Positions 1 to 64,000 of a stretch of DNA of 64,000 bases are shown here, in pieces. The notes below the pieces were generated by a model. That model saw nothing but the letters and a program-made list of their open reading frames with translations. It ran no database searches and had not been told where the DNA came from. A program made the translations under genes and the position numbers. Each line of letters opens with the position of its first letter. Position 1 is the first letter of the stretch. This stretch comes from Paenibacillus sp. FSL H8-0079 (lineage in GTDB: Bacteria; Bacillota; Bacilli; Paenibacillales; Paenibacillaceae), in NCBI RefSeq assembly GCF_037991315.1, contig NZ_CP150300.1:3720001-3784000 (forward strand), written 5' to 3'.

Positions 1-1466
1 TGGTAGTTTTCATATGCTTCCTGCCACAGATCTGTATCCTCAGGCTCATAGGTCTCAGGGGAAAAGGAAGCAGCCATGACCTCCCGTACCTCGGCCAAGC
101 TACTCACTTCTCCATGCGCAAGGAATTGCAGCATGCAATTCCCGGCTGAAGTCGCCTCTGCCGGGCCTGCCACCACCGGGACACCGGCTGCATTGGCTGT
201 AAACTGGCATAGTAGTCGATTGTGCACACCGCCCCCAACCATATGAATCACACCAGGTCTTGTACCTGTGATCAACTGGAATTCATCCAGTGTCTGCCTG
301 AATTCCAGTGCAAGACTTTCCAGAATGCAGCGCACAATTGCTCCAGTCGTTTCGGGCACAGTCTGTCCGCTGGCACTGCATTGTTGCCGTATTCGTTCAG
401 CCATATTTCCTGGCGCCAAATACACACCATCTCCCGGCGATACGTAACATTGATGCGGCGTTGCCAAGGTAGCCAGCTGGACCAATTCTTCGTGCGAAAA
501 GAGTCGATTCTCTCGCTCCCACTGCCGTTTGCATTCCTGTAGCAGCCACAGGCCTGAACGATTTTTCAGGGTGCGTACTTTGCCATTCACAGTCCCTTCA
601 TTGGTGAATCCCAATGCACGACTTCGGTCATCCAATACAGGTGTATCACGCTCCACACCCATCAGAGACCAGGTTCCACAGCTGATAAAAGCGAAATCCG
701 AATCCATCGCAGGAATCGCTGCCAAGGCAGATGCCGTATCATGTGAGCCCACAGAGACTACCTGCATCGGTCCAGTCCGTAACTCGGCGCACAACTCATT
801 CGTTAAACCGCCCAGCACGGTACCGGGTTGAACGAGCCTTGGAAATAATGTTTCCGGTATACCGAGACGCCCGATTAGAGGTTCATTCCAACGCGCCTCG
901 CCTGCATGCAACAGCCCGCTGGTACTGGCAATCGTATACTCACAAGCCTGCTGACCGGATAGATAATAGTGAAATAAATCCGGCATAAATAACATTCGCA
1001 CATCCGGACGCAAACCTTCGGCATGCTCTCGTACACTGCCTAGCAGTTGAAATACTGTATTGATCTGCTGCGGCAGAACGCCAGACATGGAGTACAGTTC
1101 TTCTTCGTTCACCATGTGCAGAACTTCTTCCATCCACTGTGCATTGCGTACTTCCCGATAATGACGTGGGTTCGAGTATAATCTTCCCGCACCATCCACC
1201 AGTCCATAGTCCACTCCCCACGTATCCACTGCTATAGAACGGACCGATGGAGAGATGCCTTGCGTCCCTTTCACAATGCCTTGTTTTAATTCATGAAAAA
1301 GTCGCAAGAAATCCCAATACAATCCATCCCCCAGCTGCACGGGTTCGTTGTTAAATCGATGCACTTCTTGTAACGAGAGTCTTCTTCCATCAAAAGAACC
1401 CCGGACTACGCGTCCACTACCGGCGCCGTAATCAGCAGCAAGCACATGTGTTGCTTGATTGCCCAT
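1..1466 (-). CDS. FGGY-family sugar kinase (rhamnulokinase/L-fuculokinase), 3' end cut by window
   Basis: ATP-dependent kinase that would phosphorylate L-fuculose (or L-rhamnulose) in the cytoplasm before aldolase cleavage. 488 complete codons are visible, close to the usual 480-490 aa, so only the last few residues are missing. Translation starts MGNQATHVLAADYGAGSGRV. It shows the N-terminal phosphate loop DYGAGSGR, a DTWGVDYG motif near residue 80, SHDTASA in mid-protein, then SCGTWSLMG and a C-terminal GGGVHN motif. The order of these resembles RhaB more than FucK. An AGGAGG lies 9 bases before the ATG. It follows fucI on the same strand, so fuculose is the likelier substrate. Family is secure; sugar specificity is inferred from context. 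Confidence 0.85.
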   Translation of the reverse strand, partial: MGNQATHVLAADYGAGSGRVVRGSFDGRRLSLQEVHRFNNEPVQLGDGLYWDFLRLFHELKQGIVKGTQGISPSVRSIAVDTWGVDYGLVDGAGRLYSNPRHYREVRNAQWMEEVLHMVNEEELYSMSGVLPQQINTVFQLLGSVREHAEGLRPDVRMLFMPDLFHYYLSGQQACEYTIASTSGLLHAGEARWNEPLIGRLGIPETLFPRLVQPGTVLGGLTNELCAELRTGPMQVVSVGSHDTASALAAIPAMDSDFAFISCGTWSLMGVERDTPVLDDRSRALGFTNEGTVNGKVRTLKNRSGLWLLQECKRQWERENRLFSHEELVQLATLATPHQCYVSPGDGVYLAPGNMAERIRQQCSASGQTVPETTGAIVRCILESLALEFRQTLDEFQLITGTRPGVIHMVGGGVHNRLLCQFTANAAGVPVVAGPAEATSAGNCMLQFLAHGEVSSLAEVREVMAASFSPETYEPEDTDLWQEAYENY

Positions 1467-1531
1467 TCTTTCAAGCCTCCTTAACTCTGCGCGATAAGCC
1501 GTATTCGAGTTCTGAACACAGCTTTCAAGAG

Positions 1532-1569
1532 AACGCCATGTTACCTCATTTCACAAGGAACATGGCGTT
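1532..1569. repeat. Inverted repeat between fucI and the kinase
   Basis: Arms AACGCCATGTT (1532-1542) and AACATGGCGTT (1559-1569) are perfect 11-base complements around a 16-base loop. No T-tract follows on either strand, so it is not a standard terminator. Its place between two genes of one operon suggests an RNA-processing, stabilising or attenuating hairpin (inference). Confidence 0.6.
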
Positions 1570-1590
1570 TGACAGGAATGGAACTTTATT

Positions 1591-3381
1591 TCAACGATAC
1601 AACGGACCAAATACACTGCAAGCACGGTAGTCTGCGCTCTCCGGCTCACTTGTGCCGAATAATCCCCATGCACGCGGACGGAAAATCTCCGATTCTGGGA
1701 CATTATGCATATTCACCGGAATGCGAAGCATGGAAGCCAGCGTAATCAGATCAGCACCGATGTGTCCATACGAGATGGAGCCATGATTGGCGCCCCATTG
1801 ATTCATGACTTCGTATACGGAAGTAAACGCTCCCGATCCGGTTAGAACAGGTGCAAACCAGGTGGATGGCCAGGTTGGATCTGTCCGCTGATCCAGCGTA
1901 TCATGCACATCTTCAGGCAGATCGACCGTGTAACCCTGAGCGATTTGCAGCACTGGTCCCAGTCCTTTGACCAGATTCAGACGTGTCATCGTTACAGGCA
2001 TGCCGCCTTTGGTCAGGAAATCCGCTGAATAGCCGCCCCCGCGGAAATACTCTACGGATGCAGGTCTCCACGATGTTGCTTTCAGACATTCCTGAACTTC
2101 CTCATCTGTAATTTCCCAGAAAGGCTTGAGTACAGGCTTGCCATCTCTGGACTGTTGTCCAGTGCCATCCAAGGCTGCAGAACCGGAGTTGATCAGATGC
2201 AGAATGCCGCCCTTCGCAGTTCCTTCCAACTGATGTCCCGTCACACGCTGTACCGAATCCGGACTCCAATACGTACGCACATCAGCGAAGATCTGAGCCG
2301 TATGTGTGAGCAACGAACCGAATAACATCGATACACCGTTCAGGCTATCATTCTCCGTTGCAACCAGATAAGGCGCACGTTTGCCGTTCCAGTCAAAGGA
2401 AGAATTCAATATCGACTCGAGAAAATCTCCATTAGGAGAATGATCCGTCCACTGCCGTTGTCCCTGGAAGCCGGATACAATCGCATGGTGGCCCATCGAT
2501 TCCTCTGTAAAACCAAGCTCAGCCAATCTTGGGTTACCTGCCATGAGGTCACGTACAATTTGGGTCATTTTCACAACGGTTTCCCATTCGTATTCTTTGC
2601 GTTTGCGATCTGTTTGCAGATGGGCAGCGTTGTTGTCTGGACCTTCGCTACAGTTCTCCTTCACCCAGGCCAGTGCGAGCTTATACTCCTCGGGGTCATA
2701 GATTTCTTCTTCAATACGACGAGTGAGTTCACTCATATCCACGTATTCATTACGCATGCCCAGATACTCCTGGAAAAATGAATCGTTCACAATCGAACCT
2801 GCAATCCCCATGGATACCGATCCAATAGACAGATAGGCTTGCCCTTTCAAGGTCGCGGCTGCAAGACCCGCACGGCTGAACCGGAGCAATTTCTCACGCA
2901 CGTCATTGGGAATCGTAGTATCTCCGCCGTCCTGCACATCCTCTCCATAGATCCCAAAGGCCGGGATTCCCTTCTGTGCATGGGCAGAGAGTACCGCTGC
3001 CAGATACACTGCACCCGGACGTTCAGTCCCGTTAAAACCCCAGATTGCAGTAGGAATGGACGGCGACATGTCCATCGTTTCCGTACCATAACACCAGCAT
3101 GGTGTCACGGTGATCGTTACGCCAACGTTCGAACGGCTGAACAGTTCTGCTGCTGCGGCCGCTTCGGCCACTCCGCCAATGCAGGTCTCAGCAACAACAC
3201 ACTCCACCGCGGACCCGTCAGGATAACGTATTTCTGCTGCAAGCAGCTCAGCAACGGATGTCGCCATCCGCATCGTTTGCTCTTCCAGTGACTCCCGAAC
3301 ACCTTTGCGTCTTCCATCAATCGTGGGACGAATACCAATCTTGGGGAAAGCCTGCTTATAACGATAATCCTGATGTGTCAT
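1591..3381 (-). CDS. fucI: L-fucose isomerase
   Basis: Cytoplasmic Mn-dependent ketol isomerase converting L-fucose to L-fuculose, first step of fucose catabolism. 596 aa, the usual FucI length. The start [20 protein letters not shown] is chosen because GAAGGAGGA sits just upstream; a longer reading frame to 3510 would place that ribosome site inside the gene. Recognisable FucI blocks include [20 protein letters not shown] near residue 15, [14 protein letters not shown] near 105, [17 protein letters not shown] and the C-terminal [16 protein letters not shown]. Transcribed ahead of the kinase from a promoter at 3712-3740 and divergent from a LacI-type regulator. No aldolase (FucA) is seen in the window. 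Confidence 0.95.
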
Positions 3382-3549
3382 ACTAGAGCGTCCTCCTTCA
3401 ATTCGTTTCATAGAATTTGGGTTGAATTGAGAAACCTTCTGTCTGATCCATGTGCAGTGATTGGAATAAGATAATGACGGAGATATAACCGATACCCGAG
3501 TTGCACGCAAGAATTACATACACAGATTATCAACAGCCTCAATTAATAT

Positions 3550-3563
3550 TGAATGCGTTTACA
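3550..3563. promoter_or_regulatory. cre-like CcpA site in the fucI leader
   Basis: TGAATGCGTTTACA matches the cre consensus TGWAANCGNTNWCA at all but one fixed position. It lies about 140 bases downstream of the predicted fucI transcription start, where a CcpA roadblock would give glucose repression (inference). Confidence 0.6.
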
Positions 3564-3691
3564 TATTTTAAAAAATAGCAATAAACCCTTTCAGCAATCA
3601 GCCTTGTATGTAGTTCCTCTATTCAAGAAAATGGAACGTGCATGAGCGAATTTAACGAAATGGTTTATGTAGTAAAGACGTTCAGAACCCA

Positions 3692-3713
3692 TTAGGGTTA
3701 TCGGTAACCCTAA
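3692..3713. promoter_or_regulatory. LacI-type operator overlapping the fucI -10
   Basis: TTAGGGTTA, a TCGG centre, then TAACCCTAA: 9-base perfect arms with CG as the exact central step, the hallmark of LacI/GalR operators. It overlaps the last two bases of the fucI -10 box and runs through the predicted start site. Likely bound by the regulator encoded at 3794. Confidence 0.75.
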
Positions 3714-3740
3714 CATAGCACGAGCCTATCTTGCTGTCAA
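3712..3740 (-). promoter_or_regulatory. Sigma-A-type promoter of fucI
   Basis: On the minus strand TTGACA (3740-3735), a 17-base spacer, then TATGTT (3717-3712). The predicted start near 3705 leaves a leader of about 320 nt before fucI. The rest of the 412-base gap to the regulator holds the operator and a cre site; no gene is seen in it. Confidence 0.75.
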
Positions 3741-3793
3741 TTGGCATTATCCTATAGAATGGTAAGACTATGTTGCGGAAAGGTTAGATTCTA

Positions 3794-4810
3794 ATGATTA
3801 CCATTTACGATATTGCCAAAAAAGCCAACGTCTCCGCCATGACGGTCTCCAAGGTCATTAATCATACAGGCCGCATAAGTTCCGCGACACGCGAACGTGT
3901 GCAACAGGTGATCGACGAACTGGGTTACATCCCGAACTCCAATGCACGCAGCCTTGTGCTTCAACGAACCCAGATGCTCTCCCTGCTCATTACAGATATT
4001 ACCAACCCTTTTTATACAACACTGGCGCGTGGTGCTGAAGACGCAGCCCATCTTCGTGGATACCGTCTTTTATTCGGTAATAGTGACGAGGATTACAATA
4101 AGGAAAAGGATTACGTGGATGCGATTCTGTCTACTCGTGTGGATGGTGTACTCTATGCCCCGGCGGGGGATCGTTCTCTTCCTCATCTGAAACAGCTACA
4201 GGAACGTCACATTCCATTTGTCTTTCTGGACCGCACCGTACCTGGCATTACGTCAGATATCATTGCTGGAGATAGCCTGGAAGGCGCGATTGAGCTGATC
4301 CGATATCTGGTGCAATTGGGGCACCGGCGCATTGCACTGGTCAATGGTTCTTCGGAGGTTTCTACCGCCAGACTGCGGGAGGAAGGTTATGTAGCGGGTT
4401 TGCGTGAGGCCGGAGCTGATATCGATCCCGAGCTTGTACTCCGAACCGGGTACCGGGATTTCAGCGATGACGAGGGGCTGGGTCGACTACTCTCTCAACC
4501 AGATCAACCAACAGCCATTTTTGCCGCCAACAACATGCTGGCGATTGGAGTCATTCGACTTTTGCGCAAAAGGGGACTGCGTGTGCCAGAAGACATCTCT
4601 GTCGTGTGCTTCGACGATCTGGATCTGGCTTCGGCCTTTGATCCTTTCCTGACCGTAGCTGCACAGCCCGCATATGATTTTGGATTTCAGGGAGTACAGA
4701 TGCTGATTGACCGGATTGAGGGCATGGCTCCTCCCGAAGCCCAAACCGTCATTCTACCGTCAGAACTGCGCATAAGGGCCTCGGCCGCTGCTCCACGTGA
4801 GCAAAATTAG
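3794..4810 (+). CDS. LacI-family regulator, probable fucose repressor
   Basis: 338 aa DNA-binding repressor. The N-terminal helix-turn-helix and hinge are ITIYDIAKKANVSAMTVSKV (residues 2-21) then YIPNSNARSLV. A periplasmic-binding-protein-like effector domain fills residues 60-330 with GDSLEGAIELI and the IFAANNMLAIGV block typical of the family. It diverges from fucI across a 412-base region with a CG-centred palindrome over the fucI -10, which points to control of fucose genes by a sugar ligand. The ribosome site (GGAAAGG) is weak. The ligand is inferred from neighbours only. Confidence 0.9.
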   Translation: MITIYDIAKKANVSAMTVSKVINHTGRISSATRERVQQVIDELGYIPNSNARSLVLQRTQMLSLLITDITNPFYTTLARGAEDAAHLRGYRLLFGNSDEDYNKEKDYVDAILSTRVDGVLYAPAGDRSLPHLKQLQERHIPFVFLDRTVPGITSDIIAGDSLEGAIELIRYLVQLGHRRIALVNGSSEVSTARLREEGYVAGLREAGADIDPELVLRTGYRDFSDDEGLGRLLSQPDQPTAIFAANNMLAIGVIRLLRKRGLRVPEDISVVCFDDLDLASAFDPFLTVAAQPAYDFGFQGVQMLIDRIEGMAPPEAQTVILPSELRIRASAAAPREQN

Positions 4811-4908
4811 AGTTAAGCGCATGAGTTGACTAAATAATATCGTGTAGATGATTAGTCCCACTTATCTAGATTAGGTTCAATTCAGATTTAAAATAATGTA
4901 AAACATGA

Positions 4909-4950
4909 ACAGGGTGCACCGGAGATTACGCTCTGGCTGCACCCTGTTTT
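4909..4950. terminator. Terminator between convergent genes
   Basis: ACAGGGTGCA (4909-4918) pairs with TGCACCCTGT (4938-4947), followed by TTT on the plus strand. Outer GTAAAAC/GTTTTAC bases extend the stem with a bulge, so it can serve both the regulator (plus) and the SDR at 5031 (minus). Confidence 0.75.
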
Positions 4951-5030
4951 ACATTCATTCGTTGAAAAGATCAGTTTGTTCGAACCGATTGGCCCATCAG
5001 GTTTATTTCAGTTCCATCCGAGTCGATATT

Positions 5031-5924
5031 CTACCGCTCCGACTGTAAAGCGAGGGCGACCTCACGAACGAGTCCCGGGAACCAGTCCATCAGAGCTTCG
5101 AATGTATACCCTGCTTGTTCTGCCTTGGTCGTCTCCATCGTCCATGATTGTTCAATCCCGAATGGTGACATGTCCTCTTTCACGGTTTCCGTAAGGATCT
5201 GGGACTGCATGCCCGTGACGGTCTCGATCAGATGCATCATGGCTGACAGCGTAATCGCACCCTTGGAAGCCGCATTCACCGGACCGGTGATGGACGAATG
5301 TCCAAGCCAAGCGAGAAATCTTGCCGCTTCGGTGGAATTGATGAATCCAATCTCTGCATCCGGATTCGGCATGCCGATCGGTTTTCCTTTTTGCACATGT
5401 TCAATATGAAAATGAAGTCTTCTCGTATAATCATCAATCCCGAGTACAATTGGGATGCGCATCGCCACTACCGGGAAATCCGCTTCCTGGAAAAATACAG
5501 CCTCCGCAAGCCGTTTGCCTTCTCCGTACGAAAAATCCTCCGCACTCCCATACTGCAATGGATATGTATACGGGTCAAAATCCGTTTCCGCAAATCCCGA
5601 TTTGGGATCACCGTACACAGACAATGTAGATGTCAGAACGTATCTTTTGGTTCGCCCTGTAAAAGCTTCACATGCTGCTTTCGCCGCGTCAGGTGAATAG
5701 CAGATATTGTCGTACACGACATCCCACATGTCTGTCTGCGCAACTTCTGCCAGAGATTCCGGGTCTTCGCGATCCATCTTGATTCGGTTCACTTCAGGTC
5801 CGAAGTCAGCTTCCGTTTTACCACGAGTCGCGACTGTGATCTGAGACTTCCCTTCCCACAGCAAGTGATCCACGAGACGTTTACCAAAAAAACGTGTACC
5901 CCCAAGTATAAGTACTTTATTCAT
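5031..5924 (-). CDS. NAD-dependent epimerase/dehydratase family protein (extended SDR)
   Basis: 297 aa Rossmann-fold oxidoreductase. The N-terminal nucleotide loop is VLILGGTRFFGKRL (residues 4-17, GGxxFxG variant). The active-site region has LTSTLSVYGD near residue 95 and FSYGEGKRLAE near 135, giving the S..YxxxK catalytic set, although the Tyr is spaced as in the UDP-glucose epimerase-like NAD-binding group. Typical substrates are nucleotide sugars, but many relatives are uncharacterised. It ends at a shared terminator and stands just downstream of a methyltransferase remnant. Exact reaction unknown. Confidence 0.8.
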   Translation of the reverse strand: MNKVLILGGTRFFGKRLVDHLLWEGKSQITVATRGKTEADFGPEVNRIKMDREDPESLAEVAQTDMWDVVYDNICYSPDAAKAACEAFTGRTKRYVLTSTLSVYGDPKSGFAETDFDPYTYPLQYGSAEDFSYGEGKRLAEAVFFQEADFPVVAMRIPIVLGIDDYTRRLHFHIEHVQKGKPIGMPNPDAEIGFINSTEAARFLAWLGHSSITGPVNAASKGAITLSAMMHLIETVTGMQSQILTETVKEDMSPFGIEQSWTMETTKAEQAGYTFEALMDWFPGLVREVALALQSER

Positions 5925-5936
5925 CCAAAAAACCTC

Positions 5937-6419
5937 CTATCTTGTTCGATTATGTTTAACAATTTGAAGCATGGTGTGAGCGTTCCGTTGAAATTCATAT
6001 GCTGTTGGTTCTTCGGATACGGTGCACCCACGCTCTTCGAGTATTAATTTTAAAGCATCCATATGCTTGTAACGATCGCCAGACATATCCACTGTCGGAA
6101 AAATGCGAACCTCTCGTTTGGTCACACGCAGCAGCTCCATGACGGTTGCAACATGAAAATCAACATCCAATCGACCCGCATACGTAAACAGGAAATGGGC
6201 GGATAACGTCAGATCGAATTGCTCATTGGCAAAGGTAAGCTCCGGCAGCACAGACGCCACATAACGGTCAGGATACATTCTCATATCTACGATGCAATCT
6301 GTGATGGCACGAGTTCGTTCTTCCTTTAACCCCTGGATTGACCAAAATTGATCCCACACATATATTCCTCGAAGGTTCTTCCTATGAAAACGATCTGTTT
6401 CAGTTCCAAACCTCCAGAA
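5937..6419 (-). pseudogene. C-terminal remnant of a class I SAM-dependent methyltransferase
   Basis: Open frame of about 160 codons that resembles only the C-terminal half of a small-molecule methyltransferase: LKEERTRAITD, LPELTFANEQFDLTLSAHFL (motif IV-like), then ELLRVTKREVRIFP. The SAM-binding motif I (GxGxG) that should precede it is absent. The frame is closed by TGA at 6420-6422 and the next gene ends at 6465, so there is no room for the missing half. Recognisable sequence (RGIYVWDQFWSIQG) begins before the GTG at 6357-6359 that could act as a start. Best read as a 5'-deleted relic, though a short product from the GTG (140 aa) is possible. Confidence 0.65.
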
Positions 6420-6464
6420 TCATTGATCTGCTCATCTCGTCTCAGCTTCCTTTCCGTTCTTGAA

Positions 6465-7445
6465 TCAATCGTTAGGGAACACAAGCCCAATCTGCTTTCG
6501 AATCTGATCCATGACCTGCATCGTAACATAAGAGCGTTCATACGTGTTCATGTCAGATTCCTTTTTGCCTTCCTGAACCAGATTCACGAACTCCTCCACT
6601 TCATAATACATCGCTGGATGGGTTTGTTCGACTGTGAGCTTCTCCACCGTACCGTCATTGTATCGTATCTCTGCATGTTCCGGTGAACCAATCTTATCTA
6701 TGATGATACTGCCCAGTTCCCCCATAATTTCGCTTGGTAGATGAGAGTTGGAGATTTTGGAGTATGTAACGACCGCATCCATCCCATCATAGTCCAGAAG
6801 CACACTGCCTTGTCCATCCACGCCAGATTCCAGCATCATCGCTTGGGACTGAACCCGGTTAGGTGCACCGAACAATGTAATCAGCGGATAGAGACAATAC
6901 ACACCGAGATCCATTAATGCACCATTAGCGAGTTCAGGCTTGAACGCGTTCAGGACGATCCCCTCTTTATACTTATCGTACCGCGAAGAATATTGAGAGT
7001 ATCCTGCTACGTATTTGCGGACAGGACCAATTTTATGCAGGCTCTTCTGCACCATTTTGAACTGGGGAACAAGGGTCGATTTCATCGCTTCCATGAGCAG
7101 AACCTCGTGTTCTCGTGCTGTATCGATCATGCTCCGAACTTCGGCGCTATTTGCAGCCAGAGGTTTCTCGCACAATACATGTTTACCGTTTCTCAGAAAA
7201 AGCTCAGCCTGCTCCGCATGAACCGTATTTGGTGTTGCGATGTAGACTGCATCGATCACATCACTTGCCGCCAACTCTTCCAGATCAGTGAAACGATGTT
7301 CAACCTCATATTTATCTGCAAATGCATTAGCCTTATCCTCAGTTCTTGAATACACAGCGGTCAATTTGAATCCTTCAACCTGTGCTGCGGCTTCCAGAAG
7401 CTTTTCCGTAATCCAGTTGGTACCCACTACGCCAAAACGAACCAT
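6465..7445 (-). CDS. Gfo/Idh/MocA-family oxidoreductase
   Basis: 326 aa NAD(P)-dependent sugar or polyol oxidoreductase. The N-terminal Rossmann fold is MVRFGVVGTNWITEKLLEAA; the family signature VLCEKPLA (about residue 90) carries the catalytic Lys; the C-terminal alpha/beta domain has NGALMDLGVYCLYP. The start MVRFG is preferred over one 18 bases upstream because GAGG sits 8 bases before it. Divergent from adaA and upstream of the methyltransferase relic. Substrate cannot be told from sequence. Confidence 0.88.
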   Translation of the reverse strand: MVRFGVVGTNWITEKLLEAAAQVEGFKLTAVYSRTEDKANAFADKYEVEHRFTDLEELAASDVIDAVYIATPNTVHAEQAELFLRNGKHVLCEKPLAANSAEVRSMIDTAREHEVLLMEAMKSTLVPQFKMVQKSLHKIGPVRKYVAGYSQYSSRYDKYKEGIVLNAFKPELANGALMDLGVYCLYPLITLFGAPNRVQSQAMMLESGVDGQGSVLLDYDGMDAVVTYSKISNSHLPSEIMGELGSIIIDKIGSPEHAEIRYNDGTVEKLTVEQTHPAMYYEVEEFVNLVQEGKKESDMNTYERSYVTMQVMDQIRKQIGLVFPND

Positions 7446-7610
7446 CCTACCTACCTCTTTCATCTATAAATTTCATTTGAGTTCTAACCTGTATACCATC
7501 TTGTATATTGTAGCTCATATTTCGTTCAGATTGAAGGAAGGCGCCATATCCCCAAATATTGATATCTTGCTTTTTAAGTTAAAACTTCGTCAATCCCTTC
7601 GAATCAAGGG

Positions 7611-7616
7611 TATAAT
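7611..7616 (+). promoter_or_regulatory. Probable -10 of the adaA promoter
   Basis: Perfect TATAAT 20 bases before the adaA start, but only CGTCAA at the -35 position (7588-7593). A good -10 with a poor -35 is what an activator-dependent promoter looks like, and AdaA-type proteins activate their own genes once methylated. A CCCTT/AAGGG dyad lies in the spacer. Confidence 0.45.
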
Positions 7617-7635
7617 TAGAGGTGAGGTGATCACC

Positions 7636-8220
7636 GTGGAAAGTCGAGATCAAGATTGCATACTGCCCGAATCTATAGATGAAAAATACTGGCATGCCAT
7701 CATCCATAACGATAGTTCTTATGATGGAACGTTCTTTTACGGCGTGCAGACAACGGGTATTTTCTGTCGACCTTCCTGTAAGTCCAGAGCACCCAAAGTT
7801 GAGAATGTCCTAATATTTCAACATGCTGAAGAAGCGTTAGCACGAAAGTTCAGACCCTGCAAACGTTGCAAGCCAACCGGCGAGCGCGTACCTGATCAGG
7901 AGTGGATATATGGGATCACCGATTACATCGAACATCATTATGCCGAGCCTCTAACCCTGGATGTTCTTGCCACAGTAAGTCATGGCAGTCCTTATCATCT
8001 GCATCGTGTGTTTAAGCGGGTAACAGGCCGCACACCGGTTCAATATATTCAGGAAAAACGAATCACCGAAGCCCGGAAATTGCTTGAAAATACAAGACTT
8101 AACGTCACCGATATTGGACGCCATGTCGGTATACCCAATTCAGCTTATTTCATTACTGTATTTCGCAAACATACAGGTCTCACACCTGCACACTACCGCG
8201 AAAGGCATGAGAACTTATGA
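7636..8220 (+). CDS. adaA: AdaA-type methylphosphotriester-DNA methyltransferase / AraC regulator
   Basis: 194 aa bifunctional protein of the adaptive response to alkylation: it takes a methyl group from DNA phosphotriesters onto a zinc-bound Cys, then acts as a transcription activator. The Ada zinc domain is clear (YDGTFFYGVQTTGIFCRPSC, then CKRC: Cys44, Cys48, Cys75, Cys78), followed by an AraC-type HTH (DVLATVSHGSPYHLHRVFKR and VTDIGRHVGIPNSAYFITVF). A GTG start at 7636 is chosen, GAGGTGAT lying just before it; length then fits AdaA (about 210 aa). The stop overlaps the next start by ATGA. Confidence 0.9.
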   Translation: MESRDQDCILPESIDEKYWHAIIHNDSSYDGTFFYGVQTTGIFCRPSCKSRAPKVENVLIFQHAEEALARKFRPCKRCKPTGERVPDQEWIYGITDYIEHHYAEPLTLDVLATVSHGSPYHLHRVFKRVTGRTPVQYIQEKRITEARKLLENTRLNVTDIGRHVGIPNSAYFITVFRKHTGLTPAHYRERHENL

Positions 8221-9035
8221 AGACGAATCTTACTTACAAAGTACCCAAAACGTTACTAAACAAGGGAACAGGGTTCCTTCATGGCTATACACATACGCTG
8301 AATCCCTACACTGGTTGCGCCTTCGGTTGTTCCTATTGTTATGTCAGACAGATGCCTGTCTCCTTATTTCGCAAAGAGGATTGGGGAAGCTGGGTCGATG
8401 TGAAACAGGAGGCTTCTAGAATATTCGCCAAAGAATTGCAACGTGCCCTGACGAAAGGTAAAGTCACCATATTCATGTCATCCAGTACTGACCCGTATCA
8501 ACCCGCCGAGTACAAAGAGCGTATCACGCGTTCATTGCTTGAAACGATGGTACAGTATCCGCCCGATTTTGTAGTAGTTCAAACCCGCAGTCCACTTGTT
8601 ACCCGGGATATCGATCTGCTACTGCAGTTAGGTGACCGGGTTCGGGTCAGCATGACGGTGGAGACGGACCTGGACGATATGCGCAAGCATTTCAGTCCTT
8701 CCGCTCCCCCGATTGCAGGCCGTTTACGTGCACTGGAACAGTTGCGGGATGCCGGAATACCTACACAGGTTGCAATCGCTCCCGTATTACCCAGCAGTGA
8801 ACAGTTTGCAGCTATCTTGAGACCTCTGGTTCAGCGTGTATGCATTGACGATTATTTCATGGGCGATGGCAGTGAGGGCAAGCGCACCCGTCGACTCGGT
8901 ATGGAGTCGCTCTATCAGCAAGTGGGGATGGAGCATTGGTATCATCCAGATGCGTATCAGACTGTGGTTCAGCGGATGAAAGACTATTTTGCCGAGAATG
9001 AGATATGGATCAGTCAGGCGGGTTTCGAGCCATAA
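8217..9035 (+). CDS. SPL-family radical SAM protein
   Basis: 272 aa. A radical SAM cluster motif CAFGCSYC (Cys34, Cys38, Cys41) follows NPYTG; TIFMSSSTDPYQPAE and VVVQTRSPLVTRDIDLL match the spore photoproduct lyase-like (Rv2578c/SplB-related) family. The start ATG overlaps the stop of adaA (ATGA), so the two are translationally coupled. Known SPL proteins repair thymine dimers with a 4Fe-4S cluster and SAM; this one is shorter than true SplB (about 340 aa) and its substrate is not established. Coupling to adaA suggests a DNA-damage role (inference). Confidence 0.85.
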   Translation: MKTNLTYKVPKTLLNKGTGFLHGYTHTLNPYTGCAFGCSYCYVRQMPVSLFRKEDWGSWVDVKQEASRIFAKELQRALTKGKVTIFMSSSTDPYQPAEYKERITRSLLETMVQYPPDFVVVQTRSPLVTRDIDLLLQLGDRVRVSMTVETDLDDMRKHFSPSAPPIAGRLRALEQLRDAGIPTQVAIAPVLPSSEQFAAILRPLVQRVCIDDYFMGDGSEGKRTRRLGMESLYQQVGMEHWYHPDAYQTVVQRMKDYFAENEIWISQAGFEP

Positions 9036-9039
9036 ATGG

Positions 9040-9114
9040 CTATATAAGTTGAACTAAAGAATATTTACACTGGACACTCCGATGACAGAACAACCTTCCG
9101 ATCCCTGTTATCCC
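9040..9114 (+). repeat. Dispersed intergenic repeat, copy A
   Basis: About 75 bases sharing two near-identical blocks with 27237-27309: CACTCCGATGACAGA and ACCTTCCGATC, each followed or preceded by matching TTACACT, TTCAACT/TTGAACT-like and CTGT segments. GATGACAG and CTGTTATC form a hairpin here with the conserved ACCTTCCGATC in the loop. Not coding; lies directly after the radical SAM gene. Confidence 0.7.
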
Positions 9115-9134
9115 CATATTTTTTTGATTTAATA

Positions 9135-9172
9135 AAAAACAGCCCCTTTCCTTGTTCGAAGGAAAAGGGGCT
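9135..9172 (-). terminator. Terminator of the lacI-Gfo/Idh-thuA operon
   Basis: AGCCCCTTTCCTT (9141-9153) pairs with AAGGAAAAGGGGCT (9159-9172); on the minus strand the stem is followed by GTTTTTTATT. It ends transcripts from the gene at 9204. Confidence 0.85.
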
Positions 9173-9203
9173 ATTCGTTAAGAAATAAACAATAATGGCT
9201 ATC

Positions 9204-10310
9204 TTACTTATCCAATGTATACAATGGCAGATCCACAGGCAATGCAGCCGGGCGCTGACACGTGCTTTTCATTTGGTAGAATGTCTGTTCATCTGATGAA
9301 TCGTGGAATGCCCACATGGCCTCAAGAACGTGGTATGCCAGTTCCCCGCTCGCCCGGTGTGCACGTCCGCTATGGGCTGCATAGGCCATATCAGCCACAC
9401 CGATGCCACGTGTATTCTCCTGATACCCTGGGAGAAGCGGAACCTCCGTCCATTCCTGTTCACCCAGCAAGCGGTAACGAACTGGACCGCCGAAGGTATT
9501 GGGGTCAGGTACCTGCAATGTACCGTGCGTGCCATATATCTCAATCGGTGGCAGTGCACTTCCGCCAAATACATCAAAGCTCGTAATCAGTGTGCCAATG
9601 GCTCCCTGTTCAAACTGTAGCAGACCGGTAACGTGAGTTGGAATTTCGACGGGAACCGTCTGGCCTCTCTTTTTCTCACTCGTAATCGTCCGTTCTTCCA
9701 TGGCTTTACCTGTCATACCCGCAATTGACTTGATCGGTCCCATCAGCTGGACCAATGCGGTGAGATAGTATGGACCCATATCAAACATCGGCCCACCGCC
9801 TGACGCGTAATAAAACTCCGGATCTGGGTGCCAGTGTTCATGACCACGGCTCATCATAAATGCGGTCGCCGCCACCGGCTTGCCGATCACTCCCTCCTCC
9901 ACCAACTGAAGCGAAGTCTGAATGCCTGAACCGAAGAACGTCTCTGGCGCGCAACCCACGAGCAATCCTTTACGCTTCGCTGTTTCGAGCACGGCCTGAC
10001 CTTCCTCACGGGTAACTGCGAGCGGTTTTTCCACATAGACATGTTTGCCTGATTCGAGCGCCCGCAAGCATACATCCGCATGAACGGAAGGAATCGTCAG
10101 GTTGATGATCAGCTCAATCTCGGGATCAGCCAAGATTTCGTCAACGCTGTATACGTTTGGCACGTTATAGGCAGCAGCCTGCTCCTCGGCACGTTTCCGG
10201 TCAAGATCCGCAACAGCAACAAGTTCCAGCACCTCGAACCGGTGACAGTTTTCCATATATATTCCGCTGATTTTACCGCAGCCAATAATGCCTACTTTCA
10301 TTGTTTTCAT
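9204..10310 (-). CDS. Gfo/Idh/MocA-family oxidoreductase
   Basis: 368 aa NAD(P)-dependent dehydrogenase. Rossmann fold MKVGIIGCGKISGIYMENC; the signature HVYVEKPLAVTREEG near residue 95 has the catalytic Lys; the C-terminal domain has GGGPMFDMGPYYLTALVQL, which supplies the Asp/Tyr usually found in the sugar-binding face. GGGAG stands 8 bases before the first ATG. Last gene of an operon with thuA and a second oxidoreductase; such sets commonly act on sugars through 3-keto intermediates, but no transporter or glycosidase is present to name the sugar. Confidence 0.88.
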   Translation of the reverse strand: MKTMKVGIIGCGKISGIYMENCHRFEVLELVAVADLDRKRAEEQAAAYNVPNVYSVDEILADPEIELIINLTIPSVHADVCLRALESGKHVYVEKPLAVTREEGQAVLETAKRKGLLVGCAPETFFGSGIQTSLQLVEEGVIGKPVAATAFMMSRGHEHWHPDPEFYYASGGGPMFDMGPYYLTALVQLMGPIKSIAGMTGKAMEERTITSEKKRGQTVPVEIPTHVTGLLQFEQGAIGTLITSFDVFGGSALPPIEIYGTHGTLQVPDPNTFGGPVRYRLLGEQEWTEVPLLPGYQENTRGIGVADMAYAAHSGRAHRASGELAYHVLEAMWAFHDSSDEQTFYQMKSTCQRPAALPVDLPLYTLDK

Positions 10311-10406
10311 GCCTGGGGCTCCCTTCGCCGTGGATCAGAAATGGTTTATCCATTGAGGATGAATGGTTGAGACTGACTTTACGTGTGCAACTAAACTACA
10401 GTTTCA

Positions 10407-11132
10407 TTAGTTCTGGTTGTCCGCCATACCTGTGTATACTTCATTCACTGCTCCTGCTCGGGTCTTCGCAAGCTCTTTGCCTGCTGCCGTCCATTTGAAG
10501 CCACTGCGCATCATTTCAGTCACAGGTTTCATGTCTACAATGTCCGCATGGTGTCCCAGTGAGTTGTAAAATACCCGTCCTGCGCCCCAGCGTTTCGTCC
10601 AAACAACCGGCATATCTACGGGTCCATTCGCCGCATGCGGGCCTGTCACCACTGGAAAACGAGTTGTTGCCAGCACTTCCACTGCCGGGTCTACGTGCAG
10701 GTAGTACTGTTCGCTTTTCACCTGAAAATCTTCAATATGATCCAACAACGGACTAGAGCCGCGCTTCATGTTCACCATATACTCCACGCCATCGTTACCT
10801 GGATGGGCAACCCATTGTCCACCCGTCATAAACTGCCAGTCCACGTTATTTCGGAAGGCATCACACATGCCGCCATGAATACCAGCCAAGCCGACACCGC
10901 TCTGAACAGCCGCTGATACGTTATTGACCAGCTCCTGCTCAATCTGCCCCATCGTCCACAATGGCACGATTAGATCCAGACCCAGCAGCTTCTCTGCATC
11001 CGCATAAGACTCCAACGTATTCGAGACTTCAACCTCAAACTGTTCTTCATTCAAAATACGCTCAAAAATCGCTGCTACCTGCTCCGGTTCATGTCCATCC
11101 CAGCCGCCCCATACAATCAGTGCTTTGCTCAT
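10407..11132 (-). CDS. ThuA-domain protein
   Basis: 241 aa, class I glutamine-amidotransferase-like fold of the ThuA (trehalose utilisation) family. Seen: KALIVWGGWDGHEPEQVAAI at the start, GVGLAGIHGGMCDAF near residue 80 and FYNSLGHHAD near 190. ThuA proteins of rhizobia take part in disaccharide catabolism with Gfo/Idh dehydrogenases, and some act on 3-keto-sugars. Here it sits between two Gfo/Idh genes on one transcript, which fits that role. The specific substrate is unknown. Confidence 0.85.
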   Translation of the reverse strand: MSKALIVWGGWDGHEPEQVAAIFERILNEEQFEVEVSNTLESYADAEKLLGLDLIVPLWTMGQIEQELVNNVSAAVQSGVGLAGIHGGMCDAFRNNVDWQFMTGGQWVAHPGNDGVEYMVNMKRGSSPLLDHIEDFQVKSEQYYLHVDPAVEVLATTRFPVVTGPHAANGPVDMPVVWTKRWGAGRVFYNSLGHHADIVDMKPVTEMMRSGFKWTAAGKELAKTRAGAVNEVYTGMADNQN

Positions 11133-11201
11133 CGTTTAATCACTCGCTTTCGGATATTTTAGTTGTGTTCAACCTCATCCTGACTTCGCTGTCTTGCTTA
11201 C

Positions 11202-12374
11202 TCACATCTCTTCAAGCGTCACCCAGCGTCGTTCTGTCACCGAACGTTCTACCGCTTCCAGTACAGCCTGACAGGCGACCCCATCGTGGAAACTTGGTGA
11301 TGGTTGTCTTCCTTCAGAGATCGCAGTCACCAGCTCCAGCATTTCATGGGTGAACGTGTGCTCGAATCCAATCGTATGTCCGGCAGGCCACCAGGCTTCA
11401 GCATATTTGTGTGCAGGATCGGTCGCTAGTACACGGCGGAATCCCTGTACGTCCTCTTCATCCTTTGTAAAATACACTTCCAGTTCGTTCATCCGTTCAA
11501 AATCAAATCGTACGCTACCGAGACTGCCGTTAATCTCAAACGAGTTCGTACTGCGATGCCCCGCTGCAAAGCGTGTAGCCTCGAAGCTGCCCAGTGCACC
11601 TCCTGCAAATCGTGCCAGGAATAGTGTGGCATCATCAACAGTTACTTCTCCCATCGGTGCATCTGCATTGGAACTGCCCTTGGCACTTAGTCCGGTCATC
11701 TCAGATGCAAGGGGTCGTTCTTTGATAAAGGTTTCGCTCATGCCGATGACTTCCTGAAACTCACCAACGAGGAAACGCGCCAGATCAATTAGATGCGCAC
11801 CCAGATCCCCATGGGAACCGGATCCAGCCACTTCTTTTTGCAAACGCCATACCAGCGGGAACGAAGGGTCCATGATCCAGTCCTGCAAGAAAAAAGCACG
11901 GAAATGATAGATCTTACCGAGTCGTCCGCTCTCCACCAGATCCTTCGCTAATTGCACCGCTGGTGAGAAACGGTAGTTGAACCCGACCATATGTGCGACT
12001 CCAGCATCCTCTGCTGCCTGAAGCATCTCACGCGAATCTGCGAGCGACAGGGCCAGTGGTTTCTCACAGAACAGATGCTTGCCCTGTCGGGCTGCCTCCA
12101 GTGCAATTTCCTTATGGGCATCACTTGGCGCGTTAATATCAATCAGATCGATATCATCCCGCTTCACCAGTTCGCGCCAATCCGTTACACTTTCGGACCA
12201 ACCGAACTGGCTCGCCGCCTCTTGAACTCCCTGCTCGTTACGTCCACAGATCACAGACATCTCAGGCTGCAGCGGAGCAGACGGGAAAAACATTGGCAGA
12301 CTGCGATATGCGTTACTGTGGGCCTTCCCCATAAACTTGTATCCAACCATTCCGACACGAAGACGATTTGACAT
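11202..12374 (-). CDS. Gfo/Idh/MocA-family oxidoreductase
   Basis: 390 aa. Rossmann start LRVGMVGYKFMGKAHSNAYR, signature HLFCEKPLALSLADSREM near residue 100, and the substrate-domain motif SGSHGDLGAHLIDLARFLVG with a His/Asp pair near residue 185. The second of two ATGs (MSNRLRVG) is chosen: AAGGAGG is 8 bases before it but only 2 from the first. Second gene of the operon, 56 bases after the LacI-type regulator. Only about distant similarity is apparent to the oxidoreductase at 9204, so these are not a recent duplication. Confidence 0.88.
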   Translation of the reverse strand: MSNRLRVGMVGYKFMGKAHSNAYRSLPMFFPSAPLQPEMSVICGRNEQGVQEAASQFGWSESVTDWRELVKRDDIDLIDINAPSDAHKEIALEAARQGKHLFCEKPLALSLADSREMLQAAEDAGVAHMVGFNYRFSPAVQLAKDLVESGRLGKIYHFRAFFLQDWIMDPSFPLVWRLQKEVAGSGSHGDLGAHLIDLARFLVGEFQEVIGMSETFIKERPLASEMTGLSAKGSSNADAPMGEVTVDDATLFLARFAGGALGSFEATRFAAGHRSTNSFEINGSLGSVRFDFERMNELEVYFTKDEEDVQGFRRVLATDPAHKYAEAWWPAGHTIGFEHTFTHEMLELVTAISEGRQPSPSFHDGVACQAVLEAVERSVTERRWVTLEEM

Positions 12375-12430
12375 GGTCATTTCCTCCTTTGGAATAATAA
12401 AAATCTTTCACTATGTGCACCATTAAACTA

Positions 12431-13477
12431 TTAACGGATAGAAGAAGCACGGATGATTAGTTCGGTAGGCAACAATGCTCTCGCTGATTCGGTTACCGCT
12501 ACAACAGAGTTATTCGCTTTATGTGTATCACCCACAGACCCATGCATAAGCTTCGATACTGCAAGTTCACCCATCTCGAAAAATGGAACCCTGACGCTGC
12601 TCAGCGGCGGAACCGCCATCTCGGCGGCATCGGAGTCGTCATAACCCACAAATGCCGGAAAATCCGCATGCCCTATTCCCCGCTCACGCAAACCATGCAT
12701 GACCCCAATAGCCATTCGATCATTGGCCGCAAATACAGCGTCGATTTCATGGAGCCGATCTGCTATAATTGCTGCCGCCGCTATGCCGCTTCGTCTGCTG
12801 TAATTCCCCTCAAGCAATAGGCTCGGGTCCAGCTCCATACCCGCTTCTTGCAGGCCCAGACGGACACCTTCCATTCGCTCCTGGCTGTTGGAATAGCTAT
12901 CCGGACCATTGAGAAAAGCGATTTGGCGATACCCCTGATCCGTAAGATGACGTATCGCAAGCCTACTTCCTTCCACATGATCCGCGTCCACTTCCGTGAA
13001 CGATTGGCCTTCAAAATGCTGATTCATGACACAGAATGGGTGACCCTCCTGGTGAAGCTGCTGCATTGCCGCCAGTTCTTCGTGATCATCTCTGGCACCA
13101 AGGATGATGCAGGCATCCACTTTCTGACGCCGGAACAGATCCGTATAATTCATCACTTCACCGGGTGTCCGGAACATAACCAGCAGGTCCATGCCATTGT
13201 CTCTGGCTTTGCTTCCAATCCCACTAAGCATTTCCGAGAAAAAATACGCCGAGAACAGATGCGCCTTCGGAACATAAGGTAATACCACACCAAGATTCCC
13301 GCTTTTACTTCTGGCAAAACTGCGAGCAAGCGCGCTGGGCACATAGCCTAACTGTTCGGAAGCTTCAAGAACCTTGCGACGTGTCTCTTCTTTAATAGGA
13401 CCTACCCCATTAAGCACCCGGGATACGGTTGCCTCGGAAACCCCCGCAAGATCAGCCACTTCTCTGCGAGATGCCAT
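12431..13477 (-). CDS. LacI-family regulator of the downstream sugar operon
   Basis: 348 aa repressor. HTH and hinge SRREVADLAGVSEATVSRVL (residues 3-22) and YVPSALARSFA, then an effector domain with DAVFAANDRMAIGVMHGL. The ATG at 13477 is preferred (GGGGGTG 7 bases upstream) over an in-frame GTG three codons earlier. First gene of its operon, so autoregulation is expected: its promoter carries a perfect CG-centred 16-base palindrome and a perfect cre. Ligand unknown. Confidence 0.9.
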   Translation of the reverse strand: MASRREVADLAGVSEATVSRVLNGVGPIKEETRRKVLEASEQLGYVPSALARSFARSKSGNLGVVLPYVPKAHLFSAYFFSEMLSGIGSKARDNGMDLLVMFRTPGEVMNYTDLFRRQKVDACIILGARDDHEELAAMQQLHQEGHPFCVMNQHFEGQSFTEVDADHVEGSRLAIRHLTDQGYRQIAFLNGPDSYSNSQERMEGVRLGLQEAGMELDPSLLLEGNYSRRSGIAAAAIIADRLHEIDAVFAANDRMAIGVMHGLRERGIGHADFPAFVGYDDSDAAEMAVPPLSSVRVPFFEMGELAVSKLMHGSVGDTHKANNSVVAVTESARALLPTELIIRASSIR

Positions 13478-13535
13478 GAATTTCACCCCCTTCTAGCTCA
13501 CCTATAAATGAAGTAATAATTATAAATCAATATTT

Positions 13536-13551
13536 ATGTACGCGCGTACAT
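13536..13551. promoter_or_regulatory. LacI-type operator (perfect 16-base palindrome)
   Basis: ATGTACGC followed directly by its complement GCGTACAT. Perfect symmetry, GC central step. It covers the predicted -10 and start site of the lacI-Gfo/Idh operon, so it is the probable autoregulatory operator. Confidence 0.7.
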
Positions 13552-13578
13552 TTTCTCATGCCATGTAACCGTTGTCAA
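13550..13578 (-). promoter_or_regulatory. Promoter of the lacI-Gfo/Idh-thuA operon with overlapping cre
   Basis: Minus-strand TTGACA (13578-13573), 17-base spacer, GAAAAT (13555-13550). The -35 overlaps TGTAACCGTTGTCA at 13564-13577, which fits every fixed position of the cre consensus TGWAANCGNTNWCA. CcpA bound there would block RNA polymerase directly (inference). Confidence 0.65.
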
Positions 13579-13590
13579 TGCTTTTAACAC

Positions 13591-13629
13591 AAAAAAGGAT
13601 GAGAAATGGATTGCCCCCATTCCCCATCC
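13591..13629 (-). terminator. Terminator of glpX
   Basis: GGATGAGAAATGG (13597-13609) pairs with CCATTCCCCATCC (13617-13629) with a small internal mismatch; TTTTTT follows on the minus strand. Confidence 0.75.
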
Positions 13630-13673
13630 GTTCAGCAACTAATACAAACCAATTACAACGTCGTTGTTACCCC

Positions 13674-14735
13674 TTAATCAACGGAGGATTGACTAAATTC
13701 AGCCTGTTCCAACGTTTTCACATGACTCGGAATGCGATCCGAGGGTTCTGGCGTGGATTGCAGCTGTCTTACTTTGTGCAGCACTTCTTTGTTCGGCAGG
13801 AAGTGTTGGGAACGAATGAATCGAATTGTTTTGGTTTTGGCACGCATAACAATCGAATCGGTCTCGGCCCGATCATCCGCAAGATACCGTACCCCTCCCA
13901 GAATCTCACCTGGCGTCACACCCGTTGCGGCAAAAATAACGTCCTCCGTGCCGATCATATCCTGCATCGTTAACACTTTGTAAGGATTATCAATTCCCAT
14001 CTGCAAGCAGCGTTGGAATTCGTCCGCGTTGGCAGGCATCAGACGGCCTTGAATTTCGCCTCCGAGGCAGGACAGGGCAGCTGCCGCCAGCACACCTTCC
14101 GGTGCTCCGCCAGACCCCACATACAGATCAATGCCCGCCTCCGGGAAGGCCGGTGCCATCGCACCCGCAACATCACCGTCACTGAGGAACTTGATCCGCA
14201 CGCCAACCTTGCGCAGAGTCTTGATTGTACTTTCGTGTCGCACACGATCCAGAATCATTACAGTGAGGTCCGAGATGTTTTTGTTCAATGCAGCAGCTGC
14301 TTTCTCCAGAGTGACTTCAACCGGGTCTTCAATGCTAACCTTGCCTACAAGCGCAGGGCCTACCGCCAGTTTCTCCATATACATGTCCGGTGCGTGGAGC
14401 AGGTTACCTTTTCCCGCCACTGCAATAACCGATAGAGCGTTGTTCAGTCCTTTGGCCACGATTTCTGTACCTTCGAGCGGGTCTACAGCCACGTCAACCT
14501 CAGGGCCCTCAGCGTTGCCCACTTCCTCGCCGATGTACAACATGGGTGCTTCATCCATTTCCCCTTCACCGATTACCACCGTGCCGCGAATAGACACGGA
14601 ATCGAACATGGCGCGCATGGCCAAAGTAGCCGCTTCATCTGCACTGTTCTTATCGCCTCGTCCCATCCAGGGTGCTGAAGCTAACGCAGCCAATTCTGTT
14701 ACTCTGACAATTTCCAACGCCAGTTCGCGTTCCAT
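13674..14735 (-). CDS. glpX: Class II fructose-1,6-bisphosphatase
   Basis: 353 aa Mn-dependent gluconeogenic phosphatase, cytoplasmic. MERELALEIVRVTELAALAS at the start is the GlpX N-terminus; the catalytic and metal motifs GTVVIGEGEMDEAPMLYIGE (about 50-69) and VDVAVDPLEGT (about 80-90) are intact, as is SGGAPEGVLAAAAL near 190. The start is set at MEREL, 11 codons into the longer frame, because GGAAG lies just before it. Stand-alone gene with its own terminator. A cre-like sequence with two mismatches lies at 14773-14786. Confidence 0.95.
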   Translation of the reverse strand: MERELALEIVRVTELAALASAPWMGRGDKNSADEAATLAMRAMFDSVSIRGTVVIGEGEMDEAPMLYIGEEVGNAEGPEVDVAVDPLEGTEIVAKGLNNALSVIAVAGKGNLLHAPDMYMEKLAVGPALVGKVSIEDPVEVTLEKAAAALNKNISDLTVMILDRVRHESTIKTLRKVGVRIKFLSDGDVAGAMAPAFPEAGIDLYVGSGGAPEGVLAAAALSCLGGEIQGRLMPANADEFQRCLQMGIDNPYKVLTMQDMIGTEDVIFAATGVTPGEILGGVRYLADDRAETDSIVMRAKTKTIRFIRSQHFLPNKEVLHKVRQLQSTPEPSDRIPSHVKTLEQAEFSQSSVD

Positions 14736-15426
14736 TTTTCCCACTTCCTTTCCAATTTCCAAAAGCATAACGTGAAAGCGGTACTAAATCCATCGCAAAT
14801 CCATATGAAATTGATCTATAATCGGCGTAGGAGCGCCTTTCCGGCAATTAATCCCTTATTTATCCAATTCATATTTTGATTGATTTCACTTCTTTTTCGG
14901 CTGGGTTTAACATTACAACCTGTCCACTTTTTCACCTTAAATATTAATTTAAATTCCCATTTACAATATAAAAATCCATATTATTTAACATCGTGAATTT
15001 AGACACCCATTTCATGCACAATAAGTTCTTTTAACATAAGGGATATACAGCTTTTAAGGTGATTATTAAGAAAGAAACCATCTCCGACTGACTACGAGCG
15101 AAAACGATTTTCGCTTGGCACTACAAACGCATAAATAAGCTAATAGATTGTAATGATATGTATTGAGATCAACCTGCCCCTTTCAATGTTATCAAGCTAC
15201 ATTTGGATGTCATTTGTGTATTAATCAGGCCTTTAGCTCTTACAAATGCCATAGATGCAGCTTATGATGGTCATCGAAAATAATAAGTTTACATAATATT
15301 TGTTATGTATTAATTTCCCGCAATTTCTTCATTTTATGATTCATCGGTTCTGGCAAAACATAAAAAAGCTCAAAAGAAGTCTGCTCAATAGCATTTTTCT
15401 CTCAAGCTTTTCCCTCGATGATCCAG
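14736..15426. other. AT-rich non-coding stretch between glpX and paiA
   Basis: No convincing gene on either strand over about 690 bases. The one clear structure is a palindrome at 15097-15115. An AAAAGCT/AGCTTTT pair at 15363-15412 could be a weak terminator for paiA. No riboswitch was recognised. Confidence 0.5.
15097..15115. repeat. 19-base palindrome in the glpX-paiA gap
   Basis: AGCGAAAA, CGA, TTTTCGCT: 8-base perfect arms. Resembles LacI-family operators, but no promoter or gene start is adjacent and no T-tract follows. Confidence 0.5.
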
Positions 15427-15945
<519 letters not shown>

Positions 15946-15979
15946 CTATCATCACATTCCTTTAGCAAGTTAATTATTT

Positions 15980-16040
15980 GTTGCAAATGCAATAAAAAAG
16001 GATTAGATTGAATCTAACTTAATTTTGTTGTATTTGCAAC
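15980..16040. promoter_or_regulatory. Nested concentric dyad between paiA and the YczE-type gene
   Basis: Outer arms GTTGCAAATGCAA (15980-15992) and TTGTATTTGCAAC (16028-16040) are complementary at 12 of 13 bases; the inner dyad TTAGATT-G-AATCTAA (16003-16017) is perfect. Both are centred exactly on 16010. Each outer arm holds a TTGCAA-type half, as in MarR-family operators. Looks like a shared control point for the two divergent genes. Confidence 0.7.
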
Positions 16041-16067
16041 ATAATATAGAAGAAGAGGTTGAATGAA

Positions 16068-16712
16068 TTGAAATATGTACTTTTTGTCGCAGGTATCCTC
16101 ATCTTAACGCTTGGTATTTCCCTTACCATTCAATCTGAACTGGGGACCTCACCGTTTGATGCACTTCTGGTAGGGCTGTCCCATCATGTAGGGCTAAGTG
16201 TAGGAAGCTGGGAAGTCATCATTGCTTTCCTATTAATAGGATGCAATGCGCTTTTGAAGCAGCAAAAACCCGAGTTTCTGGGGCTCGTCACCGCATTCAT
16301 TACAGGTGTGGGGATCGATATATGGCTTTATGTATCTGAATCCTTGATCACGCCCGAAGTTTGGTACAGCCAATTAATGACTTTTGTCATTGGTTTAATG
16401 ATCATAAGTATCGGCACGGCAATCTATTTACAGACCAATTTCGCCCCGATTCCGATTGACCGCTTAACCTTAATCCTGCATGAAATCACTCGAACTCCAT
16501 TATTTATATCGAGAACATTGATTTACTTTGTATTTTTGATCCTGGCGTTTCTGCTCGGTGGTCCGATCGGGCTTGGAACATTGCTAACCGTATGTTGTGC
16601 AGGTCTGCTCCTTCAGTTCATCATGGGGCATACGAAAAAGATAATAGATCGCATATTAACAGACAAGGATACATCCACACATACTACACGTGAAAAAGAA
16701 CATTCCGTCTAA
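16068..16712 (+). CDS. YczE/YitT-like integral membrane protein
   Basis: About 214 aa with five predicted membrane segments: VLFVAGILILTLGISLTI, VIIAFLLIGCNALL, VTAFITGVGIDIWLYV, FVIGLMIISIGTAIYL and LIYFVFLILAFLLGGPIGLG. Layout and the motif LGTSPFDALLVGLSHH fit the YczE/YyaS family, whose transport function is poorly known. TTG at 16068 is chosen as start (AGAGG 9 bases upstream); a TTG at 16059 touches the ribosome site. Divergent from paiA. Confidence 0.7.
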   Translation: MKYVLFVAGILILTLGISLTIQSELGTSPFDALLVGLSHHVGLSVGSWEVIIAFLLIGCNALLKQQKPEFLGLVTAFITGVGIDIWLYVSESLITPEVWYSQLMTFVIGLMIISIGTAIYLQTNFAPIPIDRLTLILHEITRTPLFISRTLIYFVFLILAFLLGGPIGLGTLLTVCCAGLLLQFIMGHTKKIIDRILTDKDTSTHTTREKEHSV

Positions 16713-16733
16713 AACGGGGTACACCGTCTACAC

Positions 16734-16773
16734 AATAAAAGGCTGGATCTGAGGTTCAACCCCTGATCCAGCC
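16734..16773 (-). terminator. Terminator of the mannanase gene
   Basis: GGCTGGATC (16741-16749) pairs with GATCCAGCC (16765-16773); the minus strand continues TTTTATT. May also end the plus-strand gene at 16068. Confidence 0.8.
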
Positions 16774-16793
16774 CATGAAAACGTGCTTCTTCC

Positions 16794-19373
16794 TTATGGC
16801 TCAATTCCCCATACCAGCTGACCATTCACATACCCGGTAACCTTATCATGGTTTGCGAACTGATTACCGGTTGCCTTGAACGAGTAATCGTTAGTTTGAG
16901 TATAATTCGTCCAATTGTTTTTGGAAAAACGAGCTTGAAGCTCAGCGCTCTGGCCTGCATTCAGCGTTCCCGCAGCACTTGTAAAGCCCACTTCAAGATA
17001 ATGATCGGCTCCGGCAACTGGAGTCGCCAGTTTAACGAAATTGCTCGTTACATTCGCACTGCCCATACTGGCCCAGTCGGACCAGAAACTCTGAGCTTCT
17101 TCCCCGTCGATCGTATAGTAATAACGGAGTTTTACATCACTCAACGAAATGGCCGAAGTACCAGAGTTGACCAATTTGAATTTGGGTGAGATTCCGTTGG
17201 TCGATGCACTTGTATTGCCGTTAAAAGCTTGAATCGTCAAATCCCCTGCTGGCACAGTAACCGTGCTATCTACCACGTTCACCGTAAGCACAGCGTTATT
17301 TCCTCCATTGAAGTGAAAGGTCAATACATTCTGGCCCAAGGGCAGCGTAGCAAGATAGGATTTGTTCAGAACAACAGCAGAGCTGGACGCTGTATAATTC
17401 TGACCTGATACAAGCGTAACATTCCCCTTCGTGATGCTTGTGAGCTGACGTCCATTTAAGGTAAGAGACACGCTAATATCCTGCGCTGGATTCGTCGCTT
17501 TATCAAATGTTGCATTCACAGGAGAAATCGAAGCATTCGTACTCGGTGTTGAATCCACAATTTTAACTTTTAACACAGGGTCCTGACCTTGATTAAAATC
17601 CAGAACAATCGAATGCTCGCCAACTGGCAGAGTTGCCAGGTAAGCTTTTTTCAGCAGCAATGTGTTTCCGTTCAAGGTATAGTCCGTCGTTGCGGTCAAA
17701 GTATTGTTTCCTGCCCGAAGAGCAGTCAGCGTATTTCCGTTCGCATTTACCGTTACGGCTTTGTCACTTTGATTGGGTGTGTATTTGTCAAATTCAACAT
17801 TTACAGGTGTGATGGATGCACTGGGGTTGGGATTGTTAACCTTTAGATTCGGCAGTTCATCCAACGTAATGACATAATCGCTTTGATAAAGCGTTTTCAA
17901 AGTTGCCGGGTAGTTAAAAGCAGAACTCATCAGATGCTCGCCATACCAAGGGCAGAAGTACAGCCATCCTGATTTCTCCTCTGTAAGATTCTTCACGCTT
18001 GGAATCGTGTCGTTCTCCGTCATGGCAACCATTTTCGTACCACCTGTCAACTCAACAAGCTTATAGAAAATCGAGGTAATTGCATCCTCATTCGGTACGC
18101 CGGACAAACCGTCATAACGGTTGTAGATCGTATTGTATTTATCATACCCAACAAGATCTACCTGATCATCGCCCGGATACCAGGCAGGAGAAGTACTGTA
18201 TACGTAGCTGTTGTAAGTCCAAATCAGATTATGCAAGCCATATGTTTCGGTCAGTTCGGTATATAGCAGATCCCATAGCTCTTTGTACACTTCTGCGCCT
18301 GCCGAAGCCCACCAGAACCATGCACCTTCCCCGTTCAGCCCGCCATTGCCTTCTGCTTCATGATACGGACGGAACAGCACCGGCACATCGTTATCTTGCA
18401 AAATCAGCAATTGCTCTGCCAGATCCTCGATGGTCATCATCACGTATTGATACTCTTTCGTACCGGGAATTACCGCATTCGCTGTATCAAAATTCGTTTC
18501 TGTTGGCTTGTAGGTAGCTTCTTTCCAATCGACAAAGTCCCCAAGCTCATACGTATTGAAATTACGAGGCACATTGATATGCCAGGAAGCTGTTGCAATG
18601 CCTTCACGGTTATTCACCCAATCAATCATGCGATCGGTTGTACCGTCCTCCCAACCATACAACGGATTATAGTTCATCAAGTCAAAACCACGGATAGCCG
18701 GATACTTTCCGGTAAGATCATGAATCCACTCGAATTCAAGCTCTGTATCTCCGTCATTTCCTCCTCCATAGATCTCTTGCTGACCTGAGATAATGTTGTT
18801 TCCGTATACATCTGTTAAATAATTCATCAAAATTTGAGTTTCCGGTGTAGCTGCTGGATCAGTCAGAACTGGCTGCACATTCAGGGGATCCAGATCAGCA
18901 TGATCCACTGTGAACGTGTCAAAATAAGCGAAGCCCCAACCCGCCTTTAGCTCGATGGTGTTGGCACCCTGATTCAGCTTATGGAAGCCAAAATCAAAGT
19001 CCGACCACGTTGTCGTGTAAGGCAGCATGTATGCCCCCTTGGTAACTCCGTTCACGTTTAAATTTTGAGACCTTCCGTCCGCACTGAGTTCCTGCATATA
19101 TCGTGTGGAGATCGCGTACATGCCGGTTTCCGGGACAGTAACGGTGAAAGTTAGTGTGCCAGAGTTCTGCATCCAGACAAATCCGGTCCCTGAGAATCCG
19201 GGCTTGGGTTGTCCATAGATTGAAGTGACCACTTGAAGATCCGGGGTGAGCTGCGCATTTTCGCTTTCGATGGTGAACAGTGGTGTGTCTGCATGAACGG
19301 GCGCTGTCATTAATCCAAGAAGTAGGGCCAAGGCCAGCATCATTGCGGTTGCCTTTTTGAGCAAATTTTTCAT
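16794..19373 (-). CDS. Secreted GH26 beta-mannanase with X2 and CBM3 modules
   Basis: 859 aa extracellular endo-beta-1,4-mannanase that would cut galactomannan or glucomannan. Order: signal peptide (KNLLKKATAMMLALALLLGL, cleaved near VHA, residue 28); CBM35/6-like beta domain (about 33-158) with a C-terminal ELKAGWGFAYFDTFTVDH; GH26 catalytic barrel (about 172-505) with acid/base Glu339 in FRPYHEAEG and nucleophile Glu453 in VAMTEND; two X2 immunoglobulin-like modules (about 517-608 and 612-705, each beginning ASI(T/S)PVN); C-terminal cellulose-binding CBM3 (about 715-859). The third in-frame ATG is chosen as start because AAGGAAG precedes it by 9. Single-gene unit with promoter, cre and terminator. 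Confidence 0.93.
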   Translation of the reverse strand: MKNLLKKATAMMLALALLLGLMTAPVHADTPLFTIESENAQLTPDLQVVTSIYGQPKPGFSGTGFVWMQNSGTLTFTVTVPETGMYAISTRYMQELSADGRSQNLNVNGVTKGAYMLPYTTTWSDFDFGFHKLNQGANTIELKAGWGFAYFDTFTVDHADLDPLNVQPVLTDPAATPETQILMNYLTDVYGNNIISGQQEIYGGGNDGDTELEFEWIHDLTGKYPAIRGFDLMNYNPLYGWEDGTTDRMIDWVNNREGIATASWHINVPRNFNTYELGDFVDWKEATYKPTETNFDTANAVIPGTKEYQYVMMTIEDLAEQLLILQDNDVPVLFRPYHEAEGNGGLNGEGAWFWWASAGAEVYKELWDLLYTELTETYGLHNLIWTYNSYVYSTSPAWYPGDDQVDLVGYDKYNTIYNRYDGLSGVPNEDAITSIFYKLVELTGGTKMVAMTENDTIPSVKNLTEEKSGWLYFCPWYGEHLMSSAFNYPATLKTLYQSDYVITLDELPNLKVNNPNPSASITPVNVEFDKYTPNQSDKAVTVNANGNTLTALRAGNNTLTATTDYTLNGNTLLLKKAYLATLPVGEHSIVLDFNQGQDPVLKVKIVDSTPSTNASISPVNATFDKATNPAQDISVSLTLNGRQLTSITKGNVTLVSGQNYTASSSAVVLNKSYLATLPLGQNVLTFHFNGGNNAVLTVNVVDSTVTVPAGDLTIQAFNGNTSASTNGISPKFKLVNSGTSAISLSDVKLRYYYTIDGEEAQSFWSDWASMGSANVTSNFVKLATPVAGADHYLEVGFTSAAGTLNAGQSAELQARFSKNNWTNYTQTNDYSFKATGNQFANHDKVTGYVNGQLVWGIEP

Positions 19374-19431
19374 CAATTCCATCTTCCTTCCCAAGTGAAA
19401 TATGATAATGAAATGTCAATGAACCCATTCA

Positions 19432-19445
19432 TGATGGCGCTTTCA
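19432..19445. promoter_or_regulatory. cre-like CcpA site at the mannanase start
   Basis: Minus-strand TGAAAGCGCCATCA fits the cre consensus with one mismatch and covers the predicted transcription start, suggesting glucose repression of the mannanase. Confidence 0.55.
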
Positions 19446-19450
19446 TAGTA

Positions 19451-19479
19451 AACATAGCATGTGCATCAATTTTTGTAAA
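19451..19479 (-). promoter_or_regulatory. Promoter of the mannanase gene
   Basis: Minus-strand TTTACA (19479-19474), 17-base spacer, TATGTT (19456-19451). The remaining part of the 363-base gap to pucE holds a cre and a bidirectional terminator and no gene. Confidence 0.65.
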
Positions 19480-19652
19480 TATATGGTGAATACAAATGTT
19501 AAAACTTCTTTTATACCAGCCTTTTAAACATCTATCCTCCTTTCTCTCACCAGACTTGATGATTGACGAAAACGGTTCATTATCTAATCAAATTAGCGTA
19601 TGAAACTTCATTTCACATTAGATGTGTATCTGGCAGAAAATCGGATAAACAA

Positions 19653-19685
19653 CAAAAAAAAGCATTCCTGTTCGAATGCTTTTTC
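19653..19685. terminator. Bidirectional terminator after the xanthine dehydrogenase genes
   Basis: GCATTC and GAATGC arms with A-runs before and T-runs after (AAAAAAAGCATTC ... GAATGCTTTTT), so usable on both strands. It ends the pucC-pucD-pucE transcript on the minus strand. Confidence 0.85.
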
Positions 19686-19736
19686 AAGTACGTTTCTTCA
19701 ATTGCCCTCGTTTATGTCTGCGGCCTGCGTCCCGGC

Positions 19737-20255
19737 TCAACTTACGGTTTCCTCGGTAGATGTTTCCGTGAGCGCACAACGTTCCCCTGCTTTGCGTACC
19801 GCCCGAATAATCCCCCCGTATCCGGTACATCGACATAGATTCCCGCACAGTCCTGTTTCAATCTGATCTTGTGAAGGCTCAGGATGTGCATCCAGCAATG
19901 CCTTGGTTGAGATCACCATGCCCGGAGTACAGTAGCCGCACTGGAAACCACCTTCCTCCACAAAAGCCTGTTGAATCGGATGCAGAGTACCTTTCTCTTC
20001 GCCGTGCAGACCTTCAATGGTCGTAATATCACTGCCTTCACATTGATAAGCCATAACAAGACAGGAATTCACGGGCTCTCCATCGATTAGAACCATACAT
20101 GCGCCGCAGCGACCGACTTCGCACGATACTTTGGTACCCGTTAGTTGTAAATGAGTTCGAAGCACATCGACAAGTCGGGTCGTTTGCGCGATCTCCAGAT
20201 GTTTCTGTTCGCCATTTACAACGGCTGTCCAGTGGTTTTCAAGCGGTTTACTCAT
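19737..20255 (-). CDS. pucE: Xanthine dehydrogenase, iron-sulfur subunit
   Basis: 172 aa electron-transfer subunit that passes electrons from the Mo site to FAD. Two 2Fe-2S domains are visible: the plant-type N-terminal site CEVGRCGAC (around residues 45-53) with a further Cys near 65, and the all-alpha C-terminal site GFQCGYCTPGMVISTKALL then CGNLCRCTGYGGI. Its ATG overlaps the stop of pucD by 4 bases (ATGA), so subunits are made together. Last gene of the pucC-D-E unit. Confidence 0.95.
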   Translation of the reverse strand: MSKPLENHWTAVVNGEQKHLEIAQTTRLVDVLRTHLQLTGTKVSCEVGRCGACMVLIDGEPVNSCLVMAYQCEGSDITTIEGLHGEEKGTLHPIQQAFVEEGGFQCGYCTPGMVISTKALLDAHPEPSQDQIETGLCGNLCRCTGYGGIIRAVRKAGERCALTETSTEETVS

Positions 20256-22714
20256 GATGGACTCACTCCTTCCTGCAAAGGTACATTTAAAGGTCTGACC
20301 AGTTGTTCTCTCTGTACAGGAAGACGGTTGACCCTCACGCCTGTCGCCTGATGAATTGCGGCTGTAATGGCCGGCGCAAGCGCTACGGAACCAATCTCAC
20401 CAATGCCTCTCGGACCAAATGAATCACCTTCGGGCAAGTCTTCAATAGCCTCAACCTCCAGATTGGTATGAATATCCCGAATCGTTGGGATCAGATACGT
20501 ATCGAGGTTGGTAGTTACATAGCGGCTGTCCTGCATAACCGCATCCTCGGTCAACGTAAATCCAAGGGCCATGACACTGCCGCCTTCAATCTGTCCAATG
20601 TAACCCATGGGGTTGATAACCGGGCCTGCCGCCACAACATGACGTGTATCGAGCAGCTTTGTCTCCCCGGTTAAGGTATTCACTTCCACCTCTGCCGCAA
20701 CTGCGGCATACGTATACAAATAATGCCCACCTACCACGTTGTCCGGCGTAGTTGGGTAATCAAACTTTGTATCGAAAATCCATTCATCGGCTTCACCCTG
20801 CATCGCGAGTTCAGCATAAGAGACCACAAAGTCTGATGGGGCTTCCAATTTCGCCTGGTATTGAGATACGCCTGAATAACTTTCAGCAATTTGAGCACTT
20901 TCAGTCCCTCCAGCAACGATCTCAGCCACTTCAGTTCTTTCAGCCTTCTCGCTCTTTCCTGTCTTTTGCACATCTGTTTCTACTTCTGAAGTGTCTGCAG
21001 GAAGCTGGCCTTTACGCCATATACCACCAGGTCCTGTTACCAGTTCATCTGCCGGAATGTCCGACATTTCAGACGCGACAGCGAGAGCACGGGAACGAAA
21101 CGGAGTCTGTAACCGCTGCAGAGCCATCCATGCCATCGTTGTTGAACGCGAAGCGGTACTTGACCCACTGTGTGGCACACGGTCCGTGTCTCCAATGATG
21201 ATACTGAGATCCGATGTACTGCATTGGAACAGATCACATAACATAATTTCCAGCGTTGCAACGAGTCCCTGACCGAATTCTTCGTAGCTGAACGCCACCT
21301 CAATCTTGCCTTCGTTATTCAGGGACAGACGGCCTCCCGCAGGGTCCGGAATGCCGTAACCCAGCCCTGCACCATGCATGGCGATGGCTGCTCCGACTCC
21401 GCGTTTAATCCACGGCGGCAGAGCAGGATCTGCCGGGGGACTCTGATGTTTTTGCCAAAGTTCAGAGCGATCCAATGCCTCCCATACTTGAGACAGTCCA
21501 TCCGTGACCAGAATCCGTTGATTCAGTGGTCCGGGATCATTCTTTTCCCTCATATTGCGTCTACGGAACTCCCAAGGGTCCATGTTCATGATTTCTGCAA
21601 GCCGATCCATCTGGCCTTCCATGCCAAAAATCGCCTGGTTCCCGCCAAATCCGCGAAACTCACCCGACACCCCGTTATTTGTATACACAGACACGCCTTC
21701 CACATCCACATTCGGAATGGCGTAGGGTCCAAGGCAATGCTCGGTACAGAAGTTCAGCACGGGTGCACCAAGTGTCGCGTACGCTCCGGTATCTGCTGTA
21801 ATGCGGACACGATGCGCATGTATGATACCTTCTCGACTCATGCCGGTCTGCATTTCAATCTTCATTGGATGTCGTTTCAATCCTGCACGTACGGATTCTT
21901 TACGCGAATTATGCATTTTCACAGGACGTCCGCATCTCAAGGCCAGCAATGCACCATAAGGCTGTACGTTGAGTTCATCTTTTCCACCAAATGAACCACC
22001 AATGGGTGAAGACACCACCCGGATATCTTCTTCGGGACAACCAATAATGCGTGCAAGTTGCATCCGGTCTTTATATCCATGTTGCGTTGCCGCGTATACA
22101 TTCAGCCTTCCTTCTTCATCTGGGACAAACAGGCCACCTTCTGTCTCCATGTAAGCATGCATCTGGCGAGGCGTATAATACGTCTCTGTCACGATATGAT
22201 CACACGTGGCAAAGGCTTGCTCGGCATCTCCACGTTTGATCTCCGTGCGATGCAGCACATTGCCTGGACCATGCTCATGCAGCTCTGGTGCGCCGGGAGC
22301 CAACGCAGCATCTGTACTATTCAGCGGCGTGAGTTCCTCATACACTACCCGAATCGCATCCAGTGCAAGCGCCGCACGTTCCGGGGAATCCGCAGCAACC
22401 GCTGCAATGGCGTCACCGACATAACGCACAATATCCTCGCAGAACACTGGCTGATCCGGGGTCGCTATGCCAAAACGATTCAGTCCAGGCACATCTTTGG
22501 AGGTCAGAACCGCATAGACACCTTCCAACGCCTCAGCTTCCGAAGTATCTATAGACAGCAGGCGAGCATAAGGATATTCGCTTCGCAATACCCTTCCATG
22601 AATCATGTCAGGTAGCGTCATATCCGTCAGGTATTGAAGCTGGCCAGTTACTTTGGGTGCCCCATCTGGCCGCAGGTGCCAGCGTTTCCCGCTCTGTTTC
22701 CGATTCAGCAGCAT
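20252..22714 (-). CDS. pucD: Xanthine dehydrogenase, molybdopterin-binding subunit
   Basis: 820 aa catalytic subunit that hydroxylates hypoxanthine and xanthine to urate at a molybdenum cofactor. Family blocks: GAPKVTGQLQYLTDM near the start, VSSPIGGSFGGKDE near 240 (Mo-cofactor glycine loop), GEFRGFGGNQAIFGMEGQMD near 355 and the C-terminal FGPRGIGEIGSVALAPAI with the active-site Glu. It is longer than B. subtilis PucD (about 745 aa), apparently because of a low-complexity, Glu/Lys/Ser-rich stretch near residues 575-630 (KTGKSEKAERTEVAEI). AAAGGGGGAGAGGGATC precedes the ATG. Confidence 0.95.
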   Translation of the reverse strand: MLLNRKQSGKRWHLRPDGAPKVTGQLQYLTDMTLPDMIHGRVLRSEYPYARLLSIDTSEAEALEGVYAVLTSKDVPGLNRFGIATPDQPVFCEDIVRYVGDAIAAVAADSPERAALALDAIRVVYEELTPLNSTDAALAPGAPELHEHGPGNVLHRTEIKRGDAEQAFATCDHIVTETYYTPRQMHAYMETEGGLFVPDEEGRLNVYAATQHGYKDRMQLARIIGCPEEDIRVVSSPIGGSFGGKDELNVQPYGALLALRCGRPVKMHNSRKESVRAGLKRHPMKIEMQTGMSREGIIHAHRVRITADTGAYATLGAPVLNFCTEHCLGPYAIPNVDVEGVSVYTNNGVSGEFRGFGGNQAIFGMEGQMDRLAEIMNMDPWEFRRRNMREKNDPGPLNQRILVTDGLSQVWEALDRSELWQKHQSPPADPALPPWIKRGVGAAIAMHGAGLGYGIPDPAGGRLSLNNEGKIEVAFSYEEFGQGLVATLEIMLCDLFQCSTSDLSIIIGDTDRVPHSGSSTASRSTTMAWMALQRLQTPFRSRALAVASEMSDIPADELVTGPGGIWRKGQLPADTSEVETDVQKTGKSEKAERTEVAEIVAGGTESAQIAESYSGVSQYQAKLEAPSDFVVSYAELAMQGEADEWIFDTKFDYPTTPDNVVGGHYLYTYAAVAAEVEVNTLTGETKLLDTRHVVAAGPVINPMGYIGQIEGGSVMALGFTLTEDAVMQDSRYVTTNLDTYLIPTIRDIHTNLEVEAIEDLPEGDSFGPRGIGEIGSVALAPAITAAIHQATGVRVNRLPVQREQLVRPLNVPLQEGVSPS

Positions 22715-22747
22715 GATCCCTCTCCCCCTTTGTGTGATCCCATTTTT

Positions 22748-23662
22748 CTATTCGTGAAGTGCCTCCCATAGCCCGGCACCAAGCATGTTGCCTGCGGTCT
22801 GCTTGCGATAATGTTCTGTTGCAAATGCATCGCTATAAGTCATAAATTCGCTAGCTACAGTGGCTCCGAGAGTCGCGGCTTGCATGACAGAAGCTTCGCT
22901 ACCAAGAAGCTGTTGTTCTGACTCCAGAAGTCGCATCGCCATGCCTGAGCCCCCGCCAGCCGCAATCGCAATCTTGGTCCAGCGGTTATCCGAGTCAATC
23001 TCTCCATACAACGCAACCGTCACCAGCGATGCACTGAACGTCTCCCGTCGACCCAGCTTGCGATAAAAGGAAACTTCTCGTGCAGCAAGTCTGTACTCAC
23101 CTTCCACATCAAGCATAGAGGACGGTCTCATCGGAATATGAATCGAGATTAATACGTCCCCTGGATTACGGCTGCCATCCCGTCCACCCTGAAGCCAGGA
23201 AGACACACTGCAGATCTCGATGCCGCTGTCCGTCAACCAGTGCAGCTCCGCATCATATACAAGTAAAGCAGTCAGTGTATCACCCACTCCGGATACAACA
23301 TTCCCGCCAATGGTTGCCACATTTCGAATGGAAGGAGCAGCAATTGCATTCACCGCTTCTTGCAGGATCGGCAGTTGATGCAACAACGCGTCTGAAGTAC
23401 ATTCCTTCAATCGGGTCATGGCTCCAATCACCATCTCATCTCCACGAATAGATAAACCGCTCATTTCAGGAATACGACCCAGACTAATCATGTGTTCAGG
23501 CGCTGGAATCAAGCCACCTTCCCACTGGGTTCGCAGCAATGTTCCACCTGCCGTAAAACAACATATTCCCTTCAGTCTACTTCTCAACGTTTGCAGTTCT
23601 TGCAGATTCTCAGGTTGCCATACCGATGGCATGGCTCCAGAACCGTATGCCGGTATTACCAT
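22748..23662 (-). CDS. pucC: Xanthine dehydrogenase, FAD-binding subunit
   Basis: 304 aa FAD subunit that hands electrons to NAD. The N-terminal FAD-binding domain is of the CO-dehydrogenase-flavoprotein type (FTAGGTLLRTQWEGG near residue 36; IRNVATIGGNVVSGVGDTLT near 112, the second FAD contact), followed by the C-terminal domain. First gene of the pucC-D-E unit; the preceding pucB has its own terminator, so a promoter is expected in 23663-23878, though none was clear. Confidence 0.92.
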   Translation of the reverse strand: MVIPAYGSGAMPSVWQPENLQELQTLRSRLKGICCFTAGGTLLRTQWEGGLIPAPEHMISLGRIPEMSGLSIRGDEMVIGAMTRLKECTSDALLHQLPILQEAVNAIAAPSIRNVATIGGNVVSGVGDTLTALLVYDAELHWLTDSGIEICSVSSWLQGGRDGSRNPGDVLISIHIPMRPSSMLDVEGEYRLAAREVSFYRKLGRRETFSASLVTVALYGEIDSDNRWTKIAIAAGGGSGMAMRLLESEQQLLGSEASVMQAATLGATVASEFMTYSDAFATEHYRKQTAGNMLGAGLWEALHE

Positions 23663-23870
23663 CGCTGCATCCCCTTTCTCTCTCTTCCTTGGGCAGGAAA
23701 TTCAACCGTCTGATCCAGATAATTCTTCAAATCATATGAGAGTTCAGCAACAACGTCAATTACCTTCACATCGTTTTGGATAAATGTATAAAACCTGCGT
23801 TCCATTTGTGCTTGATGCATCATGATCTAACGAAAGCTAATACAGTCTCTCTTTCACCACACGTTAAAAG

Positions 23871-23907
23871 AAGACAAACAGGCCAACCAGACTGCCTGGC
23901 TGACCTG
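23871..23907 (-). terminator. Terminator after pucB
   Basis: A 12-pair stem, minus-strand CAGGTCAGCCAG with CTGGTTGGCCTG (two G-U pairs), followed by TTTGTCTTCTTTT. It separates pucB from pucC. Confidence 0.75.
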
Positions 23908-23952
23908 ATCATGTTATTAAATTATACATAGTTAATAATCTTCTCCTGTTAT

Positions 23953-24600
23953 TTAGTCTGTCTTCTCCGATTCATATACATGATTCAGAATACGTTCCAA
24001 TTCCGGTTCTGTATCCGCATCCCAGAAACTAGTCTCAGACAGTGGTACATGTACACCTGAATAGTTAGCGCTGCGCATAATCTTGCGTGCCCCCTCATCT
24101 CCATGCAAGGACAACAGAGGTCCGAACATGTGAGAGCGAAAAGCAACGGGCGGTTTACCTCCCTCACCATCTGTTGCTGCAACATAGTCACTCAGCTTGT
24201 GGGTAGCCAATGCCGTGGTCACCAGATTGATATCCTGTACTTGTAATAAAGGCTGATCCCCCAGAAGCATGAGGATGCCCTCCGGTTTATACTCCATGGC
24301 GGACAATACGCCAGAATGAAGAGAATTGGCCATGCCGCAGGCATAGTCAGCACAGACTACAATACGAAGTCTTGCTGTGGGATGATAGGCATACGTGGCA
24401 GAATCAAACCATTTTACAGGCAGCCATGCCAACGAATCTTCCGGTTTGACCACACAAACCACTTGATCCAACTCCGAATTCAGCGCAGCTTCCAATGACC
24501 ATGCAGCCAGCGACCTTCCGTCAGGCATGACAACCGAGAGTTTATCCCGACCAAGGCGACGACTCTTACCTGCTGCCAGAACTATGCCCGTCATTCGCAT
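23953..24600 (-). CDS. pucB: MobA/MocA-type molybdenum cofactor nucleotidyltransferase
   Basis: 215 aa. NTP-transferase signature GIVLAAGKSRRLGRDKL at the N-terminus, then ILMLLGDQPLLQVQDINLV with the metal-binding GDxP. Relatives (MocA, PucB) attach a nucleotide, usually CMP, to molybdopterin for xanthine dehydrogenase. The ATG at 24600 is used because GGGGAG precedes it by 8; it lies inside the end of pucA, so the two overlap by about 35 bases. Same unit as pucA, consistent with cofactor supply for PucD. Confidence 0.88.
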   Translation of the reverse strand: MRMTGIVLAAGKSRRLGRDKLSVVMPDGRSLAAWSLEAALNSELDQVVCVVKPEDSLAWLPVKWFDSATYAYHPTARLRIVVCADYACGMANSLHSGVLSAMEYKPEGILMLLGDQPLLQVQDINLVTTALATHKLSDYVAATDGEGGKPPVAFRSHMFGPLLSLHGDEGARKIMRSANYSGVHVPLSETSFWDADTEPELERILNHVYESEKTD

Positions 24601-25846
24601 GTGCAACGCTCCCCTTCTGCACCTCGGAACTCAAGGAAGAGACCTTATGTTTACATGCGATCAATTCAGCTGCAATGCTGATGGCGATCTCTTCGGGACC
24701 GTCTGCCCCGATACTCAAACCAACGGGAGAATGCACATATTTCATCGGTGGTAAGCCATCCAGCAGACGGACTGTACGTGTTTTGGAACCCATGATCCCA
24801 AGATAAGCATACTCACAGTCCACTAATATCTCCAACAGTTCACGTTCGCGGGGAAAATTGTGACTCATTAGAATCAGATAATCTCCGTTGTGCACGTTTA
24901 ACAAAGGCATAATCTCACATGGGAAACCAAGTACAAGTTCAGCTTCAGGGAATCGTTCCGAGGTACATAAGGACTCTCGCCAATCGGCTACAACTACTCG
25001 GAATCCTGCAGATCGGGCGAGTCTGGCAACAGGAATAACATCATTCCCGGCTCCGATGATAATCAGGCGAGGTTTAGGCGTGTATAGCGAAGTATGTTGC
25101 TGCGGGAGGTTCCAGGGATTCGTTGAAACCGTGTTATTTGTCGCTATTTCAGCATCAGCCTCAGAGATATGTTGTGAATTAGCGGATAGATGGGAAGAGT
25201 GAGATCCGTTTGACGTAGCAGATGCCACTTCAGGAACAAGCATAAGGCGAGGTATATCGGGAGAATGTTGTGTTGATGTTGTATGTTCATGCTTGGTATT
25301 TCCACTGCTATGTTGCACATCAACCTGCAATGGCGATCGATTATGATTCGCCACAACATCATGAGAATGGACGAGCGAAGGACGCAAGACTGGATGGTGC
25401 CCCTTTTCCATAGGCTCAGTCCGTCTCCAGTCATATTCAACCTTCGTATAATCATCTTGGAATGTTCGGGTTAATGCTGTTGTAGCCCCGGATTGCAAAC
25501 ACTCATGCATCTTCTGCAACGTATGTCGGAGTTCACCACACACAGGTTCAAGCAACACAACAACGAGCCCGCCGCAGCCGATCGTCTCACCCCAGGACAG
25601 ATCATCCTCAGGACGCATGTCGTATTCCGCGAATTCCATCTGCTTCGTATCCATCACATGGCTCACCCGGGCCTGAAGATCACTCTCCAGGCATCCCGGA
25701 CTGATACTGCCATACATTATGCCATCCTCAGTCAACAGCATAGAGACCCCCTGCTTACGGTAAGCATGACCCTCTACCTTGATCGCTGTTGCGAGCACGC
25801 AGCGCGTTTCACGGGCTGCGATTGCACACAGATCATGCATTTCCAT
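24566..25846 (-). CDS. pucA: XdhC/CoxI-family xanthine dehydrogenase maturation protein with a His-rich insert
   Basis: 426 aa factor thought to protect, sulfurate and insert the molybdenum cofactor. N-terminal XdhC_CoxI domain: TRCVLATAIKVEGHAYRKQG near residue 14 and SISPGCLESDLQARV near 47, WGETIGCGGLVVVLLEP near 85. C-terminal Rossmann domain from about 255: PRLIIIGAGNDVIPVARLAR, SHNFPRERELL, YLGIMGSKTR. Between them is a low-complexity linker (about 141-254) rich in His, Ser, Asn and Thr with 13 His; B. subtilis PucA is about 330 aa and lacks such a length. Start MEMHDL is chosen for its GGAG 6 bases upstream. Confidence 0.88.
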   Translation of the reverse strand: MEMHDLCAIAARETRCVLATAIKVEGHAYRKQGVSMLLTEDGIMYGSISPGCLESDLQARVSHVMDTKQMEFAEYDMRPEDDLSWGETIGCGGLVVVLLEPVCGELRHTLQKMHECLQSGATTALTRTFQDDYTKVEYDWRRTEPMEKGHHPVLRPSLVHSHDVVANHNRSPLQVDVQHSSGNTKHEHTTSTQHSPDIPRLMLVPEVASATSNGSHSSHLSANSQHISEADAEIATNNTVSTNPWNLPQQHTSLYTPKPRLIIIGAGNDVIPVARLARSAGFRVVVADWRESLCTSERFPEAELVLGFPCEIMPLLNVHNGDYLILMSHNFPRERELLEILVDCEYAYLGIMGSKTRTVRLLDGLPPMKYVHSPVGLSIGADGPEEIAISIAAELIACKHKVSSLSSEVQKGSVAHANDGHSSGSR

Positions 25847-25888
25847 AGTGGTCTCCATCCTTTCTCGAATCGCATAAGCTTCCTTCGC

Positions 25889-27211
25889 TCAGATGCGCTT
25901 CATCAATCTCGCAATGCTTTTATCCGACTCACGCAGCACAATGCCACGATCAATCGTCTGAATCTTGCGATTCTTGAGCACGATACTTCCGTCAATAATA
26001 ACGGTGTCCACACAGCTACGTGTTGCAGAATAGACCACGCGGGAATAGACATCCGTCTCATAGGAAGGGTACGTGTGGAAATCATCCAGATCCAGCAGCA
26101 GCATATCTGCCTTTTTGCCCACTTCGAGACTGCCGATTTCCTTCGACATGCCGAGCACCTCTGCACCACCCATGGTAGCCATACGCAATACCGTCCGGGC
26201 ATCCATCACCGTTGGACCATGAGGAATCTTCTGCATCAGCGCTGTGAGGCGCATTTCCTGAAACATATCCAGGTTGTTGTTGCATGCGGCACCATCGGCA
26301 CCAATCCCAACCGCGATCTGACGATTCAGCAGATCAGGAATATCGGCTACCCCGGAGGAAAGCTTCATATTCGATCCAGGACAGTGAGTGACTTTGACAC
26401 CGCGCTTGCGGATGATCTCTTTCTCTTCCTCACTCAACCATACACAGTGGGCCAGCACCAATCTTGGGGTAGCCAGACCGATATGATCGAGGTATACGAT
26501 GTTGCGCATTCCGCGTTCATGTTCTACCAGTTCGATCTCTCCGCGATTCTCGGAGGCATGGGTGTGGACTTTGACATGATATTTATTGGACAGGTCTCGC
26601 ACCTCTACCAGCAATTCTTCAGTACACGATACTACGAAGCGTGGACAGAAAGCATACTGAATGCGACCTCCGCCAAACCCGTTCCATTTTTCCAGCAGAT
26701 CGACACTCTGTTGCAACGAAGTCGCTGTATTCTCCCGCAGGGGTTCCGGAACCTCGTCGCCATGATCCATCATCACCTTGCCAGAAATGACCCGAATGCC
26801 GCTCTGTGCCATCGCCTGAAATGCCGAGTCTGTGTGATGTACCGTCTCCATATCCAGAATGGTCGTGGTTCCACTGGAGATCAATTCGCCGAGTCCAAGC
26901 ATTGCCGAATAATAGACGGACTCCTCATCATGTGCTGCTTCCAGCGGCCAGATGCGTTGACGGAGCCAATCCATCAGTTCCAGATCATCCGCACGTCCAC
27001 GGAACAAGGTCTGACACAGATGAATATGCGTCTGGATGAAGCCTGGTAACAGCACTTTGCCGCGAGCATCAATAACCTGATCAGCCTCAACGTCAATGTG
27101 AGCTGCAATCTCCTTGATTTTATTATCCTCGATCAACAAATCTCCAATGAATACTTCCTCTTCTGCATTCATCGTCACAAGCTGTGCGCCCTTTAGCAGG
27201 ATCGTTCCCAT
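25889..27211 (-). CDS. Amidohydrolase of the purine/SAH deaminase type, probable guanine deaminase
   Basis: 440 aa metal-dependent deaminase of the COG0402 group. Metal ligands are visible: His62 and His64 in QTHIHLCQTLFRG, VHTHASEN near 225, LAHCVWLSEEE near 260 and Asp in GIGADGAACNNN near 310. DDLELMDWLRQRIWPLEAAH is typical of chlorohydrolase/deaminase relatives. Adjacent to pucA (42 bases) in the purine cluster, so guanine to xanthine is the natural reading; 8-oxoguanine, S-adenosylhomocysteine or other amino-purine substrates remain possible. A long plus-strand open frame opposite this gene is a shadow. Confidence 0.75.
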   Translation of the reverse strand: MGTILLKGAQLVTMNAEEEVFIGDLLIEDNKIKEIAAHIDVEADQVIDARGKVLLPGFIQTHIHLCQTLFRGRADDLELMDWLRQRIWPLEAAHDEESVYYSAMLGLGELISSGTTTILDMETVHHTDSAFQAMAQSGIRVISGKVMMDHGDEVPEPLRENTATSLQQSVDLLEKWNGFGGGRIQYAFCPRFVVSCTEELLVEVRDLSNKYHVKVHTHASENRGEIELVEHERGMRNIVYLDHIGLATPRLVLAHCVWLSEEEKEIIRKRGVKVTHCPGSNMKLSSGVADIPDLLNRQIAVGIGADGAACNNNLDMFQEMRLTALMQKIPHGPTVMDARTVLRMATMGGAEVLGMSKEIGSLEVGKKADMLLLDLDDFHTYPSYETDVYSRVVYSATRSCVDTVIIDGSIVLKNRKIQTIDRGIVLRESDKSIARLMKRI

Positions 27212-27236
27212 GCCAATCTCCCCTATCTGTGTCTGT

Positions 27237-27309
27237 CTATATCGTTCAACTCATACATACTTACACTTGCACTCCGATGACAGACTAACCTTCCGATCGC
27301 TGTCTGTTA
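27237..27309 (+). repeat. Dispersed intergenic repeat, copy B
   Basis: Second copy of the element at 9040-9114: CTATAT, CAACT, TTACACT, CACTCCGATGACAGA and ACCTTCCGATC in the same order. Here the hairpin arms are GACAG and CTGTC, again enclosing ACCTTCCGATC. It fills the gap between the amidohydrolase and the GGT-family gene and just reaches the stop codon of the latter. Confidence 0.7.
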
Positions 27310-28902
27310 CCATCCAATAGCCATTCCATCGCCCCTAGGGTCTGCCGCGCCGCTAATCATGCCGTCCTCACGAATGACAATGCCTTGCGACTGTCCCATA
27401 ATACCGTCCCACGGCGCTCTGGCTTCAACGTTATGTCCCCACTGGGCAAGGGTTGCACATACGTCATCATGATATCGGTTCTCCACACGCATCGTATCGC
27501 CTTCTTCACCCCAAGTACGTCCGTACACCCAACGCGGCAGGCTGATCGCTTCCTGGATGTTGAGCCCGTAATCAAGCACTCCGGTAAGCACCGATAATTG
27601 CGTCTGCGGCTGACCTTCTCCTCCCTGCGTGCCAACGAGCATATAAGGTTTGCCATCTCGTGTAACGAGGCCCGGCATGAGGGTATGGAATGAGCGTTTG
27701 TTCGGTTCCAGTACGTTGGCATCCCTCGGATCTAGAGAGAAAAAGGACCCCCGATTCTGCATAATGACCCCCGTATTCCCCGGAACATACGCTGCACCGA
27801 AGTCGAAATACAGGCTTTGAATGAAGGAAACGGCATTGCCTTCGCTATCGACAACCGCTGCATACGCCGTGTCCTGACCTATCGTTTTGGACAAAAAAGG
27901 CTGTGCCACAGGTGGAGCAGACTGAATCTCATTCCACAATTGGTCTCCGTAATCCTTGGATAACAAGTGATCCAGCGGAATGTCCCTGAAATCCGGGTCC
28001 GTCAGATAACGGTCACGATCCCGAAACGCCTTTTTTACCACTTCAGCCATCAGATGATAGAATTCAGGTGAAGTGCGTGCAACCGAGGACAGATCAGTAT
28101 GCTCCAACATATTTAACATCATCAGCATCGAGAATCCTTGCGAGTTGGGCGGCATCTGATGAACTTCATAGCCACGATACTCCGTGCTAACGGGTTTCAC
28201 CCACTCGCCACGATGCCCTGCAAAGTCTGCTGGGGCAAGCATGCCCCCATCTTCACGAATAGCCGAGGTCAGACGATCCGCAAGCTCCCCTTTATAAAAA
28301 GCATCTCGCCCTCCCGTCTGAATCAGACGAATGGAGTTAGCGAGTTCAGACTGGATCAGCAGCTCGCCTTCCTGCAAAAGTGTACCCGAAGGGGCAAATA
28401 CCGCTCGCAGCGGTGTATGACCCAGTATGAAATCTTCATCCCTTTCCATCCACAGGCGGAGATTCCGGGATACAGAGCATCCTTTTTCCGCATACTGCGC
28501 GGCAGGTTCAAGCAATTGCTCCCACGGTAACTTTCCGTACCGGGACCAGACTTCCCACCAGGCATCCACCATTCCCGGAACCGTGATGGCACTAAGCACA
28601 CCGCGCTGAGGGATGGCATTCATGCCCATCGCTTTGAACGTATCGGCATGAATGCCTGCGGCTGAGCGGCCACTTCCGTTATAGGCGGCAATCTCACCGC
28701 TCGTTCCATCATGAATCAGGAAGAAGGCGTCCCCGCCAAGTCCGGTCATATGCGGATATACCACACCCAGTGCAGCACTGACCGCAACAGCAGCATCGTA
28801 AGCATTCCCGCCTTGCTGAAGGATGGAGCTACCTACTGCACTCGCCAGGTAATGAGGAGTGGTGACCATGACCTCTCTGGAGATTGGCATTTGGTTTAAC
28901 AT
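27307..28902 (-). CDS. hpxW: Gamma-glutamyltransferase-family hydrolase, probable oxamate amidohydrolase
   Basis: 531 aa Ntn-hydrolase proenzyme without signal peptide. GGT features: GGNAYDAAVAVSAALGVVYP near residue 31, MTGLGGDAFFLIHD near 52, the self-cleavage site with nucleophile Thr345 in GQDTAYAAVVD, and GTQGGEGQPQTQLSVL near 430. Extracellular GGTs carry a signal peptide and THxS-type residues; this one does not. It overlaps pucG by 7 bases, so it is translationally coupled to ureidoglycine transamination. In enterobacterial purine degradation the GGT homologue HpxW hydrolyses oxamate to oxalate and ammonia, which fits this place. Function is inferred from family and context. Confidence 0.75.
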   Translation of the reverse strand: MLNQMPISREVMVTTPHYLASAVGSSILQQGGNAYDAAVAVSAALGVVYPHMTGLGGDAFFLIHDGTSGEIAAYNGSGRSAAGIHADTFKAMGMNAIPQRGVLSAITVPGMVDAWWEVWSRYGKLPWEQLLEPAAQYAEKGCSVSRNLRLWMERDEDFILGHTPLRAVFAPSGTLLQEGELLIQSELANSIRLIQTGGRDAFYKGELADRLTSAIREDGGMLAPADFAGHRGEWVKPVSTEYRGYEVHQMPPNSQGFSMLMMLNMLEHTDLSSVARTSPEFYHLMAEVVKKAFRDRDRYLTDPDFRDIPLDHLLSKDYGDQLWNEIQSAPPVAQPFLSKTIGQDTAYAAVVDSEGNAVSFIQSLYFDFGAAYVPGNTGVIMQNRGSFFSLDPRDANVLEPNKRSFHTLMPGLVTRDGKPYMLVGTQGGEGQPQTQLSVLTGVLDYGLNIQEAISLPRWVYGRTWGEEGDTMRVENRYHDDVCATLAQWGHNVEARAPWDGIMGQSQGIVIREDGMISGAADPRGDGMAIGW

Positions 28903-30143
28903 AAGGCGCCCTCCTTCCCTGCATACACATCCATCGCTGCCTGCACCGCTTCACCGGCTGGTAACACATGACGATGACGGAGAAGAACAGCTTCCAAAGC
29001 TCCGAGCACATGAAGTACATTTTTGCGTTGGCAGCTGAATCCCATCGTACCGATCCGCCAGATTTGACCTTTCAACGGGCCGAATGAACTGGCAATCTCA
29101 ATGCTGAAATTGTTCAGCAACATGCTGCGCACCGACTCACCATCGATGCCCTCCGGAATTGTGATACAGGTGACCACCGGAAGTTTACTGGACATATCCC
29201 CATACAATTGCAGTCCCATCCCCTGAATTCCTGCGACCAACGCACGTTCATTCACCAGATGTCTCTGGAACCTGGCCTCCAACCCTTCTTGCAGCAGAAT
29301 GCGTAATCCTTCGTGAAGACCGTAGAGCATGGAGGTGGCCTCCGTATGATGGTTCAACCGTGCCGAACTCCAGTAATCCTGCAATTGGCTCAGGTCAAAA
29401 TAATTGCTGGCAATGGTGCGGCCTTCTGCCCGCGCACTGGTTGCATCTCGCAGTCCGCGTTCAACTGTTTTGCGGCTCATCAGCTTCTGCTCCACACGAC
29501 TGTTGTACGTGATAGGTGCCATCCCCGAAGGAACGGACAAGCATTTCTGCGTGCCGCCCATCACCGCATCCAGATGCCAGGCATCCGTCTCCACGGGTGT
29601 GCCGCCAATGGTTGCCACAGCATCTACAACGAGTAAAATATCGAGCTCGCGACAGGCTTTGCCAATCTCGGCAAGGGGCTGCATCTGTCCGGTGGAAGTT
29701 TCACCGTGAACCATCGCAACCAGACTCGGTTTATGGGTATGAATAGCCTTGATCACCTCTTCCGGATCAAATACCGTTCCCCATTCCGTTTCAAAAAAGA
29801 CAACCTCGGCACCACAGCGTTCCGAGATCTCAACCAGCAGATGTCCGAATCGCCCGTAGATCGGGACGAGAACTTTGTCACCGGGCTGGATCAGACTGAC
29901 CAACACAGCTTCAATGCCTGAACGGGATGTACCATCTACCGGATAACACCACTCGTTGTCTGTCATATATAACTCACGCAGCATCGCCATCGTCTCGTTC
30001 ATCAAAGATGTGAATTCCGGGTCAAACTGACCCAGGATCGGAAAGGATAATGCTCTGAGTACACGTGGATCAACCTCAACGGGTCCCGGGGTCATAATGG
30101 TCCGCAAGGACGGAGATAACTCTTTATAGTTGGACATCTGCAT
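28896..30143 (-). CDS. pucG: (S)-ureidoglycine-glyoxylate aminotransferase
   Basis: 415 aa PLP enzyme (class V fold) that moves the amino group of ureidoglycine to glyoxylate, giving oxalurate and glycine. MTPGPVEVDPRVLRALSFPI near residue 17, CYPVDGTSRSGIEAVLVSL near 66, VVDAVATIGGTPVE near 172 and the PLP-Lys region DAVMGGTQKCLSVPSGMAPI near 192 match PucG. Starts directly on the stop of pucF (TGAATG) and overlaps the hpxW-type gene downstream. Confidence 0.93.
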   Translation of the reverse strand: MQMSNYKELSPSLRTIMTPGPVEVDPRVLRALSFPILGQFDPEFTSLMNETMAMLRELYMTDNEWCYPVDGTSRSGIEAVLVSLIQPGDKVLVPIYGRFGHLLVEISERCGAEVVFFETEWGTVFDPEEVIKAIHTHKPSLVAMVHGETSTGQMQPLAEIGKACRELDILLVVDAVATIGGTPVETDAWHLDAVMGGTQKCLSVPSGMAPITYNSRVEQKLMSRKTVERGLRDATSARAEGRTIASNYFDLSQLQDYWSSARLNHHTEATSMLYGLHEGLRILLQEGLEARFQRHLVNERALVAGIQGMGLQLYGDMSSKLPVVTCITIPEGIDGESVRSMLLNNFSIEIASSFGPLKGQIWRIGTMGFSCQRKNVLHVLGALEAVLLRHRHVLPAGEAVQAAMDVYAGKEGALC

Positions 30144-31451
30144 TCAACTCCCGTAACCGTATTTATAGAGTAGCCGGACCAGAACCTGAAAACCGTGCAT
30201 CAGGTCTGCTTCAGCTGTATATTCAAGTGGATTATGACTGATACCGTCCTGGCTCGGCACAAAGATCATAGCTGTTGGACAAGCCGGCTGGAAAATCTGC
30301 GAATCATGTCCCGCCCCGCTTGGCATCGGCCAATAGGACAATTGCTCCTGCTCACAGGTATCTTGAATGTCCGAGATCATCTGCGCGTTCATGGGAATGG
30401 GCGTGACGGATAGATGCTCTTCCCAATCCAATCCGAGCTGCTGCTCGGCTGCGATACGACTAAACGCCTGAAGCATATCCTGCCAGCAGCGATCAATACT
30501 TTCCTGCCGAATATGGCGGATATCCAGTGAAAACACCGCCCGGGCTGCAACCACGTTCCCAACACCCGGATCGGCTGTGATTCGCCCAACCGTGGCAACC
30601 AGCGGTTCTCCAGCTTCCAATGCGATATTCCTTACCTCAGCAATCATCTCGGCTGCTCCGGCAAGTGCGTCCTTGCGCCAAGACATCGGCGTCGTCCCCG
30701 CGTGATTTGCTTCTCCGCTGACGGTAATACTGAACCGCTTCTGACCTACGATATCGGATACGACTCCAATCGAATGTCCAAGACGTTCCAGAACCTGACC
30801 TTGCTCAATGTGAAGCTCAATAAAGGCACCGTAATTTTTCGCAGCGGGTCTATATGCACTATCAGGTCCAAAGCCTGCATCGCGGATCGCTTGTGCAAAG
30901 GTAACGCCATCTTGATCCTTCAAATGCTCTACATCTTCCAGAGTCGTCATTCCTGTTATACTGCGTGAACCCCAATACGCGAAAGGGAAGCGACTTCCCT
31001 CTTCTTCACATAGCGATACCACTTGAAGTGTGCGCTTCGGTGCTCCGAAATGCTTCTGTAAATACTCCAATGCCAGGACTCCCGCTACCACACCGTAAGC
31101 ACCATCATACTTGCCACCATACACGACAGAATCAATATGTGATCCGGTCACAATCGGTAATTCTTCAGCACCCGTCGCTGATTCCTTACCCTCGCCCTGG
31201 AGTGTGCCATACAGATTGCCGGACTGGTCAAATTCGGGAGACAGCCCTTTCTCCTGCATTTTGGCAGCAAGTGCACCTTGTGCTTCACACCAAGCCGAAT
31301 CATACAACAGTCGTGTAACGCCACCCTGTGCATCCGCACCATATGTCGACAGCCATTCAAGCATGGCTTGCAGCTCCACCTGTTCCACATTCGGCAAAGG
31401 AAGAGGTGCGTTATTCGTACCGGATGACCCGTATACTCCTGACTCCGTCAT
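30144..31451 (-). CDS. pucF: Allantoate amidohydrolase
   Basis: 435 aa metallo-amidohydrolase (M20 fold) that releases CO2 and ammonia from allantoate and yields ureidoglycine. Metal-site motifs: VTGSHIDSVVYGGKYDGAYG near residue 100 (His and bridging Asp), VSLCEEEGSRFPFAYWGSRS near 145 (Glu pair), FIELHIEQGQVLE near 210 and the dimerisation segment GEANHAGTTPMSWRKDA near 245; the last ligand is in DGISHNPLEYT. Start overlaps the pucH stop by ATGA. Confidence 0.94.
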   Translation of the reverse strand: MTESGVYGSSGTNNAPLPLPNVEQVELQAMLEWLSTYGADAQGGVTRLLYDSAWCEAQGALAAKMQEKGLSPEFDQSGNLYGTLQGEGKESATGAEELPIVTGSHIDSVVYGGKYDGAYGVVAGVLALEYLQKHFGAPKRTLQVVSLCEEEGSRFPFAYWGSRSITGMTTLEDVEHLKDQDGVTFAQAIRDAGFGPDSAYRPAAKNYGAFIELHIEQGQVLERLGHSIGVVSDIVGQKRFSITVSGEANHAGTTPMSWRKDALAGAAEMIAEVRNIALEAGEPLVATVGRITADPGVGNVVAARAVFSLDIRHIRQESIDRCWQDMLQAFSRIAAEQQLGLDWEEHLSVTPIPMNAQMISDIQDTCEQEQLSYWPMPSGAGHDSQIFQPACPTAMIFVPSQDGISHNPLEYTAEADLMHGFQVLVRLLYKYGYGS

Positions 31452-32851
31452 GGCGTCTCCCCCGTTCCCGCCTCGATGGGACTAGAGGAGTGGGCTGCAA
31501 TGTGCTGCCCAATAGGTTCAGGAGACAATCCGGATTCCGAGTTATACACCCGTTGCCCACGACAGAATACGTCTGCAATGCGGCAGTTAAATGTACGTCC
31601 CACATAAGGGCTCTGTTGATGCGTATAGAGCAGATCCTCCGTGTTCAGGGTTGTGCTTTTCTCCCAGTCAATCAGGACGAGATCGGCATCCTTGCCAACT
31701 GCAATCTCTCCTTTGCTCTCCAGACCAAGCCTTCTGGCAGGTTGCAGGGAGAGCACTCTTCCGAGTAACGGGAGGTCGATATTGCGCTGAAGATGTCCGT
31801 CCTCCAGCATGATCAGCAGTGTGCTTTGCGCTCCGAATATACCGCCCCAGATTTCAAAAAAGTTATCGGATTGTTTCATGGATGGCGGACATGGCGAATG
31901 GTCTGAGGCAATAACATCAATTAATCCTGACGTCAGTGCATCCCATAACTGCTCCTGTTCAGATGAGCTGCGAAGCGGTGGAGCGCATTTCGCTACAGCA
32001 CCCAATCGGACCACATCCTGATCGGTCAGTGTCAGATAATGAGGGCATGTCTCCGAAGTGACGTCCTGCCCACGCCGTTTAGCCGCTGCTATCAAATCCA
32101 GTGCTTCCCGGGTACTAATATGCACAAAATGCAGCGCACACCCGGTCTGTTCACCATATTTCAACGCTCGGGCAACCGCGACGACTTCAGCTTCCACAGG
32201 ACGGGACCGAACATAATCCATCGGTTCAGTCTTTCCCTCCGCAATGCTTTTCGTGCCGAGTTCGGCAACCATGCTTTCGTCCTCTGCATGAAGTGCCAGC
32301 ACACGGTTTAATTTTGCGATTTCATTCATTCCGTCCAGTAGCGTATGGTCATCGGCTCTGGCAAAGATATCTTCCCCTTCTCCACCCGGCTCGGACATAA
32401 ATGCCTTGAATCCGGCTGCACCCAATCGTGACAGTGGAGCAAGTTCCTTACGATTGCCGGGAACCAAGCCTCCCCAGAAGGCATAATCAACATACGATTG
32501 GTTTACGGCTGCTTTCTTTTTCATCTCCCATGCTTCCGTCCTTGTAGTTGGCGGTACGCCGTTAAGCGGCATATCGACATAGGTTGTGATTCCCCCTGCG
32601 GCAAGGGATGCCGATCCAGACCGGAACCCCTCCCAACTGCCGAGTCCGGGTTCATTGAAGTGTACATGAATGTCCACCACGCCCGGCATCACTGTAAGCC
32701 CCTCAGCTTCTATGATCCGAGTCGCTTCGCCAGCGGCCAGCCGTGTGGATATGTCTGTTATTTTTTCACCAGTAATGCCAATATCCAGTTGTTCTACCCG
32801 ATCTCTCAGCACCACCCGGGCTCCCCGGATGATGGTATCAAATGTTGTCAT
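31448..32851 (-). CDS. pucH: Allantoinase
   Basis: 467 aa cyclic amidohydrolase opening allantoin to allantoate. Dinuclear metal ligands: VVDIHVHFNEPGLGSWEGF near residue 58; the carbamylated Lys probably in LGAAGFKAFMSEP near 150; LALHAEDES near 185; LHFVHISTREALDLI near 240; and VIASDHSPCPPSMKQS near 315. Third gene of the pucL-M-H-F-G run, 43 bases after pucM. Confidence 0.95.
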   Translation of the reverse strand: MTTFDTIIRGARVVLRDRVEQLDIGITGEKITDISTRLAAGEATRIIEAEGLTVMPGVVDIHVHFNEPGLGSWEGFRSGSASLAAGGITTYVDMPLNGVPPTTRTEAWEMKKKAAVNQSYVDYAFWGGLVPGNRKELAPLSRLGAAGFKAFMSEPGGEGEDIFARADDHTLLDGMNEIAKLNRVLALHAEDESMVAELGTKSIAEGKTEPMDYVRSRPVEAEVVAVARALKYGEQTGCALHFVHISTREALDLIAAAKRRGQDVTSETCPHYLTLTDQDVVRLGAVAKCAPPLRSSSEQEQLWDALTSGLIDVIASDHSPCPPSMKQSDNFFEIWGGIFGAQSTLLIMLEDGHLQRNIDLPLLGRVLSLQPARRLGLESKGEIAVGKDADLVLIDWEKSTTLNTEDLLYTHQQSPYVGRTFNCRIADVFCRGQRVYNSESGLSPEPIGQHIAAHSSSPIEAGTGETP

Positions 32852-32894
32852 GCGGATGACCCTCCCCCTGAATCAGAACCGGATGTGTGCATAT

Positions 32895-33272
32895 TCAGCT
32901 TCCCCGGTATGTACTGTAACCTCCTGGAGCTATCAATAATGGAATATGGTAATGGCTTGAGGCATCAGATACGGCAAAACGAATCGGAACAATTGTCCAT
33001 AGTGTCTGCCCCAGTTCCTCCAACGAACGCTGTGCGTAATAACTCTCGACATGGAATTGAAGCTCATATATGGCTGACTCCAACTTGCCTCCATCCAGCA
33101 GCGGTGCATCCAAACGTCCATCCGCATTGGTCACCGACTCCGCAACTTTTATCTTGCTTTCCTGTTCTCCATCCCTCTTCAGGGTATACAGCTCGATCCG
33201 AACACCCGCAGCAGGAACGCCTTTGGATGTATCCAGCACATGAGTTGTAATTCGTCCTTCAGACATCGACAT
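32895..33272 (-). CDS. pucM: 5-hydroxyisourate hydrolase (transthyretin-related)
   Basis: 125 aa, the usual size. Opens 5-hydroxyisourate, the uricase product, to OHCU. ITTHVLDTSKGVPAAGVRIE near residue 8 holds the family His; the C-terminus HYHIPLLIAPGGYSTYRGS contains the YRGS tail that marks hydrolases as opposed to transthyretins. The ATG shares bases with the pucL stop (TAATG). Confidence 0.96.
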   Translation of the reverse strand: MSMSEGRITTHVLDTSKGVPAAGVRIELYTLKRDGEQESKIKVAESVTNADGRLDAPLLDGGKLESAIYELQFHVESYYAQRSLEELGQTLWTIVPIRFAVSDASSHYHIPLLIAPGGYSTYRGS

Positions 33273-34777
33273 TAGACGTCACCTGCTTTCCCGGAGTCAT
33301 GGCCGTCTGTTCCCAGATCATTCCTTGTCATCGAGAAACCCTGGAATCCATATGGCGGTCTTGGCTCAGTAAACACTTTGCCTTCCCCCTCTTTCACTTC
33401 CTCCAGCACCGTCTCCCAGGTCCGATTGTTGGATTCAAATGAAACCTCACTCAGTTGCTCAAATCGACTTAACACCCTTCGTCCAATCTGGTAGATCAGA
33501 TGTTGAATGGATGCAGAGCGACACTCATGAAATACCGCCGCAGCCAAATCCCTGACCTGTTCCGCCGCTACATACCGTCCACGCTGATCATCTATACCGT
33601 CTCTCGGGTCCTCATAACGCCAATTAATATTCAGAAAAATAAACAGCGGTCGATCCCACGTCTCGGAGAGTGTCGTATATTCATCCTGCATAAAGCCGGC
33701 AAATTCACTGCCTTTGACCTTGATCAGTCTGAGATCGGCTACACCACTGAAATGGTTGCTTAGTTCAATCGAGTCTCCTGCTCGTTCCGCTTCTAAGGCA
33801 GCCGTTGCCCGATCATTCTGCGAATAACGGAATACGAGTGCACTCGGTCGGTAATTCCCTTCCAATCCAATCGGTATATCTTCAAAAGGAATCTGGTCCG
33901 CTGTCATCTGAACCTTGCTCATCTGCGGATACGTCTCCAGGAAACGCCGACTTACCAGCGCAAGAAACCCTTCCACCGTCGCCCCTGTGTAATCCGCTGC
34001 ATGTCTAAGAATGAAATTCTTCATCGAATCGGTTGCCACCACCAGCGAATTATCCCCTTCTGCAAAAGAAGGCAAGAATTCATCGCCCTGCACAGCGACC
34101 TTAATGTTCAATCCAAACAGAATATTGCTGCGTCCCATAAACGGAGATTCCGGAATGGACTGTATACCCGTCAACGGCTTGGCGTAGGAACGGTACATCC
34201 ACACATCCCCTTTGCCGTAATACATGGTCCGCTGCTGTACTGCGGCTGGCTTGCTCACAAATTCATGTTCATGACCGATCTGTGCGAGCCACTGCTCCAA
34301 ACGAATGCCTGCAATCTTGAATACTTCCTTCAAAGCAGTCTCGAATTCTTCTTGCCTGCCTCGGCGATGACGTTGCCTCATGGATTCGAGGATGGAACTT
34401 GCGGTATGGCCTTTTACAGCCAATATGAATGGAAAGCCAAATTGGCTTGTATATGCTTTGTTTAATTGTAGAAGTTCGTTGTATTGTTCCCGTGACAGTG
34501 AATCAAGCCCTGCACCAGCCTGTTCTTGAACAGAGTTGCTGCTCATGCTGATTCGCGCTCCAAGATCCGGGTGATTTCGAAGCAGTTGCAACTTCACCTG
34601 GTCATCTGATGCCTGAACCACCTTCTTCATCACATTCATCATCTGTTCAAATGAATCGAAAGGTCGTGAAAGCCCGGAACGCTCAGCCACCCATGGTGAT
34701 TCCTCAAATAAGCCGCCAAACGTATGCACGAACTGCGTGATAGACCAGTTGTTAACAAGTTTAATTAAGTCGCTCAT
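33272..34777 (-). CDS. pucL: Bifunctional OHCU decarboxylase / uricase
   Basis: 501 aa fusion. Residues about 1-165 are OHCU decarboxylase (SPWVAERSGLSRPFDSFEQM, RNHPDLGARISM, QFGFPFILAVKGHTASSILE). From about 175 it is uricase: YYGKGDVWMYRSYAKPL, LVVATDSMKNFILRHAADYT with the active-site Thr and Lys network, and the C-terminal family region. It oxidises urate and later decarboxylates the PucM product to S-allantoin, so the first and third steps sit in one chain. The start MSDLIKLV has GGAGG 7 bases upstream. First gene of the operon. Confidence 0.95.
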   Translation of the reverse strand: MSDLIKLVNNWSITQFVHTFGGLFEESPWVAERSGLSRPFDSFEQMMNVMKKVVQASDDQVKLQLLRNHPDLGARISMSSNSVQEQAGAGLDSLSREQYNELLQLNKAYTSQFGFPFILAVKGHTASSILESMRQRHRRGRQEEFETALKEVFKIAGIRLEQWLAQIGHEHEFVSKPAAVQQRTMYYGKGDVWMYRSYAKPLTGIQSIPESPFMGRSNILFGLNIKVAVQGDEFLPSFAEGDNSLVVATDSMKNFILRHAADYTGATVEGFLALVSRRFLETYPQMSKVQMTADQIPFEDIPIGLEGNYRPSALVFRYSQNDRATAALEAERAGDSIELSNHFSGVADLRLIKVKGSEFAGFMQDEYTTLSETWDRPLFIFLNINWRYEDPRDGIDDQRGRYVAAEQVRDLAAAVFHECRSASIQHLIYQIGRRVLSRFEQLSEVSFESNNRTWETVLEEVKEGEGKVFTEPRPPYGFQGFSMTRNDLGTDGHDSGKAGDV

Positions 34778-34814
34778 GTTAGAACCTCCGGTCTGTTGTA
34801 GATTATTGTTCTTC

Positions 34815-34843
34815 ATTCTAAGTGTCGTTCAATGTCGCGACAA
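34815..34843 (-). promoter_or_regulatory. Candidate promoter of the pucL operon
   Basis: Minus-strand TTGTCG (34843-34838), 17-base spacer, TAGAAT (34820-34815), about 35 bases before the pucL start. No clear PucR box was found near it. Confidence 0.45.
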
Positions 34844-34936
34844 CAATATTTACGCAATTTTGTAATATAACATAACATCAGAGTTGTGATTTGTTTGCTG
34901 TGCACGGGAAGATCAGCTTTTGTTGTCCTCAAACAT

Positions 34937-34969
34937 GAATAAACCGCACTCCATCAAGGGAATGCGGTT
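34937..34969 (-). terminator. Terminator of pucR
   Basis: AACCGCACTCC (34942-34952) pairs with GGAATGCGGTT (34959-34969) with one wobble; TTTATT follows on the minus strand. Confidence 0.65.
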
Positions 34970-35016
34970 CTTGGGGGTCTGGCCAGGTAGTATTGTCATG
35001 ATGCACAATGTGCGAT

Positions 35017-36639
35017 CTAGAGTTGAACATTGTGGGGTCTTGCAGCTACTTTGTCCCGCACAAACTTGCGGAAGGTGAATACCAGCTTTAACTTAAGCAG
35101 ATCATTTGTCTTTTTAAAGTCCATTTGCAGCAAGCTGCCGACTTTCTCCATACGATAGGTGACCGTATTGCGATGTACAAACAGCTGCTTGGCAGCTTCA
35201 TTGATCAGTCCGTCATTCTCGATAAAGGACTCCAATGTATTCATCAGCACCTGATTGGGATCACCGTCCCTGGCAAGTAACGGTTCAAGTACTTTATTGC
35301 AATAGTTCTCCATGATGTTATCCGGTACGTGTTGGAACACATAGGCAAATTCGAGCATTTCAAATTGCAGCGCACGATCTTTCATGCCGAACCGACGAGC
35401 CAATTGTCGAGTATCCAGACACTCCTGATATGCTTCACGGAGTGACTTAGGCTCATGCTTCATTTTGCTGATCCAGAAACGCGGAGCCGGTGCTCCTTTC
35501 GCTTCTTGCGCTGCCAGAACATCACCAAACCGACTCAACAGAAAACTTGACAGCTCCTCTCCATAATCTCGCCCTGTTGGACAGGTATAGATGGATAGAA
35601 TGCCATCCTCGATCTGAAAATGCTGCGAGGCCGTGAATTGCATCAGCGGATTGTATTGCAACTCGCGATGAATCTGTTTAAGCAGCTTTCCCTCGGCAAA
35701 CACGGTTGGCTCAAGCGTAATCAATACGCACTGATAGGTGCCCTGGAACAGATGTACACCTTTGTTCTCACTCATGGTGGTCAATTCCTGAACGGTCATT
35801 TTGTTATCCAAATACTGTGAAAGCAGTGTACGCATCTCATCCTGCACAGTCGGGTTAATATGCTCACGATAAGTCATATCCATATAGAATGCCAGCACAT
35901 CAGCAGCCTGCTGAAACAGCTCTTCTTCTGCTCGAAGCGATAGGGCTGAATCCGTAAACACAAGCAACGATCCGTACTCTTCATCATTCTGCTTAATCGG
36001 TACGCGATGACAGCTCCCTTGATTCCATTTCACTCGGTGCATGACAGATTTCCAAGGCCAACCTTGAGTTACCGCATCTCCCGCAATGCCTTCACTGCCA
36101 TAGAGCACATGCCCACGAGAACCAATGACTGCAAGCGGATAGTTCAGCACCGTAGCAAGTTCGGCAAACACATTCCGATGCGGCTGCTGTTGCAGCGCAA
36201 ACTGCATTAATTTCTTCTGCTTCTGTACGACTTCATGCAGCAATCGGTTACTACGTTCATGTTCAGCCTTGAACAAGGCGTTCATCTGGTCGGAGAAGGT
36301 GAATTGAAAGGGAAGCTCAAGCAGCGGTAAACGAAGTCGATCGGCTTCCTCGACAATGCCTTGGGGAATGGACTGCCAGAAGCGTCCCAGCTTGATGCCG
36401 AGTCCTGCACAGCCGCGTTCATTCAAGCGTCGCATCAAACGTAGCGCATCCGTCTCACTGTCTTTCATAATAAAAGCGGTGGTGAACAGCATTTCTCCGG
36501 ATTTGATCCAATCCGCGATATCAGGAGCGTCCATGACATTAACGGATTTCATCATCCGTGAAGTCCCTTCTCCACCCGCAACCAGTTTGGCCTCTGACAA
36601 CGGGTATACCTGTAAAGCCTCTTTGACCGTAAGTTGCAT
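35017..36639 (-). CDS. pucR: PucR-family purine catabolism regulator
   Basis: 540 aa. The N-terminal PucR domain (about 1-125) has TVKEALQVYPLSEAKLVAGG and VNVMDAPDIADWIKSGEMLF; the middle is a GAF/CdaR-like sensor region; the C-terminal HTH_30 domain has NEAAKQLFVHRNTVTYRMEK near residue 490. B. subtilis PucR activates purine-degradation genes when allantoin-type intermediates are present. The start MQLTVKEA has GGAGG 8 bases upstream. It precedes pucL on the same strand but a terminator separates them. Confidence 0.93.
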   Translation of the reverse strand: MQLTVKEALQVYPLSEAKLVAGGEGTSRMMKSVNVMDAPDIADWIKSGEMLFTTAFIMKDSETDALRLMRRLNERGCAGLGIKLGRFWQSIPQGIVEEADRLRLPLLELPFQFTFSDQMNALFKAEHERSNRLLHEVVQKQKKLMQFALQQQPHRNVFAELATVLNYPLAVIGSRGHVLYGSEGIAGDAVTQGWPWKSVMHRVKWNQGSCHRVPIKQNDEEYGSLLVFTDSALSLRAEEELFQQAADVLAFYMDMTYREHINPTVQDEMRTLLSQYLDNKMTVQELTTMSENKGVHLFQGTYQCVLITLEPTVFAEGKLLKQIHRELQYNPLMQFTASQHFQIEDGILSIYTCPTGRDYGEELSSFLLSRFGDVLAAQEAKGAPAPRFWISKMKHEPKSLREAYQECLDTRQLARRFGMKDRALQFEMLEFAYVFQHVPDNIMENYCNKVLEPLLARDGDPNQVLMNTLESFIENDGLINEAAKQLFVHRNTVTYRMEKVGSLLQMDFKKTNDLLKLKLVFTFRKFVRDKVAARPHNVQL

Positions 36640-36798
36640 GGACACTACCTCCCATATATATAACACAATATCGTATTATTGTCGTTTCTACAGACTGAAT
36701 TCTGGATTATACTTCTAATTAAATCTATATTCATCCATTTAATTTTGTTTATTGTTAAGTATTATAACATCAAATTCCGGAATAAAGCTTACACGCAA

Positions 36799-36855
36799 AA
36801 AAAATAAAACCTATAACCTAATTACAGCGCACTCTCCTGTAATCGGCATAGGTTT
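36799..36855 (-). terminator. Terminator of the hybrid sensor kinase
   Basis: AAACCTAT (36807-36814) with ATAGGTTT (36848-36855), extended by an inner AATTACAG/CTGTAAT stem; TTATTTTTTTT follows on the minus strand. Confidence 0.8.
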
Positions 36856-36859
36856 CATA

Positions 36860-39604
36860 TCAGATTTCCAATGTTTCGTGATTGATCCATAATTTCATAC
36901 GCGATAATACCTCTTTAATATTCAGCGGTTTGCTGAGGTAGTCTGAAGCACCTGCTGCAATACATTTCTCCCGATCCTCTTTCATGGCCTTGGCTGTCAG
37001 CGCAATAATCGGAAGCTGAGTCAGACCAAGCCGTTCACGGATCTGGCGAGTTGTTTCATAACCATCCAGTTCCGGCATCATGATATCCATCATGATAATA
37101 TCAGGTTTGACTCCTCCACGCTCCAACAATTCCAGACACTCGTATCCGTTCTGCGCTGAAATGACATTCATGCCGTATTGCTCAAGGGCGTTAGCCAGGG
37201 CATATACATTACGTATATCATCATCAACAACAAGCACTTGGCGTCCGCTGAGCAACGCTTCTTCCAGAGGTGTTAATAACACGTCCGATGGAGCTGTGGT
37301 CAATGAAGGAAGTTTGTTGATCTCAGGTGTGGTGCTAGCCACCTCATTCAGGAACAGCCGAGATGCTTGCATCGTCTCAGGTTCATCTCTTCGCAGCGGC
37401 AGGAACAGCGTGAACACACTGCCATGTCCTTCACGGCTTGTTGCCGAGATTGAACCACCCAACAGGGTCGCAAGCGATTGAGATATGGACAAGCCCAGCC
37501 CGGTTCCCCCGTATTTACGTGCTGTAGCTCCATCCGCCTGTTTGAAAGCATCGAAGATCTGCATGAGTTTGTTATCCGCAATCCCGATCCCTGTATCACT
37601 GACGGAGAAAGCAATCACGTCTGTTTCTTGGCCTTTCGCCTCAGGGTTCGCCAGACTCATTCTGGAGATGGTTAAGGCAACTTCACCCTCACTGGTGAAC
37701 TTGAATGCGTTCGAGAGCAGATTTCGGAGAATCTGATGCAATCTCATCTCATCGGTCACGATGGTTTCCGGCAAAGGACTTTGGAGCTGAATCCGGAAGT
37801 CTATTCTTTTCTGCTCAGCTGTTTGCAGGAAATACTGATTCATAATTTCAGGCAGACTGCCCAGGTAGACATCATCGAAATCCACTTCCATCTGCCCGGC
37901 TTCCACCTTGGATAGATCGAGAATATCATTGATCAGATTAAGCAGGTCTTTGCCTGATTTGTGAATGACTGAAGCATAATTCTGCTCTTCACTATTCAAG
38001 TGTTGATTTTTATTTTCAGACAATATCTCGGATAAAATCAACATGCTGTTGAGTGGTGTCCGCAGTTCATGGGACATGTTCGCCAAGAATTCGGATTTGT
38101 ATCCTGAGCTCGTTCGTAACTGATCTGCCACAACCGAAAGTTCATTGGCAGATGTCTCTGCAGCGCTCTTCTGTATTTCCAGGCGATCGTTAAGCATATG
38201 AAGCTCTTCGGTCTGCATTTGCAGTTCCTCTGTCTGAGACAGCATCTCTTCGGTCTGAGCCTGAAGTTTCTCCGATTGCGCCTGTAACTCTTCATTCAGA
38301 ACTTGTGACTCATCGTACAATTGCTGTAATTCCATACGAGTGACGGTGGAGTGTAGTGAAACACCGAAAATCTCAGTAAGTTCTTGCATCAGCTTCATGT
38401 CATTCTCTTGCAGCGGATTCATTGAAGCGAGTTCAATTACCGCAATCGTTCTGCCTTCGAACAGTACCGGCACAACGGTAAGTGATGTGGCAGATGCATG
38501 ACCAAGACCCGACGAGATTCGGATATAGTTTTGAGGCAAGTCATTCATGCGCAAGACTCGCTTCTCGACAGCACTTTGTCCGACAAGTCCCTCACCCGGG
38601 GCAAGCGACACTTTACCGAGCGAACGTTCTTTCTCTCCATCCGCAGCATATGCAGCCACGCGCAGTAGTCGATTGTCTTTCAAATAATATAGGACGCTAT
38701 AAGGCACTTCAAACAGAATGGCAAGTTCGTTCAAGAACAAGCGTGACAATCCCTCTAGATTGGTCGGGTTCTGCAAAAGTGTGGCAATGCCCGTAATCTG
38801 ATCTTTGATTCGATTCTGTTCCTGCACTTCATCCAGCAACTTGTTCGTTTCATTCCCCAGATCACCCACTTCGTCACGTGTACGCACCTGAATTCGCTGC
38901 TTCAGGTTTCCACCTTTAGAGATATCACTGATCGTGTGCATGACATCTCGTAACGTTTTGACAATATTCCCTGAGATTACGATCGCAGCGGTGATTGATA
39001 ATGCTGCAATAACACCCCAGAGCGTATACATAATTGTCAGCAGTGTGGAACTGCGTGCGGCAAGATCAGTTACCCTTGCTTCCGTCAGAGCAATTTCGGT
39101 GCTACGGAAGGTCGCGAGCTGGGATCTCAACAAATCAATTTCCGTTTTACCAGGATCAGATTGGAAGAATGCAATTACCTGTGCTTGATCCCCTTGCTTT
39201 TTCAAGTTTACGGACGGTTCCCCAGCGATCTCAATCCAGCGTGTAATATGTGATTTGATATTTTGCAGACTCTGCTGCTGTGAAGGATTGTCACTAATGA
39301 GAGCATTCAACTGATCATAGTTGGAACTCCATTGGGAGAGGCCTTGGGAATAAGGCTCCAGGTAACTTTCATTGCCTGTAATCATGAATCCACGCTGTCC
39401 TGTTTCCATGTTCAAGACATTTTTTTCAATCGCGTTGGTCAGATTATGTACTTCCAGATCATGATGGCTGATAAAATCATTTTCCTTCTGTAACACATTA
39501 ATTTGGGCCGTAAGAACTAGCAAAACAGCACCAAATAAAACTACAACCACAAGATAGCCCAATAGAATTTTGGAGCGTATCGTAAATCTTCTCGTTTTTG
39601 ACAA
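36860..39604 (-). CDS. Hybrid sensor histidine kinase (CHASE3-HAMP-GAF-HisKA-HATPase-REC)
   Basis: 914 aa membrane kinase. Two membrane segments (about 13-35 and 188-212) flank an extracellular CHASE3-type helical domain with NMETGQRGFMITGNESYLEP. Then HAMP, GAF (about 275-420), and a coiled coil of near-perfect heptads (LQAQSEKLQAQTEEMLSQTE, about 435-490). The HisKA box NMSHELRTPLNSM gives His512; the ATPase has NLLSNAFKFTSEG, DTGIGI and GGTGLGLSIS; the C-terminal receiver has Asp840 in MMDIMMPELDG and SKPLN. A TTG start at 39604 is chosen because TTGGAGGT stands 8 bases before it, inside a longer frame. No partner regulator is adjacent. Confidence 0.9.
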   Translation of the reverse strand: MSKTRRFTIRSKILLGYLVVVVLFGAVLLVLTAQINVLQKENDFISHHDLEVHNLTNAIEKNVLNMETGQRGFMITGNESYLEPYSQGLSQWSSNYDQLNALISDNPSQQQSLQNIKSHITRWIEIAGEPSVNLKKQGDQAQVIAFFQSDPGKTEIDLLRSQLATFRSTEIALTEARVTDLAARSSTLLTIMYTLWGVIAALSITAAIVISGNIVKTLRDVMHTISDISKGGNLKQRIQVRTRDEVGDLGNETNKLLDEVQEQNRIKDQITGIATLLQNPTNLEGLSRLFLNELAILFEVPYSVLYYLKDNRLLRVAAYAADGEKERSLGKVSLAPGEGLVGQSAVEKRVLRMNDLPQNYIRISSGLGHASATSLTVVPVLFEGRTIAVIELASMNPLQENDMKLMQELTEIFGVSLHSTVTRMELQQLYDESQVLNEELQAQSEKLQAQTEEMLSQTEELQMQTEELHMLNDRLEIQKSAAETSANELSVVADQLRTSSGYKSEFLANMSHELRTPLNSMLILSEILSENKNQHLNSEEQNYASVIHKSGKDLLNLINDILDLSKVEAGQMEVDFDDVYLGSLPEIMNQYFLQTAEQKRIDFRIQLQSPLPETIVTDEMRLHQILRNLLSNAFKFTSEGEVALTISRMSLANPEAKGQETDVIAFSVSDTGIGIADNKLMQIFDAFKQADGATARKYGGTGLGLSISQSLATLLGGSISATSREGHGSVFTLFLPLRRDEPETMQASRLFLNEVASTTPEINKLPSLTTAPSDVLLTPLEEALLSGRQVLVVDDDIRNVYALANALEQYGMNVISAQNGYECLELLERGGVKPDIIMMDIMMPELDGYETTRQIRERLGLTQLPIIALTAKAMKEDREKCIAAGASDYLSKPLNIKEVLSRMKLWINHETLEI

Positions 39605-39720
39605 CGCGGAAACCTCCAAATATATACGAATCCCATTCATGTACGTTAAAACAGTTGCATATGTAGTTTATATGTATACGTATAGTCTGACAAGCTTTAA
39701 GTTCATCCATTTGTATTAGA

Positions 39721-39745
39721 AAAACGACCTGCTTATGCAGGTCGT
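39721..39745 (-). terminator. Terminator of fumC
   Basis: ACGACCTGC and GCAGGTCGT, a perfect 9-base stem with TTAT loop; the minus strand continues TTTTC. Confidence 0.8.
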
Positions 39746-39782
39746 CATCTTCATCGATCTATATTACTCATTCAGGCTGATT

Positions 39783-41171
39783 TTAGGCCTTTGGAGCGAT
39801 CATTTTGGCTGGATCAACATATTGATCAAATTGCTCTTCCGTAAGCAGGCCCGTTTGTAACGTCGCCTGTTTCAAAGACAAGCCTTCTTTATGCGCAAGC
39901 TTTGCAATTTTGGCTGCATTCTCATAACCAATATGCGGATTGAGGGCGGTAACCAGCATAAGCGAATTGTTCAGATTATGTTCAATCTGATCCAGGTTAG
40001 GCTCAATACCTACGGCACACTTGTCGTTAAACGCAATAATGGAGTCCGCCAGCAGCTGCACGGATTGCAGGAAGTTATAGATGATAACTGGTTTGAATAC
40101 ATTCAGTTCAAAATTACCCTGACTCGCCGCGAATCCAATCGCTGCATCATTCCCCATGACCTGCGTAACCACCATGGTAATAGCCTCGCTCTGAGTTGGG
40201 TTGACTTTACCTGGCATAATGGAGCTGCCTGGCTCATTCTCCGGAATACGGATTTCTCCCAATCCACTGCGGGGGCCACTGGCTAACCAGCGAACATCAT
40301 TGGCGATTTTCATCAAATCAGCTGCAAGCGCTTTAACCGCACCGTGCGCATACACAACTTCATCATGACTCGTAAGTGCATGGAATTTGTTTGGTGCAGA
40401 TACAAAATCTTTACCTGTATGCTTGCCAATCTCCTTGGCAGTGAAGTCCCCGAAGTCCGGATGAGCATTGATTCCGGTTCCCACAGCTGTACCGCCGATG
40501 GCAAGTTCCTTCAGGTACTGCACACTTTCACGAATCATCCGCTCGCTCTTGCCCAACATGGCTTCCCATCCACTAATCTCCTGACCGAGCGTAATCGGTG
40601 TTGCATCCTGGAGGTGGGTACGTCCAATTTTGATAATATCCTTGAATGCATCCGACTTGTCTGCAAAAGTGGCTTTCAATACCGCGATTGCTGGCAAAAG
40701 TTGATCCTCAACAGCCAGAACACCTGCGACATGCAGAGCCGTTGGGAATGTGTCGTTAGAGCTCTGGGACATGTTCACGTCATCATTTGGATGCAGACGC
40801 TCTTCCTTGCCCTTCTGCTCCAGCAGTTGGTTACCCAGATTAGCAATGACTTCGTTCACATTCATATTGGATTGCGTTCCGCTTCCGGTCTGCCACACAA
40901 CCAGTGGGAAATGGTCATCAATTCGACCTGCAATAATCTCGTCTGCTGCATAAGCGATGGCATCGGACTTGGCCGCAGATAATTTACCCAATTTATGGTT
41001 ACTGGCCGCAGCACTTTTTTTCAAAATGGCAAGGGCACGTATAACTTCCATCGGCATATGTTCACTGCCAATCGGAAAGTTCTCCTTGCTGCGCTGCGTC
41101 TGAGCTCCCCACAGCCTGTCGGCTGGTACTTTCATTTCGCCTAACGTATCTCTCTCAATGCGGTATTCCAC
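39783..41171 (-). CDS. fumC: Fumarase class II
   Basis: 462 aa, identical in length to B. subtilis CitG. Hydrates fumarate to malate in the TCA cycle. [16 protein letters not shown] near residue 105, [14 protein letters not shown] near 140, [20 protein letters not shown] near 185 (active-site His) and the family signature [13 protein letters not shown] near 315 with the mobile-loop Ser. The start is GTG at 41171, 8 bases after GGAGG; this also gives the family length. Monocistronic with its own terminator. Confidence 0.95.
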
Positions 41172-41304
41172 TTGCTTGTCCTCCTCCAAAAAGATGGTTT
41201 GGGTCTCTACAAAGCTTGTGTATCTCGTCATATTATACATGATTTACGAGCAGGTTTTCACCTTTTCGACAAAATTGTAAGCGTAGCGCAAAATGAACGT
41301 GAAT

Positions 41305-42315
41305 TTATTTTTGTGACGCAATGGGATACAGTCGGCTAGTCTGTTCGAACAGTTCACCTGGCTCCAGACCGATCAATCCGATTTCTTCCGCCGGGATGCC
41401 TTCAACATTCGGGGCATTAACCAGGTTCATCTGTGGTTCAGGACAGAAGAATTCGCCGCCCATGTTATTGTTCCAGATCATCCAATGCTTGTACGATGTA
41501 CCCACATCATATACCAGTTTGTCTCCAGTACGATGATCTGTAAGTTCCATATAGTTACGGCCATTCTGAGGTACTGCCGTGTAATGATTATCCATGGCTG
41601 CAAAGAACGGACTAACCCCGTCTTTCTTCAATTGTTCTTCCTCAGGTGTAAGCGGTTGAAATTGTCCGGTTGGCAGCGAACGTTCATTCAATTCACGGCG
41701 TTGTCCAATCGTAATTTTGGCCGTGTAATCCGAGGATTGACTGTCCGGTGCGAACGGTACAGCGATCGCCGTGTGGAATGCAAACAGGTTAGGCATGTAT
41801 TCGTTCCCGTTATTGCGAACGATCAATTGCTGCTGAAGTCCTTGGCTACTCAAAGAGTAACGAAGCATTACCGTGAACGTAAACGGCAGGTACTGATGGA
41901 ATGTATGTCCTTCTTTCACGTCCTGGCTAAGCAGCACATAACTCTCCAACTGGTCAGAACCATATCCCTCAACCTTCCACTCGGCATCATGCAAGAATCC
42001 ATGCAGATGGTTACCTGTAGCCGGTTCATTCACAGGCAATTGATAGACTTTACCATTCCAGGGGAAACGACCATCCTCATAACGGTTCGGCGGAGAAAGA
42101 ATCGGAATTCCATAGACCGCAGGTGCAGCCATAAACTCATCCATCTGATCCTGATTCGGCTCTCTCAAGTAACGGAATCCCTTTTCTGTATCACGGAAAG
42201 CAACGAGGTTGGCACCCACGCTTGGAATAACTGCCGCTTCAAATTGATTAAAACGAAGCCAGACGGCCGGAATCCCTCCAAATTGTTCTTCGAATGCTGC
42301 ATTTTGCTGTGTCAT
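41305..42315 (-). CDS. Aldose 1-epimerase family protein
   Basis: 336 aa galactose-mutarotase fold. Family marks: AVIPSVGANLVAFRD near residue 25, YGIPILSPPNRYEDGRFPWN near 62 (substrate Arg), NHLHGFLHDAEWKVEG near 95 with the first catalytic His, then NLFAFHTAIAVPF near 178 with the second His and QMNLVNAPN near 300. It would interconvert alpha and beta sugar anomers. Stands between fumC and an MBL-fold gene, with no sugar operon around it, so the physiological sugar is open. Confidence 0.82.
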   Translation of the reverse strand: MTQQNAAFEEQFGGIPAVWLRFNQFEAAVIPSVGANLVAFRDTEKGFRYLREPNQDQMDEFMAAPAVYGIPILSPPNRYEDGRFPWNGKVYQLPVNEPATGNHLHGFLHDAEWKVEGYGSDQLESYVLLSQDVKEGHTFHQYLPFTFTVMLRYSLSSQGLQQQLIVRNNGNEYMPNLFAFHTAIAVPFAPDSQSSDYTAKITIGQRRELNERSLPTGQFQPLTPEEEQLKKDGVSPFFAAMDNHYTAVPQNGRNYMELTDHRTGDKLVYDVGTSYKHWMIWNNNMGGEFFCPEPQMNLVNAPNVEGIPAEEIGLIGLEPGELFEQTSRLYPIASQK

Positions 42316-42435
42316 CGTTATATGTACCTCCTGCATACTAAGGTTATATTATACGGCTCGACTATATCATGCCCGGGCCCAAAATACCAATCTATGATAG
42401 AGAACAAATTCATGATTGAGCCTCAAAAAAGACAT

Positions 42436-42468
42436 GAAAAAGACAGCTGCAAACGGCTGCGGCTGTCT
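42436..42468 (-). terminator. Terminator of the MBL-fold gene
   Basis: AGACAGC (42441-42447) pairs with GCTGTCT (42462-42468), with further pairing inside; TTTTTC follows on the minus strand. Confidence 0.7.
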
Positions 42469-42494
42469 CTGACACCATTCATATCATAATTCAA

Positions 42495-43304
42495 TTAATC
42501 TACATATTTGCCATGATCCGGCACCGTGCTCTCTTCAAAATCCAGATCAAGCTGCTTGAGGGATTCACTCAGCATATCTCCGCTCAAGGCATGCCCATGT
42601 CCAGTAATAGCAAGTTTCGGCTCCAGATGCCTTATATGCTGAACGGATTGATGAGCAGCCTGCCAATCGGTTGTGAAATAGGATGGTGGACCATGCAACT
42701 GTTTGTCCTGAAGCAACACACTCCACAGCGATTCCTGCTTCACCGTGATGATCGCGTCTCCCGCAATCAACAAACGATCTGCTTCCCGAAACAGTGACAC
42801 ATGTCCAGGCGTATGACCTGGCGTGTGCACCCATTCCCATCCCGAAACGCTTGGAACAGAATGATCTTTGGGCAGACTGAATATCCGATCATCCAGATTG
42901 ATTGCCTCATTAGGATAAGCGAATGACAATCTGGACATTAGTCCTCCACCTACAGAAGGGTCCGCTGGCGGGTAATCTTTCAATCCCGTCAAATATGGAA
43001 TTTCAAGCGGGTGAGCATACACTGGGACACCCCAAAATTGTTCCAGCTCAATAACGGTTCCTACATGGTCAAAATGACCATGTGTCAATATGATCGCAGA
43101 TGGCGGACCTTGAAAACGTTCGCTTGCAACCTGAACAATATGATCCGTGAACCTCGCCATTCCAGTGTCCACGAGGACCCAGTTCCTGCTTCCTGGCTCT
43201 CCGATGAACACGACATTAACGAATAGTGTACGCAAACTGAGAATATCGGGCGCGACTTCTTCAAGCCCCGTCAACCCTTCTGTAATCAGATTGTCAGATG
43301 CCAT
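42495..43304 (-). CDS. MBL-fold metallo-hydrolase
   Basis: 269 aa. The metallo-beta-lactamase zinc motif THGHFDHVG is at about residues 75-83, with the second-site ligands in HTPGHTPGHVSLF (about 160) and AGDAII (about 181) and a final His in ITGHGHALSG. GGGAGG is 9 bases before the ATG. The N-terminus reads as a soluble protein. Relatives include glyoxalase II-like thioesterases and lactonases; the substrate cannot be assigned. Confidence 0.85.
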   Translation of the reverse strand: MASDNLITEGLTGLEEVAPDILSLRTLFVNVVFIGEPGSRNWVLVDTGMARFTDHIVQVASERFQGPPSAIILTHGHFDHVGTVIELEQFWGVPVYAHPLEIPYLTGLKDYPPADPSVGGGLMSRLSFAYPNEAINLDDRIFSLPKDHSVPSVSGWEWVHTPGHTPGHVSLFREADRLLIAGDAIITVKQESLWSVLLQDKQLHGPPSYFTTDWQAAHQSVQHIRHLEPKLAITGHGHALSGDMLSESLKQLDLDFEESTVPDHGKYVD

Positions 43305-43394
43305 TCACGGTTACCTCCCATTAGGCGGATTGTCTCTCTGGTTCCATTCATCTCGTAGACTTCCCTTTTCTGGATCATCTATTCAACATTTCCA

Positions 43395-43438
43395 ATAAAA
43401 TAGACGGTATACACCCTGTTTCGGGCATACACCGTCTA
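43395..43438 (-). terminator. Terminator of the small gene at 43485
   Basis: TAGACGGT (43401-43408) and ACCGTCTA (43431-43438), with the inner bases continuing the stem through G-U pairs; TTTTATT follows on the minus strand. Confidence 0.8.
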
Positions 43439-43484
43439 GTATAGTCATCAACACGACACAATAGAACAAGAACATCTCGGCCAG

Positions 43485-43757
43485 TTAAGCCGGAAATGCC
43501 TCCAAAGCAGCATCGAGCAATTGATTGTACAGATCGTCATCATTCTCAAGCAGCTCGTCCATACGCAGCAACTCATCTTCATCTCCGGATTGCTCTGTGA
43601 AATGCAAGCTATAGTCCCAGTCTTTTCCGTTCTTGCTCATGAAGGTAATCTCATACACTGACTTTTCGCCTTCTGTGCGGTAAACGGTATTTCCCACGTA
43701 CCCTTTTTCACCTTCACGGCGCATTTCAGTACGGATAATTTCAATATTCACAATCAT
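43485..43757 (-). CDS. Small acidic hypothetical protein
   Basis: 90 aa soluble protein, no signal peptide or membrane segment. The first half is a beta-strand-like pattern (YRTEGEKSVYEITFMSKNG, WDYSLHF); the second half is strongly acidic (QSGDEDELLRMDELLENDDD). Not recognised as a named family. AAAGGAG stands just before ATG 43757, with a GTG two codons further in as an alternative start. It has its own strong terminator, which supports expression. Confidence 0.65.
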   Translation of the reverse strand: MIVNIEIIRTEMRREGEKGYVGNTVYRTEGEKSVYEITFMSKNGKDWDYSLHFTEQSGDEDELLRMDELLENDDDLYNQLLDAALEAFPA

Positions 43758-43915
43758 TCTCTCCTTTAATCTTTCATCTACAGTAGGTCTCCAACATTTC
43801 TGGTAAACCTAGTTTGGTAATTATTATTGGTTAATTGTACAATATATAACGTAGCAACGTATACCTTATTCAATGAAGGAATCATTCTGAGTCCTTACAT
43901 CGTTGTAATGAGGAC

Positions 43916-43921
43916 TATAAT
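43916..43921 (+). promoter_or_regulatory. Probable -10 of the first aminopeptidase gene
   Basis: TATAAT about 70 bases before the ATG, with a weak CTTACA 16 bases upstream of it. Confidence 0.4.
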
Positions 43922-43991
43922 ACGTGTTTGAACAACATCTATAATAGCCAACAAGCTACGATATTATTATCACATTGGAGGAAAAAATAGC

Positions 43992-45224
43992 ATGAATACT
44001 TTTGAAACGAATCTGCAGCAATATGCTGAACTGGCTGTTCAAGTCGGTGTCAATGTCCATCCTGGACAAACGCTCGTGGTTAACGCTCCAATCTCGGCAG
44101 CACATTTTGTACGACTAATCGTCAAAGCAGCTTATGGTAAAGGTGCCAAGTTGGTCAAAGTAAACTGGAGCGATGAATCCGTTACCCGTCTTCATTACGA
44201 TCTTGCCCCTGACGAGGCCTTCTCCATTGAACCGAAATGGTTTGCAGCTGAAATGACTGAACTTGTTGAAGAAGGTGCCGCTATCCTTCACGTCATCGCT
44301 GAGAATCCGGATCTGCTGAACGGTGTAGCTCAGGAACGGATTATTACTAGCCAAAAAGTGCGCGGCAAAGCGCTCGAAAAATATCGTTCTTATCAGATGG
44401 CTGACAAATTCAGCTGGTCTATTGTAGCCGTTCCTTCTCCTGAATGGGCAGCTAAAGTGTTCCCGGATCTGCCGGAAGCACAACAAGTGGATCGCCTGTG
44501 GGATGTCATTTTCAAAACAGTACGGATCGGTGAACAGGATGCTGTTGCCGAATGGAAAACCCATTTGCAAAATCTCGATTCCCGCGCTGATCTGTTGAAC
44601 AACAAAAAATACAAAAAGCTTCACTATACAGCTCCAGGCACGGACCTGACGATCGAACTTCCAGAAGGCCATATCTGGGTATCCGGTGGGAGTGTGAATG
44701 AGCAAGGACATGTCTTTATTGCCAATATGCCTACGGAAGAAGTATTCACGGCTCCGTTGAAAACTGGCGTTAACGGTACCGTGCGCAGCACGAAACCACT
44801 GAGCTACGGCGGCAACCTGATTGACGGATTCTCCCTTACATTTGAGAACGGTCGAATTGTAGATTATACCGCTGAGCAGGGACTGGATGCACTCAAAAAC
44901 CTGATCGAGATGGATGAAGGTGCACACTATCTGGGTGAAGTAGCCCTCGTTCCACATCAGTCACCAATTTCCGATACGAATATTTTGTTCTACAATACCC
45001 TGTTTGATGAAAATGCCTCCAACCATTTGGCGATCGGTAATGCTTATGCCTTCTGTCTGGAAGGTGGTAAAACGATGTCGAAAGAAGAGTTGATTGAACG
45101 TGGCATGAACTCCAGTCTCACTCATGTAGACTTCATGATTGGATCTGGAGAAATGAACATCCACGGTGTAACTTCCGAAGGCACGGAAGAGCCGATCTTC
45201 CTGCAAGGAAACTGGGCATTTTAA
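43992..45224 (+). CDS. M29-family metallo-aminopeptidase
   Basis: 410 aa, the usual length for the AmpS/aminopeptidase T family, which removes N-terminal residues using two metal ions. Seen: ELAVQVGVNVHPGQTLVVNA at the start, IELPEGHIWVSGGSVNEQG near 220, FVANMPTEEVFTAP-type block (here FIANMPTEEVFTAP) near 245, EMDEGAHYLGEVALVPHQSP near 312, and the ligand set in FDENASNHLAIGNAY and LTHVDFMIGSGEMNIHG. Cytoplasmic. Followed by a terminator and a second, closely related gene. Confidence 0.93.
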   Translation: MNTFETNLQQYAELAVQVGVNVHPGQTLVVNAPISAAHFVRLIVKAAYGKGAKLVKVNWSDESVTRLHYDLAPDEAFSIEPKWFAAEMTELVEEGAAILHVIAENPDLLNGVAQERIITSQKVRGKALEKYRSYQMADKFSWSIVAVPSPEWAAKVFPDLPEAQQVDRLWDVIFKTVRIGEQDAVAEWKTHLQNLDSRADLLNNKKYKKLHYTAPGTDLTIELPEGHIWVSGGSVNEQGHVFIANMPTEEVFTAPLKTGVNGTVRSTKPLSYGGNLIDGFSLTFENGRIVDYTAEQGLDALKNLIEMDEGAHYLGEVALVPHQSPISDTNILFYNTLFDENASNHLAIGNAYAFCLEGGKTMSKEELIERGMNSSLTHVDFMIGSGEMNIHGVTSEGTEEPIFLQGNWAF

Positions 45225-45244
45225 TTCCGTTTGATGTGATTAGG

Positions 45245-45269
45245 AGAGAGGAGATTACTCCTCTCTTTT
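45245..45269 (+). terminator. Terminator between the two aminopeptidase genes
   Basis: AGAGAGGAG, ATTA loop, CTCCTCTCT, then TTT: perfect 9-base stem. Confidence 0.75.
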
Positions 45270-45312
45270 CCTGCGTCAACAGATAAATATACAATCATTG
45301 GAGGGAACACAT

Positions 45313-46545
45313 ATGTTAAGTTTTGAACAAAAACTGGATCGTTACGCTGAACTTGCTGTGAGAGTAGGCGCTAACGTACAACCAGGGCAAGTATTTGTCA
45401 TCAGTGCAATGATTGATACCGCTGAATTCGTACGCCTGCTGGTGCGCAAAGGGTACGAAGCTGGAGCCAAGCAGGTTATTGTAAAATACGGAGATGAAAC
45501 CGTCAATCGATTGCGGTTTGAGATGGCCCCTGAGGAATCCTTCCAAGAGCCACCGAAATGGCATGCGGCGGAGCTTGAAGAACTGGCGGCCAATAATGCA
45601 GCCTTCCTGACGGTATTGTCATCCAGCCCAGACCTGATGAAAGGCATTGACCCGGAGCGAATCTCTACCCATCAGCGTACATTTGGTCAGGCGATGGCCA
45701 AGTACCGTCAGTATCAACAAGCAGATAAAATGAGCTGGACGGGTGTGGCTTGTCCTTCACCCGATTGGGCAGCCAAAGTATTCCCGGATCTGCCGGTAGC
45801 TGAGCAGGTCAGCCAGCTATGGGAAGCCATTTTCGCTGCGGTAAGAGCTGATCTGGAGGACCCTGTAGCGGCTTGGGAACAGCATATTGAACGATTGGAG
45901 ACCAAGGCCGTTGCATTGAACAACAAGAAGTATCAAGCACTGCACTTCCTCTCTCCGGGAACGGATCTGACGGTTGAGCTTCCAGAAGGACATATCTGGG
46001 CGCAGGCAGGTAGCGTGAATGAGCAAGGTACCCCTTTTGTCGCCAATATCCCGACAGAGGAAGTATACACAGCTCCAGCCAAACTTGGTGTCAGCGGTAC
46101 AGTATCCAGCACCAAACCGCTCAGTTATGGTGGAAGCATCATTGATCGTTTCTCACTCACCTTCGAGAATGGACGCATTATTGATTTTCATGCGGAGGAA
46201 GGTCAGGATACGCTCGAAAGACTCATCTCCATGGATGAAGGTTCGCATTATCTTGGCGAAGTGGCTCTGGTTCCCTTCCATTCCCCGATTTCTGAGAGCG
46301 GTATCTTGTATTACACCACGTTGTATGATGAGAATGCGTCCTGTCACCTTGCGATCGGCAGTTCCTATGCATCTAATATCCAAGGTGGCAAGACGATGTC
46401 TTCCGAAGAACTTGCCGCTCGCGGTATGAACACCAGTATCACTCATGTGGACTTCATGATGGGCTCTCCCGAGACGGACATCTACGGTATCACGGCAAAC
46501 GGCGAACGTGAAGCCATCTTCCTTAAGGGAGACTGGGCATTCTAA
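45313..46545 (+). CDS. M29-family metallo-aminopeptidase, tandem paralogue
   Basis: 410 aa, the same length as the preceding gene and alignable with it without visible gaps (ELPEGHIWAQAGSVNEQG, TEEVYTAP, MDEGSHYLGEVALVPFHSPI, YDENASCHLAIGSSY, THVDFMMGS). All metal-binding positions are kept, so both copies should be active; substrate-facing stretches differ most in the first 200 residues. ATG 45313 is preceded by TTGGAGGG. The gap between the genes holds a terminator, so the second probably has its own promoter. Confidence 0.93.
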   Translation: MLSFEQKLDRYAELAVRVGANVQPGQVFVISAMIDTAEFVRLLVRKGYEAGAKQVIVKYGDETVNRLRFEMAPEESFQEPPKWHAAELEELAANNAAFLTVLSSSPDLMKGIDPERISTHQRTFGQAMAKYRQYQQADKMSWTGVACPSPDWAAKVFPDLPVAEQVSQLWEAIFAAVRADLEDPVAAWEQHIERLETKAVALNNKKYQALHFLSPGTDLTVELPEGHIWAQAGSVNEQGTPFVANIPTEEVYTAPAKLGVSGTVSSTKPLSYGGSIIDRFSLTFENGRIIDFHAEEGQDTLERLISMDEGSHYLGEVALVPFHSPISESGILYYTTLYDENASCHLAIGSSYASNIQGGKTMSSEELAARGMNTSITHVDFMMGSPETDIYGITANGEREAIFLKGDWAF

Positions 46546-46594
46546 CGGTTACGGAAGAGCTCTCCACCGTAATGTATTTTCACTAAACAGTAGC

Positions 46595-46643
46595 AAAGGC
46601 TGTCTTGCAACCATGTGTTCATGGTTGGCAAGACAGCCTTTTA
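46595..46643 (+). terminator. Terminator after the second aminopeptidase gene
   Basis: Long stem AAAGGCTGTCTTGC with GCAAGACAGCCTTT plus an inner AACCATG/CATGGTT, then TTATT. Confidence 0.85.
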
Positions 46644-46792
46644 TTAATTTTCAGCAAACTGTCCCGAAGGCTACATTCGCTCTCCTCATCTGGTTTTTCT
46701 CGGACCAACCTCCCATTGTATCGTTTCCATATTATGTTGTAAAATGTAATGATACCAATGTTTGTGGATTGTTCACCAGAAAGGAGAACATC

Positions 46793-47383
46793 ATGGCCAA
46801 TCGGCTTCAATTACTACTCGCCTCAGATTTCCATAATTTAGGCTCTGCACTTCAAGAAGAAGTGTATTATGAATATTATAATATGGTTCATGGTCTTATC
46901 GTTTATATCATCAAGGAGCGTGCTGCAGCAGAAGATATTATTCAGGAAGCTTTTATCAAAATCATCAAAAACAAACCCATTTTCGAAGACGAGGTCAAAC
47001 TAAAAGCCTGGCTCAAGGTCGTCACGCGGAACACAGCTATTAATTATCTGAGAAAAAATAAAAATAACCGTAACCAAGTGGATACGGATAGTGTTTTTAT
47101 AGATATGGAGACGATGAATCAGACCGCAGCTTCCGTGGAAAGCATGGTAGAAACGCAGATGATGCAAGAGTCCATTGAAAATTATCTCGAACAGCTCAAA
47201 CCGGAATATCGTGTACTGGTGGAGTTACGGTGGAAAGAAGGTCTCTCCTATCGGGAGATGGCCGAACTGCTGGATACCTCCGAAGACATTGTGAAGCAAC
47301 GCTTGTTCAGAGCCCGTGGCAGTATCAAGAAGAAATTACATAAGGAATGGGGTGGAAGCATTGAGCAAAGGCAAGTCCGATAA
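46793..47383 (+). CDS. ECF-type RNA polymerase sigma factor
   Basis: 196 aa alternative sigma factor. Region 2: VHGLIVYIIKERAAAEDIIQ (about residues 32-51) and KAWLKVVTRNTAINYLRKNK (about 77-96). Region 4: LKPEYRVLVELRWKEGLSYR and MAELLDTSEDIVKQRLFRAR near 165, the HTH. ATG 46793 has AAGGAGAA just upstream. It overlaps the next gene by 23 bases, typical of sigma with its membrane regulator. Confidence 0.93.
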   Translation: MANRLQLLLASDFHNLGSALQEEVYYEYYNMVHGLIVYIIKERAAAEDIIQEAFIKIIKNKPIFEDEVKLKAWLKVVTRNTAINYLRKNKNNRNQVDTDSVFIDMETMNQTAASVESMVETQMMQESIENYLEQLKPEYRVLVELRWKEGLSYREMAELLDTSEDIVKQRLFRARGSIKKKLHKEWGGSIEQRQVR

Positions 47384-48314
47384 GCATGTGGAGCAATTCG
47401 ACTCAGATCTGGAAGACGAGTATTTCGATGCTGCGTTTGATCTGGCTTTTGATGAAGCTTTTCATCAGGCCGTCTCTGCCCCTTCCTCCTCCGATACCGA
47501 ATCCATGCAGCAATCCTGGCAGAAGGTACATAGGGAAATTAACAGAATCGGTTTACGTAAAAAAAGAATACGTACCCTGCGGCTTTCCGTTGTCGTAGCT
47601 GCTTCCGTGACCATCGGGGCCGTTATTTTCAGCCTGCCGTCTGGTACGCAAGCGGTATCCCCATTCGTGCAATCCATCAAGGATTGGGGCAATGGCATGA
47701 AATCCATTATCATCGAGGATCGTACGACCCATCTTGGGGCTGATCCGTCAACAGCCAAAACGCCTCCACCACCGGAAACCAGCTTAGACGACATTCTTAA
47801 AGTACAAGAAGAAGAAGCTCTTAATACACCTTCGTATGAGTTATCGAGCCACCTGCTTCGTCCAGTACTTGTTACAGAAGAGATTGCACGCGATGGGTTC
47901 ATGGGTGACTTTCTGTTATCCAATGCCATTCCCGAGAGATTCAACAAAGTCAAATTCGAACTCGTGCTTGATACTGAAAACCCTGTGAATCCAGACGATT
48001 ATTATGAGTCCACACAAATGAGAGTTCAATATACCAGTGAAGGCAAGAGCATAGAGGATGAGATTATCCAGTTTGATTATGTCCATATCATGCCTGGGGA
48101 GAAAATTGAAGGGGCCATGCTTCGTGATATGAGCACCGTAAAGCTGGCGGATGGCTCGGAAGCACTGATGTATATCGGCCCACCCTATAACTCCTTTCAG
48201 TGGATGATGGGTTCCAACAATATGAGTCTGTTTGGCACCCTTTCTGAAGAAGAAATGACTGCTATTGCCAACGATTTTCAAGAGCAGAAGTTTCCCGGCA
48301 GTACCCGCCGATAA
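47361..48314 (+). CDS. Membrane-anchored regulator of the ECF sigma (anti-sigma-like)
   Basis: 317 aa with one transmembrane segment, LRLSVVVAASVTIGAVIFSL (about residues 73-92): a short acidic cytoplasmic part (EQFDSDLEDEYFDAAFDLAF) and a large extracytoplasmic domain with VHIMPGEKIEGAMLRD and EALMYIGPPYNSFQWMMGSN, reminiscent of DUF4367/DUF4179 proteins that accompany sigma genes in Bacilli. The start is TTG at 47361 inside the sigma gene, with GGTGGAAG upstream. Anti-sigma function is inferred from topology and coupling. It ends 2 bases from the convergent gene. Confidence 0.75.
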   Translation: MSKGKSDKHVEQFDSDLEDEYFDAAFDLAFDEAFHQAVSAPSSSDTESMQQSWQKVHREINRIGLRKKRIRTLRLSVVVAASVTIGAVIFSLPSGTQAVSPFVQSIKDWGNGMKSIIIEDRTTHLGADPSTAKTPPPPETSLDDILKVQEEEALNTPSYELSSHLLRPVLVTEEIARDGFMGDFLLSNAIPERFNKVKFELVLDTENPVNPDDYYESTQMRVQYTSEGKSIEDEIIQFDYVHIMPGEKIEGAMLRDMSTVKLADGSEALMYIGPPYNSFQWMMGSNNMSLFGTLSEEEMTAIANDFQEQKFPGSTRR

Positions 48315-48316
48315 GA

Positions 48317-48829
48317 TCAAAATAACACGGTGCCAGAAACATGTTTGCTGGTATCCGTAGTACTTCCATCATGCGCTGTATGAATACTGGTAACGCGATA
48401 ATAATATCCTGGCATAACGGTCCAATCCGATGTGGCATTCAGTAAGTTTGTTTTCGTTGCATTGTTGGAATTGTTTTTGAAAGTTACCCATGCTGTTCCT
48501 GTCCAGCGCTCAAGTCGGTAATCTACCGAAAGTGTCTTCACTTCCACATATGTCGCGGTCTTCGTATTGACGATGGCAGAAAGTCCTCCCCCAGGGATGA
48601 GTGCACCGACCGCCTGATAGATATGTCCTCGTTCCTGAGTGGTAGCAAGCGAAGTGATGGATGGTTCGGGTGGCGGTGGAGCTGTAAGTGCACCAGAGGA
48701 CACGTTGATTATCGGGCTTGCAACGGCTGGTTCGGACGTAGGTATAGCCAGGATTGTTGGCACTATTAACAAGGCAACAAGGGTTATTTTTAGTATAGAT
48801 GCTGCACTCTTTGTTTTCGTTTTCCGCAT
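48317..48829 (-). CDS. Secreted hypothetical protein next to the ECF operon
   Basis: 170 aa with a signal peptide (MRKTKTKSAASILKITLVAL, hydrophobic to about residue 29, cleavage near AVASP). The mature part has a Pro-rich segment (ALTAPPPPEPSITSL) followed by a predicted beta-sandwich-like region (VEVKTLSVDYRLERWTGTAW; MPGYYYRVTSIHTAHDG). Not recognised as a named family. Convergent with the sigma/regulator operon with only 2 bases between stops and no terminator there. Upstream, AACC-N16-CGTT (48897-48874, minus) resembles an ECF promoter, so it may be a target of that sigma (inference). Confidence 0.75.
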   Translation of the reverse strand: MRKTKTKSAASILKITLVALLIVPTILAIPTSEPAVASPIINVSSGALTAPPPPEPSITSLATTQERGHIYQAVGALIPGGGLSAIVNTKTATYVEVKTLSVDYRLERWTGTAWVTFKNNSNNATKTNLLNATSDWTVMPGYYYRVTSIHTAHDGSTTDTSKHVSGTVLF

Positions 48830-48873
48830 ATTGATCCATCCTCCGCTTCCATATTTGATTTTGTGTAAGGGTA

Positions 48874-48900
48874 TAAACGGACGGATCGGGTGACAGGTTT
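48874..48900 (-). promoter_or_regulatory. ECF-like promoter before the secreted protein gene
   Basis: Minus-strand TGAAACC (48900-48894), 16 bases, then CGTT (48877-48874), the general AAC...CGT pattern of ECF promoters. No matching pair with the same spacing was found before the sigma gene itself. Confidence 0.35.
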
Positions 48901-48911
48901 CAAAAAAAATT

Positions 48912-48946
48912 AGACGCTCCGATGTTTCTGTCGGTAGCGTCTTTTG
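48912..48946. terminator. Hairpin terminator beyond the secreted protein gene
   Basis: AGACGCT (48912-48918) with AGCGTCT (48936-48942) and CCGA/TCGG inside. Plus strand continues TTT then a later T5; minus strand continues AATTTTTTTT. On the plus strand it is the first terminator found after the sigma operon. Confidence 0.65.
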
Positions 48947-49061
48947 TCCTTTTTATACATTTCCAGTATTGTGAAACCTAAATTATTCCAGCCCGTATGT
49001 ATTGGGTAATGCATGGTTGGAACCATATTAACCAACAAGATTTGCAAATGAGGTGTATCAC

Positions 49062-49136
49062 TTGAGTAAACTTCAATCTAAATCCAGAAAGCATCGTAAC
49101 AACTCCAATCCGAATGAACTACATATGGCATGGTGA
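49062..49136 (+). CDS. Short basic ORF overlapping the gene at 49130
   Basis: TTG start 6 bases after GAGGTG, 24 codons (SKLQSKSRKHRNNSNPNELH...), stop TGA overlapping the next ATG (ATGGTGA). The peptide is very basic and Ser/Asn-rich. Either a leader peptide that couples translation of 49130, or the N-terminus of one gene split by a frameshift. No family recognised. Confidence 0.4.
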   Translation: MSKLQSKSRKHRNNSNPNELHMAW

Positions 49137-49420
49137 ATGATCACCTAACTCAGTATAAGCAAAATCCGGTGTTATCCACCACTAAGGTCGGGGACTACAA
49201 TTCTTACGAGGTTACTTTCGTCGATACGCCTATGTACGCCATCATCACCATTAAGACACCGACAACAAACCAATCCACTCGAAAAAAGCTGAATATCCAG
49301 CATGATCTGGCTCCGGGAGAGAATGTTTACGTCACTTATAAGCGAATTTATATCAAAAATAGCTTTGTCACGGAGAATCGTTACGCCGATGTTGTCATTC
49401 ATGTACCCAAAGAATCATGA
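49130..49420 (+). CDS. Small hypothetical protein
   Basis: 96 aa, soluble, beta-rich in appearance (YNSYEVTFVDTPMYAIITIK; ENVYVTYKRIYIKNSFVTEN; YADVVIHVPKES). It has no good ribosome site of its own; the preceding 24-codon ORF overlaps it by 7 bases, so it may be translated by coupling. Not recognised. A GAAGCTGTA/TACAGCTTC hairpin at 49430-49467 lies just after it and before the convergent CNNM gene. Confidence 0.55.
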   Translation: MVNDHLTQYKQNPVLSTTKVGDYNSYEVTFVDTPMYAIITIKTPTTNQSTRKKLNIQHDLAPGENVYVTYKRIYIKNSFVTENRYADVVIHVPKES

Positions 49421-49489
49421 GTATGCAAAGAAGCTGTACAATGACCATTGCGTCACCATACAGCTTCATTCGTTACAATTTTGATCTGG

Positions 49490-50806
49490 CTACGCGCCTT
49501 CTTCTTCAACTAACAGTTCCAGCTTAATCACATTTACACGGGAAATCCGCTTGTGCTCTGTCTCTTGAATGACAAATACATACCCTCCATACTCAACCGA
49601 TTGACCAACCTCAGGTGGTATGGCATCTACTCTCGAGTATAGCCAACCCCCGATGGTATCGTAATCGGCACGATCCATCTCTAGTCCGAATCTTTCACTG
49701 ACTTCTTCAATCAGCATCAATCCATCAATAGAGTATTCCATCTCATCCACTTGTTCAATGGCAGGACGTTCATGGTCGAATTCATCCTGAATCTCGCCTA
49801 CGATCTCTTCCATGATATCTTCAAGCGTGACAAGCCCGGAGGTTCCCCCATATTCATCGATTAAAATCGCAATCTGTGTCTTGCTACGCTGCATACGCTT
49901 GAGCAGATCACTGATCAGTGTGGTATCTGGTACAGCCAGGATCGGCCGGATTACGGAGATGGTATCCGTAAGTTGGGATCGCATTAGGTCCTTAATGTGA
50001 ATAAAGCCGATAATATGGTCCTTGTCTCCGTTATACACCGGATACCTTGTTCGCATACTATCACTGGCAATCTCCAGATTCTCTAGCATGGATTCATTGG
50101 CATTCAGACAGATCATTTCCGTCCGCGGAATCATAATTTCACGGGCGGTTGTATCCGTAAAATCAAATATATTATCAACAAGTGCTAATTCAGTGTTATC
50201 AATTAAACCGCTCTTATTGCTTTCTTTCATCAGAATGCGTATTTCATCTTCGCTATGTGCGGAGTCGATCTCCGAAGCTGGTGCCATCCGGAATAGTCTC
50301 AACAAGCCGTTAGCCATACCGTTCAGTGCCCATATGAATGGATACATTAACTTGTAGAAGAACGTTAGCAAAGCCGCAGACCACAACGTGATCGTCTCAG
50401 ACTTTCGAATCGCCATCGTTTTGGGAGCAAGTTCCCCCAGTACAATATGCAGGATCGTAATGATCACAAATGCAATGGCAATAGAGATTCCATGAACATA
50501 GACCGGTCCCAGTCCAAACGCGGTAAATATAGGCTCTAACAGATGTGCGATTGCGGGTTCTCCCAACCATCCAAGTCCCAGTGAAGCCAGTGTTATGCCT
50601 AATTGGCAAGCTGACAGATATGCATCCAGATTACGCACGATATTGGAAGCATAGATGGCATTTTTGTTGCCTGTTTCCACCAAAGCCTCAATCCGGCTTC
50701 CACGAACTTTCACCATCGCAAATTCCGCCGACACAAAGAAACCATTCATTAATACAAGTAAACCAATGATTACTAAATTTAAAATACTCGGTAAGGGGTC
50801 ACTCAA
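49490..50806 (-). CDS. CNNM/CorC (HlyC-type) transporter with CBS domains
   Basis: 438 aa membrane protein of the family linked to Mg2+ or Co2+ efflux. N-terminal DUF21/CNNM domain with four membrane segments (VIIGLLVLMNGFFVSAEFAM; ACQLGITLASLGLGWLGEPA; ISIAIAFVIITILHIVLGEL, then LAPKTMAIRKSE); a CBS pair (about 210-340, with IMIPRTEMICLNANES and ILIDEYGGTSGLVTLEDIME); and a C-terminal CorC_HlyC domain ending VNVIKLELLVEEE. TTG start with AGGATG upstream. The leader (50807 to about 50955) holds a short ORF and a perfect hairpin adjoining the ribosome site. Confidence 0.9.
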   Translation of the reverse strand: MSDPLPSILNLVIIGLLVLMNGFFVSAEFAMVKVRGSRIEALVETGNKNAIYASNIVRNLDAYLSACQLGITLASLGLGWLGEPAIAHLLEPIFTAFGLGPVYVHGISIAIAFVIITILHIVLGELAPKTMAIRKSETITLWSAALLTFFYKLMYPFIWALNGMANGLLRLFRMAPASEIDSAHSEDEIRILMKESNKSGLIDNTELALVDNIFDFTDTTAREIMIPRTEMICLNANESMLENLEIASDSMRTRYPVYNGDKDHIIGFIHIKDLMRSQLTDTISVIRPILAVPDTTLISDLLKRMQRSKTQIAILIDEYGGTSGLVTLEDIMEEIVGEIQDEFDHERPAIEQVDEMEYSIDGLMLIEEVSERFGLEMDRADYDTIGGWLYSRVDAIPPEVGQSVEYGGYVFVIQETEHKRISRVNVIKLELLVEEEGA

Positions 50807-50814
50807 ATTTTCAT

Positions 50815-50844
50815 CCTATTTGCCGTCATTCTTCGGCAAATAGG
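50815..50844 (-). promoter_or_regulatory. Leader hairpin and upstream ORF before the CNNM gene
   Basis: CCTATTTGCCG and CGGCAAATAGG (50815-50825 and 50834-50844) are perfect 11-base complements. On the mRNA the 3' arm contains the AGG of the CNNM ribosome site. A strong AAGGAGG (50855-50849) serves a TTG at 50839 and a 7-codon ORF ending TAG at 50816, 9 bases before the CNNM start; an in-frame ATG at 50878 would give a 20-residue version. Looks like translational control. Confidence 0.5.
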
Positions 50845-50960
50845 TCCACCTCCTTCGAAAATGTAGGATATTAGCCATTCTGCCGTTCATATGCAATTTC
50901 AACTTCCCAATGCTTCCACCTCCACCTTGTTCTGTCGAATAACAAAGATATGCTTCTTTT

Positions 50961-50988
50961 ATTATATAATTCTACACTACACAGTCAA
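50961..50988 (-). promoter_or_regulatory. Promoter of the CNNM gene
   Basis: Minus-strand TTGACT (50988-50983), 16-base spacer, TATAAT (50966-50961), giving a leader of about 150 nt. Between here and 51211 only a hairpin is seen. Confidence 0.7.
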
Positions 50989-51093
50989 TCCGTGTCCTAT
51001 GACAACGAAATGGCACAAACGCCTTATTTCTTTAACAAAAGTAGCGATTACGCTGTTTTTTTAACATTTCGTAAACAATGAACTAATCAAACC

Positions 51094-51140
51094 AAAGAGA
51101 GTATCCAAGTTCATGCTTCGGCATGGCTGGTACTCTCTTT
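51094..51140. terminator. Hairpin after the sigma-DUF1835 gene
   Basis: AAAGAGAGTA (51094-51103) pairs with TACTCTCTTT (51131-51140), with an inner CATGC/GCATG stem. T-rich sequence follows on both strands, though no long pure T-run. Confidence 0.6.
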
Positions 51141-51210
51141 ATTTATTACTTTTATATAGCATAGGAGCATCGGTCCATTACTCGCTTCTCTATATCTTCT
51201 GCTCTACTTC

Positions 51211-52791
51211 CTATGTCGACTCAATCTCCACTATGGTCTCAGAAGCCGGGTTCCAGCGCCACTTGGCTTGTTTCCCACTTTCGTTATGCAATCCACCGGT
51301 CCAGAATTCATCCTGCTTCAACATAGCCCAATCGACCTCCCCACTCAGTACCTGAATCCCGAGTTCCGTCAGCGACAGGACTCCATCACGGAATTCTTCA
51401 TCATGCTGCATGAAATTAGGGAAAGTTGTTGCACCGGTCAACTGAAGAAGGGCATGAGGTCCTTCTGTCATCCGTCTCAGATGTGCCCAGTATTCAAGAT
51501 CACCCATCCCGAGAATATGCAGCTTGTCCCCTACCTCGCGAAACAAAGGATACGGACGATCTATACCTGCTGTAATGGTCTCCAGTGTCATCTGCTCAAT
51601 GACTCCCAGGCCGTTTGATACAGATGGCATACGGGACAAGTGGGCCTTGAACGCAGCGTTTGCAAAGGGGAGCACCGAGGTGTCTGCCAACATGTAATCC
51701 AGATGATGACGGATATCAGGCGACGTATAGGCTTCCCAGAACTGTGCACCTGCTTCTAGCTCGTCCGTGTCAATCACGTGCCAACTGCCAGACAGACGTT
51801 CGATCTGCGTAGAGGTAAGCTGTCCCAGTCCTCTAAAGTGCTCAATCTCTGGATACGAGTCAATACAGAGAAGATTCAGTTTCGTATTCTGGAGTACTTG
51901 TCCTTTGAAATAATGCAATAGGTAAGATAACATCGTCTGATCATAGAGGTCGTATTCGAACCACAGGACAATCTCCTTATATTGTTGAAACGAATGCAAC
52001 TTGCGCTCAAGCTCCTCGATCTGCAAGTATTCCGTCTGCGGAATGCCCAACTGCTGCTCTAACACGGATGCCCGATTCTTCCGTTCCTTTACATCTCCCA
52101 TATCTTTGGCTACTGGTCCGAACGTGTACAATTCTCTCCATACGAGGATATCTCCCTCGATTCCACTCTCTCTTAGACGATTCGCAGCGTGATCTCCATT
52201 CATAATGTGTAACAATCCTTTTCCTCCTTCATACAAGTCACTGAACACAGAGACCAGATCCCTCACTGGCATAGAACGCTTGAGTTTGGATCGGGCATCA
52301 AACAGCCTTTTCTTTAATGCAGGTACCTTGACCCCGAGAAAATCCGATATTTCCTGCAGCGAGTATCCCTCCAAATAAAACAGTTCAACAGCAATCCGCA
52401 TCGATGACGGCAATTTTGAAATCGAATCACGCAGCGTACGATGCATTTCGTTTTGCACCGCTTGTTCTTCTGGATTATGCGCCTGATCCTCTTCCTGGAA
52501 TACATGCTCCAGCTCCTGAACGGGAATTGTGGTATGCTGCTTACGCCTTAGCCAGCGATAACACTGCCTCTCCACGATCACCTTGAACCATCCAGGAAAA
52601 GCCTTCGAGTCCTCCAGCTTGGACAGATTACCAAAGGCTTCAGTAAATGCCTCCTGCACAACATCTTCTGCCCAAAATGGTTCTCCTAAACGATTGTAGG
52701 CAACAGCAAGAGCCATCCCGCGATATTGAGACATCAGTTGTACGTAAGCTTCGGGTTCGCCCTTCATCGCTCCTTCAATCCATGACTTCAA
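51211..52791 (-). CDS. ECF sigma factor fused to a DUF1835-like domain
   Basis: 526 aa. Residues 1-175 are a complete ECF sigma: region 2 VQLMSQYRGMALAVAYNRLG and WAEDVVQEAFTEAFGNLSKL, FPGWFKVIVERQCYRWLRRK, and region 4 LPSSMRIAVELFYLEGYSLQ with EISDFLGVKVPALKKRLFDA. From about 193 a second part starts LLHIMNGDHAANRLRESGIE and GDILVWRELYTFGPV, as in DUF1835 proteins, and runs to a C-terminal region with RMPSVSNGLGVIEQ and WTGGLHN. The ordinary ECF length is about 180 aa. No anti-sigma gene is adjacent, so the extension may itself control the sigma (inference). Confidence 0.85.
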   Translation of the reverse strand: MKSWIEGAMKGEPEAYVQLMSQYRGMALAVAYNRLGEPFWAEDVVQEAFTEAFGNLSKLEDSKAFPGWFKVIVERQCYRWLRRKQHTTIPVQELEHVFQEEDQAHNPEEQAVQNEMHRTLRDSISKLPSSMRIAVELFYLEGYSLQEISDFLGVKVPALKKRLFDARSKLKRSMPVRDLVSVFSDLYEGGKGLLHIMNGDHAANRLRESGIEGDILVWRELYTFGPVAKDMGDVKERKNRASVLEQQLGIPQTEYLQIEELERKLHSFQQYKEIVLWFEYDLYDQTMLSYLLHYFKGQVLQNTKLNLLCIDSYPEIEHFRGLGQLTSTQIERLSGSWHVIDTDELEAGAQFWEAYTSPDIRHHLDYMLADTSVLPFANAAFKAHLSRMPSVSNGLGVIEQMTLETITAGIDRPYPLFREVGDKLHILGMGDLEYWAHLRRMTEGPHALLQLTGATTFPNFMQHDEEFRDGVLSLTELGIQVLSGEVDWAMLKQDEFWTGGLHNESGKQAKWRWNPASETIVEIEST

Positions 52792-53019
52792 TGCTATGGA
52801 CTCCCTTCATATAGGCATGTTTCTTGTTCTGTTCATATATAAGTGCCATGTTTTTATCAAAAGGTTACGTCTGACTCAATCATATAGTAATCATTTTGCA
52901 CACAAATTCTTATGTAAAAAGCCGCCCCGTCTGTGGAATACCTCCACATTCAGGACAGCATGTAATTCATTATGTGTTATCCATATCAAATATCAATCAA
53001 AATGATGAGGCGCCAATGA

Positions 53020-53535
53020 TCATCTGCTTGGAGCTTGTGGGTAGTTGCCTACCACGCCCGGATATTGATACAACAACGGCTCATCAAATGTAGCATAGTC
53101 GAAGTTGACCATCAACAGCATGATCCGTCTTCCTGTCTTCGGATCGCTGATGATAATATGGTCACGGCCCGCTGCTTCAATAATACCTTGGAATATGCGA
53201 GCGTTCCATTCTTTGTTGCCTTCGTATGTCATGTAGAACGTACCGAATTTCCCGAGGTTCAGACGTAAAATATTCTCAATGTACGACTGCTCAAACTGTG
53301 GCGCCGTTGTAGTGATTACTGCACCCGTTGGTGTCATTGGGCTTCCACTGGATACGAGTGGGGGTACACTTGTGGAGCTTGGGGATACCATTCCTGGTGT
53401 TACTGACATGGCAGGCATTCCGTTACCAATTTTGTAAGACGTACCTTGAACCTGAGAATTGGCTTGTTGACCTAATACGGAATTCGCTTGCTGACCCAAC
53501 GTTTGAGTCGTTGGTTGATAAGGCTGATTAATCAT
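53020..53535 (-). CDS. gerQ: Spore coat / germination protein GerQ
   Basis: 171 aa (B. subtilis GerQ about 180). The C-terminal half FEQSYIENILRLNLGKFGTF ... GNKEWNARIFQGIIEAAGRD ... DPKTGRRIMLLMVNFDYATF is the conserved GerQ domain. The N-terminal half is low-complexity and Gln-rich (QPYQPTTQTLGQQANSVLGQ), and in B. subtilis such residues are cross-linked by transglutaminase. GerQ is needed to localise CwlJ in the coat. ATG 53535 has GGGGAGG upstream. It lies 19 bases after cwlJ on the same strand, so the two form an operon. Confidence 0.93.
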   Translation of the reverse strand: MINQPYQPTTQTLGQQANSVLGQQANSQVQGTSYKIGNGMPAMSVTPGMVSPSSTSVPPLVSSGSPMTPTGAVITTTAPQFEQSYIENILRLNLGKFGTFYMTYEGNKEWNARIFQGIIEAAGRDHIIISDPKTGRRIMLLMVNFDYATFDEPLLYQYPGVVGNYPQAPSR

Positions 53536-53554
53536 GGTGATTCCTCCCCAAATT

Positions 53555-53977
53555 TTAATATACTTCCGGACAGTCTTCGCCTGAAGGACTGAAGAAACAA
53601 TGCGCTTTAAAACGTCCTGTATTTTGCTGGTCATACCACGTTGCCGGACACTCGGCCACAGGTCGGAAGAACCACAATGAATTGCTGGCTGGCCAGAAAC
53701 GCTCTCCATTGATCACCCGTTGTGCCAGACGAATCTCGGACTGTCTTGCCCGCTGGTAGAAGTAACCCTTCTGTGTGGACTCATAGCCTCCTGGATTCTG
53801 GAATACCATACGATTGATGTCGCGAATATCCTTAAAGTCCAGACAATCTACCAGTACCCGGTTCACACTTACATTGCCCACAAGCAACATACCCTGTTCG
53901 CCGTCACCTTCAGCCTCCGCCCTCATCAGCCTAGCCAATAGCTTGACGTCCTCTGAGTTGGCTTTAATAACAGCCAT
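53555..53977 (-). CDS. cwlJ: Spore cortex-lytic enzyme CwlJ
   Basis: 140 aa (B. subtilis CwlJ 142). Hydrolase_2 (SleB/CwlJ) fold: LARLMRAEAEGDGEQGMLLV near residue 14 contains the catalytic Glu, then GNVSVNRVLVDCLDF and NGERFWPASNSLWFFRP. It hydrolyses spore cortex during Ca-dipicolinate-triggered germination and works with GerQ, its downstream neighbour. ATG 53977 has GGGAGG 9 bases before it; a longer open frame to 54262 has no such signal. Confidence 0.95.
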   Translation of the reverse strand: MAVIKANSEDVKLLARLMRAEAEGDGEQGMLLVGNVSVNRVLVDCLDFKDIRDINRMVFQNPGGYESTQKGYFYQRARQSEIRLAQRVINGERFWPASNSLWFFRPVAECPATWYDQQNTGRFKAHCFFSPSGEDCPEVY

Positions 53978-54066
53978 ATTCTGTTTCCTCCCTTGTTTCA
54001 GCTGTTCATCTCCGTACATCGTATTGTGCAGGAGCCCATTCGGTGACACGATTCCATCTTTTTTCC

Positions 54067-54103
54067 ATAAAAAAAAGCCCGGAACCTCACCCAAGGTGAA
54101 GTC
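54067..54103 (-). terminator. Terminator after the tandem-barrel protein gene
   Basis: TCACC/GGTGA core stem with flanking pairs (54081-54103), followed on the minus strand by a run of eight T. Confidence 0.7.
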
Positions 54104-54137
54104 CCAAAGCAACTTATTTCTTATATTACTCGCCTGT

Positions 54138-55883
54138 TCAGGGCTTGGCTTCAATCCAATAATCATAGGCATGTACAATATTGCCCTGGTACGCCTGATA
54201 TTCGGCCAGCAGATCGGGAAGCTTAGCAAGCTGAAGTTCCATCTCCGCTGCCCCCTTCTCATAAAATGAAATATGAGGACCTTCGTGGTTCTCCTTCATT
54301 TCTACCGAAATCATCAACCTTTTCCCTAAACGATCGGCGATCTCCATCTCCTGACTCACAACAGCAGCGATCCCATTGGAACCTTCGGCGTTGTTACGGA
54401 AAGCCATCAGTGACACATGATCGAGTGTACCAATCATAAATTCCGTCACAGACATGTCTTTACCCGGCAGCGGGAAGGTATCCAGCCATATGGCAAGATC
54501 TGCACTTGTTTCGAGATCACTGTCCTTCTTCGTTTCTTCCTGGAAAAATGTAATGTTCGCAGCCCATTCGGTCAACAGGGTATTCCGATTGTTCTCCCAG
54601 TCCGGCAAGGTATAAGGCTCAATATCCAGATGGATGCCTTGAAATTGTTCATCCGGCTCAGATTCAGCATTATAATTTTTCACATAATCAATCAAGCGCT
54701 GAATCCTTGGACGATTTTCCTTCTTGCCCCAGATCGGGTGTCCACCCATCGCATGAATTTCAATACCTTGAGCTCTGGCTCGTTTCACAAAACTGCGGTA
54801 ACTGGAATAGGGTTGATCCAGATCCAAGCGGACATACAACCAGTTAATATTTTGCTCTCTCGCAAACGCTAAGATGTGCTCCCCTCCGTCGTTCGTCACC
54901 TGAGAGGCCTCCCAGATATACGTTCCCCGAATCTCTGGCTGGTTGGATGGAATCTCCGGTGATGGCAGTTCCGACGGCTCCAGTTGTCCCCAGTATACAA
55001 TGTCATGTACAGCAGAACCGGCGTAGGAAGTATGCTCGCTGAATGCGGAAGCAACTTCTTCAATAACACTTTCCAGCTGCGCTGCCCCTTTACCGGCAAA
55101 TGTCGTGAACTCCTCGCCAGGCATGGGCTTGGTATTCAACCCAACCGTGACGCTCGCATTGCTGGCATCAGCCCAGTTCAGTTCCTGTTCAATTAAACGT
55201 ATGATGCCATTGTTTCCTTGCGCATTATCACGGTAAGCTAGTAAAGTGACATGATCCACTTGTTCAATAAACCAACGTGACAATGGTTCGTTATCTGCAT
55301 CCTCAGAAGTTCTATTCCCTGTGACGGTGTACGAATCCAGCCAAAATGGCAGGTCAACATTCACAGCAACAGCGCCACCCTGTCTCACTTGCTCAAATAA
55401 CAGATTCATATTGGCCACCCAGGATTGAACCAATGGCTTGGCATCTTCTTTCCAGGCTGGTAACACGTAGGGCTTGATATCCAGATGTATGGCATCAAAT
55501 CGCTCATTGGGCTCAGCTGCCTGATTGTAGTCACTTACCCACGAGGCTAACCTAAGCATGGGGCCTTCACGCCCACTGACCGCCCAGGATGGATCGCCTC
55601 CCAGCGCTTCAACCGCAATACCTGCACGGCTTGCTTTGGCTATAAACGTCTGGTATACCTCCTTGGACAGCGTCATGTCTACATTCACGTACAGCCTGTT
55701 TATCTTATGTTTAGCTGCATTGGCCAGCAGCTCATCTCCGTTGCTAACAGACTGCGCCTGCCATACCCAGGCCGCCCGTATATCCGCGCCGTCTGCTTCA
55801 GCAGGTGACTCATTCCCTATCATTATCATCCCTCCGATCAGCAGTAACAGCCAAAATACCTTCCGGGATTGTTTCCCGAACAT
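54138..55883 (-). CDS. Secreted protein with two tandem TIM-barrel-like halves
   Basis: 581 aa. Signal peptide about 1-31 (VFWLLLLIGGMIMI). Residues about 35-300 and 318-580 are two versions of one domain: RAAWVWQAQSVSNGDELLAN against RGTYIWEASQVTNDGGEHIL, INRLYVNVDM against INWLYVRLDL, FDAIHLDIKPYVLPAW against FQGIHLDIEPYTLPDW, DHVTLLAYRDNAQGNNGI against DHVSLMAFRNNAEGSNGI. The LDIxPY strand resembles the catalytic DxE-type strand of glycosidase barrels; the first half has Lys137 where the second has Glu422. Substrate unknown. Upstream of cwlJ but separated from it by a terminator. GGAGGGAG precedes the ATG. Confidence 0.8.
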   Translation of the reverse strand: MFGKQSRKVFWLLLLIGGMIMIGNESPAEADGADIRAAWVWQAQSVSNGDELLANAAKHKINRLYVNVDMTLSKEVYQTFIAKASRAGIAVEALGGDPSWAVSGREGPMLRLASWVSDYNQAAEPNERFDAIHLDIKPYVLPAWKEDAKPLVQSWVANMNLLFEQVRQGGAVAVNVDLPFWLDSYTVTGNRTSEDADNEPLSRWFIEQVDHVTLLAYRDNAQGNNGIIRLIEQELNWADASNASVTVGLNTKPMPGEEFTTFAGKGAAQLESVIEEVASAFSEHTSYAGSAVHDIVYWGQLEPSELPSPEIPSNQPEIRGTYIWEASQVTNDGGEHILAFAREQNINWLYVRLDLDQPYSSYRSFVKRARAQGIEIHAMGGHPIWGKKENRPRIQRLIDYVKNYNAESEPDEQFQGIHLDIEPYTLPDWENNRNTLLTEWAANITFFQEETKKDSDLETSADLAIWLDTFPLPGKDMSVTEFMIGTLDHVSLMAFRNNAEGSNGIAAVVSQEMEIADRLGKRLMISVEMKENHEGPHISFYEKGAAEMELQLAKLPDLLAEYQAYQGNIVHAYDYWIEAKP

Positions 55884-55949
55884 ATACTCCCTCCATTCCT
55901 CTACTGTTGTAAAATCACATTTATTATAGCAACCGAGTTATTAAAAACA

Positions 55950-55980
55950 AATAAGCCCAAGTGCTTAACTTGGGCTTATT
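55950..55980. terminator. Terminator after the SDR gene
   Basis: AATAAGCCCAAGT and ACTTGGGCTTATT, a perfect 13-base stem with GCTTA loop; the minus strand continues TGTTTTT. Confidence 0.85.
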
Positions 55981-56027
55981 ACTCTTATATTGGGACAGCG
56001 CAGGGCTCGCCCGGCTCGATCCCGGTT

Positions 56028-56777
56028 CTAGTCCTCATATATCATTTTTCGGGTCATGCCTCCATCAATAACGAGGTTGGTCCCTGTGACAAAGGTATTG
56101 CTTGGGTCAGATAAATATAGACAAGCACGGGAGATATCCGAAGGAATACCCACACGACCGGAGGGATGCTGTTCATGATCCTCCTTTTTCAGTTTCTCCA
56201 CGTCTCCTGTCTCAATCCATCCCGGACTGATACAATTGACCCGAATTTGGTCTTTGCCCAGTGAGACCGCCAGCGCATGCGTCAGAGCTACAATCGCACC
56301 TTTGGATGCGGCATAGGCTTCGGTATCAGGCTCAGACATCAGTGCACGGGTAGAAGCCATATTGATAATGGCACCGCCGTGTTCATTGCTTTTCATATGT
56401 TTGGCTGCTTCCCGACTCGCCAAAAAGCAACTTCTCACATTGGTATTGAGTACATCGTCCCATTCTTCCAGCGTTAGCTCATAGGGTGATTTCCATTTTG
56501 CAAGTCCTGCGTTGTTCACCAGAACATCAATTTGTTTGAATTCCTCCACGGTAGTTCGAAAAAGATTCGTAATATCCTGCTCGCTCCGAACATCACATTG
56601 AACAAAGATGGCTTCTCCGCCTTCATTGCGAATGGAAGCTGCGGCAGCCGCACCCTCCGCTTCCTTATGGTCAGCAAGTACGACTTTAGCCCCGGCGACC
56701 GCATAAGCCTCGGCCACACTGCGTCCTATTCCCTGAGCGGCACCGGTTACAACAACGACCTGATCTGTAAATGACAT
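56028..56777 (-). CDS. Short-chain dehydrogenase/reductase (classical SDR)
   Basis: 249 aa NAD(P)-dependent oxidoreductase. Cofactor loop VVVTGAAQGIGRSVAEAYAV (TGxxxGIG) at residues 8-27, acidic ADHKE after strand 2 (suggests NAD rather than NADP), VLVNNAGLAKWK near 87, catalytic Ser in INMASTRALM and YAASKG near 155. The second ATG (MSFTDQ) is used: GGAGG is 8 bases before it and 2 from the first. Substrate unknown; glucose dehydrogenase-like or sugar-alcohol dehydrogenases are the nearest style. Confidence 0.88.
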   Translation of the reverse strand: MSFTDQVVVVTGAAQGIGRSVAEAYAVAGAKVVLADHKEAEGAAAAASIRNEGGEAIFVQCDVRSEQDITNLFRTTVEEFKQIDVLVNNAGLAKWKSPYELTLEEWDDVLNTNVRSCFLASREAAKHMKSNEHGGAIINMASTRALMSEPDTEAYAASKGAIVALTHALAVSLGKDQIRVNCISPGWIETGDVEKLKKEDHEQHPSGRVGIPSDISRACLYLSDPSNTFVTGTNLVIDGGMTRKMIYED

Positions 56778-56884
56778 ATTCATTTCCTCCTCTATGGTAA
56801 TGATCCTGCGATCAAAATTTCATTAAGCCTCTCCTTATATAAAAACACGTTAGGCCCATTAAGAAACGCTTGTCCAGCAAATAA

Positions 56885-56917
56885 TCAAAAAAAGCTCACG
56901 CCATCCTGGCGCAAGCT
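56885..56917 (-). terminator. Terminator of the DUF2500-type gene
   Basis: AGCT..CGCCA and TGGCG..AGCT stem (56893-56917); the minus strand continues TTTTTT. Confidence 0.8.
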
Positions 56918-56924
56918 GCTCGGT

Positions 56925-57317
56925 TTAACCGCGTAGGCGTTCGGAATATAAGCGATTATATCGCTCGAAGCCTATGTAACGCGTTCCTTTGAACGAGAGC
57001 CGTCCTTCATCCCCCTCAGCGCACAAACCATACTCTTCGCCATTGACTTTGAATTCGAGCCGATCTCCACTCTCTACTTCAAAGGTGACGTAATATAAGG
57101 TTCGTGCTGTACTGCCTGGTTCGGATTGCGACTGACTCGTCTTCATCCGTCTGCTGGTGATTCTTGAAGGTACGGTCAACAGTGGCTCTGAGTTGTTACG
57201 CCCCCACTTCCATACTTCTTTTCCCATCGACAGAAGGACTATACCTATAAGCAGAACAAATACAACCGGAAAGACGGTTCCAAACAAATCAAACATCCAG
57301 GATGATTCAATGCCCAT
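56925..57317 (-). CDS. DUF2500-like membrane protein
   Basis: 130 aa. One N-terminal membrane segment (FDLFGTVFPVVFVLLIGIVL, residues about 9-28), then a soluble tail with TARTLYYVTFEVESGDRLEF, FKVNGEEYGLCAEGDEGRLS and FKGTRYIGFER, a pattern known from DUF2500 proteins. ATG 57317 has GGAGG 7 bases upstream. Function unknown; the tail probably faces the cytoplasm or cell surface as a small beta domain. Confidence 0.75.
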   Translation of the reverse strand: MGIESSWMFDLFGTVFPVVFVLLIGIVLLSMGKEVWKWGRNNSEPLLTVPSRITSRRMKTSQSQSEPGSTARTLYYVTFEVESGDRLEFKVNGEEYGLCAEGDEGRLSFKGTRYIGFERYNRLYSERLRG

Positions 57318-57427
57318 GTCTCTCCCTCCGTTCATACAACTTAGGACAGCCGGAGTCTTGACCCGTCTCCTGTAATGTATATGCGGACGTACACAGAACT
57401 TGTTAACCCGATTAAATATTTGAGCAA

Positions 57428-58021
57428 TTAAATCTGCACTGGATGTACGACGATATATGAGTTTTGACAAAAAGGTAACCAAGATCTCCATAACGCGTTC
57501 AGTTCACTAATGCTGATTTTTCGATTGTAATATTCTTTATCACAATTCATCTTGTGATCTAACGATTCAGCCAAGTAAAAATGCGTTTCATCATAGCCAA
57601 CGACGGGAACAAAATGCAAATAACGTTGTTTGGGATGTACTCTAATAAATATAATAACGGGTACCCCTTGGCTAATCTGCTTCTTCAACGTATTCACATT
57701 CCCACGTAAGTACATTGCCTGATATCCAAGCTTTCTGAAAAAAACAACGACCGCTTTGGGATATACCGTCCCATCCAGTAATTTGCGAGGATAGGTTTCA
57801 TAGAGCTTTGTCCCGTTGGACTCCACCCCGAAATGTCTCAAGACGAACGCACTGGAAAATGCAGCGCATTCATAGTTTTTCTGAATATCCAATCGATTGG
57901 GAGATTGAATATAATAAGTGCTTGGCACCTTGACGGTGTACATCCGATCTATCTTGGGAAAACTGAAATAAAGGGAGATCACCCAGAGGATAATCAACCA
58001 AAGTAATACATTGAGAAACAA
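57428..58021 (-). CDS. C39-like membrane-anchored cysteine peptidase family protein
   Basis: 197 aa. N-terminal membrane anchor (FLNVLLWLIILWVISLYFSF). The extracytoplasmic part has YECAAFSSAFVLRHFG with the candidate catalytic Cys, GVPVIIFIRVHPKQRYLHFV with the candidate His, and VVGYDETHFYLAESLD, as in peptidase C39-like (papain fold) proteins. The start is TTG at 58021, 7 bases after GGAGG. It overlaps nothing, and there is no bacteriocin transporter nearby, so a bacteriocin-processing role is not supported. Confidence 0.75.
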   Translation of the reverse strand: MFLNVLLWLIILWVISLYFSFPKIDRMYTVKVPSTYYIQSPNRLDIQKNYECAAFSSAFVLRHFGVESNGTKLYETYPRKLLDGTVYPKAVVVFFRKLGYQAMYLRGNVNTLKKQISQGVPVIIFIRVHPKQRYLHFVPVVGYDETHFYLAESLDHKMNCDKEYYNRKISISELNALWRSWLPFCQNSYIVVHPVQI

Positions 58022-58062
58022 TACGTGACCTCCTTCACTTCATCCTGATGTCTTTTAGGTGT

Positions 58063-58557
58063 TCATTCCTCGCACCAGTTTTTTAGAACCCATTCTTTAA
58101 TCTGTTCAGCTACTCCCTCTGCTGTAAGTTCTGTCGTATCAATTGTCGGCATTTCCGGAGCAAATGCAGTTTTCGAATTTTGGATTAACCAGTTGGCAAA
58201 ATTCTTGTGATCTTCGATCGAGTTCTCATCCCATCCCCGTGACTTCAACCTCGCTTCACGTGTGACATCATTACAATGTAAGTTCATATATAGAATCCGA
58301 TCAAATCGATCTTTGTAATCGGACGATGCAATGTTTTCCGGTACCATCGTTCCACATAAAACAGTCCCTCGTCCACTTAGCGATATGCTATACGCAATCC
58401 TCAACCAATTTTCTTTGGCAATCTGCCAATCCACGTTATCGATGATATCCATATCAAAGACATCAAAATCCGGAAGTAAATTGCGAACAAGCGCAGAGAC
58501 CGTCGTTTTTCCCGTTCCACTTGCGCCTGTCACTATAAATAAAGGTAATTTGTTCAT
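58063..58557 (-). CDS. P-loop small-molecule kinase-like protein
   Basis: 164 aa. Walker A loop FIVTGASGTGKTTVSALV at residues 7-24, a DMDIIDN motif near 36, and lid-type Arg residues (REARLKSRGWDE) near 100, as in small nucleoside or antibiotic kinase-like P-loop proteins. Cytoplasmic. No substrate can be named. Opens the AT-richer right end of the window. Confidence 0.75.
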   Translation of the reverse strand: MNKLPLFIVTGASGTGKTTVSALVRNLLPDFDVFDMDIIDNVDWQIAKENWLRIAYSISLSGRGTVLCGTMVPENIASSDYKDRFDRILYMNLHCNDVTREARLKSRGWDENSIEDHKNFANWLIQNSKTAFAPEMPTIDTTELTAEGVAEQIKEWVLKNWCEE

Positions 58558-58605
58558 GTGAGTCCTCCAATAAATAAGTCAGTTTCTAACGTTTTCTCGC
58601 TTTAA

Positions 58606-58702
58606 TCACAGTTGACAATCAGCTAAGATTAACTCACCCTGACAAAAGTCTGGAGATACCGCATACCAAGATTCATCAACTATCTCCAGAACATCACTTG
58701 TT
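58606..58702 (-). pseudogene. Possible C-terminal coding relic between the kinase and NUDIX genes
   Basis: In the gap after the NUDIX stop one minus-strand frame reads DVLEIVDESWYAVSPDF then CQGELILADCQL and stop (58608-58606), with a protein-like residue mix and no start of its own. It overlaps the NUDIX 3' end in another frame. Could be the tail of a lost gene, or of a frameshifted NUDIX gene. Confidence 0.3.
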
Positions 58703-59116
58703 ACCTTCGTTGAAATATGTAATCTCATTTCCAGTAAGTAAGCTTTTAAAGCCGTTCTTGTAATAAGGCATAAGCTCATCTGCCTGTGCTATATCCAACC
58801 ATGCTATCTCAGAAATTTCGTCCGGTCTTGATATCTCTTCTCTCCCTCCGACGATTTCGGCTCTGAATGTGATAAAAATGGCATGTTCCTTGATTTCTTC
58901 AAATTTACACTCATTGATTGCTACAATGCCATGAACTGTAACATCAAGTCCTGTTTCTTCATGGGCTTCCCGAATTGCTGCTTGTTCCCATGATTCATCG
59001 GGTTCAACAGCTCCGCCAGGCAGCGACCAGCTTGAACGTCCTACATTTCTTACCGCAAGTACTTTAGATTTGGATGAATTCGTTAGTAATGAGTAAACTA
59101 CATCGACTCGTTTCAT
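58694..59116 (-). CDS. NUDIX hydrolase
   Basis: 140 aa. NUDIX box GGAVEPDESWEQAAIREAHEETGLDV (residues about 34-59) keeps the REAHEETG metal-binding Glu residues. Hydrolyses a nucleoside-diphosphate-linked compound; the substrate is unknown. The start MKRVDVVYSLLT follows AGGAAGG; an alternative ATG lies 17 codons upstream without a ribosome site. Not closely similar to the NUDIX gene at 59768. Confidence 0.85.
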   Translation of the reverse strand: MKRVDVVYSLLTNSSKSKVLAVRNVGRSSWSLPGGAVEPDESWEQAAIREAHEETGLDVTVHGIVAINECKFEEIKEHAIFITFRAEIVGGREEISRPDEISEIAWLDIAQADELMPYYKNGFKSLLTGNEITYFNEGNK

Positions 59117-59184
59117 TGTTTGAACTTCCTTCCTGGAATTGACCTTCAAATCTTTTTCGTTCATCATGACTACTTAGAACCTGC

Positions 59185-59685
59185 CTAACTTATCAATTTT
59201 TTGTTATTTTCTATTGATTGTTCTTCTATATATTTTTTAATAATCATTTCTCCTTCAGTTGAATTCAAAAATTCTCTTATCTCATTCCCTTTTGATTTTT
59301 CCAGCGAAGTAGATTCTTCTCTTTCAGTTTTAAATCCAAGTAACATTATTGCTATTCCTAGGCTAATTAAAGTGAAAAAATCACTATAAGTATTCACCTC
59401 TTTAACAGAGATAGCGACCTTTATATTAGGCAAAACGATGATAGCCATCACTGCACATCCAAGAAACAATGGGCGAAAATTAAATAAAATCTTGCTTAGT
59501 TTCAAACCGTTACTTGCCATTATTCTTTTAATCACAAATTCCATTAAGTCATATAGGATAAGAAAAAATGCTGCTATGGATATGTATAACAACCACTTAC
59601 CAGTCACATTAATATAAGGAGTTAGTCTTAAGATTGATAAAATAATGAAGCTAACTCCAGCCACCTTAGTGAAGGTTGCGTTCAA
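59185..59685 (-). CDS. Small multi-pass membrane protein, unknown
   Basis: 166 aa with about four membrane segments (VAGVSFIILSILRL; WLLYISIAAFFLILYDLMEF; PLFLGCAVMAIIVLPNI; FFTLISLGIAIMLLGF) and a charged C-terminal tail (KTEREESTSLEKSKGNEIRE). Not recognised. The start is TTG at 59685, preceded by AGGGGGAATT; the longer frame lacks a ribosome site. Markedly AT-rich compared with the puc region. Confidence 0.55.
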   Translation of the reverse strand: MNATFTKVAGVSFIILSILRLTPYINVTGKWLLYISIAAFFLILYDLMEFVIKRIMASNGLKLSKILFNFRPLFLGCAVMAIIVLPNIKVAISVKEVNTYSDFFTLISLGIAIMLLGFKTEREESTSLEKSKGNEIREFLNSTEGEMIIKKYIEEQSIENNKKLIS

Positions 59686-59767
59686 TGTAATTCCCCCTAT
59701 TGTAGTTTTGGTCAATTAACAAATACTTATAAAACATTTAGATGAGGATACGCTTCTAGTGAAGCTT

Positions 59768-60193
59768 TTAAATATTGTTTTTATCACTAAACTCAATACA
59801 AAAAGGTTGCAGCTCAGGCTTTAAACAGTACTCTATCCTTTCTCTGAAGTTTTTCCATTCGACTTTTAAAATTGCTTCTTCGATTGGAAAGAAACCAGAA
59901 TCTAAACTCTCTGATGATGTGGTTAATTCTCCTCCTATTGGTTTTGCTAAAAATAACGTGTTGCATATTGAATTTTCGATATTTTGAAATATTCCACAGA
60001 ATTTGATGATTTCAATGTCGATTCCGGACTCTTCTTTCGTTTCTCTGATCGCAGCTTGACTTAAAGATTCCCCCTCTTCTACTTGACCACCTGGCATTTC
60101 CCATCCTCTTCCTGGTCCTCTAATAAGTAATAATTCGTTTTTTTCGTTTATGACGATTGCAGCGGCAGATACGATATGTTTTGGAGGGCTCAT
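59768..60193 (-). CDS. NUDIX hydrolase
   Basis: 141 aa. NUDIX box PGGQVEEGESLSQAAIRETK then EESGIDIE (residues about 33-60), all key Glu present, preceded by LLLIRGPGRGWEMP as in MutT-like proteins. Substrate unknown. The start MSPPKHIV has AAGGAGT upstream and lies only 4 bases from the stop of the SMI1/KNR4 gene, so the two are probably cotranscribed. Confidence 0.85.
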   Translation of the reverse strand: MSPPKHIVSAAAIVINEKNELLLIRGPGRGWEMPGGQVEEGESLSQAAIRETKEESGIDIEIIKFCGIFQNIENSICNTLFLAKPIGGELTTSSESLDSGFFPIEEAILKVEWKNFRERIEYCLKPELQPFCIEFSDKNNI

Positions 60194-60197
60194 TATT

Positions 60198-60833
60198 TTA
60201 CTCCTTCTTTGACAAAGCAAGTGTATAGTTCTTGCCATCATAGTTATTCACATTTTCAATGTGTCCTTGTAAATGCCTATAATAACGTTCAGAACTTTCA
60301 TTATTCCAATTCCAGAAGTGCGCACCATTACATATAATCAATCTTTCAAACCATCTCTCAAAATTCATATCTACCTTAATTGCGCTATCAACGAATAACA
60401 TTTCAGTCCAATACAAATAGCTAGAAAATCGATCAATACATTCATTCGTATTTAAAAAAAGCATATCTCCATTATCCGAACCTATTGGAATCCAACCCTG
60501 CGGTATCATGCTAACATAATCATAATCAATGTATACCTGCCGAATCATGTTTAAGCTATACAACTGGATCCCACCTCCATAAAAGGGATGCTCGAATAAA
60601 TCTGCTCCATTATGACTTAGTAAAAAAGCTTTATAGTCCCAAGGAATAACTAAATTAAACTCTTCAAATAAAGAATCGATCTCCTGATTTGATGAACCCG
60701 GATAAAACGTAAATTTTGCAGGCTCACTGTAACCAGTTGAACCTTGTATTAATAATGAATTATTACTATCTAATCTTTTCTTCAACCCCTCTAGAGTTAA
60801 CTCAACTATATTGAAAACTTCCGAAGATTCCAT
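60198..60833 (-). CDS. SMI1/KNR4-family protein
   Basis: 211 aa. SMI1/KNR4 (SUKH) fold features: SSNQEIDSLFEEFNLVIPWD then YKAFLLSHNGADLF near residue 55, and GWIPIGSDNGDMLFLNTNE near 120. In bacteria this fold is common among immunity proteins of polymorphic toxins, but no toxin gene is beside it. The second ATG (MESSEVF) is chosen, 9 bases after AAAGG. Followed within 4 bases by a NUDIX gene. Confidence 0.75.
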   Translation of the reverse strand: MESSEVFNIVELTLEGLKKRLDSNNSLLIQGSTGYSEPAKFTFYPGSSNQEIDSLFEEFNLVIPWDYKAFLLSHNGADLFEHPFYGGGIQLYSLNMIRQVYIDYDYVSMIPQGWIPIGSDNGDMLFLNTNECIDRFSSYLYWTEMLFVDSAIKVDMNFERWFERLIICNGAHFWNWNNESSERYYRHLQGHIENVNNYDGKNYTLALSKKE

Positions 60834-60886
60834 AAAATTCATCCTTTCTACTATTTCCCGCCCTTTTAGATAAAGCCCTCTATAAA

Positions 60887-61144
60887 CTATTCCTTATGCC
60901 AATAGAACGTATAGTGTGAATACTGTTGAAAACCTAATGAAGTATAGAAAGTACTATCAGAAATAACATATGCTTTTCAGCACCTAAAGAGTTGCCGATA
61001 ACATTTCCTTTTGCTTACTCATCGTATAGTCATCAACAGGTACAGGTCCTTAATATGACGACGGTTATCTGAGGAAATTTCAATCAAGAAATCACATACT
61101 TGTTCATAATAAGACTCATCGAAATTTCTAAAGTCAATTTTCAT
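60887..61144 (-). pseudogene. Decayed GNAT acetyltransferase
   Basis: ATG 61144 with GGAGGATAAAA upstream opens a GNAT-like start, MKIDFRNFDESYYEQVCDFL and IEISSDNRRHI, but stops at TGA 61021. The C-terminal part follows in the same frame: AYVISDSTFYTSLGFQQYSH and YTFYWHKE to TAG 60887, with another stop between, and the words IGNSLGAEK in a different frame. The middle, with the acetyl-CoA loop, is missing. So both ends survive but most of the core has been deleted. Confidence 0.7.
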
Positions 61145-61207
61145 TTTTATCCTCCACAAATTACAATTGATTGTTACGTCAAAAGAATAATAACGTTGCT
61201 TACGGCT

Positions 61208-63001
61208 CTAAAAGTACAAATCCCATCCCACAATAAAAGCAGCAAATAGGAAAGCAGATATGCCAGACATGATGTATACCGCCTTTTGCTTTTTACTGTA
61301 ACTTCTCTTCATCAGTTTATAGAACATCAAGACAAGGTACGCCACAGCTAGAATCACATAAACCAGGTTTAAGGTGAGATGTATCCGTAATGAAGAATAG
61401 GGGGCAAAGCCTAAGGCACGCATGAACAATAATATCGTATTCAAAATTAATGCCAGACTGGCAATATTAATGGCAATATGATACTTATCAAATCCTGTAC
61501 CTGGTCTTTCCCAGTTTTTTAATTTGTATTTGGATAACCGAATAAAATAACCAATTGTAGCTCTCATACTGAGTAGCATGGCTACTGCAAGAGCAATAAA
61601 AGATGCTTTGATCCCGTTTATCGTTAAGTTGGATACGGGCAAAAAGTCATTATAAGACATAGAGACCTTCTCAACAGTGCCATTACGCTCAACAACATTT
61701 GCAAAATTACTAAGGTCAAATGTGGTATAATTCTGCAGACTTAACATCGAATATGCTTTCGTAAAGCCGGAAACGACCCGTCGCGCAGGCAGATAATATC
61801 CTCCACTCTCAGATTCAATAGAATTCGTGCTGAAACTACTTCCAAACACCTTCTGGACAAGACCAACGCTATAAGCCATTTCATTTGACTGGTTTGTCAT
61901 GACCACTAACCCGAAATTAGACTCCCGATCAAAAACAAATCTACTTGAAAATCCCGCCGTACTTCCAGCGTGTTCTAGTGCAGGCACCCAGTACTCTACC
62001 TCAAAGAAGCCATGCGCAATTCGAGGAGTAGAAGTCCCATCGTAATATAGACTAGTTGACAGCATCTCGTCTAACGTGGCATTGTTCTCGAACAATAAAT
62101 TGCTACCATCCACAGGCATCAAGGCTGCGAGAAATTTAGCTGCATCCTCTGCGGTGCCAATGGCGCCCCCTGCAGGGTATAAGCTTATGTATGCTCTGTT
62201 CTTAGGAATGAGTTTCAGATTCGTAGTGTAGCCTTGAATCTCATTTCTCCTTTTCAAGACGTTTAGATTATCATACTGTGACGGGTGAATCGAAGTGTCT
62301 CTCATATTCAATGGTTTAAATATATGTTCATTGACATATTTGTAAAAGGGTTGTCCGCTTTGCACCTCAACGATATAAGCAGCCATAGCCGTACCATAAT
62401 TTGAATAAGCAACGACACTCTCAGGTTTATCGATCTGCCTTGGTTCAAATTTTTGTAAAGCTTCTTCTAAATCCAAGATGTCTTTCTCGGATGAATACCA
62501 TAAATCGATCAATATATCCTCCCATCCTGAATTATGATGCATAAGGTTCAATAGGGTAATGGGAGCATCGTATTCAAGCTTCTTTAGAAAACCTTCCGGC
62601 AAATATTCCTGAATATCGGTATGCAAATCAAGCTTTCCCTGCTCGACAAGTTGCATCATACTCGTCCAGACTAATAGTTTAGAGGTTGAACCCCATTCAA
62701 ATACAGTAGAGATGTCTGCCTTTCTCTGTTGCTCAAGATCTGCGTATCCATAGGCCTTATTCACAACAGTCTCACCGTTCTTGATAGCTACAACCGAAAC
62801 GGCGGCGGTGTTCTTCTGATTAGTGGCTACATATGAATCAATCGTTTCCTCTAGCGAAGACAACGCAATCCTGGAGGGCGTTGTCTCCACATTCTCTACC
62901 TCAGCGTACACAGGTACAGCACACGTCACAATAATTAATGCGAGTACCAGAACACCAACGATTATTTTATTAAGACCGTGATATCTTCGATCAATCTGCA
63001 T
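61208..63001 (-). CDS. Serine hydrolase (beta-lactamase/PBP class C fold) with C-terminal membrane domain
   Basis: 597 aa. An N-terminal signal or anchor (IIVGVLVLALIIVTCAVPVY) is followed by a class C-type serine hydrolase: the nucleophile motif SxxK is STSK in EWGSTSKLLVW (about residue 106), then YSN in VVAYSNYGTAM (about 198), and HAG in LEHAGSTAGFSS (about 340). The last 130 residues hold four membrane segments (ASFIALAVAMLLSM; IAINIASLALILNTILLFM; LNLVYVILAVAYLVLM; GISAFLFAAFIVGWDL). Resembles FmtA/FlpE-like esterases or D-aminoacyl hydrolases more than antibiotic-resistance enzymes; the substrate is unknown. Confidence 0.85.
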   Translation of the reverse strand: MQIDRRYHGLNKIIVGVLVLALIIVTCAVPVYAEVENVETTPSRIALSSLEETIDSYVATNQKNTAAVSVVAIKNGETVVNKAYGYADLEQQRKADISTVFEWGSTSKLLVWTSMMQLVEQGKLDLHTDIQEYLPEGFLKKLEYDAPITLLNLMHHNSGWEDILIDLWYSSEKDILDLEEALQKFEPRQIDKPESVVAYSNYGTAMAAYIVEVQSGQPFYKYVNEHIFKPLNMRDTSIHPSQYDNLNVLKRRNEIQGYTTNLKLIPKNRAYISLYPAGGAIGTAEDAAKFLAALMPVDGSNLLFENNATLDEMLSTSLYYDGTSTPRIAHGFFEVEYWVPALEHAGSTAGFSSRFVFDRESNFGLVVMTNQSNEMAYSVGLVQKVFGSSFSTNSIESESGGYYLPARRVVSGFTKAYSMLSLQNYTTFDLSNFANVVERNGTVEKVSMSYNDFLPVSNLTINGIKASFIALAVAMLLSMRATIGYFIRLSKYKLKNWERPGTGFDKYHIAINIASLALILNTILLFMRALGFAPYSSLRIHLTLNLVYVILAVAYLVLMFYKLMKRSYSKKQKAVYIMSGISAFLFAAFIVGWDLYF

Positions 63002-63024
63002 TAGCCACTCTCCTTATCTTTCTC

Positions 63025-63828
63025 CTATAGTTTTCGTGCCTTTATCACAAAGGTTACAGGGAGCATCTTTGCTTTATTGGCAAAATCATCATTTTGCAGT
63101 TGCATCAATTCATCATCAGATTCCTCAATTAGCTGCTCAATGACAAATCCCGCTTTTGCCAACGCATTCACATAGGTTGATAGTTTACGGTCCGATAATG
63201 CTAGCGTACTTTCGCCAAGAGTTACCGAGTACCAAGATTCATCAAAGTAACATTTTTCAAAAACAAGTCTATCCTCTTCTGCAGCAACACATTTGTGTAT
63301 AGGGTGAGACTAACTAAAGATAAATACGCCATCCTTCTTAAGATAGGAAGCAATCTGGAGAAAAGTCCCTTCAAGATCCGTTGTCCAGCCGATCGCATAA
63401 ATCGAATAAACGATGTCAAAATAATCCTTGGGTATGCCACATTCTTCTTCCATAGGTGAACAGATTAAGGTCGCTGAAAGACCACACGACGTCAAAAGCT
63501 GTTGTGTCTTTTCAATTTGATTTTCCGATAAATCCGTTCCCCATAGTACACTCGCCTGACGTTCTCCCAAATACCGTAAGGATTGGCCGCTCCCACAGCC
63601 TATTTCCAATACTTTCTTTTCCGAGATATCTCCAAAAAGATGGTGTTTTTCTTCGGAGACAAATGCTCCATAGAGCGGAAGTGCTGTCACTCCTAAAACA
63701 TCATTTCCTTCGGTATTCCAAAACAAGCCATTGGTTTCATGAATACTTCCTTTATCCATGTCGACCGAGATGGCATGAACCTGTCTACCGCCGATCATGT
63801 TGGTTCTAACTGTAGTACTCTTCTCCAT
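63025..63828 (-). pseudogene. Class I SAM-dependent methyltransferase interrupted by one in-frame amber codon
   Basis: A continuous frame of 268 codons except for one TAG at codon 173 (63312-63310). Before it: MEKSTTVRTNMIGGRQVHAI, SAM-binding VLEIGCGSGQSLRYLG near residue 70, FDIVYSIYAIGW near 145, KKDGVFIFS. After it, in the same frame: SHPIHKCVAAEEDR, YFDESWYSVTLGES, DRKLSTYVNALAKAGFVIEQ, ending KARKL at TAG 63025. Relatives usually have Trp at this place (FSWxHP), so TGG to TAG is the simplest change. The start ATG 63828 has GGAGG 8 bases upstream. It is a recent pseudogene, or a gene expressed by readthrough. Confidence 0.8.
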
Positions 63829-63963
63829 GTCATCATCCTCCAAACAAAAATTCAATAGAATTAATTCCACATTTTGAGTAAATTACCTTAATTATTTCTA
63901 TAATAACCCATGCTGCAATATTTGCGTAGTACATTTAAAAGCGCATACATTTCTCTCCAAATC

Positions 63964-63991
63964 AAAAAGAACCCTCCCTCAGGAGCGTTCT
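63964..63991 (-). terminator. Terminator of a gene lying beyond the right edge
   Basis: AGAACCCTCC (63968-63977) pairs with GGAGCGTTCT (63982-63991) with one mismatch; the minus strand continues TTTTTG. It implies a minus-strand gene starting past 64000. Confidence 0.65.
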
Positions 63992-64000
63992 CCGTGAATG

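Follow-up and report, generated by a model that had tools for sequence, protein, structure and literature searches.

Does an ECF sigma factor with a DUF1835 domain at its C terminus simply carry its own regulator, or does the fused part also have a job of its own? The question is raised by a gene at positions 51211 to 52791 (minus strand) of the window, the 64,000-nucleotide stretch of the Paenibacillus sp. FSL H8-0079 genome that was analyzed. It encodes a full-length sigma-extension protein of 526 aa in one frame from a TTG start at 52791. Pfam places Sigma70_r2 at residues 19 to 86 (E = 1.2e-12), Sigma70_r4_2 at residues 119 to 170 (E = 8.1e-11), and DUF1835 (PF08874; 51898 to 52212, minus strand) at residues 194 to 298 (E = 2.9e-9; 37.5 bits versus a curated cutoff of 21.1). 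The sigma half (residues 1 to 180; 52252 to 52791, minus strand) has the architecture of an ECF sigma factor, sigma2 and sigma4 without sigma3. A sequence-only reading had described an ECF sigma fused to a DUF1835-like extension and had named a profile search as the check; that search bears out the fusion, and a homologue search finds it to be widespread, with 450 homologues at E ≤ 1e-5. The 120 homologues listed are 499 to 549 aa long and 118 of them have a precomputed DUF1835 hit, and so the fusion is neither chance nor an assembly error. It is conserved in Paenibacillus, Saccharibacillus, Cohnella, Gorillibacterium, and Fontibacillus, and the nearest named relatives are from Paenibacillus sp. 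SZ31 (95%) and Paenibacillus sp. FSL M8-0212 (90%). The earlier figure of about 330 DUF1835-like residues holds for 105 of them, but the last 228 residues have no Pfam match. DUF3658, the usual partner of DUF1835, was looked for in the extension and not found, and there is no Pfam match to a GHKL ATPase, SnoaL, or TPR domain within the 526 aa.

The reading that we prefer, to which we assign a probability of roughly 0.62, is that of a self-activating gene with two products, the extension being a regulator in cis that is also active in trans. Together with RNA polymerase, the sigma half would transcribe mainly its own gene from its own promoter; one messenger would give both the full-length protein and, from an inner start, the free extension; the extension would control, or be needed by, the sigma in cis; and the free extension would be a selected effector in trans. 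At the level of sequence, the locus joins in one gene an ECF sigma fused in frame to a 334-aa extension, a conserved ECF-type promoter, and a linker with a conserved ribosome site and start codon.

The direct flanks of the gene encode a CNNM/CorC transporter on one side and GerQ on the other, with no anti-sigma gene on either. The earlier statement that none is present stands for these flanks, but a second ECF sigma gene (46508 to 47383, plus strand) lies about 3 kb away and overlaps a gene (47316 to 48314, plus strand) whose product has no Pfam hit and, by eye, a single transmembrane segment; these two look like an ordinary sigma/anti-sigma pair of their own. Conserved neighbors were considered as partners and rejected, as the commonest neighbor cluster, the gene itself aside, occurs at 9 of 41 loci. 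The surroundings hold several other genes of note. Just upstream, at 53020 to 54262 (minus strand), GerQ and a cell wall hydrolase gene (Hydrolase_2, CwlJ/SleB-like) are probably a spore germination pair. The 581-aa protein encoded at 54138 to 55883 (minus strand) has no Pfam hit, and its halves appear by eye to be copies of one domain. At 43992 to 46545 (plus strand), two similar adjacent genes of about 410 aa each stand in tandem and resemble aminopeptidase paralogues.

A putative autopromoter lies upstream of the gene at 52842 to 52868 (minus strand), reading GTAACC (52868 to 52863), a spacer of 15 nt, and GGCACT (52847 to 52842). The element conserved upstream of the fused genes is GTAACCTTT-N12-GGCACTT; an AAC within the -35 element is usual for ECF sigma factors. 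When the best upstream site of each of 106 distinct fused genes was compared with GTAACCTT-N13-GGCACT, 80 had no mismatch, 23 had one, 2 had two, and 1 had five. The last amounts to no promoter, leaving a site with at most two mismatches before 105 of the 106 genes, in all of which GTAACC is invariant and the spacer is free. Across 295 genomes of the family, the exact site stands 35 to 104 nt (median, 49) before the sigma match in 81 of the 105 sigma genes, and elsewhere it occurs 11 times in the 105 genomes with the sigma and 24 times in the other 190. At least 3 of these 24 (in G279, G130, and G153) precede a stand-alone or decayed copy of the same gene; in the decayed copies (L114 in G130 and L115 in G153), the promoter leads into the beginning of the sigma half, after which just the end of the extension remains. 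Since the site stands before 105 of the 106 fused genes, while its other occurrences are close to chance level, the promoter appears to serve self-activation of the fused gene.

Nothing similar was seen for a wider regulon in this genome, a single 6.7-Mb contig. With up to two mismatches it contains 34 sites, versus 84 for the reversed pattern. Inspection covered 30 of the 34, of which 28 lie inside open frames of at least 90 aa and 2 are intergenic, namely the gene's own promoter and a two-mismatch site 56 nt before an HU gene. We rejected a wider regulon on these counts. The HU gene was also rejected as a target; among 30 same-genus loci compared by eye, close relatives retain some of the element, but in others the -35-like or -10-like part is variable or absent.

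These counts bear on the alternative in which the free extension is the effector and the sigma amplifies its own gene alone, has no further targets, and is not regulated by the extension. The only exact site common in the genomes is the gene's own, as this alternative would have it. Yet 9 of the 11 extra exact sites in genomes with the sigma occupy one syntenic place, in nine same-genus genomes (L105 to L113; e.g., near position 3044 of L113), where the hexamers are kept and the spacer has diverged. By gene names read from the sequence, this second site falls between the 3′ end of an oppA-like gene and a D-alanyl-D-alanine-carboxypeptidase-like gene and points back into oppA. An antisense or small RNA is a possible product. 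The second site is missing from the genome studied here. Weaker promoters are also conceivable, and the conserved one may be merely the strongest among weaker, unrecognized sites. Furthermore, a self-amplifying sigma factor without regulation would be expected to be harmful. We regard this alternative as possible but somewhat unlikely.

The case for a second product of the fused gene comes from the linker. A Shine-Dalgarno sequence, AAGGAGG (52223 to 52229, minus strand), stands 7 nt before a TTG codon at residue 193 (52213 to 52215, minus strand), from which translation would give a free extension of 334 aa (51211 to 52215, minus strand), consisting of the Toprim-like half that matches DUF1835 followed by a winged-helix-like half. 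Codon 193 is of a start type in all 106 fused genes, down to 43% identity: ATG in 81, TTG in 13, and GTG in 12. Where the residue is leucine the codon is TTG in 13 of 13 genes, versus a background of 1381 of 6712 (0.21), and where it is valine the codon is GTG in 12 of 12, versus 1088 of 3347 (0.33). Codon choice just upstream is similarly biased at G189, which is GGA in 87 of 104 genes versus 15 to 53% at 26 other glycine positions, but E188 (GAA in 85 of 98) is hardly above the best other glutamate (range, 26 to 83%). The mean match to the Shine-Dalgarno sequence is 6.25 nt, versus 4.78 nt when synonymous codons are redrawn from each gene's own usage; it exceeds the gene's own expectation in 89 of 106 genes and is no better than this null in 17, and the eight lowest matches shown read GAAGGGGG. 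In 73 of 106 genes, a start codon with a match of at least 6 nt lies at residue 193; the next commonest place accounts for 15. The 106 genes are related and represent 82 distinct 24-nt contexts, and these counts are therefore of nonindependent events. A purine-rich run resembling a ribosome site is retained where the residues differ (L055, L070, and L229). With a Shine-Dalgarno sequence and a start codon inside the linker, the extension is probably also made alone.

Extensions without the sigma are also found as genes in their own right. Of 295 family genomes, 173 have a match to the extension (E ≤ 1e-10) and 105 have a single one to the sigma half (E ≤ 1e-28). In 103 of these 105, the open frame that holds the sigma is 510 aa or longer (G283 among them, with a stop inside the sigma match), and in the other two the sigma lies in shorter, apparently broken frames (411 aa in G263 and 328 aa in G293) with extension sequence following. 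No free gene for the sigma half was found in the 295 genomes, and in 51 genomes searched for it, matches of at least 45% occur in five (G000, G246, G217, G211, and G283), all at fused genes. For the extension, 20 stand-alone loci were taken from the shorter-frame matches; a search of the 3 to 4 kb on either side found the sigma half at none of them, with one locus (L046) cut by a contig end. All 20 have ATG at the codon corresponding to residue 193, and the residues before it are mostly ...EGGxxM, in which EGG is the Shine-Dalgarno sequence read in frame; the fused genes keep this pattern.

Stand-alone and fused forms interleave in a tree of 69 extensions (20 stand-alone and 49 fused), a chosen part of the sequences; the bootstrap of this tree had not settled. 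The tree requires 15 changes of state, at least 8 of them forced by starred branches, and the label is hardly clustered, since equally few changes suffice in 48 to 51 of 500 shuffles. Among the stand-alone copies, L033 shares 95% DNA identity with a fused gene of Paenibacillus radicis (L195) and is about 400 bp shorter in the sigma part, and its extension frame, ribosome site, and ATG are all intact. On its branch there are 13 synonymous and 6 nonsynonymous codon changes, and seven pairs of extensions in which one or both members stand alone give dN/dS values of 0.09 to 0.24. Judged by these substitutions, the stand-alone extensions look as if they are under purifying selection. That the extension is kept alone after repeated loss of the sigma suggests that it has a selected job of its own.

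These observations also weigh on the plain one-component alternative, in which the extension, as in ECF41 or ECF42, serves only to sense a ligand and to inhibit or license the sigma, the internal site is left over from the fusion, and the proteins that stand alone are unconnected with it. Precedent is on its side. Regulatory extensions at the N or C terminus have been described for ECF sigma factors, in members of at least 26 groups, and ECF41, ECF42, and ECF238 (CorE) likewise have a C-terminal extension in place of an anti-sigma factor (PMC8999054). That the sigma half was not found free in the 295 genomes also suits a sigma dependent on its own extension, and it is from this that we draw cis control within our preferred reading as well. 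However, the start codon kept in all 106 genes, the ribosome-site-like run kept despite residue changes, and the apparent selection on stand-alone extensions argue against a relic, and we consider this alternative distinctly unlikely. The view of a one-component sigma thus stands as far as the fusion, the lack of an adjacent anti-sigma gene, and the failure to find a free sigma half are concerned. Its other part, an extension that is merely a sensor or inhibitor, does not fit with a predicted topoisomerase-like fold, an internal ribosome site of its own, and occurrence elsewhere without such a sigma.

The extensions of ECF41, ECF42, and ECF238 are SnoaL-like, TPR-rich, or cysteine-rich (PMC8999054), whereas that of the fused gene has a predicted type IIA topoisomerase-like core and its own start codon. 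A closer likeness is with ECF264 of the classification of Casas-Pastor et al. (2021), listed among the groups with regulatory extensions and no anti-sigma factor, whose model member is WP_037286607.1 of Saccharibacillus sacchari (PMC8999054, Table 2). The fused sigma probably belongs to this group, since S. sacchari has a fusion (P0124) of the same kind as the 526-aa protein; the likeness is by group listing and species. The sequence-only reading had allowed that the fusion might be a known class with described control. A class is indeed listed, but Table 2 of the review files it under "Others" without a mechanism (PMC8999054).

The fold of the extension was examined by structure prediction. 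The model (pLDDT, 92) has the Toprim and winged-helix core of type IIA topoisomerases; all 50 of the matches listed by VIA-align are type IIA enzymes, with Z scores up to 12.5, and the predicted likeness spans about 295 of the 334 residues. Profile comparisons are suggestive for the Toprim half. An hhalign comparison with a longer cut of GyrB scored 29.1, versus a maximum of 26.8 and a mean of 14.0 in 100 column shuffles, at a probability of 19.8. By default, single motifs of 15 to 20 columns aligned, and the three Toprim motifs were aligned together and in order solely on permissive realignment (mact, 0.05). A first comparison with a Toprim-only cut of 29 GyrB sequences gave 20 columns at a probability of 5.6, and the GyrB tail gave 17 columns at 34.6. 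The winged-helix half had no significant profile match to GyrA (score, 13.5; shuffle mean, 13.2), and its assignment therefore rests on the model. Among solved structures, a sequence search with the fused protein matched the sigma part alone and not the extension, and for the extension profile by itself the sole match was to a designed protein and weak (E = 0.45). Because the hhalign probabilities are low, it is the fold evidence that carries the claim of a topoisomerase-like core.

The order of Toprim and then winged helix, together with the predicted fold, resembles that of GyrB/GyrA, ParE/ParC, and topoisomerase II, but the extension differs from these enzymes in having no ATPase domain, in its active-site residues, and in being fused to a sigma factor. 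In the alignment, asparagine takes the place of the Toprim glutamate in all 126 genes (106 fused and 20 stand-alone), and the position of the DxD motif reads ExD in all of them. The glutamate is thus predicted, at the level of the model, to be replaced. The catalytic tyrosine probably is too, its position being leucine in a forced GyrA alignment that is not significant. It could be argued that the extension is nevertheless catalytic, as a nuclease or topoisomerase-like enzyme whose active-site residues have changed, since E279, D281, and D284 are invariant in all 126 genes and make metal binding possible, but the asparagine at the aligned glutamate position, the leucine that the forced alignment puts at the tyrosine, and the lack of a Pfam match to an ATPase domain make this improbable. 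A shared fold says nothing of function.

The same genome encodes a paralogue with DUF1835 and DUF3658 (C1:6370785-6371159; L001, 1027 to 2109, minus strand), a type of protein that shares DUF1835 with the fused extension but carries DUF3658, which was not found in the extension. The DUF1835-DUF3658 family profile matches solely the Toprim half of the extension (hhalign probability, 93.9; E = 1.6e-7), and the wider DUF1835 family may therefore share the Toprim-like fold. None of the 50 such relatives found has a sigma domain in the precomputed Pfam lists.

The least probable alternative, that the conserved promoter is read by another sigma factor while the fused sigma acts elsewhere, could draw on 2 of the 20 stand-alone genes that keep the site no more than 60 nt upstream of the extension match (exact in L048 and with one mismatch in L037) in genomes where no close sigma was found, but we consider it very improbable given the AAC of the -35 element and the absence of the site, at up to three mismatches within 350 nt, from the other 18 (L038 retaining a -35-like piece), versus its presence before 105 of 106 fused genes.

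For the self-activating, two-product gene, some further steps can be outlined more tentatively. The extension might bind DNA or meet gyrase or topoisomerase IV as a catalytically dead topoisomerase-like module, probably as a dimer on DNA or on a topoisomerase subunit, by analogy with the homodimeric topoisomerase core. Pairing of the free extension with the full-length form might also set the gain of the loop. A bolder version, in which a dead type IIA DNA gate senses either DNA topology or how gyrase is faring and thereby switches the sigma and its self-amplifying loop, with the free copies as an effector on DNA or gyrase, we hold to be rather doubtful.

A search for ECF sigma factors, Paenibacillus, and C-terminal extensions led to the review cited above (PMC8999054), and what was found for ECF sigma factors with Toprim was unrelated by title. 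Among the matches listed for internal translation initiation and sigma factors, none was by title on a sigma factor's own isoforms. In the literature searched, where most subscription journals are missing, no paper linking DUF1835 to a sigma factor and no mention of DUF3658 were found, and DUF1835 came up for a gene of Burkholderia next to the paa cluster. Nor was any mention found there of the topoisomerase fold, the inner start, or the self-only promoter.

The finding gives DUF1835, a family rarely named in the literature searched, a likely fold and ancestry, and it describes a sigma factor joined to a predicted topoisomerase-like core. The sigma gene has a conserved second start, by which a regulator and a free domain can come from one messenger, and its clear promoter opens the whole loop to direct testing. 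Should the extension respond to DNA topology, supercoiling and sigma activity would be linked directly, and, if the reading as a dead DNA gate is true, promoter choice would be coupled directly to DNA topology within one polypeptide.
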